A DNA stretch of 64,000 nt from Microvirga terrestris. Lineage in GTDB: Bacteria > Pseudomonadota > Alphaproteobacteria > Rhizobiales > Beijerinckiaceae. Where the stretch lies: the NCBI RefSeq assembly GCF_015694425.1, contig NZ_JADQDN010000006.1:62001-126000 (forward strand), in the 5' to 3' direction. The stretch's first letter is position 1. Every line of letters begins with the position of its first letter. The position numbers were made by a program, and so were the translations under genes. Shown here one piece after another: positions 1-64,000 of this stretch. The notes under the pieces were generated by a model. That model worked only from the letters and a program-made list of their open reading frames with translations, was not told the DNA's origin and did not search any database.

Positions 1-75
1 GAGCGCAAAGCCCGTATCGCCCGCAATTTTCAGACTGCGGATGTGATCCATTTGGAACGCAACGGTGAGGGTCAT
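1..75 (-). CDS. gshB: Glutathione synthetase, N-terminal fragment (cut by window edge)
   Basis: Only the first 25 codons are in the window, reading leftward from an ATG at 75 to 73. The peptide begins MTLTVAFQMDHIRSLKIAGD, which matches the characteristic start of proteobacterial glutathione synthetase, where a conserved MDHI segment opens the protein. GshB joins gamma-glutamylcysteine and glycine with ATP in the cytoplasm. The neighbourhood supports the call: yraN and rsmI lie just beyond on the same strand, an arrangement common in Rhizobiales. The rest of the gene is outside the window, so domain content and integrity cannot be judged. Confidence 0.75.
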   Translation of the reverse strand, partial: MTLTVAFQMDHIRSLKIAGDTGFAL

Positions 76-236
76 GAGTCGGGCCTCCTGGGAAGCAGGG
101 TTATTGGGCCTAAACTGTAGTATGGCAACCGTTCATCCCGCGTGGCCTGAACGAAAGCCGGGGATGTGGGTTATTCAACGGCCCCGCTTCAGGCTGCCCC
201 TTGCGGATCCCCTCAAGCTTTTCCATGTGAGAGTAC

Positions 237-1121
237 ATGCCCCGCCGCGCCCTTCTGATCGTCAATGCCAAGAGCCGCAGCGGCGCCGCCCAGCGTGACA
301 TTGCCGTGGAACGCCTGAAAGACCATGGCATCGAGCCGGTCCATGTGGATTGCAGCCGCCGGGAGGACCTGTCGCCCCTCATCGTCAAGCATGCGAAAGA
401 TGTGGATTGCGCGGTCGTCGGCGGGGGAGACGGCACGCTCAATGCGGCGGCCTTCGGGGTCATCGAGGCCGGCCTGCCGCTCGGCATCCTGCCGCTCGGC
501 ACTGCCAATGATCTCGCCCGCACCCTCGAGATCCCCTCTGACCTCGACGCTGCCGCCCAGGTGATCGCCGATGGCCACACCCGCAAAATCGATCTCGGCC
601 TCGTCAACGGCGAACCCTTCTTCAATGTGGCGAGCATAGGGCTGTCGGCGGAACTAGCCCAGAAACTGACGCGCGACATCAAGCGCCGCTGGGGCCGTCT
701 GGGCTACGCCATGGTGGCCCTGAACGTTCTGATGCACGCAAAGCCCTTCCGAGCCACGATCTACAGTGAAAACGAGGCTGCCCGTGTGCGGACGCTGCAG
801 GTCGCAGTGGGCAACGGCCGCTTCTATGGCGGCGGCAACGCCGTCGAGCAGGATGCCACCATCGACGACCACCATCTCGACCTCTACAGCCTCGAGCTCG
901 ATCGCGCCTGGAAGCTCGCCCTCATGGCCCGCTCGTTCCGCCACGGCCGTCACGGAGCCTGGAACGAGGTGCGGGCCGTACGTGCCAAGGAATTCGACAT
1001 CCGCACCCGCAAGCCCAAGCCCGTCAACGCGGATGGCGAGATCGTCACGCAGACGCCAGCCCATTTCTCGATCCGCCCTTCGGCCGTGATGGTGTTTGCG
1101 CCGAAGCCGACGGGGAGTTGA
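237..1121 (+). CDS. Diacylglycerol/lipid kinase family protein (YegS-like)
   Basis: A 294-residue cytoplasmic protein with the DAGK catalytic fold. The nucleotide-binding signature GGGDGTLN lies near residues 62-69, followed by the LGTANDLART segment typical of the YegS/BmrU lipid kinases. The length matches bacterial family members. Such enzymes phosphorylate diacylglycerol, phosphatidylglycerol or sphingoid-type lipids with ATP; the substrate cannot be told from sequence. The gene stands alone on the plus strand between gshB and yraN, which interrupts the usual gshB-yraN-rsmI run. The ATG at 237 is the best start; a GAGAG just upstream could serve as a weak ribosome binding site. Confidence 0.85.
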   Translation: MPRRALLIVNAKSRSGAAQRDIAVERLKDHGIEPVHVDCSRREDLSPLIVKHAKDVDCAVVGGGDGTLNAAAFGVIEAGLPLGILPLGTANDLARTLEIPSDLDAAAQVIADGHTRKIDLGLVNGEPFFNVASIGLSAELAQKLTRDIKRRWGRLGYAMVALNVLMHAKPFRATIYSENEAARVRTLQVAVGNGRFYGGGNAVEQDATIDDHHLDLYSLELDRAWKLALMARSFRHGRHGAWNEVRAVRAKEFDIRTRKPKPVNADGEIVTQTPAHFSIRPSAVMVFAPKPTGS

Positions 1122-1142
1122 GAATTATACTTACACCGCCAT

Positions 1143-1286
1143 TGTCATTCCGGGGCGGCCCGTAGAGTCGAGCCCGGAATCCATAACCGCTAACGTTGTA
1201 GGAAAGAGCACAACGGTCGCCGTAATTCTTTCTCGTCTCGTTGTGTTTATGGATTCCGGGCTCCGCTGCGCGGCCCCGGAATGACA
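1143..1286. repeat. Nested inverted repeat, TGTCATTCCGG family
   Basis: TGTCATTCCGGGGC at 1143-1156 is matched by its exact reverse complement at 1273-1286. An inner pair, CCCGGAATCCATAA at 1173-1186 and its complement at 1247-1260, makes the whole unit a nested palindrome of about 144 bp. It fills the gap between the convergent lipid kinase and yraN genes. The same core, CTGTCATTCCGG, recurs at 14779-14823, so this is a dispersed intergenic family. It could act as a bidirectional terminator or a REP-like element. No coding capacity is evident. Confidence 0.75.
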
Positions 1287-1303
1287 GTGGCAACATTGCT
1301 GGT

Positions 1304-1681
1304 TCAATCCATCTCCAACTCGAACGCGCTCACGATATGCTTTGGCCACGTCTTGGGTGCGATGAACACCGCATCCGCGCGCCATGTCTTGTCCGCCGCC
1401 CACTCGTTCCGCGCGAGCCAAGCGCGCACCGCTCGCGAGAAGCGCTGGCGCTTGCGCGCCGTGATGGCGGAAAGCGCATCGTCTATGAGTCCGCGCGCCT
1501 TCACCTCGACGAATGCGATAGTGTCGCCACGCATGACGATCAGGTCAACTTCGCCGCCGGACGCCGCATAACGGCGGGCGAGCGGGCGATAGCCTTTCGC
1601 TACGAGAAATAATAGCGCGATCCACTCGGCGCGATGGCCGCGCAGAAACGTTGCTTCGCGGCGATCAAGCGCGCTCTTCAT
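1304..1681 (-). CDS. yraN: YraN/UPF0102 family nuclease-like protein
   Basis: A 125-residue protein of the UPF0102 (YraN) family, which has a restriction-endonuclease-like fold. The family core is visible as G-E-V-D-L-I around residues 43-48 followed by F-V-E-V-K-A near residues 57-62, the D...ExK arrangement of that fold. The cellular role of the family is not established; a nuclease function in DNA processing is inferred only from fold. It overlaps the end of rsmI by 4 bp (ATGA), so the two are translated together, as in many proteobacteria. The length is normal. Confidence 0.88.
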
Positions 1682-2625
1682 TCGCCCTTCTTCGCAAGTA
1701 CCAAGGCGCGGGCATAGATCTCCCGCTTGGGCATATTGAGTTCCGCCGCCACGATGGCCGCGGCGTCCTTGATCGAGTGGTTCTTGAGGGCTGCTTCGAG
1801 CTTGCCGTCGAGGACTGCATCGGCTTCCGCCGCATGCATGGCCTTGGTGGCTTCGCCGATCAGCACCACGATCTCACCCTTGGGCGGGCCTTCCTCGGCG
1901 AATTGCCGGGCGAGTTCGGGGAGCGTTCCGCGCCGGATGGTTTCGAACATCTTCGTGAGTTCGCGCGCCACCACGGCCTGCCGCTCACCCAGCACCTCCG
2001 CCGCATCCGCAAGCATTTCGGGAAGGCGGTGCGGCCCCTCGAACAGCATGAGCGTGCCGGGAATGGTGCCGATCTCGGCCAGCCTGGTGCGCCGTGCACC
2101 GCTCTTCGCCGGCAGGAAGCCCTCGAAGAAGAAGCGGTCCGTCGGCAGGCCGGACGCCACCAGCGCAGTGAGCACGGCGGAGGGGCCGGGGATCGGCGTG
2201 ACCGGGAGCCCTTCCTCGATGGCCGCCTGCACGAGCTTGTAGCCGGGATCCGACACCAGTGGCGTGCCGGCATCCGAGACCAGCGCCAGGGCCTGTCCTT
2301 CGCGGATGCGGTGGACCATGCGCTCGCGCACGGCATCATTGGAATGCTCGTGATAGGCCACCAGCGGCGTGGTGATGCCGTAATGGGCGAGCAGCGTCTT
2401 CGTCACCCGGGTGTCCTCGGCCAGAACCGCGTCCGCGGCGGCGAGCACGCTCAGCGCCCGGAAGGACACGTCCTGCAGGTTGCCGATGGGGGTCGCGACC
2501 ACATAGAGGCCGGGCGAGAGGGGTTTGGCCTCGGCGGCAAGGCCGAAGGCGGTGAAGGTGGCGATCCGCTCATTGGGCTCGCGCCGCTTCGTTCGATTAT
2601 CGATTCTCTGATTCATTGCCGTCAC
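1678..2625 (-). CDS. rsmI: 16S rRNA (cytidine(1402)-2'-O)-methyltransferase RsmI
   Basis: RsmI uses S-adenosylmethionine to 2'-O-methylate C1402 in the decoding centre of 16S rRNA. The 315-residue frame has the tetrapyrrole-methylase-type fold with the expected motifs in order: [11 protein letters not shown] near residue 43, [14 protein letters not shown] and the GPSAVL segment. The family normally starts shortly before the ATPIGN motif, so the first 25 or so residues may be over-called; the ATG at 2625 is the longest choice. It is the first gene of a two-gene unit with yraN and diverges from the LpoA-like lipoprotein gene, also a common pairing. Confidence 0.92.
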
Positions 2626-2750
2626 TGTCGCATGAAGGAGCGGCTTCGCGAAAGCCGGGCGTCAGGCCTCAAGTTCCTGTTGGAAACAATGTTTACTTTT
2701 GGCCGGTACATTTCTCCCATTGACGAAGGCTATTTCCAAGGGGGGCGGAG

Positions 2751-4037
2751 ATGGCGCGCGTGTCGTATAAGTGGGCTCGGGGCTCTCTGAGCCAGTCGGG
2801 CTGGGCTCTTGTGCTGGCTGGCTCGCTGGCCTTGTCGGGTTGCGTCGGTTCGGAAGCTCTTTCGCCACCGCGCAAGGTGAGCCGGGCTCAACCTGCTCCT
2901 GTCGAGCCGTCCTATGCCGCTGGGGTGGCGCCGCCCGCTATTGCCATGCAGACTCCTGCGCCGGGGCCGCTCGCGGGCTCCACGACCATCGGCACTGGCC
3001 CCGTCAAGGTCGCCCTGATCCTGCCCATGAGCGCTCCCGGGCAGGGGGGTGTCGTGGCGCAGAGCATGCGCAATGCCGCCCAAATGGCTGTGAGCGAGTT
3101 CCAGGGCCAGGACATCACCCTCCTCGTGAAGGACGACAATGGCACGCCGGAGGGCGCGCTAAGCGTCGCGCAGCAGGCGCTCGCGGAAGGGGCTGAACTC
3201 ATCATCGGCCCGGTCTTTTCCGGCTCTGTCCAGGCGGCGGCGCAAGTGGCGCGCGAGCGGGGCAAACCCATCATCGGGTTCTCGTCGGATGCGAGCGTCG
3301 CGACCCGTGGCGTCTATCTCCTGAGCTTCCTCGTGCAGGAGGAGGTCGATCGCATCGTCGCCTTCGCGGCCGCTCAGGGCCGCCGCTCGATCGCGGCTCT
3401 GATCCCTGAAACGCAATATGGGCGCGTGGCCGAGGCGCGGCTGCAGCAGGCAGCCGCCCGGCAGGGCCTGCGCATCGCCGCGCTCGAATATTACCCAGTC
3501 GGTCAGCCGCAGGTGGGGGTGCAGCGTCTCGCCCGCGTGATCGGCGGAGCCGCCCCGCAGGTGGATGCCCTGTTCATTCCCGACAATGGTGATGGCCTGC
3601 CGGCAGTCGCCCAGGCGCTGCAGATGGCGGGCTTCGATCCCACGCGGGTCAAACCGCTCGGCACCGGCGTGTGGAACGAGCCGCGCATCTTCGCCTTGCC
3701 GGCCCTGCAGGGCGGCTGGTTCGCGGCGCCCGACAACCGCGGCTTCGAGGCCTTCGCCGAGCGCTACCGCGTACGCTTCAACACCGACCCGATCCGCCTT
3801 GCAACGCTCTCCTACGATGCTGTCACACTCGCGGCGGCGCTCGCGCGCATGCAGGGCGCGCAAGCCTTCAGCGATGCAATGCTGACCAACCCGGCGGGCT
3901 TTGCTGGCGCGGACGGTGTCTTCCGCTTCAACCCCGACGGCACCAATGCCCGCGCTCTGACCGTGCAGGAGATTCGCAACGGCACCGCTGTCGCGGTCAG
4001 CGGAGCGCCGCGAACTCTGGTCGCTTCGGGAACCTAA
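2751..4037 (+). CDS. Penicillin-binding protein activator, LpoA/LppC-like lipoprotein
   Basis: A 428-residue lipoprotein. Residues 18-31 form a signal peptide ending in the lipobox LALSGC, with Cys31 as the predicted lipidated residue. After a Pro/Ala-rich linker (about 35-80) comes a periplasmic-binding-protein type 1 fold (KVALILPMSAPG near 86-97; IIGPVFSGSVQAAA further on), as in the LppC/LpoA family. LpoA in gammaproteobacteria stimulates PBP1A; the alphaproteobacterial versions are annotated by homology only. The site GGGGGCGGAG ahead of ATG 2751 supports this start. It is divergent from rsmI, the typical location for this family. Confidence 0.85.
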   Translation: MARVSYKWARGSLSQSGWALVLAGSLALSGCVGSEALSPPRKVSRAQPAPVEPSYAAGVAPPAIAMQTPAPGPLAGSTTIGTGPVKVALILPMSAPGQGGVVAQSMRNAAQMAVSEFQGQDITLLVKDDNGTPEGALSVAQQALAEGAELIIGPVFSGSVQAAAQVARERGKPIIGFSSDASVATRGVYLLSFLVQEEVDRIVAFAAAQGRRSIAALIPETQYGRVAEARLQQAAARQGLRIAALEYYPVGQPQVGVQRLARVIGGAAPQVDALFIPDNGDGLPAVAQALQMAGFDPTRVKPLGTGVWNEPRIFALPALQGGWFAAPDNRGFEAFAERYRVRFNTDPIRLATLSYDAVTLAAALARMQGAQAFSDAMLTNPAGFAGADGVFRFNPDGTNARALTVQEIRNGTAVAVSGAPRTLVASGT

Positions 4038-4108
4038 CGCACGTTCAAGGTGTCATCCCACAGGAACTGGCCCACCGTGCCGCCGGGTCGGACGGGATCT
4101 TTCGCGAC

Positions 4109-5395
4109 ATGGCCCACTGGAAGCTGCTTCTCAGGCGCTTGGTTCGCCAGATCTGGTTCAGGATCACGCTTTTCTGCCTCGGCGGCTTCGCTGCAGCTTT
4201 CGCGGCGCTGCTGCTGCAGCCCTACATTCCGGAGAACATTGCGCTCAGCGTCGGGGCCGATTCCGTTGGCAACATTCTCGGCATCCTGGCCGCCAGCATG
4301 CTGACGGTGACGACCTTTTCCCTGACCACGATGGTTTCCGCGTTTGCGTCGGCCAGCTCGAACCTGACTCCACGCGCTACGCAGCTCCTTATGGAAGACA
4401 CAACGGCCCATAATGCCCTCGCGACCTTCCTGGGGGCGTTTCTCTATAGCATCGTCGGTATCGTGGCTCTCTCGACGGGAACCTATGGCTCCACGGGACG
4501 CCTGGTTCTGCTCGCCGTCACCATCCTGGTGATCATCTTCATCGTGGTGACGCTCCTGCGCTGGATCGGCCGGTTGACCAAGCTCGGCACCGTGCGGGAA
4601 ACCATCGAGCAGCTCGAAACGGCCGCGTCCTCGGCCCTCGCCAAATGGTGCAAGAATCCCCACCTCCGGGCTGCGCCGCGCCTGGATTGGGTCCGCATGG
4701 CGCGCGCGGTTTATCCATGCAGGATCGGCTACGTTCAACACATCGACGTGGAGCAACTCGCCGGCATCGTCGACAACCGTGACGTCCTGATCGACGTAGA
4801 CGTTCTGCCCGGCACATTTGTCGACCCGACCCGGCCCATTGCTTATGTGGACGAAGAGATGTCGGACGAGGACATCGGCAAGGTGCGCAACGCCTTTCTG
4901 CTGGGCGACCGGCGCACCTACGAACAGGACCCCCGTTTTGGTCTCATCGCCTTGAGTGAAGTCGCCTCACGAGCCTTGTCGCCCGCGATCAACGATCCGG
5001 GCACCGCCATCGACGTGATCAATGCCGGCGTCCGCGTTCTGGCTCTCTACAGCGGCCGGAATGTCGAGGAAGAGGACCTTGTGTTTCCCAAGGTCCGGAT
5101 GCCGCCGCTATCCGCCGCGGACATGATGGAGGACTTCTTCGTGCCCATCGCACGCGATGGCGCCGGTCTGCTCGAGGTCGGGATCAAGCTCCAGAAAGCG
5201 CTTCGGTCTCTGTCGAGACTGTCGCCTGAGCTCTTCGGCAAACTCGCCGAGGAGCATTCCGAAGACGCCATGAGGCGTGCCGGGAAAGCCCTCGACGAGC
5301 GTGATCTCGAGCGCGTCCGCCGCCACGCCCTGAACCGTATGCCGGAGCAGGCCGTTCAGAAACCCATGGCGTATCCCGGCTCGAAGGTCCGGTAG
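4109..5395 (+). CDS. DUF2254 family integral membrane protein
   Basis: A predicted inner-membrane protein of 428 residues. About four hydrophobic helices occupy the N-terminal third (roughly residues 18-40, 55-85, 105-130 and 132-155), followed by a large soluble C-terminal part. The pattern and motifs (SMLTVTTFSLTTMV, SPAINDPGTA) match DUF2254. No biochemical role is established for the family. The frame stays open upstream to 3671 inside the preceding lipoprotein gene, but ATG 4109 precedes the first hydrophobic helix and is the sensible start. It ends one base before the convergent OsmC gene. Confidence 0.8.
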   Translation: MAHWKLLLRRLVRQIWFRITLFCLGGFAAAFAALLLQPYIPENIALSVGADSVGNILGILAASMLTVTTFSLTTMVSAFASASSNLTPRATQLLMEDTTAHNALATFLGAFLYSIVGIVALSTGTYGSTGRLVLLAVTILVIIFIVVTLLRWIGRLTKLGTVRETIEQLETAASSALAKWCKNPHLRAAPRLDWVRMARAVYPCRIGYVQHIDVEQLAGIVDNRDVLIDVDVLPGTFVDPTRPIAYVDEEMSDEDIGKVRNAFLLGDRRTYEQDPRFGLIALSEVASRALSPAINDPGTAIDVINAGVRVLALYSGRNVEEEDLVFPKVRMPPLSAADMMEDFFVPIARDGAGLLEVGIKLQKALRSLSRLSPELFGKLAEEHSEDAMRRAGKALDERDLERVRRHALNRMPEQAVQKPMAYPGSKVR

Positions 5396-5396
5396 A

Positions 5397-5906
5397 TCAG
5401 CGACGCGTCAGCGTCGCGCTTAGTTCGGGCTTGTTGTTGAGGCTCTGGAACACCACGCAGTAGCGCTCGGTGAGCTTGAGCAGCTGATCGATCTTCTCCT
5501 GCGGCGCATCCGTGTCGACCTCGAAGGAAAGGCGGATGTTCCTGAAGCCCACGGGCGCGGTCTTGTCCACGCCCAGCGTGCCGCGGAAATCGAGATCGCC
5601 TTCCGCCTTCACGGCGCCGTGGCGAAGATCGATCTCAAGCGCGGTCGCCACGGCTTTGAGCGTGACGCCCGCGCAGGCGACGAGCGCTTCGAGCAGCATG
5701 TCGCCGGAGCACAGCTCCGCGCCGGAGCCGCCGGTGGCCGGGTGCAGGCCCGCTACAGCGAGCGCGCGGCCGGTCTCGACCTTACAGGCGATGTGTTGGT
5801 CGTCCAGCGTGCCGTGCGCCTTGAGGGTGATGACGGCGGCGTTCGGATCGCTGCGGTACTGGTCCTTCAACGGCGCCTGGAGGGCGCGGAGGGCTGTGGC
5901 GTCCAT
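5397..5906 (-). CDS. OsmC family protein
   Basis: A 169-residue cytoplasmic protein of the OsmC/Ohr superfamily, which in studied members reduces organic or fatty-acid hydroperoxides through paired cysteines. Cys66 lies in AELCSGDM and Cys78 in the helix VACAGVTLKAVA, the second being the conserved family position. The sequence resembles the OsmC/YhfA branch more than Ohr. It lies downstream of and on the same strand as the sulfonate-type ABC genes, 21 bp after the ATPase gene, so it may be co-transcribed with them. A short hairpin (5400-5417) sits in its last codons. Substrate is not predictable. Confidence 0.82.
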   Translation of the reverse strand: MDATALRALQAPLKDQYRSDPNAAVITLKAHGTLDDQHIACKVETGRALAVAGLHPATGGSGAELCSGDMLLEALVACAGVTLKAVATALEIDLRHGAVKAEGDLDFRGTLGVDKTAPVGFRNIRLSFEVDTDAPQEKIDQLLKLTERYCVVFQSLNNKPELSATLTRR

Positions 5907-5927
5907 GATCTGTATCCTTGGATATGC

Positions 5928-6716
5928 TTACCACCACAGCGCGGCGGCTTGGCGGTCGCGTTCGCGCTGGGGCTGCGCCTGAGGAGCTTTGAGGGAATGG
6001 TCGAGAGCCGTCAAGACGCGGCGCACGGAGGTCTCGAACGGAAGTCCCGTCCTGTCGCGCGGGCGGGACAGCGTGAGCGGCAACTCGTCGAAGATGCGGC
6101 CGGGCTTGGGCTGCATGACGACGGCGCGGTCGGCGAGCGTCACCGCCTCCTGCACGTCATGCGTAACGAGCACCACGGTGGGGCGCGTCTCCTCCCACAG
6201 GCCGAGCAGGTGCTCGTGCAGGCTTGCCCGCGTGAACGCATCGAGGGCGGAGAAAGGCTCGTCGAGGAGGAGCACCTTCGGATTGGTGACGAACGCGCGG
6301 GCAATCGACACGCGCTGCTGCTGTCCGCCCGAGAGGTCGCGCGGCCAACGGTCGGCATGCTCGACGAGGCCGATCTTTTCGAGCGCATGCGTCACGCGCA
6401 GCTTCTTCTCGGTAGCGCTTAACCCATCGAGCCCGAACGCGATGTTGTCGAAAACCGACAGCCAGGGCAGCAGGCGCGGCTCCTGGAACACGATACCCAC
6501 GGCGGGATGCGGACCGGACAGCACCTCATCGTCGAGGCGAATCCGCCCGGCGCTTTCCCGGTCGAGGCCGGCGATGAGGCGCAGTAATGTGGTCTTGCCA
6601 CAGCCCGAGCCGCCGATGAGCGAAACGATCTCGCCCTCATGCACGGTGAGATTGATGTCCGAGAGCGCACGCGTGCCGTCGGCATAGGTCTTGGAGAGAT
6701 GCTCAAACGTCAGCAT
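5928..6716 (-). CDS. ABC transporter ATP-binding protein, sulfonate/taurine/nitrate type
   Basis: The 262-residue cytoplasmic ATPase of an ABC importer. Walker A GGSGCGKTT is at residues 35-43, the signature LSGGQ at 128-132 and Walker B LLLDEP near 149-154, followed by the switch His in VTHDVQE. The length and partners place it with SsuB/TauB/NrtD. It overlaps the permease gene by one base, and the order substrate-binding protein, permease, ATPase on one strand is that of a complete importer. No monooxygenase (ssuD, tauD) accompanies it, so the exact substrate (sulfonate, taurine or a related compound) stays open. Confidence 0.9.
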   Translation of the reverse strand: MLTFEHLSKTYADGTRALSDINLTVHEGEIVSLIGGSGCGKTTLLRLIAGLDRESAGRIRLDDEVLSGPHPAVGIVFQEPRLLPWLSVFDNIAFGLDGLSATEKKLRVTHALEKIGLVEHADRWPRDLSGGQQQRVSIARAFVTNPKVLLLDEPFSALDAFTRASLHEHLLGLWEETRPTVVLVTHDVQEAVTLADRAVVMQPKPGRIFDELPLTLSRPRDRTGLPFETSVRRVLTALDHSLKAPQAQPQRERDRQAAALWW

Positions 6717-7594
6717 TACAATCTCTCCCGCACGGTGTCCTGCCAGCGCACGAGCGGCTTGGCGGCGACAACCAGCAGGCTGTCAGCCGTTTTGCCGAGC
6801 AGCGCGAAGGCGATGATGGCCGCGAGGATCTGGTCCGGCTTGCCCATCTGCTGCCCGTCGACGAGCAGGTAGCCGAGGCCTTCCGACGCGCCCATGAACT
6901 CGGCCGCCACCACGAACATGAAGCCGAGGCCGAGGCCTGAGCGCAGCGCGATCACGGCTTCGGGCAACACTGCCGGCAGCAGGATGCGGCGGGCGAGCTG
7001 GACGCGCGAGAGGCGGAACACATGGCCGACTTCCACGAGCTTGCGATCAACGGACAGGATCGCGCCCGCGATGCCGAGATACACGGGAAAGAACACGCCG
7101 ATTGCAATCAGCGCCACTTTTGACGCCTCGAAGATGCCGAGCCACAGAATGAACAGCGGTACCCAGGCGATAGAGGGGATTGCCCGCAGGGCCTGCAGGG
7201 TGGGATCGAGCAATTGGCGCATGGTCTTGCTTGAACCGGAGAGCGCACCGAGCACGATGCCGGATAATGACCCGATGACGAAACCGACGAGAACGCGCCA
7301 GAGCGTCATCCAGGCATGGGTCCGCAATTCGCCCGTTTGCGCCAAACCCCAAAGCATCGCGATGATGCGGCTCGGCGGCGGCACGAGGCGGCCTTCAGCC
7401 AGGCCGAAGGTGACGGCGGCTTCCCAGAGAAGCGCAATGGCGACCGGCAAGAAAAAACCGAGAAGGATGCGCCAGTCGAAGACGCGTCGCTTCTCGGTGG
7501 AGGTTGGGGCCGCGAGAGCGGCGGCACCCTCATGGGAGGACCAGGCTTGGCTTACAGCGTTGCCTGTCACGGCGCTCTCCCGCGATAAAGTCAT
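6716..7594 (-). CDS. ABC transporter permease, SsuC/TauC-like
   Basis: A 292-residue inner-membrane permease with about six hydrophobic segments after a cytoplasmic N-terminus of some 40 residues. It carries the BPD_transp_1 coupling-loop pattern (LPAVLPEAVIALRSGLGLG), where it contacts the ATPase. It is most like the SsuC/TauC group because of its size and its binding-protein partner. It overlaps both neighbours by a single base, which implies coupled translation. It would form the membrane channel of the importer encoded at 5928-8562. Confidence 0.9.
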   Translation of the reverse strand: MTLSRESAVTGNAVSQAWSSHEGAAALAAPTSTEKRRVFDWRILLGFFLPVAIALLWEAAVTFGLAEGRLVPPPSRIIAMLWGLAQTGELRTHAWMTLWRVLVGFVIGSLSGIVLGALSGSSKTMRQLLDPTLQALRAIPSIAWVPLFILWLGIFEASKVALIAIGVFFPVYLGIAGAILSVDRKLVEVGHVFRLSRVQLARRILLPAVLPEAVIALRSGLGLGFMFVVAAEFMGASEGLGYLLVDGQQMGKPDQILAAIIAFALLGKTADSLLVVAAKPLVRWQDTVRERL

Positions 7595-8562
7595 CAGCGC
7601 GATGCGGTGGCGAAGCGGCGGTCGATGAGGGAATCGACGGCGGCGCGCACGTTGGTCTCAGGGGTGATGACGCCGGCCTGCTGCAGGGCGAGGCCTGCGG
7701 CCAGGATGGTGTCGATCTGAGGCTGACCGATCGAGGAGTGCGTGAGCTCCGTGCGCTCGAGCTGACGCTCGATCACCGGATCGGCGAGCTTCGTGTAGGA
7801 GATCAGGGACTTCTTCAGCTCGTCCTTGTTGGCGAGCGCATATTTGCGCGCCTCTTCGTAGGCCTTGAGCACGCGCTCCACGAGGGCAGGGTTGTCCTTG
7901 GCGAAGGCTTCCGAGACGTTGAGCACGCCCCAGGTGTTGGCGCCGGCGTTGCGGTAGAACAGCTTGGCGCCGGTTTCCACTTCGGCCGCAGCCATCAGCG
8001 GGTCGAGGCCGGCCCAGGCATCCACGTCGCCGCGCTCGAGCGCGGTGCGGCCGTCCGGATGCTGGAGCAGAACGAGCTTCACGTCCTTTTCGGTGAGCTT
8101 GGCCTCCTGCAGGGCGCGCACCAGGAAGATGTGCGGATCGGTGCCGCGGGTCACGGCCACGCGTTTGCCCTTCAGGTCTTCGACCTTGGTGATGCCGGTG
8201 TCCTTGCCGGTCACGAGTGCCGTCCATTCGGGGCGGGAATAGACATAGATCGTTTTGATCGGGTTACCGTTGATCTTGCCAATCAGGGCGGCGGCACCGG
8301 CCGTGGAGCCGAAATCGATCGAACCGGCGTTCAGGAACTCAAGCGCCTTGTTGGAGCCGAGCGACTGCACCCAGCGCACCTTGATGCCGTCTTTCTCCAG
8401 CTCCTTCTCGAGGAAGCCTTTGTCCTTGAGAAGGAGGCTTACCGGGTTGTAGGTGGCGAAGTCGATCTTGATTTCCTTGGGCTGCGCAATGGCGCCGTTG
8501 GCGAGAATTGTCAGGCCGGTGGCGACAGAGGCTGCGAGGAGGAGGCGGCGGGTCAGGCTCAT
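7594..8562 (-). CDS. ABC transporter substrate-binding protein, aliphatic sulfonate/taurine-like
   Basis: A 322-residue exported protein. A signal peptide covers about residues 1-26 (ending ANGAIA), followed by a periplasmic-binding fold of the SsuA/TauA/NMT1 type: VSLLLKDKGFLEKE, ALEFLNAGSIDFGSTAGAA and GKRVAVTRGTDPHIFLVRAL. These match aliphatic-sulfonate binding proteins, but the ligand cannot be fixed from sequence. It is the first gene of the ABC unit, divergent from glnD across 253 bp. That gap is comparatively AT-rich and contains a short dyad at 8729-8746 that could be part of its control region. Confidence 0.88.
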   Translation of the reverse strand: MSLTRRLLLAASVATGLTILANGAIAQPKEIKIDFATYNPVSLLLKDKGFLEKELEKDGIKVRWVQSLGSNKALEFLNAGSIDFGSTAGAAALIGKINGNPIKTIYVYSRPEWTALVTGKDTGITKVEDLKGKRVAVTRGTDPHIFLVRALQEAKLTEKDVKLVLLQHPDGRTALERGDVDAWAGLDPLMAAAEVETGAKLFYRNAGANTWGVLNVSEAFAKDNPALVERVLKAYEEARKYALANKDELKKSLISYTKLADPVIERQLERTELTHSSIGQPQIDTILAAGLALQQAGVITPETNVRAAVDSLIDRRFATASR

Positions 8563-8728
8563 TGTTCAGTTCCCATGGTTGGCGCATGGGAGCATCGTGT
8601 GAGGCGCCCGGCGCTTTAGCTGCACTTGTTTCGCGCCCGCAATCTGCATGCTTCAAATCGGCGCGTGTCCTTTTTATAGAACCCGACGTTTTTTATGTCA
8701 AACAACATCTCTTATAAAGAACATCCTA

Positions 8729-8746
8729 TCCGCTTTTCCGGATAAG
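8729..8746. promoter_or_regulatory. Dyad TATCCG-N6-CGGATA in the ssuA-like/glnD divergent region
   Basis: A perfect 6+6 bp inverted repeat with a 6-base spacer in the 253-bp gap between the divergently transcribed ABC operon and glnD. Its size and position suit a dimeric regulator, but I do not recognise a known consensus. The surrounding AT-rich stretch (about 8671-8728) is the likeliest promoter region for the ABC operon. Confidence 0.3.
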
Positions 8747-8815
8747 ACCAGTCCACCCTTGGGCGAAGGCCTTTTTGGGTGGTAAGCCCACCAGCAGCTC
8801 GTATACGGTTACTGC

Positions 8816-11566
8816 ATGCCTTCCCTGAAGCCTCAGACCATTCTGCAAAGCCTTGGCAGCCAGACCATCCGGGATGCAGCGGAGTTGCGTGCCGGGCTCG
8901 TTCCCCTGCTCAAGACCTTTCTCGATGAGGGCAGGGCGGAAGCTGAGGCGAAGCTTCTGGAGAATCAGGATGGGCTGGAGTGCGCCCGCTACCTCTGCGG
9001 GCAGATGGATGAGCTCGTGCGCATCGTCCACGATGCCGTCGTCCGGCATCTCTACCCCAGTGCCAATCCGTCCGCTGGAGAGCGCGTCGCCGTGGCGGCG
9101 ACCGGCGGCTACGGGCGCGGCACCCTGGCGCCCGGCTCCGACGTCGATCTCCTGTTCCTTCTGCCCTACAAGCAGACCGCCTGGAGCGAGAGCGTGGTCG
9201 AAGCGATGCTCTACGTGTTGTGGGACCTCAAGCTGAAGGTGGGTCACGCGACCCGCTCGGTGGAGGAGTGCCTGCGGGAAGCGGGCGTCGACATGACGAT
9301 CCGCACCTCCCTGCTCGAAACACGCTTCCTGTTCGGCGACAGGGAGCTCTTCGACGATCTGACCAGGCGCTTCGACAAGGAAATCATCGCCACCTCGGCC
9401 CCCGCTTTCGTCGATGCCAAGCTGAAGGAGCGCGACGCCCGCGTGGCCAAGGCGGGCGCCTCCCGCTATCTCGTCGAGCCCAACGTGAAGGACGGCAAGG
9501 GAGGCCTGCGCGACCTCAACACGCTCTTCTGGATCGCCAAATACGTCTACCGGGTGAAGGAGCCCGAGGAACTGGTGACGGCGGGTCTCTTCACGAAGGA
9601 CGAGTTCAATCTGTTCGCGCGCTGCGAGGAGTTCCTCTGGCGGGTGCGCTGCCACATGCATTTCGCCACCGGCCGCGCCGAGGAGCGCCTGACCTTCGAC
9701 CTGCAGCGCACGATTGCCGAGCGCATCGGCTATGCGCCCCGGGGTGGATTGTCGGCGGTCGAGCGCTTCATGAAAGTCTACTTCCTGATCGCCAAGGATG
9801 TGGGCGATCTCACGGCCATCGTGTGCGCCGAGCTCGAGGCCCGCCAGACCAAGCCGCGCCCCATGCTCGACCGTGTTCTCGGTCGCTTCCGCCGCCGCCG
9901 TGGCGGTGCCTTGCTCGGTGATGGTTTCATCATCGACAACAACCGCCTCAACGTCGAGAACGAACAGGTTTTCGAGCACGACCCCGTCAACCTGATCCGC
10001 CTGTTCTGGCTTGCCGACCGGCGCAATCTTGCGATCCATCCCGACGCCAAGCGTCTGGCGACACGCTCGCTCAAGCTCATCGGTCCGAGCCTGCGCAACG
10101 ATCCGGAAGCCAACAAGCTGTTTCTCGAGATCATCACGTCCAAGAACGCCCCGGAGGTGGTGCTGCGCCAGATGAACGAGGCTGGCGTGCTCGGCCGCCT
10201 CGTTCCCGATTTCGGCCGCATCGTCGCGATGATGCAGTTCAACATGTACCACCACTACACGGTGGACGAGCATCTCGTGCGCTCGGTGGGAGTGCTGACC
10301 GAGATCGAGGCGGGCCATCTCGGGGGCGAGCATCCGCTGGCGAACCGCATCTTCCCGACCATCCGCAACCGCCGCGCACTCTACGTCGCGGTCTTCCTGC
10401 ACGACATCGCCAAGGGCCGGCCGGAGGATCACTCGACGGCCGGTGCGGTGATCGCCCGCAAGCTCGGGCCGCGCTTCGGCCTCACGGATGCGGAGAGCGA
10501 TACGGTGGCTTGGCTGATCGAGCATCACCTGCTCATGTCCAACACGGCGCAGAGCCGCGACCTGTCCGATCCCACCACCATCAAGAGCTTCGCCGAGGTG
10601 GTGCAGACCATGGAGCGCCTCAAGCTCCTGCTCGTGCTCACCATCGCGGACATCAAGGCCGTGGGGCCCGGCACCTGGACCGGATGGAAGGGCCAGCTTC
10701 TGCGCAATCTCTACCACGAGACGGAGGTGCTCCTCGGCGGCGGGGCTGCGGATCTCGCCCGCTCCGAGCGCGTGCGTCTGGCCCAGGAGCAGCTGCGCGC
10801 CGAGCTGCCCGATTGGTCGGACGAGGAGTTCGAAGCATATGCTGCCCGCCATACGCCGGGCTACTGGATGAAGACCGACGAGACCCGGCGGGCGAAGCAG
10901 GCCCGTCTCTTGAGGGAATCGGAGAAGGGCGGACGGACCGTCACCACGGCCTACGAGACGGACCAGTTCCGGGCCGTGACCGAGCTCACCATCCTGTCCC
11001 CGGACCATCCGCGGCTGCTCGCCATCATTACGGGGGCCTGCGCGGCATCCGGCGGCAACATCGTCGATGCGCAGATCTTCACCACCACCGACGGCATGGC
11101 GCTCGATACCATCGTGCTCTCCCGCGCCTTCGACCGGGACGAGGACGAGCTGCGCCGGGCCGAGCGGGTCGCCAAAGCCATCGAACGGGCCTTGAAGGGC
11201 GAGGTGAAAATCGCCGATCTCGTGGACGGCAAGCGCCCGTCGAAGGAGCGCTCACGGGCCTTCCACGTGCCCCCGGAGGTGACCATCGACAATTCCCTGT
11301 CGAGCCGCCAGACGGTGATCGAGGTCTCCGGCCTCGACCGTCCGGGCCTGCTCTACGATCTCACCACGGCCCTGGGGAAGCTCAACCTCAACATCGCCTC
11401 GGCCCATATCGTGACCTTCGGCGAAAAGGCCGTGGACGTGTTCTACGTGACCGACCTGACCGGCACGAAGGTCACCCATGCGGGCCGCCAGGCCACCATC
11501 CGCCGGGCCCTGCTGGACGTGTTCAAGGCAGAGGAAACCGCCTCTCTCCAGCGGCGCAGCGCTTGA
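8816..11566 (+). CDS. glnD: Bifunctional [protein-PII] uridylyltransferase / uridylyl-removing enzyme
   Basis: GlnD is the glutamine sensor that adds UMP to PII proteins under nitrogen limitation and removes it when glutamine is high. The 916-residue protein has all four expected parts. The nucleotidyltransferase motif GGYGRG (97-102) is followed by GSDVD (107-111), whose aspartates bind metal. An HD hydrolase domain holds FLHDIAKG near 526-533. Two C-terminal ACT domains start near residues 721 and 834. Nothing is missing. In several rhizobia glnD lies beside mutS; here it sits upstream of grpE, and mutS is about 22 kb away. Confidence 0.96.
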   Translation: MPSLKPQTILQSLGSQTIRDAAELRAGLVPLLKTFLDEGRAEAEAKLLENQDGLECARYLCGQMDELVRIVHDAVVRHLYPSANPSAGERVAVAATGGYGRGTLAPGSDVDLLFLLPYKQTAWSESVVEAMLYVLWDLKLKVGHATRSVEECLREAGVDMTIRTSLLETRFLFGDRELFDDLTRRFDKEIIATSAPAFVDAKLKERDARVAKAGASRYLVEPNVKDGKGGLRDLNTLFWIAKYVYRVKEPEELVTAGLFTKDEFNLFARCEEFLWRVRCHMHFATGRAEERLTFDLQRTIAERIGYAPRGGLSAVERFMKVYFLIAKDVGDLTAIVCAELEARQTKPRPMLDRVLGRFRRRRGGALLGDGFIIDNNRLNVENEQVFEHDPVNLIRLFWLADRRNLAIHPDAKRLATRSLKLIGPSLRNDPEANKLFLEIITSKNAPEVVLRQMNEAGVLGRLVPDFGRIVAMMQFNMYHHYTVDEHLVRSVGVLTEIEAGHLGGEHPLANRIFPTIRNRRALYVAVFLHDIAKGRPEDHSTAGAVIARKLGPRFGLTDAESDTVAWLIEHHLLMSNTAQSRDLSDPTTIKSFAEVVQTMERLKLLLVLTIADIKAVGPGTWTGWKGQLLRNLYHETEVLLGGGAADLARSERVRLAQEQLRAELPDWSDEEFEAYAARHTPGYWMKTDETRRAKQARLLRESEKGGRTVTTAYETDQFRAVTELTILSPDHPRLLAIITGACAASGGNIVDAQIFTTTDGMALDTIVLSRAFDRDEDELRRAERVAKAIERALKGEVKIADLVDGKRPSKERSRAFHVPPEVTIDNSLSSRQTVIEVSGLDRPGLLYDLTTALGKLNLNIASAHIVTFGEKAVDVFYVTDLTGTKVTHAGRQATIRRALLDVFKAEETASLQRRSA

Positions 11567-11593
11567 TTTGTGGCGCCTGGGACCTGATATGTG
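11562..11593 (+). promoter_or_regulatory. Predicted heat-shock (RpoH-type) promoter of grpE
   Basis: CTTG at 11562-11565, an 18-base spacer, then CTGATATGTG at 11584-11593. This fits the alphaproteobacterial heat-shock consensus CTTG-N17/18-CYTATNTNNG with one mismatch. The -35 element overlaps the glnD stop codon (11564-11566). A start near 11600 would leave about 33 nt of leader before grpE. The matching element ahead of dnaK supports the call. Confidence 0.65.
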
Positions 11594-11632
11594 CCCCGAA
11601 CCCATCTTTCTCCTACCTTCAGTTGATCGACC

Positions 11633-12253
11633 ATGAATCCGAACGACACGGAAAAACAGAACGCGGCCCCGCAGGCCGAGCCCGCCAACGATGCCGCCCC
11701 TGAGGCGGCTTCCGCACCCGAGGCAGATCCGATCGCCGTTCTCGAGGCCGAGAAGGCGGATCTGAAGGACAAGCTCCTGCGCCTGATGGCCGACATGGAG
11801 AACCTGCGCCGTCGCACCGAGCGCGAGATCACGGACGCCCGCACCTATGCGGTGGCCAACTTCGCCCGCGATATGCTCAACGTGGCCGACAACGTGCGCC
11901 GCGCCATCGAGAGCGTGCCGGAGGAAGCGAGCAAGACCGCCGAGGGCGCCTTCAAGGGCCTCATCGAGGGCATCGACCTCACCGAGCGCGACCTGCTGAA
12001 GAACCTGGAGCGCCACGGGGTCAAGAAGCTCGATCCGCATGGGCAGAAGTTCGACCCGAACCTACACCAGGCCATGTTTGAGATCCCCAACGCGGAGGTG
12101 CCGAACGGCACGGTCCTGCAGGTGGTGCAGTCCGGCTTCGTCATCGGCGACCGCGTTCTGCGCCCGGCGCTGGTCGGCGTCTCCAAGGGCGGCCCGAAGG
12201 CAGCCGCCAACGGTTCGGGCAGCGAGACGGCGGATAATTCGTCGGCTTCGTAA
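11633..12253 (+). CDS. grpE: Nucleotide exchange factor GrpE
   Basis: GrpE releases ADP from DnaK and so resets the chaperone cycle. The 206-residue protein has an acidic, Ala/Glu-rich N-terminus (1-35), a long coiled coil (about 38-95, including [18 protein letters not shown]) and the beta-domain ending [21 protein letters not shown], which is diagnostic. An Ala/Gly/Ser-rich tail of about 20 residues follows. The ATG at 11633 is the natural start. An RpoH-like promoter lies just upstream, which fits heat-inducible expression separate from glnD. dnaK and dnaJ lie 7-10 kb away on the other strand. Confidence 0.96.
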
Positions 12254-12330
12254 GACGTCGGCGGAACGACTTTTCAGGCGAACAGGTAGCCGGTTCGCCT
12301 GAAAATGCTGTAAGCGAACACCCCATGAGC

Positions 12331-12435
12331 CCTCATCCTGAGGAGGACCGTAGGTCCGTCTCGAAGGATCTGGGCGTTTCCAGTGCCCTCTGGAGCCTCC
12401 TTCGAGACGCCGCTGCCCGGCTCCTCAGGATGAGG
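12331..12435. repeat. Intergenic palindrome, CCTCATCCTGAGGAG family
   Basis: CCTCATCCTGAGGAG at 12331-12345 is the reverse complement of CTCCTCAGGATGAGG at 12421-12435. An inner pair, GTCTCGAAGG at 12358-12367 and CCTTCGAGAC at 12399-12408, extends the fold to a cruciform of 105 bp. It lies between grpE and the TRIC-like gene. The outer 15-bp arms are perfect, so RNA from either strand would fold strongly. It resembles dispersed intergenic repeats of Rhizobiales; no second copy occurs in this window. Confidence 0.75.
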
Positions 12436-12451
12436 CCTCACATCGGGTTAG

Positions 12452-13096
12452 GTGTTCTCGGTGAACTTTCTCCAATCCATTCCCTTCGAAACCATCGGCG
12501 TCGCCGTCTTCGCGCTTTCCGGCGCCCTGATGGCGGCCCGCAAGGGCATGGACCCGTTCGGCTTCGCGCTTCTGGCCACCCTCACGGGCGTCGGCGGCGG
12601 CACGGTGCGGGACCTGCTCATCGGCATCCGGCCGGTCTTCTGGGTCGGTGATCCCGTCGACGTGCTCGTCTGCCTGGTCGTGGCGGAAAGCGTCTTCATC
12701 CTCGGCCCCAAGCGCGTGACCTGGATCGAGGGCGGGCGGCAGGGGCGCCTCCTGCTCTGGGCGGACGCCCTGGGCCTGGCCCTGTTCGCCGTCTCAGGAA
12801 CGGCCAAGGCGCTTGGCGCCGGCGTGCCGGCCCTGTCGGCGGTGGCGCTCGGCACCGTTACGGCCACGTTCGGCGGCATCATCCGGGACATCTTCGCCGG
12901 AACGACGCCCCTGGTGCTGCGCAAGGAGATTTATGTCACGGCGGCGGCTTTGGGGGCTGCCGTCATGGTGGCTCTGCAAGCTCTCGGCCTCGATCCGTTC
13001 GTCAGCGCCGCGCTGGGCTTTGTTGCCGCCTTTACCTTAAGGGCGCTCGCCCTCCTGCACGGCTGGTCCCTGCCGGCCTTCCCGGCTCGGGACTAA
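12452..13096 (+). CDS. TRIC/YadS-type (UPF0126) membrane protein
   Basis: A small inner-membrane protein of 212-214 residues with about seven hydrophobic helices arranged as two similar halves, each with the family motif (GVGGGTVRDLL near 48-58 and ATFGGIIRDIFAG near 133-145). This duplicated glycine-rich G..RD pattern defines the UPF0126 family, whose members are annotated as trimeric intracellular cation channel homologues or glycine transporters. The transported species is not predictable here. Both candidate starts are GTG (12452 and 12461); the second opens directly into the first helix. A strong hairpin terminator begins at the base after its stop codon. Confidence 0.82.
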   Translation: MFSVNFLQSIPFETIGVAVFALSGALMAARKGMDPFGFALLATLTGVGGGTVRDLLIGIRPVFWVGDPVDVLVCLVVAESVFILGPKRVTWIEGGRQGRLLLWADALGLALFAVSGTAKALGAGVPALSAVALGTVTATFGGIIRDIFAGTTPLVLRKEIYVTAAALGAAVMVALQALGLDPFVSAALGFVAAFTLRALALLHGWSLPAFPARD

Positions 13097-13146
13097 AGCA
13101 TCGGACCCAAAAGTGGATTTGCACTTTTGGGTCCGATGCTCTTTTT
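13097..13146 (+). terminator. Perfect 19-bp hairpin with T-run after the TRIC-like gene
   Basis: AGCATCGGACCCAAAAGTG (13097-13115) pairs perfectly with 13122-13140 across a 6-base loop, and CTTTTT follows. This is a textbook intrinsic terminator for the plus strand, starting directly after the TAA of the TRIC-like gene. Because the stem is symmetrical it may also act on the minus-strand gene that ends at 13155. The long perfect stem suggests a member of a dispersed repeat family. Confidence 0.85.
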
Positions 13147-13154
13147 ACGATGCG

Positions 13155-14096
13155 CTAGTAGGCATTCATCTCCACGCCGTCGATCACCGTCCGGAAGCGC
13201 CGCAGGTTCTCGCCCCGCTGCTCCACCCGGGTCAGGCCGACCATGCGCACATAGCGATTGGGCTCGAAGCGGATGGTCTGCATCACGACGACCGGCTGGC
13301 CCGATTCCGCCTCCACGGCCCTGGCGACGATCTCGTGCCAGTCCTGGCCCTTGAAGCGGAAGGATTCCGAGCGCTCGAGTTTGACCTCCTTGAGGATCTG
13401 GTTGGCGTTGAGCGCCGCGCGGGCGAACTGATTGCGCTGATCGCCGGCGGGCGGTGCGGCACCCGGGGAGGCGGCCATGATCAGGATCGGCTGCTCCACC
13501 GCCTTGATCGTGTCCTTGGGCCCATCCGTGAACAGAACGGAGTTGCCGGAGATCGCCCGCACGGGCCGGAAGCCCGCGAGGTCGCCGAGCCGGAACGGCA
13601 TGGCCGAGACCTGCTCCTGAATGGAGATCGGCCCGCGCAGGGCAACACTCTTCAGGGCCTCCCGGATCTGGGCCTCGCTGTAGCCGTCGGCGCCGCCGCG
13701 CACCTGCGCGATGATGAGGCCGGTCACGTCCTGGCCCTTGACGGCCATGACCCATTTGCGCCCTTCCACGGGACCTTGCATGGTGCCGCCGATCAGCACC
13801 CCGGCCTTGTCGCCGAGCTTCAAGGTCTCGCGGGAGGTCTCGTTCAGGCCCTGGCGCTTCAGGGCTTCCTTGCTGAACCCCTTGACCAGCTGCTCATAGG
13901 CCTGCGCGGGCATCTCCACGAGGTTGATGGCGGCGGCCTTCTCCTCGTTCTCGAAGCCGCTGAAGCGCCGCGACACAACCATGTCCTGCGGCGGAACGAT
14001 GCCGATCCGCGAGGCTGGCGGGAACACGGGCTCGGCCGCGAAGACGGCCTGAGCCGATAAGACTAAGCCTAAGGCAGCGGCTGCAAAAGCTTTCAT
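13155..14096 (-). CDS. Conserved exported protein of unknown function
   Basis: A 313-residue protein with a clear signal peptide (about 1-20, ending AQAVFA) and no further membrane segment, so probably periplasmic. I recognise no domain. The body is mixed alpha/beta with a WVMAVKGQ strand in the middle and a C-terminal RYVRMVGL segment. Codon use and GC content resemble the neighbours, and the frame is intact. It stands alone between a strong hairpin and alkB, both genes reading leftward. The ATG at 14096 starts directly with the signal peptide. A function cannot be assigned from sequence or context. Confidence 0.75.
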   Translation of the reverse strand: MKAFAAAALGLVLSAQAVFAAEPVFPPASRIGIVPPQDMVVSRRFSGFENEEKAAAINLVEMPAQAYEQLVKGFSKEALKRQGLNETSRETLKLGDKAGVLIGGTMQGPVEGRKWVMAVKGQDVTGLIIAQVRGGADGYSEAQIREALKSVALRGPISIQEQVSAMPFRLGDLAGFRPVRAISGNSVLFTDGPKDTIKAVEQPILIMAASPGAAPPAGDQRNQFARAALNANQILKEVKLERSESFRFKGQDWHEIVARAVEAESGQPVVVMQTIRFEPNRYVRMVGLTRVEQRGENLRRFRTVIDGVEMNAY

Positions 14097-14141
14097 GGGT
14101 ATGCCCCTCCAGGAAACGTGCAGGTCGTGGTGTAGCAGAGG

Positions 14142-14771
14142 CTAGAGCGGCTTTTCCACCTTGCGCAAGGTGAGATTGAGGCGCCCGCCCTGCGGCAGCA
14201 GGTCCGAGCTGCCTGGCGTCAGCCGGTCGATGCCATGATAGATCAGCCGCGCCGGCCCGCCGAACACGATCGCGTCACCGGAGCGGAGCCTGATCGATTT
14301 CGTCGGATCCTTGCGCTCCAAGCCGCCATAGCGGAACAGCGCCGTGTCGCCGAGGGACAGGGAGACGACGGGCGCGTCGAACTCATCCTCATCCTTGTCC
14401 TGGTGCATCCCCATGCGGGCGCTCTGTTCGTAGAAGTTGATCAGGCAGGCATCGGGCGGATGCGGATAGCCGCTCAATTCTTGCCACGCCTGCAGAACCT
14501 GTTTTGGCATGGCGGGCCAGGGCTCGCCGGTCTCCGGATGCGTGGGCTGGTAACGATAGCCCGCCACATCCGAAACCCATCCCAGCCGCCCGCAATTGGT
14601 CATGCGCACGGAGAACGGCTTTCCCGTGCGTGGCATGCGCGGTGTGAAGAGCGGCGCCGCCTTCGTGATCTCGCGCAGGGACTGGAGCAGCCGCTCCTGG
14701 GCCGAGCGGTCGAGATAGTCGGGATAGTAGACGAGGCCGGGAGCGAGGGTGATGGCGGACATGGCTTTCAT
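14142..14771 (-). CDS. alkB: Alpha-ketoglutarate-dependent DNA dioxygenase AlkB
   Basis: AlkB oxidatively removes 1-methyladenine and 3-methylcytosine lesions using Fe(II), O2 and 2-oxoglutarate. The 209-residue protein keeps every catalytic residue: the iron triad H123-x-D125 (MGMHQDKDED) and His179 (YHGIDR), and the 2-oxoglutarate-binding segment RLNLTLR at 197-203. The N-Y-Y-type segment before the HxD motif appears as INFYEQ. The length is typical. Start codons at 14771 and 14762 are both possible. It is preceded by an intergenic palindrome that separates it from gpmA. Confidence 0.93.
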   Translation of the reverse strand: MKAMSAITLAPGLVYYPDYLDRSAQERLLQSLREITKAAPLFTPRMPRTGKPFSVRMTNCGRLGWVSDVAGYRYQPTHPETGEPWPAMPKQVLQAWQELSGYPHPPDACLINFYEQSARMGMHQDKDEDEFDAPVVSLSLGDTALFRYGGLERKDPTKSIRLRSGDAIVFGGPARLIYHGIDRLTPGSSDLLPQGGRLNLTLRKVEKPL

Positions 14772-14778
14772 TGCACCT

Positions 14779-14823
14779 CACTGTCATTCCGGCCTCGCGG
14801 AGCGAGAGTCCGGAATGACAGTG
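14779..14823. repeat. Intergenic palindrome, second copy of the TGTCATTCCGG family
   Basis: CACTGTCATTCCGG (14779-14792) and its exact complement CCGGAATGACAGTG (14810-14823) flank a 17-base centre. It lies between gpmA and alkB on the minus strand and shares its core with the arms of the repeat at 1143-1286. It could end or slow transcription leaving gpmA, although there is no T-run. Confidence 0.75.
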
Positions 14824-14831
14824 CTTCGTTT

Positions 14832-15452
14832 CTACCCCTCCAGCACCTTCTTGCTGGCGACCGTCGTGTCCTCATTGAGCTTGTAAACCAACGGGATGCC
14901 CGTCGCGAGCTCAAGGCCCGGGATCGTCTCGGAGGTGAGGCCGTCGAGCACCATCACGAGCGCGCGGAGCGAGTTGCCGTGGGCGGCCACGAGCACACGC
15001 TCGCCGCGCATGACGCGGGGCAGGATGTCGCGGATGTAATAGGGCAGCACGCGGGCGACCGTGTCCTTCAGGCTCTCGCCACCGGGAGGCGGCACGTCGT
15101 AGGAGCGGCGCCAGAGATGGACCTGCTCCTCGCCCCAGCGGGCGCGGGCGTCGTCCTTGTTGAGGCCGGCGAGGTCACCGTAATCGCGCTCGTTCAGGGC
15201 CTGGTCGGCGATGGTCTTGAGATTGGGCTGGCCAATCTCCTCCAGGATCAGCTTGCAGGTGCGTTGCGCCCGGGAGAGATCGGACGTGAAGGCCACGTCG
15301 AACTGGACGCCCATCTCCTTCAGGCGTCGGCCGGCATTGCGCGCCTCCTCGATGCCGAGGTCGGTCAGGCCCGGATCCTTCCAGCCGGTGAACAGGTTCT
15401 TGAGGTTCCATTCGCTCTGGCCGTGGCGGGCAAGCACAAGAAGGCGATCCAT
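14832..15452 (-). CDS. gpmA: 2,3-bisphosphoglycerate-dependent phosphoglycerate mutase
   Basis: Interconverts 3- and 2-phosphoglycerate in glycolysis and gluconeogenesis. The 206-residue protein carries the catalytic RHG motif (R9-H10-G11, followed by QSEWN), the second-half [10 protein letters not shown] with the catalytic Glu, and the C-terminal [10 protein letters not shown] containing the second active-site His. The length matches short alphaproteobacterial GpmA proteins, which lack part of the C-terminal extension of E. coli GpmA. It lies 36 bp downstream of dapB on the same strand and may share its transcript, an association seen in other Rhizobiales. Confidence 0.94.
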
Positions 15453-15488
15453 ATCGTCGTGTCTCCAGAAAATATCGTGTGTCGTGTT

Positions 15489-16304
15489 TTAAAGCCGGTC
15501 GAGGCCAAGGACATGGTCCATGGTGTAATAGCCCGGCTTCTTGTCGAAGCCCCAGAGGGCAGCCTTCACGGCGCCGCGAGCGAAGATACTGCGATCCTCG
15601 GCCCGGTGCGACAGCTCCAGGCGCTCGCCGGCGCCTGCGAAGATCACCGAATGCTCGCCGATCACGGTGCCGCCGCGCAGGGTCGCGAAGCCGATATCGC
15701 CGGGGTTGCGCGCGCCGGTATGCCCATCGCGGCTGCGCACGGAGCGCTCCTTGAGCGACACCTTTCGCCCTTCCGCTGCGGCCTCGCCGAGAAGCAGCGC
15801 CGTGCCCGAGGGCGCATCCACCTTCATGCGGTGGTGCATTTCGAGGATCTCGATGTCGAAGTCCTCACCGAGGGTCGCGGCCACCTTGCGCACGAGACCG
15901 GCCAACAGGTTGACTCCAAGCGACATGTTGCCGGATTGGACGATGCGCGCATGGCGCGCCGCCGCCTCAAGCTTGGTGAAGTCGGTCTCTGCCAAGCCGG
16001 TCGTACCGACCACATGGACGATGCGCGCTTGGGCAGCGAGCGCCGCGAAGGCCGTCGTGGCGGCGGGGGTCGTAAAGTCGAGAACGCCGTCCGCCTGGGC
16101 GAAGACGGGCAGGGGATCGTCGGTCACATCCACGTCGAGCAGGCCGACGCCGGCGAGAAGCCCGGCATCCTGCCCGAGGGCCGGGGAGCCCTCGCGCGCG
16201 ATGGCGCCGACGAGTGCGCAGCCTTCCGTCTCGGCCACGGCCTTGATGAGCATGCGCCCCATGCGCCCAGTGGCCCCCACCACGACAAGTCGCATCTCGG
16301 TCAT
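15489..16304 (-). CDS. dapB: 4-hydroxy-tetrahydrodipicolinate reductase
   Basis: DapB makes tetrahydrodipicolinate for lysine and meso-diaminopimelate, the peptidoglycan cross-linker. The 271-residue protein has the N-terminal nucleotide-binding loop GATGRMGR (about 10-17), the catalytic [16 protein letters not shown] with its paired histidines, Lys and PSGT, and the usual YTMDHVLGL end. The frame extends upstream to 16460, but the ATG at 16304 directly precedes the Rossmann motif and is the normal start. gpmA follows on the same strand. Confidence 0.95.
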
Positions 16305-16370
16305 GGCCGTTCTCCTGTTTCGGGCTCGGATATAGCGGCTTGCGGGGCGAGTGAGAAGCGTGGAACCTTT

Positions 16371-16394
16371 CCCTCTCTCGTAAAGGAGAGAGGG
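16371..16394. repeat. Short hairpin CCCTCTCTC/GAGAGAGGG
   Basis: A perfect 9-bp inverted repeat with a 6-base loop in the gap between the DUF1330 gene ending at 16405 and the dapB start. It has no T-run on either strand, so it is a weak terminator candidate at best. It resembles short dispersed hairpins rather than an operator. Confidence 0.5.
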
Positions 16395-16404
16395 CAGGGA
16401 GTCC

Positions 16405-16707
16405 CTACCCCGGCTGCGGACCCTCGTAGCCTTCGATGATGATGATGTCGGCCACCGCATGGCCGTCGCGCTCGGCCTTTGCCGCCTGATACTCGGGCGA
16501 GTCCCAGCATTCCAGCGCCGCCTCGTAGGTCGGGAACTCGATCACCACATTGCGGGCACGGGCCTCGCCCTCGGCAATGCGATAGGCGCCGCCGCGCACC
16601 AGGAAGCGCGCGCCGTATTTGGCGAACGGCACCGCATTGGCCTTCACATAATTCTGGTAGGCGTCCGGGTTCGAGACGTCGACGCGGCCGATCCAATAGC
16701 CCTTCAT
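16405..16707 (-). CDS. DUF1330 domain protein (second of a tandem pair)
   Basis: A 100-residue soluble protein of the DUF1330 family, a ferredoxin-like dimeric alpha/beta-barrel fold. Family features are the opening [16 protein letters not shown], the central [17 protein letters not shown] and the [15 protein letters not shown] segment. No enzyme activity is established for the family. It follows a paralogue by 3 bp and is clearly its homologue, so the two arose by tandem duplication and may form a heterodimer. It carries an extra acidic end ([13 protein letters not shown]) compared with its partner. Confidence 0.85.
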
Positions 16708-16710
16708 CGT

Positions 16711-16998
16711 TCAGGCTCCTTCCACGAGAACGAACTCGGCCACGCAGGCACCCTCGCGCTTGGCCTTGGCGGCCTGATATTCGGGCGAGTTGTAATAGGT
16801 CCTAGCCTGTTCGACCGAATCGAACTCGATCACCACGTTGCGGGGGCGCGCCTCGCCTTCGAGCGCCTCATAGGCGCCGCCGCGCACCAGCGGCCGGCCG
16901 CCATATTGCCGGATCGCCTCGGTCGCACCCTTGGCGTATTCCGCGTAGGCTTCAGGATTGGTGACGGTGACGCGGGCAATGACATAGCCTTTGGGCAT
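16711..16998 (-). CDS. DUF1330 domain protein (first of a tandem pair)
   Basis: A 95-residue DUF1330 protein that starts MPKGYVIARVTVTNPEAY and has the central RNVVIEFDSVEQARTYY. It aligns end to end with the product of the next gene. Both are small, cytoplasmic and lack cysteine clusters or signal peptides. The function is unknown. The pair forms a two-gene unit with a 3-bp gap. Confidence 0.85.
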   Translation of the reverse strand: MPKGYVIARVTVTNPEAYAEYAKGATEAIRQYGGRPLVRGGAYEALEGEARPRNVVIEFDSVEQARTYYNSPEYQAAKAKREGACVAEFVLVEGA

Positions 16999-17085
16999 CA
17001 GGCGCTCCTTTGAGTTCTTGGGTGGTGCAGCGAACGCCAGAGCGACCGTAGCGTCAAGCCATCACGGTGGGTTTTCCGATGGCGA

Positions 17086-17883
17086 TCACTCGGCAAGGAG
17101 AGCCGGCAGATCCGCCAACAGGCTGTCGCGGGCACGAAAGCTCGCCACGAAGTTTTCCTTGCGCTCGTCGCGGATCAGCCGTGCGAACAGGATCTTGCGC
17201 TCGCCCTTCTGCGCCCAGCCGATGAACCAGCCGAACTGTCGGGAGCGATCGAACGTGCCGTTCTGCAACGGCTGAAAACCAGTGCCGGTCTTGCCGTAGG
17301 CCGTCCAGCCGTCGGGCAGAGGGAACGCGGGCATGATCGCGAGCGCCATCTCGCGGGCTTTGCCCGAGATCGGTAGCTTGCGCTTCAGGAGCCTGCTCAG
17401 GAAAGCGATCTGCTCGACAGGCGAGATCTGCAGCGAGGAGGCGCTCAGCCATGCGCGGGTCAGGCCGTTGGCCTTGCCCCTGTCGCCGCTGACGTCGCGA
17501 TTGCCGTAACCGAAGGCTTCGACATAACGTTTGAAGCGGTCCTCGCCCAGTTCACGGGTCAAGACGTGCGAGTACCAGAGCACGGAATCCTTCAACCAAG
17601 AGCGCGGCGTCGTGGTCTTACGCCACGCCTCGTTCCAGGATTTGTACTCAGGCCTGTAGGGCCAGGCGGGCTCGTCCTCGTCCTTGAGGATGCCGGCGTC
17701 GTAGCCCATCAGGCTCAACGGAACCTTGAAGGTGGAGGCCGGGCTGTTGCGGCGCTCGCAATCGCCCTCGCGTTTTACCACGCGGCCGGTGTCAAGCTCG
17801 GTGACGAGGGTGCAGGTATCTCCCCAGGCTGCGCCCGCAAGCGCGAGCAGGCAGGAGCACGCAAGAAGCAGGCGAGCCAGCAT
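17086..17883 (-). CDS. Class D (OXA-type) beta-lactamase
   Basis: A 265-residue periplasmic serine beta-lactamase or penicillin-recognising homologue. A signal peptide covers about 1-21. All class D signatures are present: active-site S50-T-F-K53 (the Lys is carboxylated in active enzymes), S105-H-V107, Y126-G-N128, Trp145 in the expected omega-region position and K198-T-G200. It has no membrane anchor or regulatory domain typical of BlaR or PBPs. It is predicted to hydrolyse beta-lactams, spectrum unknown. Codon use and GC match the neighbours and no mobile element is near, so it looks like a resident chromosomal gene, not a recent import. pyrF lies 8 bp upstream on the same strand. Confidence 0.88.
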   Translation of the reverse strand: MLARLLLACSCLLALAGAAWGDTCTLVTELDTGRVVKREGDCERRNSPASTFKVPLSLMGYDAGILKDEDEPAWPYRPEYKSWNEAWRKTTTPRSWLKDSVLWYSHVLTRELGEDRFKRYVEAFGYGNRDVSGDRGKANGLTRAWLSASSLQISPVEQIAFLSRLLKRKLPISGKAREMALAIMPAFPLPDGWTAYGKTGTGFQPLQNGTFDRSRQFGWFIGWAQKGERKILFARLIRDERKENFVASFRARDSLLADLPALLAE

Positions 17884-17891
17884 CGTGTGCC

Positions 17892-18626
17892 TCAGGCGTC
17901 GGCGATCTCACGGACGATGGCTTCTGCTGCTGAGCGAGGGTCGGCAGCTTTCACGATGGGGCGGCCGACCACGAGGTGGTTGGCGCCGAGCCGGATGCCT
18001 TCCGCCGGCGTGACGACGCGCTTCTGGTCGCCGGCCTCTGCGCCGGCCGGACGGATGCCAGGCGTGACGATCAGGCGGTTGCGGCCGACGATGGATCGCA
18101 CGCGCTGCGCTTCCGTGGCGGCGCAGACGATGCCGTCGATGCCGATATCGCGCGCCTGCTCCGCGCGGCGCGCCACAAGTTCCGCCGCCGGGACAGGAGC
18201 ATAGCCGGCCTCGACGAGGTCGCTGTCGTCGTAGGAGGTGAGCACGGTGACGGCGAGGATCTTCAGATCGGATCCTGCCTTTCCGGCCATGGCGGCCCGC
18301 ATGGTCTGCGGATAGGCATGCACCGTGAGGAACGTCATGCCCATGCGGGCGATGGAGCGCACGCCTTCCTCCACCGTGTTTCCGATATCGTGCAGCTTGA
18401 GATCGAGGAAGACCTTCTTGCCCTGGCCGATCAGCTCGCGGGCGAACTCGAGGCCGCCCGCATAACCGAGCTGGTAGCCGATCTTGTAGAAGGTGCCTGC
18501 ATCGCCGATGCGCGTGACGAGGGCGCGGGCCTCCTCCACGGACGGAACGTCGAGACCAATGATGAGCCTGTCGCGAATGTCTCCTGCGGAAATGGGATTC
18601 GTCGGAAGAGACATCGCGGCGCTCAT
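17892..18626 (-). CDS. pyrF: Orotidine 5'-phosphate decarboxylase
   Basis: Converts OMP to UMP, the last step of de novo pyrimidine synthesis. The 244-residue TIM-barrel protein shows the catalytic D-x-K-x-x-D motif in [13 protein letters not shown] and the phosphate-binding [11 protein letters not shown] segment. Bacterial pyrF is normally about 230-240 residues, so the start at 18626 or the ATG four codons inside both fit. It overlaps the end of the PmtA-like gene by 4 bp (ATGA) and is followed closely by the beta-lactamase gene, which may be co-transcribed. Confidence 0.94.
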
Positions 18627-19246
18627 GGGTTGCTGACCTTGTTGTAAACCCAGACGCGGGCCGGGGGCAGGTTGCGCCAGATCCGGTTGGAGGCTCTGAC
18701 CTTGTAGCTCTGCGAGCGCGCCGGGATCGGCGGTACCACCGCGTAGGTGAACTGGATGAAGGGCGCATTCGGATGCATCATCGCCTGGGCGGTTTCCAGG
18801 AGGTCCAGGCGCTGATCCATGGGCTTTGTGAAGAGCGGCAGGCTCGACACGGTGGCGGCCCCGGGCTCCTTCAGGATGCCGGAGAGCGTCTCCTTCAGGT
18901 CGTAGGCATCGCCCTGGATGATCGTCGCCTTGGGGAAGCGACGCTTCAAAAGCTGGCAGAATTCGGGGTTGTACTCGATCAGGACCAGCCGGTCTTGGGC
19001 CACGCCGCGGCGGATCAGGGCATCGGTCACCGGGCCGGTGCCGGGGCCGAGCTCGATCACCGGGCCGGGAATGCGCGGATCCACATAGGACGCCATGGTC
19101 CGGGCGAGGATCTTGCCGGACGGGGTGACGGCACCGATGGTGAGCGGTCGTTCGAGCCAGGAACGCAGGAAGCGCGCCTCATCCTGGAAGCGATCCTTCT
19201 TGAGAGGGATTTTCCGGGCCGTTGGCCGTTGGTACGACTGAACCAC
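18623..19246 (-). CDS. Phospholipid N-methyltransferase-like SAM-dependent methyltransferase (PmtA-like)
   Basis: A 207-residue methyltransferase with the SAM-binding motif [15 protein letters not shown] (about 65-79) and the downstream acidic strand [10 protein letters not shown]. It resembles the rhizobial PmtA branch, which makes phosphatidylcholine from phosphatidylethanolamine and is related in sequence to KsgA-type rRNA adenine methyltransferases. The early Trp/Arg-rich [11 protein letters not shown] segment and the late [14 protein letters not shown] fit PmtA. It overlaps pyrF by 4 bp. With OlsB elsewhere in the window, the organism would make both phosphatidylcholine and ornithine lipids, but the substrate is an inference. 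Confidence 0.75.
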
Positions 19247-19312
19247 TAAGCTGACCCCTCGATCTCGCAGATCACGTTCGTTCTTTAGAACTCAATGAAA
19301 ACGACCGTCAAG

Positions 19313-20455
19313 TTAAGTTGATCCACCCAGGCCATCGAGAAACTCCCGGAAACGCGAGAAGAAGCCCGAGCTTTCCGGGTGATTTTCCTTGGAGCACTCC
19401 TGGTCGAACTCCATCAGGAGCTCGCGCTGGCGCTTGGTGAGCTTCTGCGGGGTTTCCACAACAACCTGAATGTAGAGGTCGCCCACATCGCGGGAGCGGA
19501 GCACCGGCATGCCCTTGCCGCGTAGGCGGAACTGCTTGCCGGTCTGGGTGCCTTCGGGCACCTTCACGAGCGCCTCGGAGCCACTGAGCGTCGGGACATT
19601 GAACTCGCCGCCGATGGCCGCCGTCACCATGGAGATCGGCACGCGGCAGAACAGGTCCGCGCCATCGCGCTGGAAGAACGGATGCGCCTTGATCGACAGG
19701 AAGATGTAGAGATCGCCCGCAGGCCCGCCGCGCAGGCCCGCTTCGCCTTCGCCCGCAAGCCGGATGCGCGTGCCATCCTCGACGCCCGCCGGGATGTTGA
19801 CCGAGAGCGTGCGCTCGCGGGTGACGCGGCCCGCGCCGCCGCAGGAGGCGCAGGGGTCGTCGATGACCTCGCCGCGCCCATGGCAGTTGGGGCAGGTGCG
19901 CTCGATGGAGAAGAACCCTTGCGTCGCCCGCACCCGGCCGGCGCCGCCGCAGGTCGGGCAGGCCTTGGGCTTCGAGCCCGGCTTCGCGCCGGAGCCTAAG
20001 CAGGCCTCGCAGGTGACGGAGGTCGGGATCTTGAGTTCCGCGTTCTTGCCGTGGAAGGCCTCGTCCAGGCTGATCTCGAGATTGTAGCGCATGTCGGCGC
20101 CGCGCTCGCGCCCGCCGGTGCTGCGCCCACGGCCCCGCCCGCCGCCGGCATCGCCGAAGAAGTTCTCGAAGATATCCGACATGAAGTCGGAGAAATCGCC
20201 GTTGAAGCCCGGGCCGCCGGCGCCGCCATTGGCGAAGGCTGCATGGCCGTAACGGTCGTAAGCCGCGCGCTTCTGGCCGTCGGAGAGGGTCTGGTAGGCC
20301 TCGTTGAGTTCCTTGAACTGGACCTCGGCCTCGTGATTGCCAGGGTTGCGGTCCGGGTGATACTGCATCGCGAGCTTGCGGAAGGCGGATTTCATCTCCG
20401 CCTCGGTCGCGGTCTTCGCGACGCCGAGAACCTCGTAGTAATCGCGCTTGGACAT
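19313..20455 (-). CDS. dnaJ: Chaperone protein DnaJ
   Basis: The Hsp40 co-chaperone that delivers clients to DnaK and triggers its ATPase. The 380-residue protein is a complete type I DnaJ: J domain with H33-P-D35, a Gly/Phe-rich linker with an Arg/Gly patch (about 75-125), four CxxCxGxG-type zinc repeats beginning near residue 146, and the C-terminal substrate-binding domains. It lies 212 bp downstream of dnaK on the same strand. A hairpin follows dnaK, so dnaJ may depend on read-through or its own weaker promoter; I see no RpoH-like site directly upstream. Confidence 0.97.
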
Positions 20456-20610
20456 GTCAGGCGCCCCTCGGAGCGATCATGCGCTCCGTCATCATGTTCA
20501 TCGTCCGCCATGCATGCGCTGCACAGGGAAAGGCTCGACAAGCCTTTGCCAGCGCATCGTGAGAAGAAGCGGTCGGTTGATCGGTCATGGGTGTTTCAAG
20601 TTCATTTCAC

Positions 20611-20642
20611 GAAAACGGCACCCGGTCATGAAACCGAGTGCC
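20611..20642 (-). terminator. Hairpin terminator after dnaK
   Basis: On the minus strand GGCACTCGGT, a 6-base loop and ACCGGGTGCC form a 10-bp stem with one mismatch, followed by GTTTTC. It lies 25 bp past the dnaK stop and well before dnaJ. The short T-run suggests partial termination, which would lower dnaJ expression relative to dnaK. Confidence 0.6.
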
Positions 20643-20667
20643 GAATTCTCTAAAGAGCGCTCTTCAT

Positions 20668-22587
<1,920 letters not shown>

Positions 22588-22709
22588 GGCGGGATCCCTC
22601 ACTTTCAAGCAGACCGCCGAGCCCTCAAAGCAGCTCGGCCCATGGCTTACATGTTGCTGACAAATTGCCGGAGCCGCCTCAAACCGAGCCGTGCCCCGTG
22701 CTGGCGTTG

Positions 22710-22738
22710 ATATAAGAAGGGGTTTTCAGGGCTGCAAG
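22710..22738 (-). promoter_or_regulatory. Predicted heat-shock (RpoH-type) promoter of dnaK
   Basis: Reading leftward, CTTG at 22738-22735, an 18-base spacer and CTTATAT at 22716-22710. This fits the alphaproteobacterial consensus CTTG-N17/18-CYTATNTNNG, missing only the final G. The transcription start would be near 22700, leaving a leader of about 110 nt. It is the second such element in the window, the other being ahead of grpE. Confidence 0.72.
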
Positions 22739-22829
22739 ACGATGATGAGCGCTAGTTTGCGCCAATTCGTAGGAGCCGGACCCTGTTGCATTCCTGCAAT
22801 ACGGGCCGGGGCCTCAGGGAAATCTGTGC

Positions 22830-23135
22830 CTAGACGCGGTTTTGGGGCGCGGTTTCGACAATCAGGCTGAGCGCTGCCCTTAAGATTACCTGCCCGGTCT
22901 CGTCCCTGACGCTAACGATGAATGTCTTCTGGGTGCCGTCGGGGAGGGCGTCCCGCGCCAGATCCGGCAAGGCCTTCTGGGCCTCGATCTTGGCCATCTC
23001 GGCGCTCTGCAACTCGATGCCTTCAGTGTCTGGGATGAGACGGTTGCCATCGTAGGTATCGAAAAAAAAGCGCGCCAATGGCCTTCCCCATGGATTGATG
23101 TCTGACAACCAAGGACAAGGTGATTTGTTCGGCAT
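22830..23135 (-). CDS. DUF6894 family small protein
   Basis: A small protein of 82-101 residues. The recognisable part begins ARFFFDTYDGNRLIPD and continues with an EGIEL segment, a helix AEMAKIEAQKALPDLARD and a final strand IVSVRDETGQVILRAAL, which is the DUF6894 pattern of Hyphomicrobiales. Members normally start two residues before the FFFD motif, so a TTG at 23078 may be the true start; the ATG at 23135 adds 19 residues that look unrelated. The function is unknown. It diverges from the Crp/Fnr regulator gene. Confidence 0.7.
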   Translation of the reverse strand: MPNKSPCPWLSDINPWGRPLARFFFDTYDGNRLIPDTEGIELQSAEMAKIEAQKALPDLARDALPDGTQKTFIVSVRDETGQVILRAALSLIVETAPQNRV

Positions 23136-23291
23136 TACACCAGCGGAAGGAGAAATACCCGAGTTTCAAGCCTCTGACGGTTCCTGATCTGTGGCTGGCC
23201 AAGCAGGCTGCTCAGGCCTACCATGCTTGTGCATAGCCGGTCTGGCTGTGGCTGGTTGCGGGACGCCGTGCCCGTGAGAAGGAGCCCGACC

Positions 23292-24029
23292 ATGATGGCC
23301 CATTCCCCCAATGGCCTGATGATCCGCAAGCTGGAGAGCATCTTTTCCCTCTGCGAGGAGGAGAGGCAGGCCCTGGCCAGACTCCCGGTGCAGGTCACGA
23401 CATTCAAGGCTGACCAGGACGTCGTGCGCATTGGCGACCGCCCGTCCCAATCCTGCCTGCTGCTGGAAGGCTTCACCTGTGTCTACAAGCTCACCGCCGA
23501 GGGCAAGCGCCAGATCGTGGCCTTCCATGTCCCCGGCGACATCCCGGACCTGCAGAGTCTGCACCTGAAGGTCATGGACAACAGCGTCGCAACCGTCAGC
23601 GCCTGCACGCTGGGATTCATCCCCCATGAGGCCCTCCACGACATCTGCAACCGCTATCCCCGGATCACCGCCGCCCTGTGGCGCGAGACGCTGGTGGACG
23701 CCTCGATCTTCCGGGAGTGGATGACCGGAATCGGGCGGCGTGAGGCCTATCACCGGATGGCCCATCTCCTGTGCGAGCTGCGGGTGCGCCTGACCATGGT
23801 GGGCCTGGTTAAGGACCAGACCTTCGACCTGCCCATCACCCAGACCGAGCTTGCGGACGCCATCGGGGCCAGCACGGTCCACGTCAACCGGGTGCTGCAG
23901 GAGCTGCGGGCCGATGGTCTCATTCGCAGCAAGGGAACCCAGGTGAGTATCCTGGATTGGGAGAGATTGAAGGCAGTGGGCGATTTCGACCCGCTCTATC
24001 TGCATCTCCGGCAGGATGGGAATGCGTGA
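23292..24029 (+). CDS. Crp/Fnr family transcriptional regulator
   Basis: A 245-residue DNA-binding regulator. The N-terminal half is a cyclic-nucleotide-binding beta-roll (about 40-125, with VRIGDRPSQSCLLLEG), followed by a long dimer helix and a C-terminal winged helix whose recognition region reads ITQTELADAIGASTVHVNRV. It lacks the N-terminal cysteine cluster of oxygen-sensing FNR, so it is not an Fe-S type. The effector is unknown. The ATG at 23292 has GAAGGAG about 8 nt upstream and is preferred over an earlier in-frame start at 23223. It diverges from the DUF6894 gene and may control it. Confidence 0.88.
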   Translation: MMAHSPNGLMIRKLESIFSLCEEERQALARLPVQVTTFKADQDVVRIGDRPSQSCLLLEGFTCVYKLTAEGKRQIVAFHVPGDIPDLQSLHLKVMDNSVATVSACTLGFIPHEALHDICNRYPRITAALWRETLVDASIFREWMTGIGRREAYHRMAHLLCELRVRLTMVGLVKDQTFDLPITQTELADAIGASTVHVNRVLQELRADGLIRSKGTQVSILDWERLKAVGDFDPLYLHLRQDGNA

Positions 24030-24052
24030 CTGCCTCTGGGTCGCCCCCGATT

Positions 24053-24961
24053 CTACGCTTCGCTCCCGCTCAGGCTCCGTCCGGCTTCCCATCCCAGGAT
24101 CGCCTGCTTGCGGGTAAGTCCCCAATGGTAGCCTGTGAGCGCGCCTGAGCGGCCGAGCACCCGGTGGCAGGGGACCACGAAGGAGACCGGATTCTTGCCC
24201 ACCGCCGCGCCGACCGCCCGGCAGGCGGCGGGCTTGCCGATGTGGCGGGCGATGTCGGAATAGGTGGTGGCCCGGTCGCGGGGAATGCGCAGCAGGGTCT
24301 GCCAGACCCGCACCTCGAAATCGGTGCCGATGAGCACCACCCGGAGCGGCTGCTCCGCCTGCCATTGCGACGGGCTGAAGATGCGCTTGGCCACGGGTGC
24401 CGTGGCGGCCAAATCTTCTACATATTCCGCCTTCGGCCAGCGCCGGGTCATGTCGGCGAGCGCCGCCTGCCGGTCCCCATCGTCCACGAAGCCCAGCCCC
24501 GCGAGCCCGCGCTCCGTCACGATCAGCAGCGCCTCGCCGAAGGGCGAGGGATGGAAGCCGAAGCGCATGGTCAGCCCCGAGCCGCCCGCCTTGTAGTCGC
24601 CGGGCGTCATGGCCTCATGGGTGACGAACAGGTCGTGCAGCCGGGCCGGCCCCGAGAGGCCGAGCTCATAGGTGGCATCGAGCACGCTGGCGGAATCGGC
24701 CAGCAGCGCCTTGGCGTTGTCCAGCGTGATCGCCTGGAGAAAAGCCTTGGGCGACAGGCCCGCCCAGCGCCGGAACAGGTGGTGCACATGGGTGGTGGAC
24801 AGCCCCACATGATCGGCAATCGCCTCCAGCGACGGCTGCTCGCGCCAGCGCTCGGAAATATACGCGATGATCCGGCGCACCCGCTCGTAATCCGAATGGG
24901 GCTCGTCCGGCACCATGAGGTCGGCCGGTTCGATGGTGATGTCGCGCAAGGTATTGAGCAT
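24053..24961 (-). CDS. Ada-like bifunctional AraC regulator / O6-methylguanine-DNA methyltransferase
   Basis: A 302-residue DNA-repair protein that joins an AraC-type helix-turn-helix domain (about 25-115; EAIADHVGLSTTHVHHLFRR) to a C-terminal O6-alkylguanine-DNA alkyltransferase domain. The acceptor cysteine sits in VVPCHRVLGRSG near residue 267. The methyl is transferred irreversibly to that Cys. It lacks the N-terminal zinc methyl-phosphotriester domain of E. coli Ada, so it probably does not sense phosphotriesters in the classic way. It has been called Ada or AdaB-like in related genomes. It converges on the Crp/Fnr gene with a 23-bp gap. Confidence 0.9.
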   Translation of the reverse strand: MLNTLRDITIEPADLMVPDEPHSDYERVRRIIAYISERWREQPSLEAIADHVGLSTTHVHHLFRRWAGLSPKAFLQAITLDNAKALLADSASVLDATYELGLSGPARLHDLFVTHEAMTPGDYKAGGSGLTMRFGFHPSPFGEALLIVTERGLAGLGFVDDGDRQAALADMTRRWPKAEYVEDLAATAPVAKRIFSPSQWQAEQPLRVVLIGTDFEVRVWQTLLRIPRDRATTYSDIARHIGKPAACRAVGAAVGKNPVSFVVPCHRVLGRSGALTGYHWGLTRKQAILGWEAGRSLSGSEA

Positions 24962-25060
24962 AGGAGTGATCCTTCGTTGCGGATCATCCTAGGAGGCATG
25001 AGCGTCGAGCGACACCCGATTTCTGCGGTGTTCCCACTCACTTAACCTCTCGTACCTTCG

Positions 25061-25345
25061 CTATAGGCCTGCGAGAATTCCGGCTGCCTTTGCAAGCGAC
25101 ATGAACATCTTCCGAGCATGCTCAATCGTGGCTGCATCGGGATGCTCATGGGCGCACGCCAGGGCTGCAGCGGCAATCAGCCAGACCCCAGGGCTGCGGG
25201 CACGAAGCTCGGCAAGCTGCTTGATGCCGTACCATCGCATCACGGCCAAGGCTTTCGTGAGATCCTTGATTGGATACTGCCGCTTCCACCCGTCTGCGGC
25301 TTCAAGCGTAATGACGACAGGCGAACTAAAGGAATGTCGGTTCAT
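25061..25345 (-). CDS. Small DUF982-like protein
   Basis: A 94-residue protein that opens with a FSSPVVITLEA strand, has a helix around TKALAVMRWYG and ends with a basic helix ARKMFMSLAKAAGILAGL. This strand-helix pattern and length fit DUF982, a family of small proteins frequent in rhizobia with unknown role, but the match is by eye and the central A.L..C segment is only loosely kept. Located alone in a low-density region between the Ada-like gene and a long gene-less stretch. Confidence 0.5.
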   Translation of the reverse strand: MNRHSFSSPVVITLEAADGWKRQYPIKDLTKALAVMRWYGIKQLAELRARSPGVWLIAAAALACAHEHPDAATIEHARKMFMSLAKAAGILAGL

Positions 25346-25396
25346 AAACGAAATCCAAAGATGAAGATTGGCGCAAAATAGCTGATTGATCGACCG

Positions 25397-25591
25397 CTAC
25401 TGGAGTTCCGCCGACCAAGGCGCGAAAAGGCTTGGCCGCCTCCAAAGAAGAAAGCGATCCTGGGTCGCAAGGCGCAGGCTCTTGGCTTCCTCGGGGCGTG
25501 CAATTTCTGCTTCATTGACCTGGAGCTGCCGCTCCAGCAGAAGCATACGGCGACGGGACGAAAGCTTATGTGCGTGTGTCCTGGTTTTCAT
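25397..25591 (-). CDS. Possible small basic protein, unknown function
   Basis: A 64-residue frame starting MKTRTHAHKLSSRRRMLLLE. It is strongly basic at the N-terminus and helical in the middle (RQLQVNEAEIARPEEAKSL). I recognise no family, and no clear ribosome binding site precedes the ATG at 25591; the frame also extends upstream to 25624. It could be a real small protein or chance, since it lies in a sparse region where nothing else is coding. Confidence 0.3.
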   Translation of the reverse strand: MKTRTHAHKLSSRRRMLLLERQLQVNEAEIARPEEAKSLRLATQDRFLLWRRPSLFAPWSAELQ

Positions 25592-26133
25592 GGGAGCACT
25601 CAGGATAGGCGGCAGTGTCAGCATTCACGATGCGTGACGGTTCCTCGACCGCGATCAAAGCCCCTAAGCAATGCTTTTGATTTTTAATATTATTGCGGAC
25701 TCATAGCGAGATATCACCGAATCGTCAGTCGGGAAGCCGACATATCATCGAATTTTCTTAACCCATGTGAACCTGCTGCTGTAAGGCAGCCATATGGATG
25801 TAGAGCCCTCAATACGCTTTGATGTTCCTATTTTGTTCTTGACTGTTGTCCTAAGCTGGGCTATAGCTGGGGACATCCTCGCCCGACGAGGGGCGCGCTC
25901 GCGAGGCGTCGCAAGAGTGGGGCGAGGAGCGGTCCCGCCGCAGGTCTCGCACACCTGTGATCGCGGGTGGCCGATCCTGGCTTGATCCAGGTCCGCTGAA
26001 ACAAACCGCGCGTGACGAGCAGCTTGGCTCTCACATTTCCCACACCCATCGAGCCGGGCTGCCCGCCACGCCTCCCTCGATCCACCTTCAGGCTCGCAGC
26101 TCACGCTGCGGGCCCCAAGGTGCTGACTGTTTC
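25592..26133. other. Gene-less stretch with hairpin-rich segment; possible structured RNA or element remnant
   Basis: No credible gene here. The left part (about 25630-25870) is AT-rich for this genome. From about 25870 to 26110 it becomes GC-rich and full of short perfect stems: CCTCG/CGAGG (25877-25891), CAGGT/ACCTG (25941-25957), CCTGG/CCAGG (25976-25991) and CGCAGC/GCTGCG (26095-26110). The last has a GUGA (GNRA-type) loop when read on the minus strand. The minus-strand RNA would lie directly downstream of the DUF2244 gene. I match it to no known RNA family or insertion sequence. Confidence 0.4.
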
Positions 26134-26643
26134 TCAATAGCCCCGCTTCACATCCGCCAGGGCGCGGCCCAGGGCTTCGGCCAGGGTCTCGCGCTCCGGC
26201 GGGGAGAGGTCGCGGGCGATCACCACTTGGTCGTTGCGGGAGGTCAGGGCCAATTGCTGCAGGCCGTATTCGTCGTCGATCTTCCGGTCGAGGCGGGTCC
26301 AGAGCGGGTTGAACTGCCAGTCTTTCACCTCGCCCTTCGGGCTCACCTTTCTGAACAGAAGCCGGATCGGGGTCAGCTCGAGCAACTCGAAGGCATCGCC
26401 CTGCCGGTAGCTCGCCCGGAAGGCGATGTAGAGGCCGAGGAAATCGAGGCCGAAGAACCCGGCCACCGGCCAGAAGCCCATGACGATGAAGGGGACGCTG
26501 GCCACCAGGGAGGTGAGGCAGACCAGCACCATGACGATCCTGAACCCTTGCGGGCTCAACGACCGATACGGCCGGATGACGGCCGAGAACACCGGCTCGT
26601 CGAACCGGTCGATCTCGCCATCTGTCGCCTTGCTGCCTGCCAT
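26134..26643 (-). CDS. DUF2244 domain membrane protein
   Basis: A 169-residue inner-membrane protein. Two adjacent hydrophobic helices (about residues 35-75) follow the conserved FSAVIRPYRSLSPQGF segment, and a soluble C-terminal domain has the ELLELTPIRLLFRKV strand. This is the DUF2244 layout, known in alphaproteobacteria near cytochrome oxidase or nth genes but without a proven role. The start MAGSKA at 26643 is preferred over one six codons earlier. It diverges from nth with only 20 bp between start codons, so the two promoters must lie inside the opposite genes or overlap. Confidence 0.82.
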   Translation of the reverse strand: MAGSKATDGEIDRFDEPVFSAVIRPYRSLSPQGFRIVMVLVCLTSLVASVPFIVMGFWPVAGFFGLDFLGLYIAFRASYRQGDAFELLELTPIRLLFRKVSPKGEVKDWQFNPLWTRLDRKIDDEYGLQQLALTSRNDQVVIARDLSPPERETLAEALGRALADVKRGY

Positions 26644-26663
26644 AGCATAAGTATAACGCACGA

Positions 26664-27407
26664 ATGTCCGATCTGAAGCCGCCAGCCCGCCGCAGCTCCA
26701 AGCCTCAACAGAAGCCCACCGTTCCGGCGAAATCCGTCAGCAGGGCCGTGCGCTCCCGCGTGCCGAAGCCCGTCGACCGGGCCACGATGGTCGAGATCTT
26801 CCGCCGCCTGCACGCGGCCAATCCCGAGCCCAAAGGCGAGCTGGACTACACCAATGCCTATACGCTGCTCGTCGCCGTGACACTCTCGGCCCAGGCGACC
26901 GATGTGGGCGTCAACAAGGCGACGAAGAACCTGTTCCCCGTGGCCGACACGCCGGAGAAGATGATGGAGCTGGGCGAGGAGGGCCTGCGCCAGCACATCA
27001 AGACGCTGAACTTCTTCAACACCAAGGCGAAAAACGTCATCGCGATGGCGAAACGCCTCGTGGAGGAGTTCGGCGGCGAGGTGCCCAATTCCGTCGAGAT
27101 CCTGGAGACCCTGCCGGGCGTCGGGCGCAAGACCGCAAGCGTCGTGGTCAATATCGCGTTCGGCGATCCGCGGGTGGCGGTCGACACGCATATCTTCCGC
27201 GTCACCAACCGCCTGCCGCTCGCCATCACCAAGACGCCGCTGGACACGCAAGCTGCCCTCGAAAAGCTGATCCCGGACGAGTACCGGCTCCACGCTCATC
27301 ACTGGCTCATCCTGCACGGCCGCTACATCTGCAAAGCGCGCAAGCCCGAATGCTGGCGCTGCCCGGTCAATGACCTGTGCCGGTATCCGGACAAGACGAT
27401 TCCTTAA
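26664..27407 (+). CDS. nth: Endonuclease III
   Basis: A base-excision repair glycosylase/AP lyase for oxidised pyrimidines. The 247-residue protein has the helix-hairpin-helix LPGVGRKTASVV carrying the catalytic Lys, the catalytic Asp in VDTHIFRVTNR, and a C-terminal iron-sulfur cluster motif C-x6-C-x2-C-x5-C (CKARKPECWRCPVNDLC). A basic N-terminal extension of about 35 residues is usual in this order. The stop overlaps the end of the convergent small Cys-rich gene by 4 bp. Confidence 0.96.
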   Translation: MSDLKPPARRSSKPQQKPTVPAKSVSRAVRSRVPKPVDRATMVEIFRRLHAANPEPKGELDYTNAYTLLVAVTLSAQATDVGVNKATKNLFPVADTPEKMMELGEEGLRQHIKTLNFFNTKAKNVIAMAKRLVEEFGGEVPNSVEILETLPGVGRKTASVVVNIAFGDPRVAVDTHIFRVTNRLPLAITKTPLDTQAALEKLIPDEYRLHAHHWLILHGRYICKARKPECWRCPVNDLCRYPDKTIP

Positions 27408-27667
27408 ATCGGAACGCCAGCGGGCCTCAGACAACGCGGTGCACTGGGGACGCAGGCAATGCCGGGCGTCGAGCAGGCCAACCCTTCGGGAACGCGGCGG
27501 CAGACGACGCAGCTATCGGTCCATTCAGCGCAGGATGGCCCCGGAGCCGAGCCCTGGCTCGGAGCTTGAGACACCGCCGTTGCGCTCGCAATGATCGCGA
27601 ACGCTGCAACGAGCAGCGCGACCGCAATGGACAGGGTGACGGCGAGAGCCTCGTCGCGCGACAGCAT
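27404..27667 (-). CDS. Small exported cysteine-rich protein
   Basis: An 87-residue protein with one hydrophobic N-terminal helix (about 9-30) that acts as signal or anchor, then a short exported domain with six cysteines (46, 53, 56, 65, 72 and 79) in SCAEWTDSCVVCRRV and SCTPGIACV-like context. Cys number and the short C-terminal tail suggest disulfide-stabilised structure. No characterised family comes to mind. The ATG lies 3 bp after the uppP stop on the same strand, so it is probably translated with uppP. It overlaps the end of nth by 4 bp. Confidence 0.6.
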   Translation of the reverse strand: MLSRDEALAVTLSIAVALLVAAFAIIASATAVSQAPSQGSAPGPSCAEWTDSCVVCRRVPEGLACSTPGIACVPSAPRCLRPAGVPI

Positions 27668-27670
27668 GGA

Positions 27671-28468
27671 TCAGCCGTAGACCATGAGGCCCGCGAGACC
27701 CGCGGCGCCGACGAGAATGCGCCAATAGGCGAACGGCGTGAAGCCGTGCCGGGACACGTAGTCGAGCAGCATCTTCACCACGATGAGGGCCGCTACGAAG
27801 GCTGTGATGAAACCCGCCACGATGATCGCGGCATCGTTGGCGGAGAGGATCTTGTAATTCTTCAACAGGTCGTAGGCGAAGGCGCCCGCCATGGTGGGCA
27901 TGGCGAGGAAGAACGAGAACTCCGCGGCTGCGCGCTTCGAGGCGCCCATAAGCATGGCGCCCACGATGGTGGCGCCGGAGCGCGACACGCCGGGGATCAT
28001 GGCCACACATTGGATGAGGCCGATCTTGAGGTACATCGACAGGGAGAACCGGGTCGCGTCGGTCTTCGTCGCCTCGAGCGGCATCCGGTCGATGGCGAGC
28101 AGCACGAAGCCGCCGACGATCAGCGTGATGCACACGATCCAGGGGTCGAAGAGAACTTCCTTGATGAAGCCGTGCAGAACGGCGCCGATCAGGGCTGCGG
28201 GCAGAAAGGCCACCAGCACGCCGATGACGAAGTGGCGCGCCATCGGATCGTGCGGCAGGGCCCTGGCGATCGACCAAAGCTTGTTGAAGTAGACGGACAG
28301 GATCGCCAGGATCGCGCCGAGCTGGATCAGGACCTCGAAGGTCTTGCCGGTCGACTCGAAGCCGAGGAAGTGGCCGACGAGGAGCAGGTGGCCGGTCGAG
28401 GAGACGGGGAGAAACTCCGTCAGCCCTTCGATGAGGCCGAGAAAGAGCGCCTCGATGATTTGCGACAT
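27671..28468 (-). CDS. uppP: Undecaprenyl-diphosphate phosphatase
   Basis: UppP (BacA) recycles undecaprenyl pyrophosphate, the lipid carrier of cell-wall synthesis, and gives bacitracin tolerance. The 265-residue polytopic membrane protein shows the first signature [14 protein letters not shown] at residues 14-27 and the second, [10 protein letters not shown], in the middle, with catalytic Glu, Ser and Arg kept. Upstream in-frame sequence reaches 28591, but the ATG at 28468 starts directly with the conserved [12 protein letters not shown] small Cys-rich gene follows in the same unit. Confidence 0.95.
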
Positions 28469-28645
28469 CGTTGAAAATCCTGAGAACGGCGCCAGATGCG
28501 GGAGCGCCTCCACGTCTGTCAAGAAAGGTTTGCGCCCAAGGCGCGACCCTTCTGCGTCAGAGACATGAGATTCACCAATATTCCTTACCAACCCTTAACG
28601 AAGCACGGCCTTATTCTTGCCGCCTGTTTCGCGTCAGCATCATTC

Positions 28646-29338
28646 ATGGCCACCCTGCATTCCTATCCCTTTTGCCCGCAGTCGCGGTTCGCACGCCTTA
28701 TTCTGGCGGAACTCGGCCTTGAACCGGATGTGGTCGAGGAGAAGCCGTGGGACCGGCGCATCCCGTATCTGGAGATCAACCCGGCCGGCAACCTGCCGCT
28801 CTTCCTCGACAGCAACGGGCTCGCGGTGCCGGGCCCCATGGGCATCGCGGAATACCTGGACGAGACGCGCGGGGAGGATCTTCGGGATCGCCGTTTTCTG
28901 CCAGCGGATCTCGCCGGGCGGGTCGAGGTGCGCCGCCTGCTCGACTGGTTCCTGGTCAAGTTCCACGGCGAGGTCTCGGACTACCTCGCCACAGAAAAGA
29001 TCTATAAGCGGTTCATGCCGAGCGAACTGGGGGGCGGTCCGCCGGATATGGGCGCGATTCGCGCCGCCCAGACCAATGTGCGATACCATCTCAAATATAT
29101 CGGTTTTCTGATTTCCAAGCGGAATTGGCTTGCCGGCGACCAGATGACCTATGCGGATCTGGCGGCGGCGGCCCATCTGTCGGTGGTGGATTATCTCGGC
29201 GACGTGCCATGGAACGAGGACGAGACAGCGAAGCTTTGGTACGCCAGGATCAAGTCCCGGCCGTCCTTTCGCACGCTCCTGGCGGACCGGGTGCCGGGCA
29301 TGGCGCCGGCGGACCATTACGACAATCTGGACTTTTAG
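28646..29338 (+). CDS. Glutathione S-transferase family protein
   Basis: A 230-residue cytoplasmic GST-type protein. The N-terminal thioredoxin-like domain (1-78) has SYPFCPQSRFARL, with a Cys/Ser at the active-site region, and the conserved cis-Pro region NPAGNLPLFL. The C-terminal helical domain (about 85-225) includes the N-capping motif LAGDQMTYADLAAA. Substrate is unknown. The ATG at 28646 opens at the first strand; earlier in-frame sequence is not GST-like. It immediately precedes queG, an arrangement seen in other Rhizobiales, and its stop codon lies where queG should begin. Confidence 0.9.
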   Translation: MATLHSYPFCPQSRFARLILAELGLEPDVVEEKPWDRRIPYLEINPAGNLPLFLDSNGLAVPGPMGIAEYLDETRGEDLRDRRFLPADLAGRVEVRRLLDWFLVKFHGEVSDYLATEKIYKRFMPSELGGGPPDMGAIRAAQTNVRYHLKYIGFLISKRNWLAGDQMTYADLAAAAHLSVVDYLGDVPWNEDETAKLWYARIKSRPSFRTLLADRVPGMAPADHYDNLDF

Positions 29339-30480
29339 ACGGGCAAGCCCTCAAGCGCGCTTTTGTCGAGCGTGCCAAGACACTGGGCTTCGACACCATC
29401 CGCATCGCTCGGCCGGATTCGATCCCGCTCGCGCCGGAGCGTCTGCAAGCCTGGCTCGAAGCCGGTCATCATGGCTCCATGGAGTGGATGGCTGAAACGG
29501 CAGAGCGCCGCGCCGATCCGCGCGCCCTCTGGCCGGAGGTGCGCAGCGTCATCCTGCTCGGGCTGAACTACGGCCCGGCCAGCAACCCTCTCGCAGAACT
29601 CGCGCACAAAGATCGCGGCTACATCTCGGTCTATGCCCGCAACCGCGACTACCATGATGTGATCAAAGGCAAGCTCAAGGAAGCCGCGGGCTTCCTGGCC
29701 TCGAAGGCCTCTTCCGACGTGAAAGTCTTCGTCGATACGGCGCCGGTGATGGAAAAGCCGCTGGCCGAAGCGGCGGGCCTCGGCTTTCAGGGCAAGCACA
29801 CGGTGGTCGTGTCGCGGGAGCTCGGCAACTGGCTGTTCCTCGGCGCCATCTTCACCACGGCGGAACTGCCTGCCGACGAGCCGGAGCGCAACCATTGCGG
29901 CTCCTGCCGCCGCTGCCTCGACATCTGCCCGACGAACGCCTTCCCGGCGCCCTACCAGCTCGATGCGCGTCGTTGCATTTCGTATCTCACGATCGAGCAT
30001 AAAGGGCATATCTCCGAAGAGCTGCGCTCCGGCATCGGCAACCGCATCTTCGGCTGCGACGACTGCCTCGCCGTATGTCCCTGGAACAAGTTTGCGCAGG
30101 CAGGCCGCGAGGCGCGGCTCGTGCAGCGGGAGGATCTCGCCGCCCTGCCGCTGGCGGATCTCGCCCGCCTCGACGATCCTGCCTTTCGCGCTCGCTTTGC
30201 CGGCACGCCGATCAAGCGCACGGGCCGCGACCGGTTCATCCGCAATGTGCTGATCGCCATCGGCAACTCGAGCGACGCGAGCCTCGCCGCAGAGGCAGAG
30301 CGGTTGCTGGACGATGCATCGCCGCTGGTGCGTGCCATGGCGGTCTGGGCGCTCGGGCGCTTGCTGCGGTCCGACGCAATAGTGCGTCATGCCGCGGAGC
30401 GGCTGGAGCAGGAAAGCGATCCGGATGTGCGCGAGGAATGGCACCGGGCGATGGCGGGACGAGTCGAGGCTGTAGCCTGA
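29209..30480 (+). CDS. queG: Epoxyqueuosine reductase QueG (start uncertain)
   Basis: QueG is a cobalamin and Fe-S enzyme that reduces epoxyqueuosine to queuosine in tRNA anticodons. Homology begins near 29335 and runs to the stop: catalytic region VFVDTAPVMEKPLAE, two 4Fe-4S motifs (CGSCRRCLDICPTNAF and CDDCLAVCPWN) and a C-terminal HEAT-like part. No ATG, GTG or TTG lies in frame between the TTG at 29236 and the ATG at 29467. The start at 29209 given here would add about 42 residues of overlap with the GST gene that do not look like QueG. Either initiation is unusual or the junction carries a sequence change. Confidence 0.85.
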   Translation: MERGRDSEALVRQDQVPAVLSHAPGGPGAGHGAGGPLRQSGLLDGQALKRAFVERAKTLGFDTIRIARPDSIPLAPERLQAWLEAGHHGSMEWMAETAERRADPRALWPEVRSVILLGLNYGPASNPLAELAHKDRGYISVYARNRDYHDVIKGKLKEAAGFLASKASSDVKVFVDTAPVMEKPLAEAAGLGFQGKHTVVVSRELGNWLFLGAIFTTAELPADEPERNHCGSCRRCLDICPTNAFPAPYQLDARRCISYLTIEHKGHISEELRSGIGNRIFGCDDCLAVCPWNKFAQAGREARLVQREDLAALPLADLARLDDPAFRARFAGTPIKRTGRDRFIRNVLIAIGNSSDASLAAEAERLLDDASPLVRAMAVWALGRLLRSDAIVRHAAERLEQESDPDVREEWHRAMAGRVEAVA

Positions 30481-30491
30481 CCAGCTCAGGC
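30475..30491. terminator. Hairpin joining the convergent ends of queG and olsB
   Basis: GCCTGA-CCAGC-TCAGGC is a perfect 6-bp stem with a 5-base loop. Its left arm contains the TGA of queG (30478-30480) and its right arm the TGA of olsB read on the other strand (30488-30486). It is the only possible terminator between the two convergent genes, but the stem is short and has no T-run. Confidence 0.45.
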
Positions 30492-31418
30492 GGCGTGGCG
30501 ATTCGCTGTCGGGCCGAAATGGTCGATGTAGCGCGGGTTGATCGCCGAGACGGGCAGGAGCACGAGCACATCGGTGGTGCCGAACTGCCGGTCGATCACC
30601 GCGCCCGTGCCGAAGGTCGCACCGACGCGCAGGTAGCCCTTGATCAGGGGCGGCAGGGCGTGCAGGGCAGCCTTCGGATCGATGGCTTCCTTAGGCAGGA
30701 TGTCCATGGGGGTGAAGCGTTCCGGCAGGGCGCTGGCCTGCCAAGCGGTCGGCGCGGCGGCATAGTGGTGCAGGAAGCTCAGGGGAAGCGCCAGCGCCCG
30801 CGGATCCGTGCCCTCCAGGCTGGCGCAGCCCATCATCACGTCGATGCGGTGGTGGAGCACATAGGCCCAGATTCCGTGCCACAGCAATTCGACCGTGCGC
30901 TTGTTGCGATAGGGTTTGAGCACGCAGGAGCGGCCGAGTTCAAGAAAGCGCAAGCCGGGATGAGCCTTCAGGAGCGGTGCGATATCGTATTCGCCCCGGG
31001 TGTAGAAACCACTATTCCGCTCGGCAATCTCCTGGCGGAGCAGGCGGTAGGTGCCCACCACCTTGGGCTTGGCCGGGCGGAAGGGCTTGGCCTTCACATC
31101 ATGATCGAGAACGAGGATGTGGTCGCAGATGCGGTCATATTCGTCCACGTCGCGGCGGGAGATCAGAGCCGCGCCGCTGGGCGATGCCGACATCTCCTCG
31201 TAGAACACCTTGAAGCGCAGATTCTGGGCGCGCCTGATCTCCTTGGTGGTGGTCGCCAGACGGACCTCGAGGGAGCCGATCCAGCCAAGAACGGGATCGA
31301 GGCTGCCATAATCACGGACGATCCTGTCGCCGCCGGACATGAACCTGAGGCCGTCAAGGCGCGAGCCGTTAGGAGCGGAACGAGCCGCTTCATGGTTCGA
31401 AAGATAATCGCTCATCAC
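30486..31418 (-). CDS. olsB: L-ornithine N(alpha)-acyltransferase, OlsB-like
   Basis: OlsB transfers a 3-hydroxyacyl chain from acyl carrier protein to ornithine, the first step of phosphate-free ornithine lipid synthesis. The 310-residue protein has the GNAT-type core with LRFKVFYEEMSASP near residues 68-81, the family pattern DEYDRICDHILVLD, and the acceptor region FLELGRSCVLKPYRNKRTVE. The length fits rhizobial OlsB. olsA, which adds the second chain, is not adjacent. The gene converges on queG with a 5-bp gap inside a small hairpin. A related role as another acyl-ACP-dependent acyltransferase is possible but less likely. Confidence 0.85.
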   Translation of the reverse strand: MMSDYLSNHEAARSAPNGSRLDGLRFMSGGDRIVRDYGSLDPVLGWIGSLEVRLATTTKEIRRAQNLRFKVFYEEMSASPSGAALISRRDVDEYDRICDHILVLDHDVKAKPFRPAKPKVVGTYRLLRQEIAERNSGFYTRGEYDIAPLLKAHPGLRFLELGRSCVLKPYRNKRTVELLWHGIWAYVLHHRIDVMMGCASLEGTDPRALALPLSFLHHYAAAPTAWQASALPERFTPMDILPKEAIDPKAALHALPPLIKGYLRVGATFGTGAVIDRQFGTTDVLVLLPVSAINPRYIDHFGPTANRHAA

Positions 31419-31591
31419 TGCCCCAAAGAATCGTCTGACCGGCGCCGGATCGTGGCTGACGCCGCTCCGCTTCCGCTATGACATAGAACCTGTTCCAAAC
31501 TGTTTTGTGACAGAAAACATATCTGTGCCCGTGGAAAATATCGGAGCCGGTCCGGGGATTCACAAGCTGGGTGAAAGGCCTCGCCCTTTCG

Positions 31592-33130
31592 TTAAGCAGC
31601 AGCCGGGCGCCGATCCCCGTGAGCCCGGTAGGAGAGAGCCTCGGCGATATGGATGCGCCGCACCCGCTCCTCCCCGTCGAGATCGGCCAGGGTGCGGCCC
31701 ACCTTCAGCACCCTGTGGAAGCCGCGGGCGGAGAGGCGCATAGCATTGGCTGCATCCCGGATCAGGGACAGGCCCTCCGGGTCGGGCTGCGCCACGTCCT
31801 CCAGAAGCGCCGGCGGGCAGGCAGCGTTCGTCGTCACGCCATCAAGGTTCAGGGCCGCATAGCGCTTGGCCTGCCGCTGGCGGGCCTGGGCCACCCGGGC
31901 CGCAACGTCGGCGGAGCCCTCGGATGGAGCGGGCAGGATCAGGTCGGCCGCCGTCACGGCCGGCACGTCAATGGCGAGATCGATGCGGTCGAGGAGCGGG
32001 CCGGAGAGACGGGCCTGATATTGCGCGATGCAGCGCTCGTTCGGCTGTCGGCGGCAGACATAGCCGGGCTCGGTTGCCTGTCCGCAGCGGCAAGGGTTCA
32101 TGGCGGCGACGAGCTGGAAGCGGGCAGGATACGTGACCCGGTGGTTCGCCCTGGCGATCAGGATCTCGCCCGCCTCCAGCGGCTGCCTCAGGGAATCGAG
32201 CACCTGCGGCTGGAACTCCGGCAACTCATCCAGGAAAAGCACCCCGTGATGGGCGAGCGAAGCCTCGCCGGGCCGTGCATTGAGGCCGCCGCCGACCAGG
32301 GCTGCCATGGAGGCCGAATGGTGCGGAGCCCGGAACGGGCGGCGGTCCGACAGGGCGCCCTCCGCCAGCAGCCCCGCCACAGACTGGATCATCGAAACTT
32401 CTAGGAGCTCCCGCGGCGAGAGCGGCGGCAGGATGGAGGGCAGCCGCTGGGCCAGCATGGATTTGCCGGCGCCGGGTGGGCCGTTCATCAGGAGGTTATG
32501 CGCCCCGGCCGCCGCGATTTCGAGGGTCCGCTTGGCGCTTTCCTGCCCCTTAATATCCTTGAGGTCAGGCAGGACACCGGAGGCCGGCATGATGGCAGGC
32601 TCGGGACGTGCCAGCACCTGGGCGCCCTTAAAGTGGTTGGCGAGCTGGATCAGGGAGCGGGGCGCCAGAATGTCGATGTCGCTGCCGGCCCAGGCGGCCT
32701 CCGAGCCGCAGGCGGCAGGACAGATCAGGCCATGCCCACGCTCATGGGCCGCCATGGCGGCGGGAAGTGCGCCCGCGACAGCGGTGATCGAGCCATCGAG
32801 CGCCAGCTCGCCCAATACCGTGAAGCCGCCCAAGGCGTCGGCCGGAATAGCCCCGATGGCCCCCATGACCGCAAGGGCGATGGGCAGATCGTAATGACTG
32901 CCTTCCTTCGGCAGATCGGCCGGGGCAAGGTTGACCGTGATGCGCTTAGCCGGAAGGGCGAGGCCCGAGGCGATCAGGGCCGAGCGGACCCGCTCGCGGG
33001 ATTCGGCCACTGCTTTGTCCGGCAGGCCGACGATGGTGAAAGCGACCGCACCAGGCGAAATCTGAACCTGGACATCGACCGTCCGCGCCTCAATTCCTTC
33101 GAACGCAACAGTGGAAACGCGCGTCACCAT
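31592..33130 (-). CDS. YifB/ComM family magnesium-chelatase-like AAA ATPase
   Basis: A 512-residue ATPase. An N-terminal ribosomal-S5-like domain with LPDKAVAESRERVRSAL is followed by the AAA core with Walker A GPPGAGKSMLA near residue 217, Walker B FLDELPEF and a zinc-binding C-terminal stretch (MNPCRCG...YCRRQ type cysteines). ComM in gammaproteobacteria is a branch-migration helicase for natural transformation; orthologues are widespread in non-competent bacteria, so the role here is an inference. It is monocistronic on the minus strand, and the 173 bp after it towards olsB hold no gene or strong hairpin. Confidence 0.92.
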   Translation of the reverse strand: MVTRVSTVAFEGIEARTVDVQVQISPGAVAFTIVGLPDKAVAESRERVRSALIASGLALPAKRITVNLAPADLPKEGSHYDLPIALAVMGAIGAIPADALGGFTVLGELALDGSITAVAGALPAAMAAHERGHGLICPAACGSEAAWAGSDIDILAPRSLIQLANHFKGAQVLARPEPAIMPASGVLPDLKDIKGQESAKRTLEIAAAGAHNLLMNGPPGAGKSMLAQRLPSILPPLSPRELLEVSMIQSVAGLLAEGALSDRRPFRAPHHSASMAALVGGGLNARPGEASLAHHGVLFLDELPEFQPQVLDSLRQPLEAGEILIARANHRVTYPARFQLVAAMNPCRCGQATEPGYVCRRQPNERCIAQYQARLSGPLLDRIDLAIDVPAVTAADLILPAPSEGSADVAARVAQARQRQAKRYAALNLDGVTTNAACPPALLEDVAQPDPEGLSLIRDAANAMRLSARGFHRVLKVGRTLADLDGEERVRRIHIAEALSYRAHGDRRPAAA

Positions 33131-33225
33131 CCGGCTCAGACCTCTCGCAAAGCCCGGATGTTAGCGTGGTCTTTTGAAACGCGATAGTGTTGCTTTATTT
33201 TGAGGTGGAGACCCACTTTTTGTGC

Positions 33226-33250
33226 GGAACCGCTGCCTCAGAAAAGCGTT
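33226..33250 (+). promoter_or_regulatory. Predicted EcfG-type general stress promoter
   Basis: GGAAC at 33226-33230, a 16-base spacer and CGTT at 33247-33250 match the alphaproteobacterial EcfG consensus GGAAC-N16/17-CGTT exactly. It lies in the 325-bp gap (33131-33455) between the ComM-like gene and the response regulator and points at the regulator. The start would be near 33258, giving a leader of about 200 nt that contains a short reading frame (33358-33463). Nothing else is evident in this gap. Confidence 0.65.
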
Positions 33251-33455
33251 GAGTCCAACTGCACGGAGAAAGCTGTAAGGCGACCATGTCTCCGAAAAGA
33301 CTGTCCGGGAGGGGCCATTCATGACACGGATCGATTCTCTTTCGCTGAAGCCGCGATGCTGATCCGTCGATTGAAAGGGCCGTTGACTTGGCGTGATCGG
33401 AAGCCAGGTACACGGGCAGAGACTGGCGTGTCCGCTGTCGCGGAGGAGACGAAGT

Positions 33456-33908
33456 TTGAGTAGCGATAAGCCTTTGCGCATCCTCGTCGTTGAGGATGAA
33501 ATCCTGATCGCGCTCGAACTCGAAAGCCTGCTCCAGGATCTGGGGCACGACGTGGTGGGGATCGCAGCCTCATCCCAGGACGCCCTTTCGCTCGGCCGCG
33601 ATCTCAAGCCGGATCTCGCCTTCGTCGATATTCATCTGTCTGACGGCCCCACGGGCGTCGACGTGGCGCGTCATCTCAGCAATGAGCATGGGGTCACGGT
33701 GCTTTTCATGACGGCCAATGCCAAGCGGATTCCGGAGGATTTTGCAGGCGCCTGGGGCGTCATCGCCAAGCCCTATACGGAGCGCGGCGTGCGAGAAGCC
33801 CTCGCCTATGTAATGGCCGGTCAGTCGCGCGAAGCTCAGGAGGCGCGAACGGTGACCTTCGTCCCTTTCGGTCCGGCAACCCGCCAGCGTAGCTCCCAAA
33901 TGTCCTGA
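33456..33908 (+). CDS. Single-domain response regulator
   Basis: A 150-residue receiver domain without an output domain. The acidic pocket is Glu13-Asp14 (VVEDE), the phosphoacceptor Asp58 (FVDIHL), the switch Thr follows in LFMTAN and the conserved Lys is in IAKPYTERG. The last 25 residues are unstructured. It probably relays phosphate or acts by protein contact. A TTG at 33456 is the likely start, because GGAGGAG lies 7 nt upstream; the longer frame from 33393 adds unrelated residues. An exact EcfG-type promoter upstream links it to the general stress response. No kinase gene adjoins it. Confidence 0.85.
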   Translation: MSSDKPLRILVVEDEILIALELESLLQDLGHDVVGIAASSQDALSLGRDLKPDLAFVDIHLSDGPTGVDVARHLSNEHGVTVLFMTANAKRIPEDFAGAWGVIAKPYTERGVREALAYVMAGQSREAQEARTVTFVPFGPATRQRSSQMS

Positions 33909-33922
33909 ACAGGATCTTGCCG

Positions 33923-36637
33923 CTACCCATGTGACTTGAGCCGGTAGAGCGCGTCGAGCGCCTCCCGCGGGGTCATCTGGTCGGGATCGAGAGCAGCGAG
34001 CGATTCCCGCAGGGCATCCTGCTTCGGCACTGCACGCGGTTCGTTGCGGACGGGCACGGCAAAGAGCGGCAGGTCGTCGAGCAACGCGCGCTTCGGGGCC
34101 TCCCGGTCGGATCTCTCCAATTCGCTTAAGATCGTCTTCGCCCGGTCGACGACCTGGGTCGGCAGACCCGCGAGTCGCGCCACCTGCAGACCGTAGGAGC
34201 GGTCGGCGGCGCCGGGCACGACCTCGTGCAGGAACACCACCTCACCGTTCCATTCCGTAACCTTCAGGGTCGCGTTCGAGATGCGTGCCATCCGCTCGGC
34301 AAGTGCCGTCAACTCGTGGAAATGGGTGGCGAACAGCGCCCGGCAGCGATTGGTCTCATGCAGGTGCTCGATGGCCGCCCAGGCGATGGACAACCCGTCG
34401 AAGGTCGCGGTGCCGCGGCCGATCTCGTCGAGGATCACGAGCGAGCGGGCCGTGGCCTGATTGAGGATGGCGGCCGTCTCCACCATCTCGACCATGAACG
34501 TGCTTCGACCGCGCGCCAGGTCGTCGGCGGCACCCACCCGGGAGAAGAGCCGGTCGACGATGCCGATATGGGCTTGCTTAGCCGGCACGTAGGCGCCCAT
34601 CTGGGCCAGCACGACGATGAGGGCGTTCTGGCGCAGATAAGTCGACTTGCCGCCCATGTTCGGGCCGGTGATCAGCAGGATGTGGCCTGCGTCCTTGCCG
34701 GAGAGATCCGAATCGTTGGCGATGAATGGAACGCCCTCGCGCTTAAGCGCGGCCTCGACCACGGGATGACGGCCGCCCTTGATCGTGAAGGCGAGGCCGG
34801 TATCGACCACGGGGCGTGTCCAGTCGAGCCGCATGGCGAGATCGGCGAGCGCCGCCGTCACGTCGATGACGGCGATGGCCTCGGCCGCCGCCGCGATCTC
34901 TCCCGTGAGATCGAGAAGCGCCTGCACCATCTCGTCGAACAGCGCGAGCTCGATCTTCAGCGCTCGGTCGGCCGCGGACGCGATCTTCGACTCGAGCTCG
35001 CCGAGCTCCATGGTGGAGAAACGCATGGCGCCCGCCATGGTCTGGCGATGGACGAAGGTGTCCTTCCAGGGCTCCTTCAGCAGATCTTCGCCCACATTCT
35101 GCGGCACCTCCACGAAGTAGCCGATCATGTGGTTGTGCTTGACCCGTAAGCCCCGACAGCCTGTCTCGGTGGCGTAGCGCGCCTGGAGTGCCGCGATGAA
35201 GCGGCGTGAATCCTGCTGCAGCTCGCGCAACTCGTCGAGATTTGCGTCGAACGCGGCGCGGATGAAGCCGCCGTCGCGCTTCAAGAGCGGCAGCTCGTCG
35301 GCGAGAGCCGCGCTCAGTCGGTCAGCTACGTCCGTGCGCAGGTCTTGGAGCACCTGCGCGGCCTCCGACAGCTCTCTCGGCAGATTGGGCGCGATCGCCA
35401 GCTCAAGCCCGAGTTCGCGCGCGGCGAACAGGCCGTCGCGCACGCAGGCCAGATCCCGCGGTCCGCCGCGTCCGAGGCTCAGCCGTGACAGGGCGCGGGC
35501 CAGATCCGGCGAGCGCTTGAGGATGCGCCGCAGCCGGTCGCGCAGGTCGCCATTCTCGACGAGCGCCGTCACGGAATCCTGCCGGTCGCGGATCAGGCCC
35601 GGATGGGTGAGGGGGCCGGCGAGCCGCTCGGCCAGCAACCGGGCGCCGCCGGGCGTCACCGTGCAGTCGATGGTGGCGAGCAGGCTGCCCGCCCGTTCGC
35701 CCGACAGGGTGCGGGTCAGTTCCAGGTTGGCGCGGGTCGCCGCATCGATGGCGAGCGCCGCGCCGGAGGTATCGCGGGAGGGCGGGTTGAGAACCGGACG
35801 GCTGTCGATCTGGGTCTTCTCGACATAGAACAGCGCACTGCCCGCAGCCGTGATCTCGGCGGGGCTGAAGGACCCGAAGGCATCGAGGGTCGCGACTCCG
35901 AAATAATCCTTCATCCGACGCTCGGCGGAGGCCGGATCGAGCCCCTCGCGGGACAGGGGCGTGATCGAGGCGCGGGTCTCCTGCCAGAAGTTTTTGAGCT
36001 CCGGATCGTCGTGAATGACGTCCGGCACCAGGATCTCGCGGGGCTCGAAGCGGGCGATCTCGGCTGAGAGGCCGGTGCCGTCCGTCTCGCTCAACACGAA
36101 ATGGCCTGTGGATATGTCGAGGGCGGCCAGGCCGTAGCACCATTGCGTATCGGAGGCCCGGCGCCGGGCGATGGCGAGCAGATAATTGGCCCGCCCAGGC
36201 TCCAGCAGGCGTTCCTCGGTGATCGTGCCCGGCGTGACGAGCCGCACCACGTCGCGGCGAACCACCGACTTGGAACCCCGCTTCTTCGCTTCCGCCGGAT
36301 CCTCGGTCTGCTCGCAGACCGCCACTCGGTGGCCCAGGCCGATGAGGCGCTGGAGATAGTCGTCGGCCCGCTCCACGGGCACGCCGCACATGGGGATGTC
36401 CTGCCCCTGGTGCTTGCCACGCTTGGTGAGAACGATGCCGAGCGATTGGCTGGCGATCTCCGCATCCTCGAAGAACAGCTCGTAGAAATCCCCCATCCGG
36501 TAGAACAGCAGGCTGTCCGGGTTGGCGGCCTTGATCTCGATATACTGCGCCATCATAGGCGTGACGCGGCTGTCCTGCGCGGGCGCAGCGTTCGATGGGG
36601 CGGTCTCGGAGGATTTGTAGGCGGCTTGGGACGACAT
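33923..36637 (-). CDS. mutS: DNA mismatch repair protein MutS
   Basis: MutS recognises mismatches and recruits MutL. The 904-residue protein has the mismatch-reading F51-Y-E53 motif ([12 protein letters not shown]), connector and lever domains, the ATPase P-loop [13 protein letters not shown] near residue 659, Walker [17 protein letters not shown] and the dimerising C-terminus. All parts are present. It is divergent from maeB across about 150 bp, the same pairing as in Sinorhizobium and relatives, but glnD, its usual other neighbour there, is elsewhere. It converges on the response regulator with a 14-bp gap. Confidence 0.97.
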
Positions 36638-36786
36638 CCGTCCTGTGTAGCAAAGCTCCGGCCCCAGTTCATCCGTATCATGGGGTCCGAAGGGCGCATG
36701 TGGACAAGTCTTGAGGAAGGCGCATCCTATGTCTTAAAGTCGCATCCCCCTCAGGAAACGCCCTGCATCACAAGAATCGGACCCTC

Positions 36787-39078
<2,292 letters not shown>

Positions 39079-39084
39079 GACTTG

Positions 39085-39121
39085 GCGCCTCCCTCATGCC
39101 GGTGTGTTGAGGGAGGTGCGC
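39085..39121 (+). terminator. Hairpin after maeB
   Basis: GCGCCTCCCTCA (39085-39096) pairs with TGAGGGAGG and flanking bases (39108-39121) with one bulge. It starts 6 bp after the maeB stop. There is no T-run, so termination is uncertain. Confidence 0.45.
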
Positions 39122-39213
39122 ACTGCCTAATTTGGAACCCTTTGCTCCTGAGAGTAGCGCTGGAGCTTTCCGCAGGCTAAATGCCTGATTGGAAACGAAG
39201 GAATCGCCTTATC

Positions 39214-39825
39214 ATGAGCAAGCCATCCACCGTGGTGTTCGACATTGGCAATGTGCTGCTGCGCTGGGATCCGCGCAACCTCTACCGCACTGTCTTCGAT
39301 GACGAGGCGGAAATGGAGTGGTTCCTGTCGAATGTCTGCACCCATGATTGGAACTTGGAACAGGACCGGGGGCGCGATTGGGACGAGGCGGTGGCCCTTC
39401 TGGTCAAGGATCATCCCAAGCACGAGCCGCATATTCGCGCGTTCCACGAGCGCTGGCACGAGACCGTCTCCGGCGTGTTCGACGATCATGTGGTCCTACT
39501 CCAGCGCCTGCGCGAGGCGGGCGTGCCGAACTACTGCATCACCAATTTCTCCGGCCCCAAACTCATCCTGGCGCAGGAGCGCTTTCCGTTCCTCGCCGGC
39601 TTCGACGGCATCATCGTCTCGGGCGACGAGCGCCTGCTGAAGCCGGATCCAGCCATCTATCACCTCCTGCTCGACCGCTATGGGCTTGTGGCTAAGGATT
39701 GCGTGTTCATCGACGACTCAAAGCCCAACGTGGAGGCGGCCCGTGGTGTGGGCATGCATGCGATCCATTGCGTTGAGGGAATCGATCTGGCGGGCGACCT
39801 TCGGGGGTATGGCTTCCCGGTTTGA
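39214..39825 (+). CDS. HAD family phosphatase (YihX-like)
   Basis: A 203-residue haloacid-dehalogenase-superfamily hydrolase. Motif I is VVFDIGNVLLRWD with nucleophile Asp10; the DxGNV form is typical of the YihX-like branch acting on sugar phosphates. Motif II is the YCITNFS segment, motif III Lys is in LLKPDPAIY and motif IV is VFIDDSKPNVEAA. The substrate is unknown. The ATG at 39214 is preferred over an in-frame one at 39181 because it directly precedes the first strand. hrpB follows 38 bp later on the same strand and may be co-transcribed. Confidence 0.88.
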   Translation: MSKPSTVVFDIGNVLLRWDPRNLYRTVFDDEAEMEWFLSNVCTHDWNLEQDRGRDWDEAVALLVKDHPKHEPHIRAFHERWHETVSGVFDDHVVLLQRLREAGVPNYCITNFSGPKLILAQERFPFLAGFDGIIVSGDERLLKPDPAIYHLLLDRYGLVAKDCVFIDDSKPNVEAARGVGMHAIHCVEGIDLAGDLRGYGFPV

Positions 39826-39863
39826 CGGCTTGCCCTTCGGCTCTGCTTGAGCCATCAGGCAGC

Positions 39864-42329
39864 ATGCGCACTTTCGACACCTCCCTGCCCATCGATGCGG
39901 TCCTCGGCGACCTGACGGCGAGCCTGCGGGCGCGGCCGAATGCGGTGCTTGTGGCGCCGCCCGGCGCCGGCAAGACCACGCGTGTGCCGCTGGTGCTGCT
40001 CGACGAGCCCTGGGTGAACGGCGGAAAGATCATCGTGCTGGAACCGCGCCGTCTCGCAGCCCGCGCGGCGGCCGCCCGCATGGCGCAGACCCTGGCCGAG
40101 ACCGTCGGTGAGACGGTGGGCCTTCGCGTGCGCCTCGGCTCCAAGGTGAGCCGCAGAACGCACATCGAGGTGGTGACCGAGGGCGTCTTCGCCCGCATGA
40201 TCCTCGATGATCCATCCCTGGAAGGCATCGCGGCCGTACTCTTTGACGAGTTCCACGAGCGCTCTCTTGATGCGGATCTCGGCCTCGCCCTGGCCCTCGA
40301 TGCGCAAGCGGGTCTGCGTGAGGACCTTCGCCTTCTCGTCATGTCCGCGACCCTCGACGGCGCACGTGTGGCGAGGTTGTTGAGCGAGGCGCCTGTCGTC
40401 GAATCTGAAGGCCGCGCTTATCCGGTCGAGACCCGCTATCTCCGGCGTGATCCCAATCGCCGCATCGAAGAGCAGGTGGCGGATGCGGTCACGCGTGCAC
40501 TTCGCGCTGAGGGCGGCTCCATTCTGGTGTTCCTGCCGGGGCAGGGGGAGATCCGCCGGGTCGAGACCATCTTACGCGAGCGCATCGTCGATCCCGCCGT
40601 CGACATCGCGCCGCTCTACGGCGCGCTTGAGCGTGGCGAGCAGGATTTGGCGGTGAGCCCTGCCAAGCCCGGACGGCGCAAGGTGGTGCTCGCCACCTCC
40701 ATCGCCGAGACATCGCTCACCATCGAGGGTGTGCGGGTCGTCATCGACTCGGGCCTTGCCCGCGTGCCGGTCTACGAGCCGAATATCGGCCTCACGCGCC
40801 TTGAGACGGTGCGCGTCTCCCGCGCCGCCGCCGATCAACGTCGAGGTCGCGCGGGCCGCACGGAACCTGGTGTCTGCTATCGACTGTGGGAGGAGGCTGC
40901 GACGGGAGCCTTGGAGCCGTTCGGGCGCCCGGAGATCCTCTCCGCAGACCTCGCGCCGCTGCTCCTCGATTGCGCCGCCTGGGGCGTTGCCGATCCAACG
41001 TCGCTCGCCTTCCTCGATCCGCCGCCAGTGCCTGCACTGAAGGAGGCGCGGGCGCTGCTGCAGCAGCTCGGTGCCCTCGACGACGATGGGCGCATCACGG
41101 AGGTCGGCCGTAAGTTGCGTGACCTGCCTCTGCCGCCACGATTGGCCCGCATGGTGCTGCTCGCCGGGGCGAGCGGGCAGGCCCGCGATGCGGCGGATGT
41201 CGCTGCCGTTCTGGTCGAGCGCGGCCTGGGCGGCGACGCAGCGGATCTTGCCGATCGTGTCGAGCGCTTTCGCCGCGACCGCTCCAAGCGGGCGGAGGAC
41301 ATGCGGCGCATGGCGGAGGGCTGGGCGAGTGGCGGCAACGGCGCGGCGAGAGGCGAGCCGCACTCGATTGGCGCGCTTCTCACACTTGCCTATCCCGACC
41401 GCCTCGCGAAGGCTCGCGGCAAGCCGGGCGAGTATCTCATGGCGAATGGGCGTGGCGCCTCGCTCGAAGCGCACGAGCGGCTGGCGAAGGAGCCTTATCT
41501 GGCGGTTGCCGAAATCGCCGGAGGCGCAGCCTCCGCGCGCATTCTCGCGGCGGCTGCCATTTCCCCTGAAGAGATCGAGGCGCAGTTCGGCCATGCCATC
41601 GAGCAGCGCGACGAGATCACCTTCGACCGGCCGGCAAAGGCTCTCCGAGCACGCGGCGTTCGGCGCCTAGGGGCTCTTCTCTTGAACGAGCAGCCGCTGA
41701 AGGTCCCGCCGACGGAAGAGGCTGCGCGGGCGCTCGCCGAAGGGCTCGTCTCGCTGGGGCTCGATGCGCTGCCCTTTTCAAAAGCTCTGGCGCAATGGCG
41801 CGAGCGCGTGATGTTTCTCCGCAAGGCCGAGGGCGACGAGTGGCCGAACCTGTCCGATGAGGCGCTGACGAGCGCGGCGGATGAGTGGCTCGCGCCACAC
41901 CTCGTCGGCATGAGCAGCCTCGGCGAGATCGGTCCCGACCTGCTGAGCGAGGCTCTGCGCAGCCTCATGCCTTGGAACCTGCAGCGCCGTCTTGATGCGG
42001 AGGCGCCGACCCATATCGAAGTGCCGACCGGATCGCAGATACCGATCGATTATGGCGCGGAGGACGGGCCTGTTCTCGCCGTGCGGGTGCAGGAATTGTT
42101 CGGTCTCGACAAGCATCCCACCATCGCGGCCGGGCGCGTGCCGCTGATCCTGCATCTGCTCTCGCCGGCACAGCGCCCGATCCAGATCACCCGCGACCTT
42201 CCGGGTTTCTGGCGCGGCTCCTGGGCGGCGGTGCGGGCCGATATGCGTGGGCAGTACCCGAAGCATCCCTGGCCGGAGGATCCGCTGACCGCGCCGCCGA
42301 CACGGCGTGCAAAGCCGCGAGGCACTTGA
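39864..42329 (+). CDS. hrpB: ATP-dependent helicase HrpB
   Basis: An 821-residue DExH-box helicase of the HrpA/HrpB type. RecA-like domain 1 has Walker A APPGAGKTTR near residue 30, LEPRRLAARAAAARMA and the DEFH box FDEFHERS; domain 2 has the SIAETSLTIEGVRVVIDSG and QRRGRAGR motifs. The C-terminal HrpB-specific domain ends with PGFWRGSWAAVRADMRGQYP, which is diagnostic. The RNA substrate in bacteria is not well defined. The ATG at 39864 is used; a TTG 14 codons earlier is also in frame. Its end faces the small coiled-coil gene. Confidence 0.94.
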   Translation: MRTFDTSLPIDAVLGDLTASLRARPNAVLVAPPGAGKTTRVPLVLLDEPWVNGGKIIVLEPRRLAARAAAARMAQTLAETVGETVGLRVRLGSKVSRRTHIEVVTEGVFARMILDDPSLEGIAAVLFDEFHERSLDADLGLALALDAQAGLREDLRLLVMSATLDGARVARLLSEAPVVESEGRAYPVETRYLRRDPNRRIEEQVADAVTRALRAEGGSILVFLPGQGEIRRVETILRERIVDPAVDIAPLYGALERGEQDLAVSPAKPGRRKVVLATSIAETSLTIEGVRVVIDSGLARVPVYEPNIGLTRLETVRVSRAAADQRRGRAGRTEPGVCYRLWEEAATGALEPFGRPEILSADLAPLLLDCAAWGVADPTSLAFLDPPPVPALKEARALLQQLGALDDDGRITEVGRKLRDLPLPPRLARMVLLAGASGQARDAADVAAVLVERGLGGDAADLADRVERFRRDRSKRAEDMRRMAEGWASGGNGAARGEPHSIGALLTLAYPDRLAKARGKPGEYLMANGRGASLEAHERLAKEPYLAVAEIAGGAASARILAAAAISPEEIEAQFGHAIEQRDEITFDRPAKALRARGVRRLGALLLNEQPLKVPPTEEAARALAEGLVSLGLDALPFSKALAQWRERVMFLRKAEGDEWPNLSDEALTSAADEWLAPHLVGMSSLGEIGPDLLSEALRSLMPWNLQRRLDAEAPTHIEVPTGSQIPIDYGAEDGPVLAVRVQELFGLDKHPTIAAGRVPLILHLLSPAQRPIQITRDLPGFWRGSWAAVRADMRGQYPKHPWPEDPLTAPPTRRAKPRGT

Positions 42330-42358
42330 TTCCCAAGGCTCCCTTCTCGGCTCTCCAC

Positions 42359-42649
42359 TCAGAGCCAAAGAGCCACGAGGGTCATGATCACGACCAAAGC
42401 GCTGAGCACAGCGAGCCAGATCCGGGTTGTCCGTCCATGCTCGCGGATCTCATCCCTGAGGTTCAGCTCGAGTTCCTCGAGGCGCCGATAGAGGTTCTCC
42501 TGCCGCTGATCGAACAGCAGGCGCGTCTTCTCATGCGCGTCCCGTGTTCCCTCGATCAGGATCTCCCAATACTCACGGCGTTCCTTCTCGTTTGCCTCCC
42601 GGCGGGCCTGCGACTGCCGCTTGCGCTCTTCTGCTGAAAGTTGGGGCAT
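42359..42649 (-). CDS. Small tail-anchored coiled-coil membrane protein
   Basis: A 96-residue protein. Residues 5-72 are very rich in Glu, Arg, Lys and Gln and predicted to form a continuous helix or coiled coil (ERKRQSQARREANEKERRE, then RRLEELELNLRDEIREH). A single hydrophobic helix at about 77-96 (RIWLAVLSALVVIMTLVALWL-like) ends the protein, so it would be tail-anchored in the inner membrane with the coil in the cytoplasm. No family or function is recognised. It converges on hrpB; a 6-bp hairpin (42348-42365) overlaps its last codons. Confidence 0.6.
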   Translation of the reverse strand: MPQLSAEERKRQSQARREANEKERREYWEILIEGTRDAHEKTRLLFDQRQENLYRRLEELELNLRDEIREHGRTTRIWLAVLSALVVIMTLVALWL

Positions 42650-42765
42650 CTCATCATGTCCGATCGATCAAGAAATATCTGTCCGATGCTTCTGCTTTCA
42701 ATGACGCAGTGTCTGACGCGGATTTCCGGTTACTCCACGATGCGGCTCACGAAGCCGCCCCGAAC

Positions 42766-43143
42766 TTAATCTCGAAACGACTCGATCAGACGTCCCGCCG
42801 TGGCGCGGTTCAGGGCCATCGGGATGTCATACACGAGGGCAAGACGCATCAGCGCCTTCACGTCCACGTCATGCGGATGCGGCGAGAGCGGGTCGACGAA
42901 GAAGAACAGGGCGTCGATCCTGCCTTCCGCGATCATCGCGCCGATCTGCTGGTCGCCGCCGAGCGGACCGCTCTTCAGCCGCGTGACGGAAAGCGAAGGG
43001 CATCGCTCCATCACCCGAGCGCCCGTGGTGCCGGTGGCAAAAAGCGTGAACGGGCGGATATCGTTCTCGTACAGGGCCACGAACGCGGCCATGTCGTCCT
43101 TCTTGGCGTCGTGGGCCACGAGCGCCAGGGTCAGTTGCTTCAT
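42766..43143 (-). CDS. mgsA: Methylglyoxal synthase
   Basis: Converts dihydroxyacetone phosphate to methylglyoxal plus phosphate, a bypass that relieves sugar-phosphate stress and phosphate limitation. The 125-residue protein has the family opening [12 protein letters not shown], the phosphate-binding FATGTTGA, the catalytic [11 protein letters not shown] segment with its Asp, and the [15 protein letters not shown] region. The length is that of a single MGS domain. It lies 12 bp downstream of the DUF1194 gene on the same strand. Confidence 0.95.
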
Positions 43144-43155
43144 GGGAGGGACAGC

Positions 43156-43959
43156 TCAATTGCTCCAGCGGTCACGCCACTGCATTTCGCCGGCCATGCA
43201 GTTGGTGCGCTGAGGGGATTGGATGCGGCTGATCAGGGTCTGTCCGGGCATCAGGTTGGCAACTTCCAGAAGGATCTTGGTTTTGATCGCCTCGATGAAC
43301 TGGTCGCGCTCCCGCACCGGAACGGTGAACGAACCCTGGCCGCCGATCACGCAATCCTTGTAATAGACGTCGAGATCGGGGATGTCGAGGTAGCCGGGCT
43401 GGCGCAGCATGATCGGCAGCCCGTTGATGGTGATGCCCTTGGCCAGCGCCGCATCGCGCGCCTCGAGCACGAGACGGCCCTGGTTGTTGGGGCCGTCGCC
43501 GGATACGTCAATGACTTGCCGGTTCGCAGTGAGACCGCTTTCCTCCAGGAGCTTCACGCTGAAGTCGATGGCGCTGGAGATTGAGGTCCGCTGTGCCCGT
43601 CGTAAGGGTGTGGAAGCGATCCTGTCGGCGAAGGCCATCAGGCTCTCGGAATTGTCGAGCACCGTCCAGGGAATGATCACCTTCTGATCCGGCGAACCGG
43701 CCCACTCCATATACGTGACGGCGATCCGGCCCAGCATTCCGCCGCGGATCGCATCATGGACGAGCTTAGAGCGGAAGGCCTGGGCGAAGCCTTCCCGCTG
43801 CAGGGCCTGCTCATCCGTGTCCATGGAAAAGGAGATGTCTACCGCGACCACAAGAGCGAGATCGACCTCAGTGTCGCTCTGGGCCTGAGCCGGGAGGGCG
43901 AGAAGCCCCCATAGGCAGACCAATGCTGCGGCAAGGCGGATGAAGCCGGAACAAACCAT
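43156..43959 (-). CDS. DUF1194 von Willebrand factor A-like exported protein
   Basis: A 267-residue protein with a signal peptide (about 1-26, ending PAQAQ) and a DUF1194/VWA fold. The metal-ion-dependent adhesion motif is D41-x-S43-x-S45 (VAVDISFSMD), followed by a DVSGDGPNN segment that supplies the third ligand region. VWA proteins usually mediate protein contacts outside the cytoplasm; a specific function for DUF1194 is not established. It lies between cmk and mgsA on the minus strand, where cmk is usually followed by rpsA in alphaproteobacteria. Confidence 0.85.
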   Translation of the reverse strand: MVCSGFIRLAAALVCLWGLLALPAQAQSDTEVDLALVVAVDISFSMDTDEQALQREGFAQAFRSKLVHDAIRGGMLGRIAVTYMEWAGSPDQKVIIPWTVLDNSESLMAFADRIASTPLRRAQRTSISSAIDFSVKLLEESGLTANRQVIDVSGDGPNNQGRLVLEARDAALAKGITINGLPIMLRQPGYLDIPDLDVYYKDCVIGGQGSFTVPVRERDQFIEAIKTKILLEVANLMPGQTLISRIQSPQRTNCMAGEMQWRDRWSN

Positions 43960-44048
43960 CGGAATCTCCTTTGCGGGAGCCGTATTGGTCGGAAAACTGT
44001 GCCAGCTTCTGGAAATAAGGCAAGGCTGCCCCCGGACCAGAGGGGAGC

Positions 44049-46111
<2,063 letters not shown>

Positions 46112-46213
46112 TCAAGCTGGACCCTTGCCGCTGCAATTTCCTATTTGACAAGCCATGCCCTGCCGACTAACGGAGCCTTCCCAACCATTCACACTTATCC
46201 AAGGCAATCACCC

Positions 46214-46603
46214 GTGGCCAAACCGGAACTCGGCTTGAAGCGCCAGTGCATGAGCTGCGGCGCGAAATTCTACGACCTCAACAAGGACCCGGCGGTCTGC
46301 CCGAAATGCGGCACCGTGTTCCAGGCGACCGCTATGACGACCCGCGTCGCCGCTCCCGTGGCGGCCCGCGCTGCTGCCGTGGCCGATGACGACGAGACCG
46401 AGCTCGAGGCGGCCGGTCCGGAGATGGTCTCCCTCGACGAGGTTGAGGCTGACGAGAACGAGAAGGACATCCCGGTCGACGACGACATCGAGGTGGCCGA
46501 CGACGTTGCCGATGACGACACCTTCCTCGAAGACGAGGAGGAGGGCGACGACGACGTGTCCGACCTGATCGACAGCGATCTGGAAGACGACGAAGAGGCT
46601 TGA
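46214..46603 (+). CDS. TIGR02300 family zinc-ribbon acidic protein
   Basis: A 129-residue protein. The N-terminal 40 residues hold a zinc ribbon with two C-x2-C pairs (CMSCG and CPKCG) around the signature FYDLNKDP. The rest is a long, low-complexity acidic tail of Asp and Glu. This is the TIGR02300 (FYDLN_acid) family found in alphaproteobacteria beside aroA; its role is unknown. The GTG at 46214 gives the canonical start MAKPELGLKRQ and is preferred over an ATG at 46145. It is divergent from aroA and immediately upstream of the tRNA-Ala gene. Confidence 0.88.
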   Translation: MAKPELGLKRQCMSCGAKFYDLNKDPAVCPKCGTVFQATAMTTRVAAPVAARAAAVADDDETELEAAGPEMVSLDEVEADENEKDIPVDDDIEVADDVADDDTFLEDEEEGDDDVSDLIDSDLEDDEEA

Positions 46604-46684
46604 ACCTCGGATCGGAGGCGACTATAGAGACGCCTCTGATTTCAGAAGAGACCACCGCGGTGCCCCATACATCGCGGCTCGGAT

Positions 46685-46760
<76 letters not shown>

Positions 46761-46770
46761 AATCCTTCCA

Positions 46771-46796
46771 AAAAGCCGCCTTCGGGCGGCTTTTTT
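46771..46796 (+). terminator. Intrinsic terminator after tRNA-Ala
   Basis: AAAAGCCGCC, a TTCG tetraloop and GGCGGCTTTTTT form a classic stem with flanking A and T runs at 46771-46796. The A/T symmetry would let it work in both directions. It ends the tRNA transcript and separates it from glcB. Confidence 0.93.
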
Positions 46797-46909
46797 GTTG
46801 ATCGGCGAGCGCTCAGCCCTTTGTCTCATGGAAAGGGCACTCATCTTCATTTTTAGTCGCAACGCCTTAATCTAAGGCCAGGATCTTCACATCCACCGAA
46901 AGCGGAACG

Positions 46910-49111
46910 ATGACGCGCATCCAGACGAACGGCCTCCAGGTCGCCCCGGTTCTTCATGATTTCATCGAGCGGGAGGCGCTGCCCTATACCGGCGTCTCGG
47001 CCGATGCCTTCTGGAAGGGGCTGGCCGGCCTCGTGAAGGAGTTCGCCCCGCGCGACCGTGAGCTGCTCGCCATCCGGGACAAGCTCCAGGGGCAGATCGA
47101 CGAATACCACCGAGCCCGAAAGGGTCAGCCCTTCGATCAGGCCGCCTATGAGCAGTTCCTGCGCGACATCGGCTATGTGCTGCCGGAGCCCGAGGACTTC
47201 GCCGTCCGCACGCAGAACGTGGACGACGAGATCGCCCGCATCGCCGGACCCCAGCTCGTGGTGCCGGTGTCCAATGCCCGCTATGCGCTGAACGCCGCCA
47301 ATGCCCGCTGGGGCAGCCTCTACGATGCCCTCTACGGTACCGATGCGATCCCGGAAGACGATGGCGCCACCCGCTCCGGCGGCTACAACAAAGCCCGCGG
47401 CGCCAAGGTCGTGGCCCGCGCCCGCGAGGTGCTCGACCAAGCGGCGCCCCTGGCGGGCGGCAGCCACAGGGATGCGACCTCCTATACCATCCAGGGCACT
47501 GCCCTCATCGTCACGCTTCGGGACGGCAGCGAGACGGGCCTTGCCGATCCGGCCCAGTTTGTCGGCTACCAGGGCGAGGCGGCAAGCCCGTCATCGGTGC
47601 TGCTGCGCCACAACAACCTGCATCTCGACATCCGGATCGACCGCTCTCATGCGATCGGCGCCGAGGATCCGGCCGGTGTCGCCGACGTGGTGATGGAATC
47701 GGCGGTCTCCACCATCATGGACCTGGAGGATTCGGTGGCGGCGGTCGACGCCGTCGACAAGGTCGAAGTCTACCGCACCTGGCTCGGGCTCATGAAGGGC
47801 GATCTGGTCGAGAGCTTCGAGAAGGGCGGAAGAACCGTTGAGCGCCGTCTCAATCCCGACCGGGTCTACACGGCTGTCAACGGCGGCGAGCTTCGCCTGC
47901 ACGGGCGCAGCCTCATGCTGGTGCGTAATGTGGGCCACCACATGTTCACCGATGCGGTGCTCGACGAGAACGGCGAGGAGATCCCCGAGACCATCCTCGA
48001 TGCGGCCATCACGTCGCTCATCGCGATCCACGATCTGAAAGGCGCGGGCTCCCTGCGCAACAGCCGTGCGGGCTCGGTCTACATCGTGAAGCCCAAGATG
48101 CACGGGCCTGACGAGGTGGCGTTCGCCAACGACCTCTTCACCGCCGTCGAGGATATGCTGGCACTTCCCCGCAACACCCTCAAGATGGGCATCATGGACG
48201 AGGAACGGCGCACCTCCGTCAACCTCAAGGCCTGCATCCGCGCGGCGGCCGAGCGCATCGTGTTCATCAACACCGGCTTCCTCGACCGCACGGGCGACGA
48301 GATCCACACCTCCATGGAAGCGGGTCCGATGATCCGCAAGAACGACATGAAGTCGACCGCGTGGATCAAGGCCTACGAGGACAACAACGTGGATGTGGGC
48401 CTCGCCTGCGGTCTGCCCGGCAAGGCGCAGATCGGCAAGGGCATGTGGGCCGCGCCCGACAAGATGGCCGACATGCTGGCTCAGAAGATCGGCCATCCGC
48501 AGGCCGGCGCCACCACCGCCTGGGTGCCGTCACCCACCGCCGCGACGCTGCACGCGCTGCACTACCATCAGGTGAGCGTGCCGGCTCGCCAGGAAGAACT
48601 GAAGACACGTCCGCGTGCAAAACTCTCCGACATCCTGACCATCCCGGTGTCGCAGTCGAATTGGGCACCGGATGCCGTGCAGCAGGAGCTCGATAACAAC
48701 TGCCAGGGCATCCTCGGCTATGTGGTGCGCTGGATCGACCAGGGGGTCGGCTGCTCGAAGGTGCCGGACATCCACGATGTCGGTCTCATGGAAGACCGCG
48801 CGACGCTGCGCATCTCCAGCCAGCACCTCGCCAACTGGCTGCGCCATGGCATCGCCAGCGAGGACCAGGTGATGCAGACCCTGCGCCGCATGGCCGAAGT
48901 GGTCGACCGGCAGAATGCCGGTGATCCGCTCTACCGGCCGATGGCGCCGGATTTCAAAGGTCCTGCCTTCCAGGCCGCCTGCGATCTCGTCTTCAAGGGC
49001 GCAGAGCAGCCCAACGGCTACACCGAGTACGTGCTGCACGAACGCCGCCGCGAAGCGAAAGCCTTAGGCGCACCGGACCTCATTGACGAGAGTGGCGTCG
49101 AAACACAGTAA
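46910..49111 (+). CDS. glcB: Malate synthase G
   Basis: Condenses glyoxylate and acetyl-CoA to malate for growth on C2 compounds. The 733-residue protein is the long monomeric G form. The catalytic region [13 protein letters not shown] follows the [12 protein letters not shown] segment; [18 protein letters not shown] and [19 protein letters not shown]-like stretches with the catalytic Asp near residue 635 complete the TIM barrel. No isocitrate lyase gene adjoins it. It is monocistronic, between the tRNA-Ala terminator and a bidirectional hairpin. Confidence 0.97.
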
Positions 49112-49115
49112 GAGG

Positions 49116-49141
49116 AAAGGGCGCCGCTGCGGCGCCCTTTT
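49116..49141. terminator. Bidirectional terminator between glcB and pxpC
   Basis: AAAGGGCGCC (49116-49125), a 5-base loop and GGCGCCCTTT (49131-49140) form a perfect 10-bp stem with A-run on one side and T-run on the other, so it can stop transcription from both convergent genes. It begins 4 bp after the glcB stop and ends where the pxpC stop codon starts. Confidence 0.9.
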
Positions 49142-50166
49142 CATTCGTGCGATGCAGAGGAGAGCGCATCGACTGTGCCGCCGATGAGATTGCGGCTGAG
49201 CAGATGCTCCGTTGTCAGGTCGAAGCGCACCGGCGTGAGCTTCGAGGGAAGCGAGGCGATCCAGTCCTTCAGCTGCCGCGCCGCTGCCACGGCTTCGCCC
49301 CGCTCCACGGCCCTGAAGCGCACTTTGGTGCCGGAGCGCATCTGCGCGAAGCGGGCGAGATCGGCGCTGATCACGGTGGCGATCTTCGGATAGCCGCCCG
49401 CCGTCTGTCGGTCGCGCATGAGCACGATCGGCTGTCCGCTGCCCGGCACCTGAATATGACCGTCGACGATCCCGTCCGACACGATGTTGAAGCCCTTGGC
49501 GTGCTCGAGCTTGGGGCCGGTGAGCTGAAAGCCCATCCGGTCTGCCTGGGGGCTGATGGTGAACTCACTTTCCAGAAACAAATGAATGCTTTCCGGCGTG
49601 AAGTAATCATCCTGCGGCCCCAACATGACGCGGAGAGGACCGGTCTCTTCAAGAACATCGACCGTCAGCTGCATCGGCTCGCCCGCTTGCGCCTCCGGTC
49701 GGCAGGGCAGGCGGTTTCCGGCCTGGAACGGCGACCCTTTCAGGCCTCCGAGGCGTGAGCGCAGATGGAACGACAGGCTGCCCAACTGCGGTTCGACCGC
49801 GAGGCCTCCGGCCACCGCCAAATACGCGAAGGTGCCGGTGCGCGGGTGCCCCACCTCCAGGGCTTGGCCTTCTCTCAGCACGAAGGATGTGAGAGGCGGG
49901 ACGGGGACGCCGTCGATGCTCGCAGACGCGCCCGCTCCGGCGACGGCGAGATGCAGGTCGCCGCCCTCAACCGTGAAGGCGCCGCCGAGATTGACGAACT
50001 CGATTGTCCCCATGTCGGGCGGATTGCCGACGAGCGCATTCGCCATCGCCAGGGCGCGGCGGTCCATGGCGCCTGAGGGCGAGACGCCGAAGCCCTGATA
50101 GCCGAAGCGGCCGCGATCCTGCAGGGCGGTCATGGGGCCGCAGGATTTCACCACGAGGTCGATCAT
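49141..50166 (-). CDS. pxpC: Biotin-dependent carboxyltransferase family protein / 5-oxoprolinase subunit C
   Basis: A 341-residue protein of the KipA/PxpC (AHS2) family. It has the opening GPMTALQDRGRFGYQGFG, followed by SGAMDRRALAMANALVGNP, both diagnostic. With PxpA and PxpB it forms the ATP-dependent 5-oxoprolinase that opens pyroglutamate to glutamate. pxpB lies upstream with a 4-bp overlap. pxpA (LamB/YcsF family) is not adjacent, so either it is elsewhere or this pair serves a related urea-amidolyase-like activity. Confidence 0.88.
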   Translation of the reverse strand: MIDLVVKSCGPMTALQDRGRFGYQGFGVSPSGAMDRRALAMANALVGNPPDMGTIEFVNLGGAFTVEGGDLHLAVAGAGASASIDGVPVPPLTSFVLREGQALEVGHPRTGTFAYLAVAGGLAVEPQLGSLSFHLRSRLGGLKGSPFQAGNRLPCRPEAQAGEPMQLTVDVLEETGPLRVMLGPQDDYFTPESIHLFLESEFTISPQADRMGFQLTGPKLEHAKGFNIVSDGIVDGHIQVPGSGQPIVLMRDRQTAGGYPKIATVISADLARFAQMRSGTKVRFRAVERGEAVAAARQLKDWIASLPSKLTPVRFDLTTEHLLSRNLIGGTVDALSSASHE

Positions 50167-50885
50167 AGGCGAACCTCCTCGGCTACCGGCTCGCCGGCCT
50201 TAACGGCTTTCTCCATTGCATCCCAGCGCGAGGCATCGACGGGCTCGAAGACGATCTCGTCGCCGGCCGCGAACAGGAAGACCGGATCGCGCTCCGGTGC
50301 GTAGGGGCGCACGGGCGTCAGGCCGAGATTGTGCCAGCCGCTCGGCATATCCATGGGGGCGATGCCAGCCTGTTCGCCGCCGATCATGATCGTGCCGGCG
50401 GGGATCTTTGCCCGGGGATGAACCCGGCGTGACGTGGCTATCCGCTTGTCGAGGCCGCCGAGATAGGTGAACCCCGGCAGAAAGCCGATCATGTAGATGC
50501 GGTAGACGGCCGACGAATGGATGTCGATCACCTGGGCGGGCGTCAGACCGTGGATCTCCGCCACCTCTTCCAGGTCGCTCCCGTATTCGCCGCCATACAC
50601 CACCGGCACGCGCCAGCGCCGGCCCACAGCGTGGCGAGGCGCGAGATCCTTCGTCTCCTCATGGAGGAGCCCCACAAGCGCGTCGTAGTCGGTCAAAGCT
50701 GGATCGAACTGGATGGTGAGGGAGCGGTAGGTCGGCACGGTCTCGATCAGCCCGGCCGGAGCACGGGCGCGGACGATCTCGTCAAGGGCCAGGACCATGG
50801 CGTTAAGCGCAGGGTCGATCGTGCTCCCGAACTCGACCGTCAGGGCGCTGTCGCCGCAGGGAAGAATCTTTGGTGTTGGCACCAC
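50163..50885 (-). CDS. pxpB: 5-oxoprolinase subunit B / KipI-like allophanate hydrolase subunit 1
   Basis: A 240-residue protein of the KipI/PxpB (AHS1) family, with the segments GDSALTVEFG near residue 10, YMIGFLPGFTYLGGLD in the middle and RVHPRAKIPAGTIMIGGEQAGIAP-like core (split by the pattern R...P.G....GGQ). It pairs with PxpC, with which it overlaps by 4 bp. The start at 50885 is the likely one. It diverges from the 3-hydroxybutyrate dehydrogenase gene across about 220 bp. Confidence 0.88.
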   Translation of the reverse strand: MVPTPKILPCGDSALTVEFGSTIDPALNAMVLALDEIVRARAPAGLIETVPTYRSLTIQFDPALTDYDALVGLLHEETKDLAPRHAVGRRWRVPVVYGGEYGSDLEEVAEIHGLTPAQVIDIHSSAVYRIYMIGFLPGFTYLGGLDKRIATSRRVHPRAKIPAGTIMIGGEQAGIAPMDMPSGWHNLGLTPVRPYAPERDPVFLFAAGDEIVFEPVDASRWDAMEKAVKAGEPVAEEVRL

Positions 50886-51105
50886 GCCCCCATCGCGTTG
50901 TCGAAAGGCATCCGATCCATCTCATATCGGCGCCTGCCAGACAACGGCAGCGAAGAGGAAAGGGACATGCGCCCGGCACATGGGAGGAGCGGCACAAGGC
51001 GTCTGTCCCTCATGCTTCTTTTTGCTAGGCTCACCTCCACTTCGATCTTTGTGGTATGCCACCTGCCATCTGATGCCTGGAGCCCAGGCCCAAGCGGAGA
51101 AGACC

Positions 51106-51891
51106 ATGACCTTGACATCGAAGACAGCCGTCGTCACCGGCTCGACCAGCGGCATCGGCCTGGCCATTGCCCGGGCGCTCGCCAAGGAAGGTGCGAATAT
51201 CGTCCTCAATGGATTGGGTGACGAGGCCGAGATCGAGAAGACCCGCGCCGGGATCGAGATCGAGTTCGGCGTGAAGGCGGTCTATTCGCCGGCCAACATG
51301 CTCAAAGCCGACGAGATCGAGGAGATGGTTCGGCTCGGCGAGCGCAGTTTCGGCAGCGTCGATATCCTGGTCAACAATGCGGGCATACAGTTCGTCTCGC
51401 CCATCGAGGACTTCCCGGTCGAGAAGTGGGACCAAATCATCGCGATCAATCTCACATCGGCTTTCCACGCCATCCGCGCCGCCGTGCCCGGCATGAAGGC
51501 GCGCAAGTGGGGCCGCATCATCAACACGGCATCGGCTCATTCCCTCGTGGCCTCGCCCTTCAAGTCAGCCTATGTGGCGGCCAAGCACGGTATCGCAGGC
51601 CTTACCAAGACGGTGGCGCTGGAAGTGGCGACGCATGGCATCACGGTGAACTGCATCAGCCCCGGCTATGTCTGGACGCCCCTCGTCGAGCGGCAGATCC
51701 CCGACACCATGAAGGCGCGCGGGCTGACCAAGGAGCAGGTGATCAACGACGTGCTTCTGGAGGCTCAACCCACCAAGCAGTTCGTCACCGTCGATCAGGT
51801 GGCGGCACTCGCCGTGTTCCTGTGCTCGGACGCAGCGAGCCAGATGTCTGGTGCTAACCTGTCGATGGATGGCGGCTGGACGGCGAAGTAA
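51106..51891 (+). CDS. 3-hydroxybutyrate dehydrogenase
   Basis: A 261-residue short-chain dehydrogenase that interconverts 3-hydroxybutyrate and acetoacetate with NAD, in poly-3-hydroxybutyrate turnover. The cofactor loop is T11-G-x3-G-x-G18, the NNAG motif follows near residue 90, and the catalytic triad is Ser143, Tyr156 and Lys160 (SAYVAAKHG). The C-terminal LVERQIPDTMKARGL stretch is typical of BdhA. Upstream in-frame sequence to 50797 is antisense to pxpB; the ATG at 51106 with GGAGAAG just before it is the start. A 12-bp dyad lies 42 bp upstream. Confidence 0.93.
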   Translation: MTLTSKTAVVTGSTSGIGLAIARALAKEGANIVLNGLGDEAEIEKTRAGIEIEFGVKAVYSPANMLKADEIEEMVRLGERSFGSVDILVNNAGIQFVSPIEDFPVEKWDQIIAINLTSAFHAIRAAVPGMKARKWGRIINTASAHSLVASPFKSAYVAAKHGIAGLTKTVALEVATHGITVNCISPGYVWTPLVERQIPDTMKARGLTKEQVINDVLLEAQPTKQFVTVDQVAALAVFLCSDAASQMSGANLSMDGGWTAK

Positions 51892-51907
51892 AATTAGGAA
51901 ACGAGAC

Positions 51908-52917
<1,010 letters not shown>

Positions 52918-53034
52918 TCAGCATGGCTGTTCATTCCTAAGCCGGCTTTCAAACCCCTAGCGCGTCGTGCAACTGTCATATAGTTTTGCAACTGGGGAAC
53001 ACGGGTAAAAGCCCAACCACACTGGAGGACTACA

Positions 53035-54108
53035 ATGCTGACCAAACGCGCTAGCCTGAAGCTGGCAACCGCTCTTGCCGCTCTCATGGTCGTCGGATCG
53101 GCTGAGGCTGCCGAGAAACTGCGGCTCCTGACCTGGTCTGGCTATGCGCCGGCCGATATCGTGGCACAATTCACGAAGGAGACGGGCATCGAGGTCGAGG
53201 TGACGACCTCGAACAACGAGGAGATGATCTCCAAGTTGCGCGCCACGCAAGGTGCCGGCTTCGATCTCGCCCAGCCGAGCCAGGACCGCATCGCGGGCCC
53301 GCAGGCGGAGTTCGGCATCTACAAGCCGCTTGATGTCTCCAAGCTGAAGTCCGACCAGTTCATCGCTTCCATGCTCGAGGCGACCAAGAAGAACACCACG
53401 GTCGACGGCAAGGTCTATGGCGTTCCCCACATCTGGGGCACGGACGGTCTCGTGGTGAACACCAAGGCCGCCCCCAAGGTCGCCGACTACAATGATCTCT
53501 GCGATCCGTCGCTTGCCGGCAAGACCAGCTTCCGCGCCAAGCGCCCGGCGCTGATCGCCTTCGCCTTCGCCAACGGCATGGATCCCTTCGCAGCCTATGG
53601 CGATGCGAAGGCCTATGCCGCCCTGATGGACAAGGTCGGCGCCAAGCTCGCCGAGTGCAAGAAGAACGTGAAGTTCTTCTGGGAAGGCTCCGATCAACTC
53701 CTCAATGCCGCTCGCTCCGGAGAGATCGTCGCCGCCATGGCGTGGGATACGGGTGGATGGAAGCTCAACGCCGAAAACCCGGACATGAAGTTCATCGCAC
53801 CGAAGTCGGGCGCGCTCGGCTGGGTCGACACCTTCGCGATCCCCGCCAAGGGCCGCAATGACGATGCCGCCTATAAGTGGATCAACTTCAACATGCGTCC
53901 GGAGATCGCCGCAAAGGTCGCGGCTGCCGCCGGCAACTTCACGGCTTCGAACGGCGCCGACAAGCTCATGGAAGGCAAGCTGAAGGATCAGTTCGCCGAG
54001 AGCTTCCCGAAAGCCGCCATCGACAACATCCGGTGGTATCCGGCCGTGCCGGCTGGCCTCGAAGAAATCGAGGGCAAGGTTCTCGACCGCCTGAAGGCCG
54101 GTTCGTAA
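53035..54108 (+). CDS. ABC transporter substrate-binding protein, spermidine/putrescine (PotD) type
   Basis: A 357-residue exported protein. The signal peptide covers about 1-25 (ending SAEAA). The mature part opens LRLLTWSGYAPADIVAQF, matching PotD/PotF-type polyamine binders, with AGFDLAQPSQD and YKWINFNMRPEIAAK further on. Ligand identity (putrescine, spermidine or a related amine) is an inference. It starts a four-gene importer operon on the plus strand. GGAGGAC just before ATG 53035 is a good ribosome site. A hairpin after the gene probably sets the ratio to the downstream genes. A TGCAACTG direct repeat lies 40-67 bp upstream. Confidence 0.9.
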   Translation: MLTKRASLKLATALAALMVVGSAEAAEKLRLLTWSGYAPADIVAQFTKETGIEVEVTTSNNEEMISKLRATQGAGFDLAQPSQDRIAGPQAEFGIYKPLDVSKLKSDQFIASMLEATKKNTTVDGKVYGVPHIWGTDGLVVNTKAAPKVADYNDLCDPSLAGKTSFRAKRPALIAFAFANGMDPFAAYGDAKAYAALMDKVGAKLAECKKNVKFFWEGSDQLLNAARSGEIVAAMAWDTGGWKLNAENPDMKFIAPKSGALGWVDTFAIPAKGRNDDAAYKWINFNMRPEIAAKVAAAAGNFTASNGADKLMEGKLKDQFAESFPKAAIDNIRWYPAVPAGLEEIEGKVLDRLKAGS

Positions 54109-54127
54109 ATCTCCATCGTTATGTCTC

Positions 54128-54156
54128 GTCATCCCCCGGCTTGCCCGGGGGATGAC
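54128..54156 (+). repeat. Intergenic hairpin in the polyamine-type operon
   Basis: GTCATCCCCCGG-CTTGC-CCGGGGGATGAC is a perfect 12-bp stem with a 5-base loop, between the binding-protein and ATPase genes. It has no T-run. Such hairpins after the binding-protein gene commonly stabilise its mRNA or partly stop transcription, so that the binding protein is made in excess. An ATG inside it (54152) is in frame with the ATPase but is unlikely to be used. Confidence 0.8.
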
Positions 54157-54175
54157 CCTTTGTATCGGCAGCGTC

Positions 54176-55261
54176 ATGGCCTCTTCCACCGATCTCGACA
54201 TCGTCAACGTCACCAAGCGCTTCGGCTCGCATGCCGCCGTCGATGACGTGAGTTTCAGCGTTGCCCCCGGTGAGTTCTTCTCGATTCTAGGACCCTCCGG
54301 CTGCGGCAAGACCACCCTGATGCGCATGATCGCCGGGTTCGAACATCCGACGAGCGGCGACATCCGCATCCGCGGCGCATCGATGATCGGCGTTCCGGCC
54401 AACAGGCGCCCGGTCAACATGGTTTTCCAGAGCCTTGCGCTCTTTCCCATGATGAGCGTCGGCGAGAACGTGGCTTACGGCCTGACCTGTCGCGGCGTGT
54501 CCCGCGCGGATGCTGAGGAGCGCGCAAACCGCATGCTGGAACGCGTCGGCCTCAAAGGCTTCGGCGACCGGCGTGTGACGGCCCTCTCGGGTGGACAACG
54601 GCAGCGCGTGGCGATTGCCCGCTGCCTCGTGCTGGAGCCGACCCTCGTGCTCCTCGACGAGCCCCTTGGGGCGCTTGATCTCAAATTGCGCGAGCACATG
54701 AAGATCGAGCTCAAGCAGCTGCAGGGTACATTCAACACCACCTTCGCCTACATCACGCACGACCAGTCAGAAGCGCTCGTGATGTCGGACAGAATCGCTG
54801 TGATGAACCAGGGACGGTTCGAGCAGGTGGGAAGCCCGCGCGAACTCTATCACAATCCGGCAACGCCGTTCGTCGCAAGTTTCGTGGGTGAGACGAATCG
54901 CCTGCAGGGCGAGGCGGCCGCCGCTTCCAATGGCACCATTGCCGTGCGCCTGTCGTCTGGCGCCATCGTGCAGGGCCAGGGGAGCGCAGCCGCGAAGGCG
55001 GCTCTTGCCTTCGTGCGCCCTGAAGCTGTGGCCCTCGCTCAGGATCCTTCACCATTGAGCAATCTGCCCAACCGCTTCGAGGGCCGCATTTCGGCGGTGC
55101 TGTTCGACGGTGCCGCGTCGAGCCTCCTGATCGACACGGCAGGCTTTGAGCAGCCGGTGCGTGCGGTGCTGCCGCAGGCCGGGCCGCTCGCTGGCATCGA
55201 GGTCGGCGCGCCGGTACATCTGGGCTGGACGGCGGATGCAATGAAGGTGTTTGCCGCATGA
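54176..55261 (+). CDS. ABC transporter ATP-binding protein, PotA type
   Basis: A 361-residue ATPase. Walker A GPSGCGKT is at 39-46, the Q-loop in VFQSLALFP, the signature LSGGQ at 137-141 and Walker B with DEP at 161-163. A C-terminal TOBE-type domain (about 240-360) with FVRPEAVAL is typical of PotA and other CUT1-like importers. The ATG at 54176 follows the intergenic hairpin and is preferred. Its stop overlaps the first permease by 4 bp. Together with the binding protein and two permeases it forms a complete importer. Confidence 0.92.
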   Translation: MASSTDLDIVNVTKRFGSHAAVDDVSFSVAPGEFFSILGPSGCGKTTLMRMIAGFEHPTSGDIRIRGASMIGVPANRRPVNMVFQSLALFPMMSVGENVAYGLTCRGVSRADAEERANRMLERVGLKGFGDRRVTALSGGQRQRVAIARCLVLEPTLVLLDEPLGALDLKLREHMKIELKQLQGTFNTTFAYITHDQSEALVMSDRIAVMNQGRFEQVGSPRELYHNPATPFVASFVGETNRLQGEAAAASNGTIAVRLSSGAIVQGQGSAAAKAALAFVRPEAVALAQDPSPLSNLPNRFEGRISAVLFDGAASSLLIDTAGFEQPVRAVLPQAGPLAGIEVGAPVHLGWTADAMKVFAA

Positions 55262-56127
55262 TCGCGAAGCAGGCCTCACGCCTCACGCTCTTCCTGTTGC
55301 TTGCCCCCGCCATCCTGTGGCTCGGGCTGCTCATCGTGCTGCCGCATGTGGAGATCCTCGTTCTCTCCTTCAGCGAGCGCATCGCGCCGCGGGTCTATGC
55401 CTTCGGGTTCGGCAACTACCTCGAGTTCTTCACCGAGCCGCTTTACTGGCGCACCTTCGCGCGCACGGCGTTCATGTCGATCCTGGTGACGGCGCTCACG
55501 CTGGTGCTCGCCTTTCCCATCGCGCTCTACATCGCCCGCGTGGCGCAGGGGCGCCTCAAGGCGATGCTGCTGCTGCTCTGCCTGCTGCCATTCTGGGTGT
55601 CGGAGCTGGTGCGCACGCTCGGCTGGATGATCCTTTTGCGCGAGACCGGCGTGATCTCCTACATGCTCCGTTCCATCGGGCTTGCGAGCCAGCCGGTGGA
55701 GCTTCTCTACAATGACGGCGCGGTGATCCTCGGCCTCGTCTATGGCGGATTGCTGTTCATGATCGTGCCGCTCGCCAATGCGCTGGAGAGCCTGGAGCCC
55801 GCGGTCGTGGAGGCGGGATACGATCTCGGCGGCAGCCGCTGGACGGTTTTGCGCCGCATCGTCATTCCCCATGCCATGCCCGGCATCGTGGCAGGCTGCA
55901 TCATCGTGTTCATGCTGACCGTCGGCAATTTCGCCACGCCGGTGCTGCTCGGGGGCAAGAACGGACTATGGTTCACGGAGCAGATCTACGCGCAGTTCAT
56001 CACCCGCTTCAACTGGCCCCAGGGCGCCGCTTTCGGCATGCTGCTCCTGCTGCTCTCCTCGGCCATCGTGTGGCTGGGCCTGCGGCTGACGGGCCAGAGC
56101 CTCGGCACCACCCTGAAGCAGGCATGA
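55258..56127 (+). CDS. ABC transporter permease, PotB type
   Basis: A 289-residue inner-membrane permease with about six hydrophobic helices. The coupling loop for the ATPase is EAGYDLGGSRWTVLRRIVIPHAMPG (conserved EA..L and P.....). It pairs with the second permease of different sequence at 56132, as PotB does with PotC. It overlaps the ATPase gene by 4 bp and lies 4 bp before the next permease. Confidence 0.91.
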   Translation: MIAKQASRLTLFLLLAPAILWLGLLIVLPHVEILVLSFSERIAPRVYAFGFGNYLEFFTEPLYWRTFARTAFMSILVTALTLVLAFPIALYIARVAQGRLKAMLLLLCLLPFWVSELVRTLGWMILLRETGVISYMLRSIGLASQPVELLYNDGAVILGLVYGGLLFMIVPLANALESLEPAVVEAGYDLGGSRWTVLRRIVIPHAMPGIVAGCIIVFMLTVGNFATPVLLGGKNGLWFTEQIYAQFITRFNWPQGAAFGMLLLLLSSAIVWLGLRLTGQSLGTTLKQA

Positions 56128-56131
56128 CGCC

Positions 56132-56971
56132 ATGAACCGACCATCCCTCGCCTGGAAATTCTACATCGCGGCGTTCTATCTCTTCCTGTTCGCGCCGCTT
56201 TTGGTCGTTGCGATCTTCGCCTTCAACGCGAGTCCGTTCCCGTCGCCGCCCTGGCGTGGCTTCACGCTGGAATGGTTCACCGGTTCCGGCGCAGCCGTCG
56301 GCAAACCCGGCGTGCTGGTGGATCCGATCTGGCTCGAGAGCATCGGCAACAGCTTCAAGGTTGCCATTCCAGTGGCGCTGCTCGCCGTGCTCCTCGGCAC
56401 GGTGAATGCCTGGGTGCTGGAGCGGGCCGAGTTTCGCGGCAAGACCTTCGTGGCCATGATGATGCTCTGGCCGCTCGTCATTCCCGGCGTGGTGCTCGGC
56501 ATCTCGATCCTGGCCTTCTTCTCACGGCTTGCGAACGGTCTCGAGGATTGGCTTCAGACCGATCTCGATCTTCTGCGCCCCGGCCTGCCGCTCGTGGTGC
56601 TGGGCCAGCTCTCCTTCATCCTCACCATCGCGACGCTCATCATCGCTGCGCGCCTCCGCAAGTTCGACCGTTCGCTGGAGGAAGCTGCCTTCGATCTCGG
56701 CGCCAGCCGGGCACGGGTGCTGCGCACCGTCACGCTGCCGTTCTTGAGACCCGCGCTCATCGGCGCTGGCCTCGTGGCGCTGCTCATGTCGTTCGAGAAC
56801 TTCAACACGACCCTGATGCTCGTGGGCTCCGAGGCGCCGCTGCCGATCGCCATGTACGGCCAGATGCGTGAGGGCGCGTCGCCGGCCATCAACGCGGTGA
56901 GCCTGTTGCTCATGCTCGGCGTCGGCGGCATCGCGAGCGTGTTTGCGCTGACCGCGAAGGCGGAGCGGTGA
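56132..56971 (+). CDS. ABC transporter permease, PotC type
   Basis: A 279-residue inner-membrane permease with six predicted helices and the coupling loop EEAAFDLGASRARVLRTVTL. It is the last gene of the polyamine-type operon. Its TGA sits inside a perfect palindrome shared with the stop codon of the convergent dipeptidase gene, 10 bp away. The size and partner set fit PotC. Confidence 0.91.
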   Translation: MNRPSLAWKFYIAAFYLFLFAPLLVVAIFAFNASPFPSPPWRGFTLEWFTGSGAAVGKPGVLVDPIWLESIGNSFKVAIPVALLAVLLGTVNAWVLERAEFRGKTFVAMMMLWPLVIPGVVLGISILAFFSRLANGLEDWLQTDLDLLRPGLPLVVLGQLSFILTIATLIIAARLRKFDRSLEEAAFDLGASRARVLRTVTLPFLRPALIGAGLVALLMSFENFNTTLMLVGSEAPLPIAMYGQMREGASPAINAVSLLLMLGVGGIASVFALTAKAER

Positions 56972-56987
56972 GGCTTAAGCCTCACCG
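56966..56987. terminator. Perfect palindrome holding both stop codons of two convergent operons
   Basis: CGGTGAGGC-TTAA-GCCTCACCG is a perfect 22-bp palindrome. The TGA of the potC-like gene is in the left arm (56969-56971) and the TGA of the dipeptidase gene, on the other strand, in the right arm (56984-56982). It is the only terminator-like structure between the polyamine-type and peptide operons. It lacks T-runs, so it may act by blocking 3' exonucleases or slowing polymerase from both sides. Confidence 0.7.
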
Positions 56988-58049
56988 TCCCCAGGTGCGC
57001 TCCAGAACGTTGATCCAGTTCTCGTAGCAGAGCTTGCGCAGGGTGGCCTCGTCATAGCCGTGGCGGCGCATGGCGTCGACGAGGCGGGGCAGGCCGCGCA
57101 CGTCGCCGATCTCGGCGGGAATTGTCGCACCGTCGAAGTCGGAGCCGAAGCCGACGCCGTCCACGCCAACCTTCTCGATCAGGTGATCCATGTGGCGGAT
57201 CATCTCCTCCAGGGGCGTGTCGTCGTTGCGCATGCCGTCGGGGCGGATGAACGAGGTGGCGAAGTTGACGCCCACCATGCCGCGGCTCTCACGGATCGCG
57301 CCGAGCTGTTTGTCGGTCAGATTGCGCGAGTGCTTGCAGATCTCCCAGGCATTGGAATGGGTGGCGACGAGCGGCGCGTCCGAGAGCCGTGCCACGTCCC
57401 AGAAACCCTTCTCGTTCAGGTGCGAGAGATCGATCATGATCTTAAGGCGATTACAGGCCCGCACCAGCTCGATGCCGCGGTCCGTGAGACCCGGCCCTGT
57501 GTCAGGCGTCGAGGGATAGCGGAACGGCACGCCGTGGCCGAAGATGTTGGGGCGGCTCCAGACGGGGCCAATGGAGCGCAGGCCGCTCTCGTAGAGCACG
57601 TCGAGCATATAGAGATCGGGGTCGATGCCTTCGGCCCCTTCGATGTGCAGGATCGCCGCGAGCTTGCCGGTATCGATGCAGTGGCGGATATCAGCTGCAT
57701 TGCGGCAGATCTTCACCTCACCCTTTGAGGCGCGCTCGATGCGCATGAGCAGCGCAGCCATATGCACCGTCACCTGCTGGCTCGTCGGGAGCGGGAGCTG
57801 CGAGGAGAGGGGCACATCGTACCGCGCTTGGGCCATCAACTCGTCCACGTCGACGCCCACGCTCTCGGATGGCACATAGACGGCGAAGAACCCACCGACG
57901 AAGCCGCCCTGCTTCATGCGCGGCCAGTCGAGGTGGCCGATATTGTCGCCTTCCAGGAAAGCCTGTTCGGGCTGGATCTTGCCGCGCATCAGGCGCAGGA
58001 GCACGTCGTTGTGGCCGTCGAAGACAGGCATCAGAGCAGAGCTGGACAT
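56982..58049 (-). CDS. Membrane dipeptidase family (M19) protein
   Basis: A 355-residue zinc peptidase of the renal dipeptidase family. The first metal ligands are H13-x-D15 (FDGHNDVLLRL); the bridging Glu is in LHIEGAEGID, and later His residues lie in DLSHLNEKGFWD and VATHSNAWE. The enzyme cleaves dipeptides, in some members those with D-amino acids. It has no clear signal peptide, so it is probably cytoplasmic despite the family name. As the last gene after the peptide ABC genes it would hydrolyse the imported dipeptides. Confidence 0.93.
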   Translation of the reverse strand: MSSSALMPVFDGHNDVLLRLMRGKIQPEQAFLEGDNIGHLDWPRMKQGGFVGGFFAVYVPSESVGVDVDELMAQARYDVPLSSQLPLPTSQQVTVHMAALLMRIERASKGEVKICRNAADIRHCIDTGKLAAILHIEGAEGIDPDLYMLDVLYESGLRSIGPVWSRPNIFGHGVPFRYPSTPDTGPGLTDRGIELVRACNRLKIMIDLSHLNEKGFWDVARLSDAPLVATHSNAWEICKHSRNLTDKQLGAIRESRGMVGVNFATSFIRPDGMRNDDTPLEEMIRHMDHLIEKVGVDGVGFGSDFDGATIPAEIGDVRGLPRLVDAMRRHGYDEATLRKLCYENWINVLERTWGR

Positions 58050-58085
58050 CGGTTCACATCAAAATGGGTGGCGGAAAAAGCGTAT

Positions 58086-58865
<780 letters not shown>

Positions 58866-58881
58866 CGTTACAGCGCCCAAG

Positions 58882-59718
58882 TCACAATGCCCATGCGGGA
58901 TCGCGGTTCAGGGTGGGGAGCGGACGAACGTCGTCCGCAAGCGTCGGCAGGCAGCGCATGAGGCCCTGCGTATAGGGATGCTGCGCCTCCCGCAGGTTCT
59001 TCGCTTCCAGCTGCTCGACCACGCGGCCGGCATACATCACCAGCACCCGGTCGCAGAAGGAGGAGACGAGCTTGAGATCGTGCGAGATGAAGATCAGGCC
59101 CATGCCGCGTTCCGAGACAAGCTCATCGAGGATGCGCAGTACCTCCATCGAGACCGTCACGTCGAGCGCCGAAGTCGGCTCGTCGGCAATGAGCAGGTCA
59201 GGATCGGTGACCAGCATCATGGCGATCATGGCGCGCTGCCCCATGCCGCCGGAGACCTCGTGCGGATAGAGGGAGAAGACACGGCCGGGATTGCGCATCT
59301 TCACCGCCTCCAGCATGGCGAGCGCCTTGTCGCGGGCTTCCGCCTTGCTGGCTTTGGCATGCGCCTGATAGGCCTCGATGATCTGCTCGCCGATGGTCAT
59401 GACCGGGTTCAGCGAGTATTTCGGGTCCTGCATCACCATGCTGATGCGCCCACCGCGCAGGGTGCGCAGGGTTCTCTTCGAGGCGGTGAGCAGGTCGATG
59501 CCGTCGAAGGCGAGGCGTTTTGCCGTCACCTCGCCGGGGGGAGGGGTCAGGCCGAGGATGGCGCGGCCCGTCTGCGATTTGCCGGAGCCCGACTCGCCCA
59601 CGATGCCGAGGCGTTCGCGGCCGAGCTGGAACGACACGCCGCGCACCGCTTCCACGGTGCCGGTGCGCAGGTGAAAGCGGACGCGCAGGTCTTCGACGTC
59701 GAGAAGCGGCTTGGTCAT
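58882..59718 (-). CDS. Peptide ABC transporter ATP-binding protein, DppD/OppD type
   Basis: A 278-residue ATPase. Walker A GESGSGKSQ is at 41-49, the signature is the variant VSGGMGQR and Walker B is DLLIADEPTSALD, both typical of OppD/DppD. The ATG at 59718 is the start; in-frame sequence further upstream is antisense-like and not homologous. It overlaps the preceding permease gene by 4 bp. It heterodimerises with the product of the next gene to power the importer. Confidence 0.92.
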   Translation of the reverse strand: MTKPLLDVEDLRVRFHLRTGTVEAVRGVSFQLGRERLGIVGESGSGKSQTGRAILGLTPPPGEVTAKRLAFDGIDLLTASKRTLRTLRGGRISMVMQDPKYSLNPVMTIGEQIIEAYQAHAKASKAEARDKALAMLEAVKMRNPGRVFSLYPHEVSGGMGQRAMIAMMLVTDPDLLIADEPTSALDVTVSMEVLRILDELVSERGMGLIFISHDLKLVSSFCDRVLVMYAGRVVEQLEAKNLREAQHPYTQGLMRCLPTLADDVRPLPTLNRDPAWAL

Positions 59719-60653
59719 TTGGCAGCCTTCGGATCGAGAACGTCGCGCAGGCCGTCGCCCAGCAGGTTGAAGCCGAGGCTCACCACGAAGATAGCGATGC
59801 CCGGCATGGCGGCGACCCACCATTGATCGATGAGATAGTTGCGGCCCGTGGCCACCATGGCGCCCCATTCCGGCATCGGCGGCTGAGCGCCGAGACCAAG
59901 GAAGCCGAGGCCTGCCGCCGTCAGAATGATGCCGGCCATGTCGAGCGTCACGCGCACGATCAGCGAGGACAGGCAGAGCGGCACCACGTGGCCTAAGATG
60001 ATGCGCGGCGTGGAGGCACCCTGCAGTTTCACCGCCGCGATGAAATCGCTGTTGCGGATCATCAGGGTCTCGGCGCGGGCAATGCGGGCATAGGGTGGCC
60101 AGGAGGTGATCGCGATGGCAATGATGGCGTTCTCGATGCCTGGTCCTAAGGCCGCCACGAAGGCGAGCGCCAGGATGAGGCGCGGGAAGGCCAGGAAGAT
60201 GTCGGTGATGCGCATCAGCACCGTATCGACCCAGCCGCCGAGATAGCCCGAAACGGTTCCGACCAGAAGCCCGATGGGCGTTGCGATCAGCGCCACGAGA
60301 ACGACGATGAAGAGGGTGACGCGGGAGCCGTGGACGATGCGTGAGAAGATATCGCGGGCCTGATCGTCCGTACCGAGCCAGTAGGTCTCGCTCGGCGGCA
60401 GGAGACGCTCGGTGCGCAGGTCCCCGCCGGTGATCGGCGAATAGGGCGCGATGACGTCGGCGAAGATCGCCACGAGGATCAGCAGAAGCACGATGCCGAG
60501 ACCGACGACGGCGAGCGGGTTTCGGGAAAATGCACGCCAGCCGAGATAGAAGCGGCCGAGGCGCGCCTGCCAGCGGGAATGCGGCTCCGGGGACAGCAGC
60601 CAGGCACGCATGCCGGACGGCTCGGAAGCCAGGGGAAGAGGGGCGCCGGTCAT
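59715..60653 (-). CDS. Peptide ABC transporter permease, DppC/OppC type
   Basis: A 312-residue inner-membrane permease. An extended N-terminal region carries the OppC_N helix (FSRNPLAVVGLGIVLLLIL near 42-60), then WLGTDDQARDIFSRIVHGSR and five further helices, with the coupling loop near AAVKLQGASTPRIILGHV. All are typical of DppC/OppC. The ATG at 60653 overlaps the stop of the first permease by one base (TGATG). Confidence 0.92.
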   Translation of the reverse strand: MTGAPLPLASEPSGMRAWLLSPEPHSRWQARLGRFYLGWRAFSRNPLAVVGLGIVLLLILVAIFADVIAPYSPITGGDLRTERLLPPSETYWLGTDDQARDIFSRIVHGSRVTLFIVVLVALIATPIGLLVGTVSGYLGGWVDTVLMRITDIFLAFPRLILALAFVAALGPGIENAIIAIAITSWPPYARIARAETLMIRNSDFIAAVKLQGASTPRIILGHVVPLCLSSLIVRVTLDMAGIILTAAGLGFLGLGAQPPMPEWGAMVATGRNYLIDQWWVAAMPGIAIFVVSLGFNLLGDGLRDVLDPKAAK

Positions 60654-61711
60654 CAGCGGGTCCTCGGATCGAGCAAGCGGTAGAGCAGGTCGGAGACGAG
60701 ATTGAGCAGCACGAAGGCGGTCCCGATCACGAGGGTTCCACCGAGCACCGCGTTCATGTCCGCGTTCTGCAGCGAATTGGTGATGTATTGGCCCAGGCCC
60801 GGCCACGCGAAGATCGTCTCGGTGAGAACGGAGCCTTCCAGCAGGTTGGCGTAGGACAGGGCGATCACGGTCACGAGGGGCACGGCCGCATTGCGCAGGG
60901 CATGGCGCCAGATCACCCTCATCTCGGACAGGCCTTTGACGCGCGCGGCAATCACGTATTCCTGCGCCAGCTCGTTGAGCATGAAGGAGCGGGTCATGCG
61001 GCTGATATAGGCCAGCGAGAAATAGCCGAGCAGGCAGGCGGGCAGGATGATGTGTGAAACCGCGTCCCAGAACGCGTCCCACTGACCCTGCATGGCGGTG
61101 TCGAGGAGAACGATGTTGGTGACCGGCGTGTAGAGATAGGAATAGGTCACGTCGATACGGCCCGGTCCCGCTACCCAGCCGAGCTTGGCGTAGAAGACCA
61201 GCAGGCCCATGAGGCCGAGCCAGAAGATCGGGATGGAATAGCCGGCAAGGCCCAGCACGCGCACGAACTGGTCGATGAAGCTGCCGCGCTTCACCGCGGC
61301 CAGGATGCCGAGCGGGATGCCGATGATGACGCCGATCAGGGTGCCGAGAGTGGCAAGCTCCAAGGTGGCCGGAAAAGCGTTGGCGATGTCCGTCAGCACC
61401 GGATTGGTGGTGAGGACCGAATTGCCGAAATCGCCCGTGACGGCCTTCTTCAGGTAGATCCAGAACTGCTGCGCCAGGGGCAGATCGAGGCCGAGTTCCT
61501 GGCGGACGCGTTCGTACACCTGCGCAGGAGCCCGGTCGCCCACGATGGCGATCACAGGGTCGATGGGCACGACGCGGCCGATGAAGAAGGTGACGGCGGC
61601 AAGGCCGAGGAGCGTCGTCAACAGGACGATGACGAACTGTGCGATGTTCTTAAGGGAGGAGCGGAGGGCACTTGCGTGCCCTCCGCCCTGGTTCACGACT
61701 GCTGAAACCAT
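60653..61711 (-). CDS. Peptide ABC transporter permease, DppB/OppB type
   Basis: A 352-residue inner-membrane permease with an N-terminal helix near residues 25-48 (FVIVLLTTLLGLAAVTFFIG), the periplasmic region with RQELGLDLPLAQQFWIYL, and five more helices. The coupling loop is YVIAARVKGLSEMRVIWRHALRN, typical of DppB. The ATG at 61711 lies 7 bp after the binding-protein stop. In-frame sequence upstream of it overlaps that gene and is not used. Confidence 0.92.
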   Translation of the reverse strand: MVSAVVNQGGGHASALRSSLKNIAQFVIVLLTTLLGLAAVTFFIGRVVPIDPVIAIVGDRAPAQVYERVRQELGLDLPLAQQFWIYLKKAVTGDFGNSVLTTNPVLTDIANAFPATLELATLGTLIGVIIGIPLGILAAVKRGSFIDQFVRVLGLAGYSIPIFWLGLMGLLVFYAKLGWVAGPGRIDVTYSYLYTPVTNIVLLDTAMQGQWDAFWDAVSHIILPACLLGYFSLAYISRMTRSFMLNELAQEYVIAARVKGLSEMRVIWRHALRNAAVPLVTVIALSYANLLEGSVLTETIFAWPGLGQYITNSLQNADMNAVLGGTLVIGTAFVLLNLVSDLLYRLLDPRTR

Positions 61712-61718
61712 CGAAGTG

Positions 61719-63314
61719 TTAGTTCTTCTTTGTCTGAGACATATCGTTGTCGCTGAACGACGGACCGAGGACGAAGTTGTCCACGTTCTTGCGCACAGCC
61801 GCAACTTCGGTCTGCTGCAGGAAGATCACGAACGGGCTGTCGTCGAGAACCGACTTCTGCAGTTCCTTGTACATCTGTGCACGCTTCTCTGCGTCGCGCT
61901 CCATGACGGCAGCGCGGGTCTTGGCGGTCAGCGGGCCCGGATCCCAGGCATTGCGCCATGCAAGGGGCTTCGCCTTTGCACCATCCGAGTTGTCGTCATT
62001 GGCCGCGAAGGTGTCGGCGTTTGAGTTCGGGTCCTGATAATCCGAGCCCCAGTTGCCGATATAGATGTCATGCTGGCGGGCGCGGTACTTGGTCAGGGCC
62101 TGCTTCGAATCCATCGGCAGAATTTCCAGCTTGATGCCGGCCTGCCCGAAGGTCGACTGCATGGCCTGAGCGACGCCCATGATCTCGGGGGTGGAGCGGG
62201 TGTCCATCGTGACCGAGAAGCCGTCCTTCAGGCCAGCCTTGGCGAGGAGCTCCTTCGCCTTGGCGACATCGACCTTGTAGGGAGTTGTCGTCTCGGCGCC
62301 GAGGAAGCCCTTGGGCAGGAAGTTCTGGTGAACCTCACCTTTGTACTTCATGATCGTGTCGGCAATGGCCGAGTAGTCCACGAGGTACTTAAGAGCCAGA
62401 CGAACTTCGGGCTTGGACAGGTTCGGGTTCTTCTGGTTCAGGCCGAGATAGTAGATCGTCCCCTTCGGAGCGCTCTGAACCTTGACGTCCGGATTCTTGG
62501 ACATCGCGGTGATCTCTTCCGGATTCAGGCTGCGGGCCACATCGATGTCGCCCTTCTCGAGCAGCAGGCGCTGGCTCGCGGTTTCCTTGATGTGGCGATA
62601 GATGACGCGGGCGAGAGGGGTCTTCTTCTCGTAGTTGGGGTTGCGCTCGAGAACGAGGACTTCGTTGGCCTTCCAGTCGCGCATGATGTACGGGCCGGAG
62701 CCGGCATACTTGGTCTTGAGCCAGTTGTAGCCCCAGTCGCCGTCCTTCTCGTTCTGGACGAGCAGCTTCTTCTCAACAATCGAGGCTACCGAGTTGCCGA
62801 GGCAGTAGAGAACCAGGGTCGGGGCGTAGGGCTTGTCGACCTCAATCGTGAGCTCGAGCGGACCCGTCTGCTTGATCTTGTCCTTCACGTTGTCCTTCGT
62901 GAAGCCGAACTGGCCCAGGATGAAAGCCGGGGACTTGTCGAGCGCTACGGCGCGGTGGAGCGAGTACACCACGTCCTCGGCCGTGATGTTGCTGCCCGAG
63001 GCGAACTTCTTGTTCGGGCGGATCTTGAAGGTGTAGGTCTTGCCGTCCGGCGAGACGGTCCAGGACTCGGCGACCTGTCCGGAGATCTTGGAGACATCCT
63101 TGATGTCGTAAGTGATCAGCCGCTCATAGGTGTTGCCCAGGATCTCGGAGGCGCTGAGCTCGAACACCTCGGCGGGATCGAGAGAGATGATGTCGTCCAT
63201 CTGCCAAGCTTGGACCAGAGTGTCAGCTGGCGTGGCTGCCTGTACGGCAGAGAAGGAGGTTGCCATCACGGTGACCATGGCGGCGGATAGGATAAATTTC
63301 GGTAATGTTCTCAT
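61719..63314 (-). CDS. Peptide ABC transporter substrate-binding protein (family 5)
   Basis: A 531-residue exported protein. The signal peptide covers about 1-26 (MVTVMATSFSAVQA) and the mature protein has the DppA/OppA fold: SLDPAEVFELSASEILGNTYERL near the start, TFKIRPNKKFASGSNITAEDVVYSL and GSGPYIMRDWKANEVLVLERNPNY. These segments match SBP family 5 (short stretches quoted only in part as pattern). The first gene of a six-gene unit (binding protein, two permeases, two ATPases, dipeptidase), it probably binds di- or oligopeptides. A 23-bp dyad lies 78-100 bp upstream of the ATG. Confidence 0.92.
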   Translation of the reverse strand: MRTLPKFILSAAMVTVMATSFSAVQAATPADTLVQAWQMDDIISLDPAEVFELSASEILGNTYERLITYDIKDVSKISGQVAESWTVSPDGKTYTFKIRPNKKFASGSNITAEDVVYSLHRAVALDKSPAFILGQFGFTKDNVKDKIKQTGPLELTIEVDKPYAPTLVLYCLGNSVASIVEKKLLVQNEKDGDWGYNWLKTKYAGSGPYIMRDWKANEVLVLERNPNYEKKTPLARVIYRHIKETASQRLLLEKGDIDVARSLNPEEITAMSKNPDVKVQSAPKGTIYYLGLNQKNPNLSKPEVRLALKYLVDYSAIADTIMKYKGEVHQNFLPKGFLGAETTTPYKVDVAKAKELLAKAGLKDGFSVTMDTRSTPEIMGVAQAMQSTFGQAGIKLEILPMDSKQALTKYRARQHDIYIGNWGSDYQDPNSNADTFAANDDNSDGAKAKPLAWRNAWDPGPLTAKTRAAVMERDAEKRAQMYKELQKSVLDDSPFVIFLQQTEVAAVRKNVDNFVLGPSFSDNDMSQTKKN

Positions 63315-63391
63315 AGGCCAGTTCCCTCGCAGCGCTGGGTGCGCTTCTTGTGCGCCCGTATGAATGCAAATCACACAGGTTCTGTCGAGTC

Positions 63392-63414
63392 TACCAACTG
63401 GTTACTAACTGGTA
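63392..63414. promoter_or_regulatory. Operator-like dyad upstream of the peptide ABC operon
   Basis: The 23-bp sequence from 63392 (TACCAACTGG...) to 63414 (...AACTGGTA) has TACCA and TGGTA at its ends and is symmetrical at 16 of 23 positions. It also contains a direct repeat of AACTGGT. It lies in the 196-bp gap between the peptide ABC operon and argH, closer to the ABC start. It resembles GntR-family half-sites only loosely. Confidence 0.35.
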
Positions 63415-63510
63415 AACATTGCGCAGCATGCCTAAAGGCCGGGCAGGGGCGCTTCGAGTTGGCTTGAAGGGGAAAACTGTGGCAAAGGCTCCCCGACCTT
63501 TCTTGATCGG

Positions 63511-64000
63511 ATGAAGCCTGTGTCTGAAGAAGCCAAAAAACCCGGTGCCAACACCATGTGGGGCGGACGGTTCTCGTCCTCGCCGAGTGCGCTCATGGAG
63601 GCCATCAACGCCTCCATCGACTTCGACAGGCGATTGGCCGCCCAGGACATCCAGGGCTCCATCGCCCATAGCAGCATGCTGGCCAAGCAGGGGATCATCG
63701 CCGAGAGCGACCGGGACGCCATCCACCAGGGCCTCCAGCGCGTGCTGGGCGAGATCGAGTCCGGCTCATTCGCCTTCTCCACGGCGCTCGAAGACATCCA
63801 CATGAACGTGGAAAGCCGCCTGCGCGAGATCGTCGGCGATCCGGCGGCCCGGCTCCATACGGCCCGCAGCCGCAACGACCAGGTGGCGACGGATGCCCGG
63901 CTCTGGGTGCGCGAGGCCCATGACCGGACCGACGAGCAGCTCACCAGCCTGATCAAGGCGCTCCTCGATAAAGCCGAGGCCCATGCCGGCACCGTCATGC
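63511..64000 (+). CDS. argH: Argininosuccinate lyase, N-terminal part (cut by window edge)
   Basis: The first 163 codons of ArgH, which splits argininosuccinate into arginine and fumarate. The N-terminus [20 protein letters not shown] and the segment [13 protein letters not shown] are diagnostic, as is [16 protein letters not shown], which carries the substrate-binding residues. The ATG at 63511 starts a short non-conserved leader ([14 protein letters not shown]) before the conserved core. The gene runs off the right edge, so the catalytic Ser loop is not visible. It diverges from the peptide ABC operon. Confidence 0.95.

Follow-up and report, generated by a model that had tools for sequence, protein, structure and literature searches.

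The window, i.e. the whole stretch of 64,000 nucleotides analysed here (G000:C18:62001-126000), belongs to a 4.2 Mb genome assembled in 21 contigs. At the locus of interest, yifB (minus strand) is followed by an EcfG-type promoter motif (plus strand), a gene for a single-domain response regulator (RR; plus strand) and mutS (minus strand). The features, with positions counted within the window, are these:

31592-33130, minus strand: gene for a yifB/comM-type Mg-chelatase-like ATPase (Pfam Mg_chelatase, ChlI and Mg_chelatase_C)
33226-33250, plus strand: EcfG-type promoter GGAAC-N16-CGTT, exact match, with GGAAC at 33226-33230 and CGTT at 33247-33250
33251-33260, plus strand: GAGTCnnACT block directly 3' of CGTT, conserved in Microvirga
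33347-33463, plus strand: 3'-terminal relic of an HWE/HisKA2 kinase gene otherwise deleted, found by tblastn, with an open frame
33442-33447, plus strand: Shine-Dalgarno-like GGAGGA of the RR gene, inside the kinase relic, read from the sequence
33456-33908, plus strand: orphan single-domain RR, LovR-like with a PhyR-type receiver, TTG start, Pfam Response_reg
33923-36637, minus strand: mutS, the convergent neighbour (Pfam MutS domains I-V)

RR orthologs were searched for at E<=1e-25 among 48 genomes of the soil bacterium Microvirga, 39 of which carry one; second RR copies in G037, G019 and G004 were left out of the 39. By gene content at the locus, the 48 genomes comprise 15 with both a kinase gene and the RR gene, 24 with the RR only, two with the kinase only, six with neither, and one (G035) placed in an unresolved class as its locus runs off a contig edge. 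The divergent neighbour yifB, which served as the anchor for promoter position, adjoins the RR locus in all 39 Microvirga loci, and so does mutS. Microvirga also accounts for 16 of the 17 best loci among the closest named relatives of the RR. In G002 (loci L016 and L151), yifB matches as two overlapping pieces, possibly reflecting a frameshift or a sequencing error.

An earlier, sequence-only reading had placed an exact GGAAC-N16-CGTT on the plus strand at 33226-33250, pointing towards a receiver-only protein, and it was right on both counts: the motif is exact, and the RR downstream, whose best start is the TTG at 33456 and whose stop ends at 33908 (150 aa), carries Pfam Response_reg alone (52.4 bits). 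GGAAC-N16/17-CGTT is taken as the EcfG promoter consensus. The number of such motifs is by itself unremarkable and at chance expectation in 64 kb. Two matches (N15-18) were present in the window against 1.35 expected, with at least two in 36 of 100 shuffles, and the whole genome has 66 N16 matches against 49 for a reversed control pattern. The second N16 motif in the window (38887-38911, minus strand) falls inside a malic-enzyme-like open reading frame (36787-39078).

As the count is uninformative, the motif is called a real promoter-type site because of its conservation at orthologous loci, the check that the sequence-only reading had itself proposed. The exact motif is present in 39 of 39 Microvirga RR loci, each having exactly one forward copy upstream of the RR (N15-18 allowed), with a spacer of N16 in 38 and N17 in one (G020), 86-122 nt from the yifB start; no exact motif was found on the reverse strand between the yifB and RR starts in these 39 loci. 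All nine motif bases are the same in every one of the 38 N16 rows (identity 1.00), whereas mean identity is 42% in the spacer, 30% in the 25 nt to the left and 56% in the 25 nt to the right. No other 5mer-N16-4mer pair within the 180 nt next to the yifB start is as common as GGAAC/CGTT (38 of 39 loci); the runner-up, which overlaps it, occurs in 32. By locus class, the exact motif is found in 39/39 RR loci, 1/2 kinase-only loci and 0/6 loci with neither gene. A chance motif is ruled out by this conservation, not by the count. PhyR, NepR and EcfG are all encoded in the same genome (the C14 locus; Pfam PhyR domains, NepR, and sigma-70 regions 2 and 4), and exact N16 motifs precede both phyR and nepR-ecfG.

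The GAGTCnnACT block is exact as a whole in 28 of 39 loci, and its single columns are conserved in 33-37 of the 38 N16 rows; it was absent after the 11 other N16 motif sites examined in the same genome. The transcription start is predicted at about A33258, within this block, which may represent either the region of the start site or a site for a regulator.

The RR belongs to NCBIfam family NF009973 (190.5 bits against a cut-off of 158) and is the sole protein of its genome above that cut-off. Residues E13, D14, D58, T86 and K105 are invariant in 39/39 loci, the phospho-acceptor site being intact as judged from this residue conservation. PhyR structures make up its eight best PDB sequence matches and, with a predicted model of mean pLDDT 83, its seven best fold matches, and it is 35% identical to the PhyR receiver of its own genome. 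The link to the general stress response that the sequence-only reading had drawn thus gains support, the receiver being nearest to that of PhyR. By sequence and fold PhyR is the closest known protein to the receiver domain, but the window RR is a receiver only, of 150 aa, and Pfam detects no N-terminal sigma-like domain in it.

The same reading had reported no kinase nearby. This is true of the window today; however, an HWE/HisKA2 kinase formerly lay between the promoter and the RR and was deleted, leaving its 3' end, and the RR is an orphan because of that deletion. In 15 of the 39 Microvirga loci, a PAS/LOV-like HWE/HisKA2 kinase gene is situated between motif and RR; the two are then 1.2-1.3 kb apart, and the kinase frame runs into the RR start. 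In the 24 RR-only loci, the window included, the distance is 174-516 nt. One such kinase, that of Microvirga sp. 3-52 (L011), has 385 aa with PAS, HisKA_2/HWE and HATPase domains. Its residues 348-385 match the relic with 61% identity (E 1.2e-7; tblastn against the window's genome, 33347-33460), rising to 66% across residues 351-385, and the relic frame stays open to a TAG at 33461-33463, this stop overlapping the RR start. Of the 24 RR-only loci, 14 yielded a relic at E<=0.01. With a related HWE kinase as query, 29 matches were obtained in the window's genome, of which the relic alone lies within the window. Relocation of the kinase to another place is ruled out: 17 of the 48 genomes have an ortholog (E<=1e-60), at this locus alone, and the best full-length match to the kinase query in the window's own genome is 33% identical.

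These 17 genomes are the 15 with both genes plus G018 and G022, and four of the 17 kinase matches span one TGA. In G022 (L178) and G018 (L182), the kinase is retained and the RR lost, the G018 kinase also retaining its LOV cysteine and the motif. In the six genomes with neither gene, yifB and mutS are about 0.1 kb apart (G008, G011 and G031) or have other genes between them (G003, G043 and G010). The sequence TTGACTTGG within the relic, picked out by eye as a possible promoter, was rejected: it encodes LTW in the intact kinase and is missing from some RR-only loci.

Only two of the 17 Microvirga kinases (G013 and G018) retain the LOV cysteine, 13 having Trp and two (G004 and G022) other residues at this position. 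All 19 loci examined in the sister genus g9 retain the cysteine (in NCR-F/M/L-LQ), and so do the Pseudorhodoplanes kinase of L025 and all seven further kinases, of which four belong to second copies in g9 and three to other genera. Because relatives outside Microvirga keep the cysteine and most Microvirga kinases do not, the likely order of events, as read from the sequences, is a photoactive LOV kinase first, then loss of the cysteine, and then loss of the kinase. The Trp-bearing kinases are possibly light-insensitive LOV-like sensors. The H-box and N-box are intact in 15 aligned Microvirga kinases (the kinase-bearing ones among L136-L149) despite the change from Cys to Trp. LOV-cysteine motifs occur elsewhere in 14 Microvirga genomes, 15 of the 48 having a match, one of them at this locus only; no such motif was found when the window's genome was searched.

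Out of 57 rows, 20 further loci were sampled besides those already included. In genus g9, a related kinase lies directly upstream of the RR in all 19 loci examined, with mutS within the fetched flank in 12. The exact motif precedes the kinase in five of these 19 loci, three more being one base off, and because of this low count the promoter is not universal beyond Microvirga. Among more distant loci (L208-L221), seven of 14 have no LOV-type kinase of the Microvirga-locus kind upstream. In Devosia, Rhizobium, Mesorhizobium and similar genera (23 loci, L026-L048), the RR has no upstream LOV-type kinase, and in most of these loci a distantly matching HWE-type kinase (21-27% identity) lies downstream of the RR in convergent orientation. 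The exact motif was present within 500 nt upstream of the RR in six of the 23, with N15 in L028 and N16 in L032, L033, L039, L040 and L042. The latter five, of Rhizobium type, have a lone RR behind an exact EcfG-type motif, with the distant HWE-type kinase convergent downstream.

The history of the locus was followed on a tree built from the codons of yifB and mutS in 47 Microvirga and five g9 loci, with G018 placed by mutS alone. The RR-only state requires eight changes on this tree, at least five of them forced by well-supported branches, and kinase presence requires seven. A hand count allowing losses only, with some forks open, gives seven RR-only groups: a clade of eight including the window, a clade of nine, G015, G041, G002, G025, and the clade of G023, G024 and G044. 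G015, a recent case, is nested in a kinase-bearing clade (97/90), and relative to G045 it differs by a single deletion of about 1.05 kb, which leaves a short piece at the start of the kinase gene and its last ~35 codons. From these comparisons, the RR appears to be what remains of a light-sensor operon of two genes, which repeatedly lost its kinase gene by deletion but retained the promoter and the RR; the promoter is inherited from the kinase-RR operon. At the level of sequence, comparison across genomes shows the linkage of promoter and operon, the deletion of the kinase and the conservation of the RR.

Strong purifying selection acts on the orphan RR and maintains it. The median pairwise dN/dS of its receiver is 0.084 in the window's clade and 0.064 in the clade of nine, and it is 0.119 in kinase-bearing genomes (nine of the 15 such genomes). 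For the last 36 codons of the relic, the values are 0.70 and 1.04 in the two RR-only clades versus 0.48 in the intact kinase end; these come from NG86 applied to short sequences in pairs that are not independent, and the calculation gave division warnings. The relic is under little or no purifying selection and is not clearly kept as a peptide, so that a selected leader peptide is unsupported.

Among the nearest known systems is that of Caulobacter crescentus, in which lovK and lovR are described as SigT-controlled and as forming together a phosphate sink that drains MrrA (PMC5964349). The ancestral anatomy of the Microvirga locus is alike, with a LOV-type HWE/HisKA2 kinase beside a single-domain RR, and so are the general-stress sigma control and the proposed feedback role (PMC5964349, PMC6530869). 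The two differ, however, in that: the kinase has been deleted in the window, and most remaining Microvirga kinases have no photoactive cysteine; and the window RR passes the NF009973 cut-off, above which the Caulobacter control genome has no protein. A sink function for the window RR is putative, being drawn from this likeness. According to the account of the Caulobacter assays (PMC5964349), LovR by itself left MrrA~P undrained in vitro, and LovR~P accumulated; lovR overexpressed alone is reported not to have repressed stress transcription (PMC6530869). Because of these two results, an orphan RR acting as a sink would need another kinase or a phosphatase.

Brucella abortus LovR (BAB1_0099) provides a precedent for a separated RR: it is described as having no adjoining kinase gene, as expressed in dependence on the general stress response, and as a proposed phosphate sink, and LovR proteins are said there to have low similarity among species (PMC4438053). 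Its LOV kinase persists elsewhere in the genome, however, and its gene, described as having no sigma motif, is under indirect control (PMC4438053), whereas the search of the window's genome found no LOV-cysteine motif and the sigma motif before the window RR is exact.

We consider it rather probable that the RR is what is left of an operon of EcfG promoter, LOV-type HWE kinase and RR, and that it is now an EcfG-induced damping receiver acting via other HWE kinases. The proposed course is that: the ancestral unit would have consisted of an EcfG promoter, a PAS/LOV-type HWE kinase and a single-domain RR, next to mutS; the Microvirga kinase would mostly have lost its photoactive LOV cysteine and then have been deleted on several branches; at each RR-only locus, the EcfG promoter would have been spared upstream and, downstream, the RR together with its ribosome-binding site, the promoter now driving the RR via a leader of ~200 nt that holds the kinase relic; EcfG would transcribe the RR from about 33258, inducing it when the general stress response is on; other HWE/HisKA2 kinases would phosphorylate the RR; and the RR, with its PhyR-like receiver, would compete with PhyR for phosphoryl groups, damping the response. 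The most likely role is that of a feedback receiver which is induced by EcfG and acts in trans on other HWE kinases; whether it lowers or raises the stress response is guessed from analogy. A bolder version, which we put forward only tentatively, is that in Microvirga a photoreceptor operon for blue light and stress has repeatedly and independently become a kinase-free, EcfG-induced mimic of the PhyR receiver, a decoy or sink in trans for the remaining HWE kinases, providing damping free of both light and a cognate kinase.

The main rival to a sink is an MrrA-like hub role, in which the RR, rewired after the loss of its kinase, would serve PhyR as a promiscuous phospho-carrier with a positive effect, much as MrrA and SdrG do. 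MrrA, SdrG and Mext_0407, the last being the different single-domain RR that acts in Methylobacterium, are described as single-domain RRs in that role (PMC5964349). Like these FATGUY regulators, the window RR is receiver-only and linked to the alphaproteobacterial stress response; its phospho-acceptor site is invariant, and the many HWE-type kinases of its genome (the 29 query matches, relic included) could feed it. However, no FATGUY signature is visible on inspection of the RR sequence, which has LFMTAN where that motif would be expected. SdrG is, moreover, a weak sequence match (3.9e-8 versus 9.5e-18 for a PhyR), and we regard a hub as a rather unlikely role.

It is more doubtful still that the RR and its promoter are mere passengers, i.e. 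left-overs en route to loss with no present role. Both genes have indeed been lost in six of the 47 resolved Microvirga genomes and the RR alone in two, and the kinase relic decays almost freely. Yet the RR has a dN/dS of 0.06-0.08 in kinase-less clades of eight and nine species, its phospho-site is invariant in 39/39 loci, and the promoter boxes are invariant while the spacer between them diverges. Equally improbable is that a sigma-70 promoter drives the RR, the EcfG-type site serving another transcript or nothing: a sigma-70-like pair (9/12) is present on the same strand at 33174-33201 (shuffles mean 0.1), the leader is long, and chance alone would be expected to produce such a motif in 64 kb, but the motif keeps its position and orientation in 39/39 loci, which all have the RR downstream of it (along with the kinase in those that possess one), it is absent from the six loci lacking both genes, and most of the leader is unalignable across the genus (17 Microvirga upstream regions), no other conserved product being apparent from the alignment.

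With the damping receiver as the preferred reading, its novelty has to be stated more narrowly than in the sequence-only reading, which had proposed a feedback component not yet described: a sigma-controlled LOV-kinase/RR pair for which feedback has been proposed is on record as lovKR of Caulobacter (PMC5964349, PMC6530869). The parts are of known kinds; what appears to be new is the repeated loss of the kinase with promoter and regulator kept. Repeated loss of a cognate kinase with such retention was not found in the literature searched, nor were reports that combine LOV, histidine kinases and blue light with Microvirga, and the matches listed for the general stress response in Microvirga included none on this locus, as far as their titles and abstract openings indicate.

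The Microvirga loci and their relatives form a natural series, from a LOV kinase with its RR, through kinases without the LOV cysteine, to the RR alone and finally to neither gene; its fixed point is a single conserved stress promoter. This series makes it testable how a LovR-type regulator functions without LovK, a question left open by the Caulobacter work because the regulator there seems to need its kinase. It also shows that an "orphan" response regulator can be accounted for by seeking the relic of its partner.
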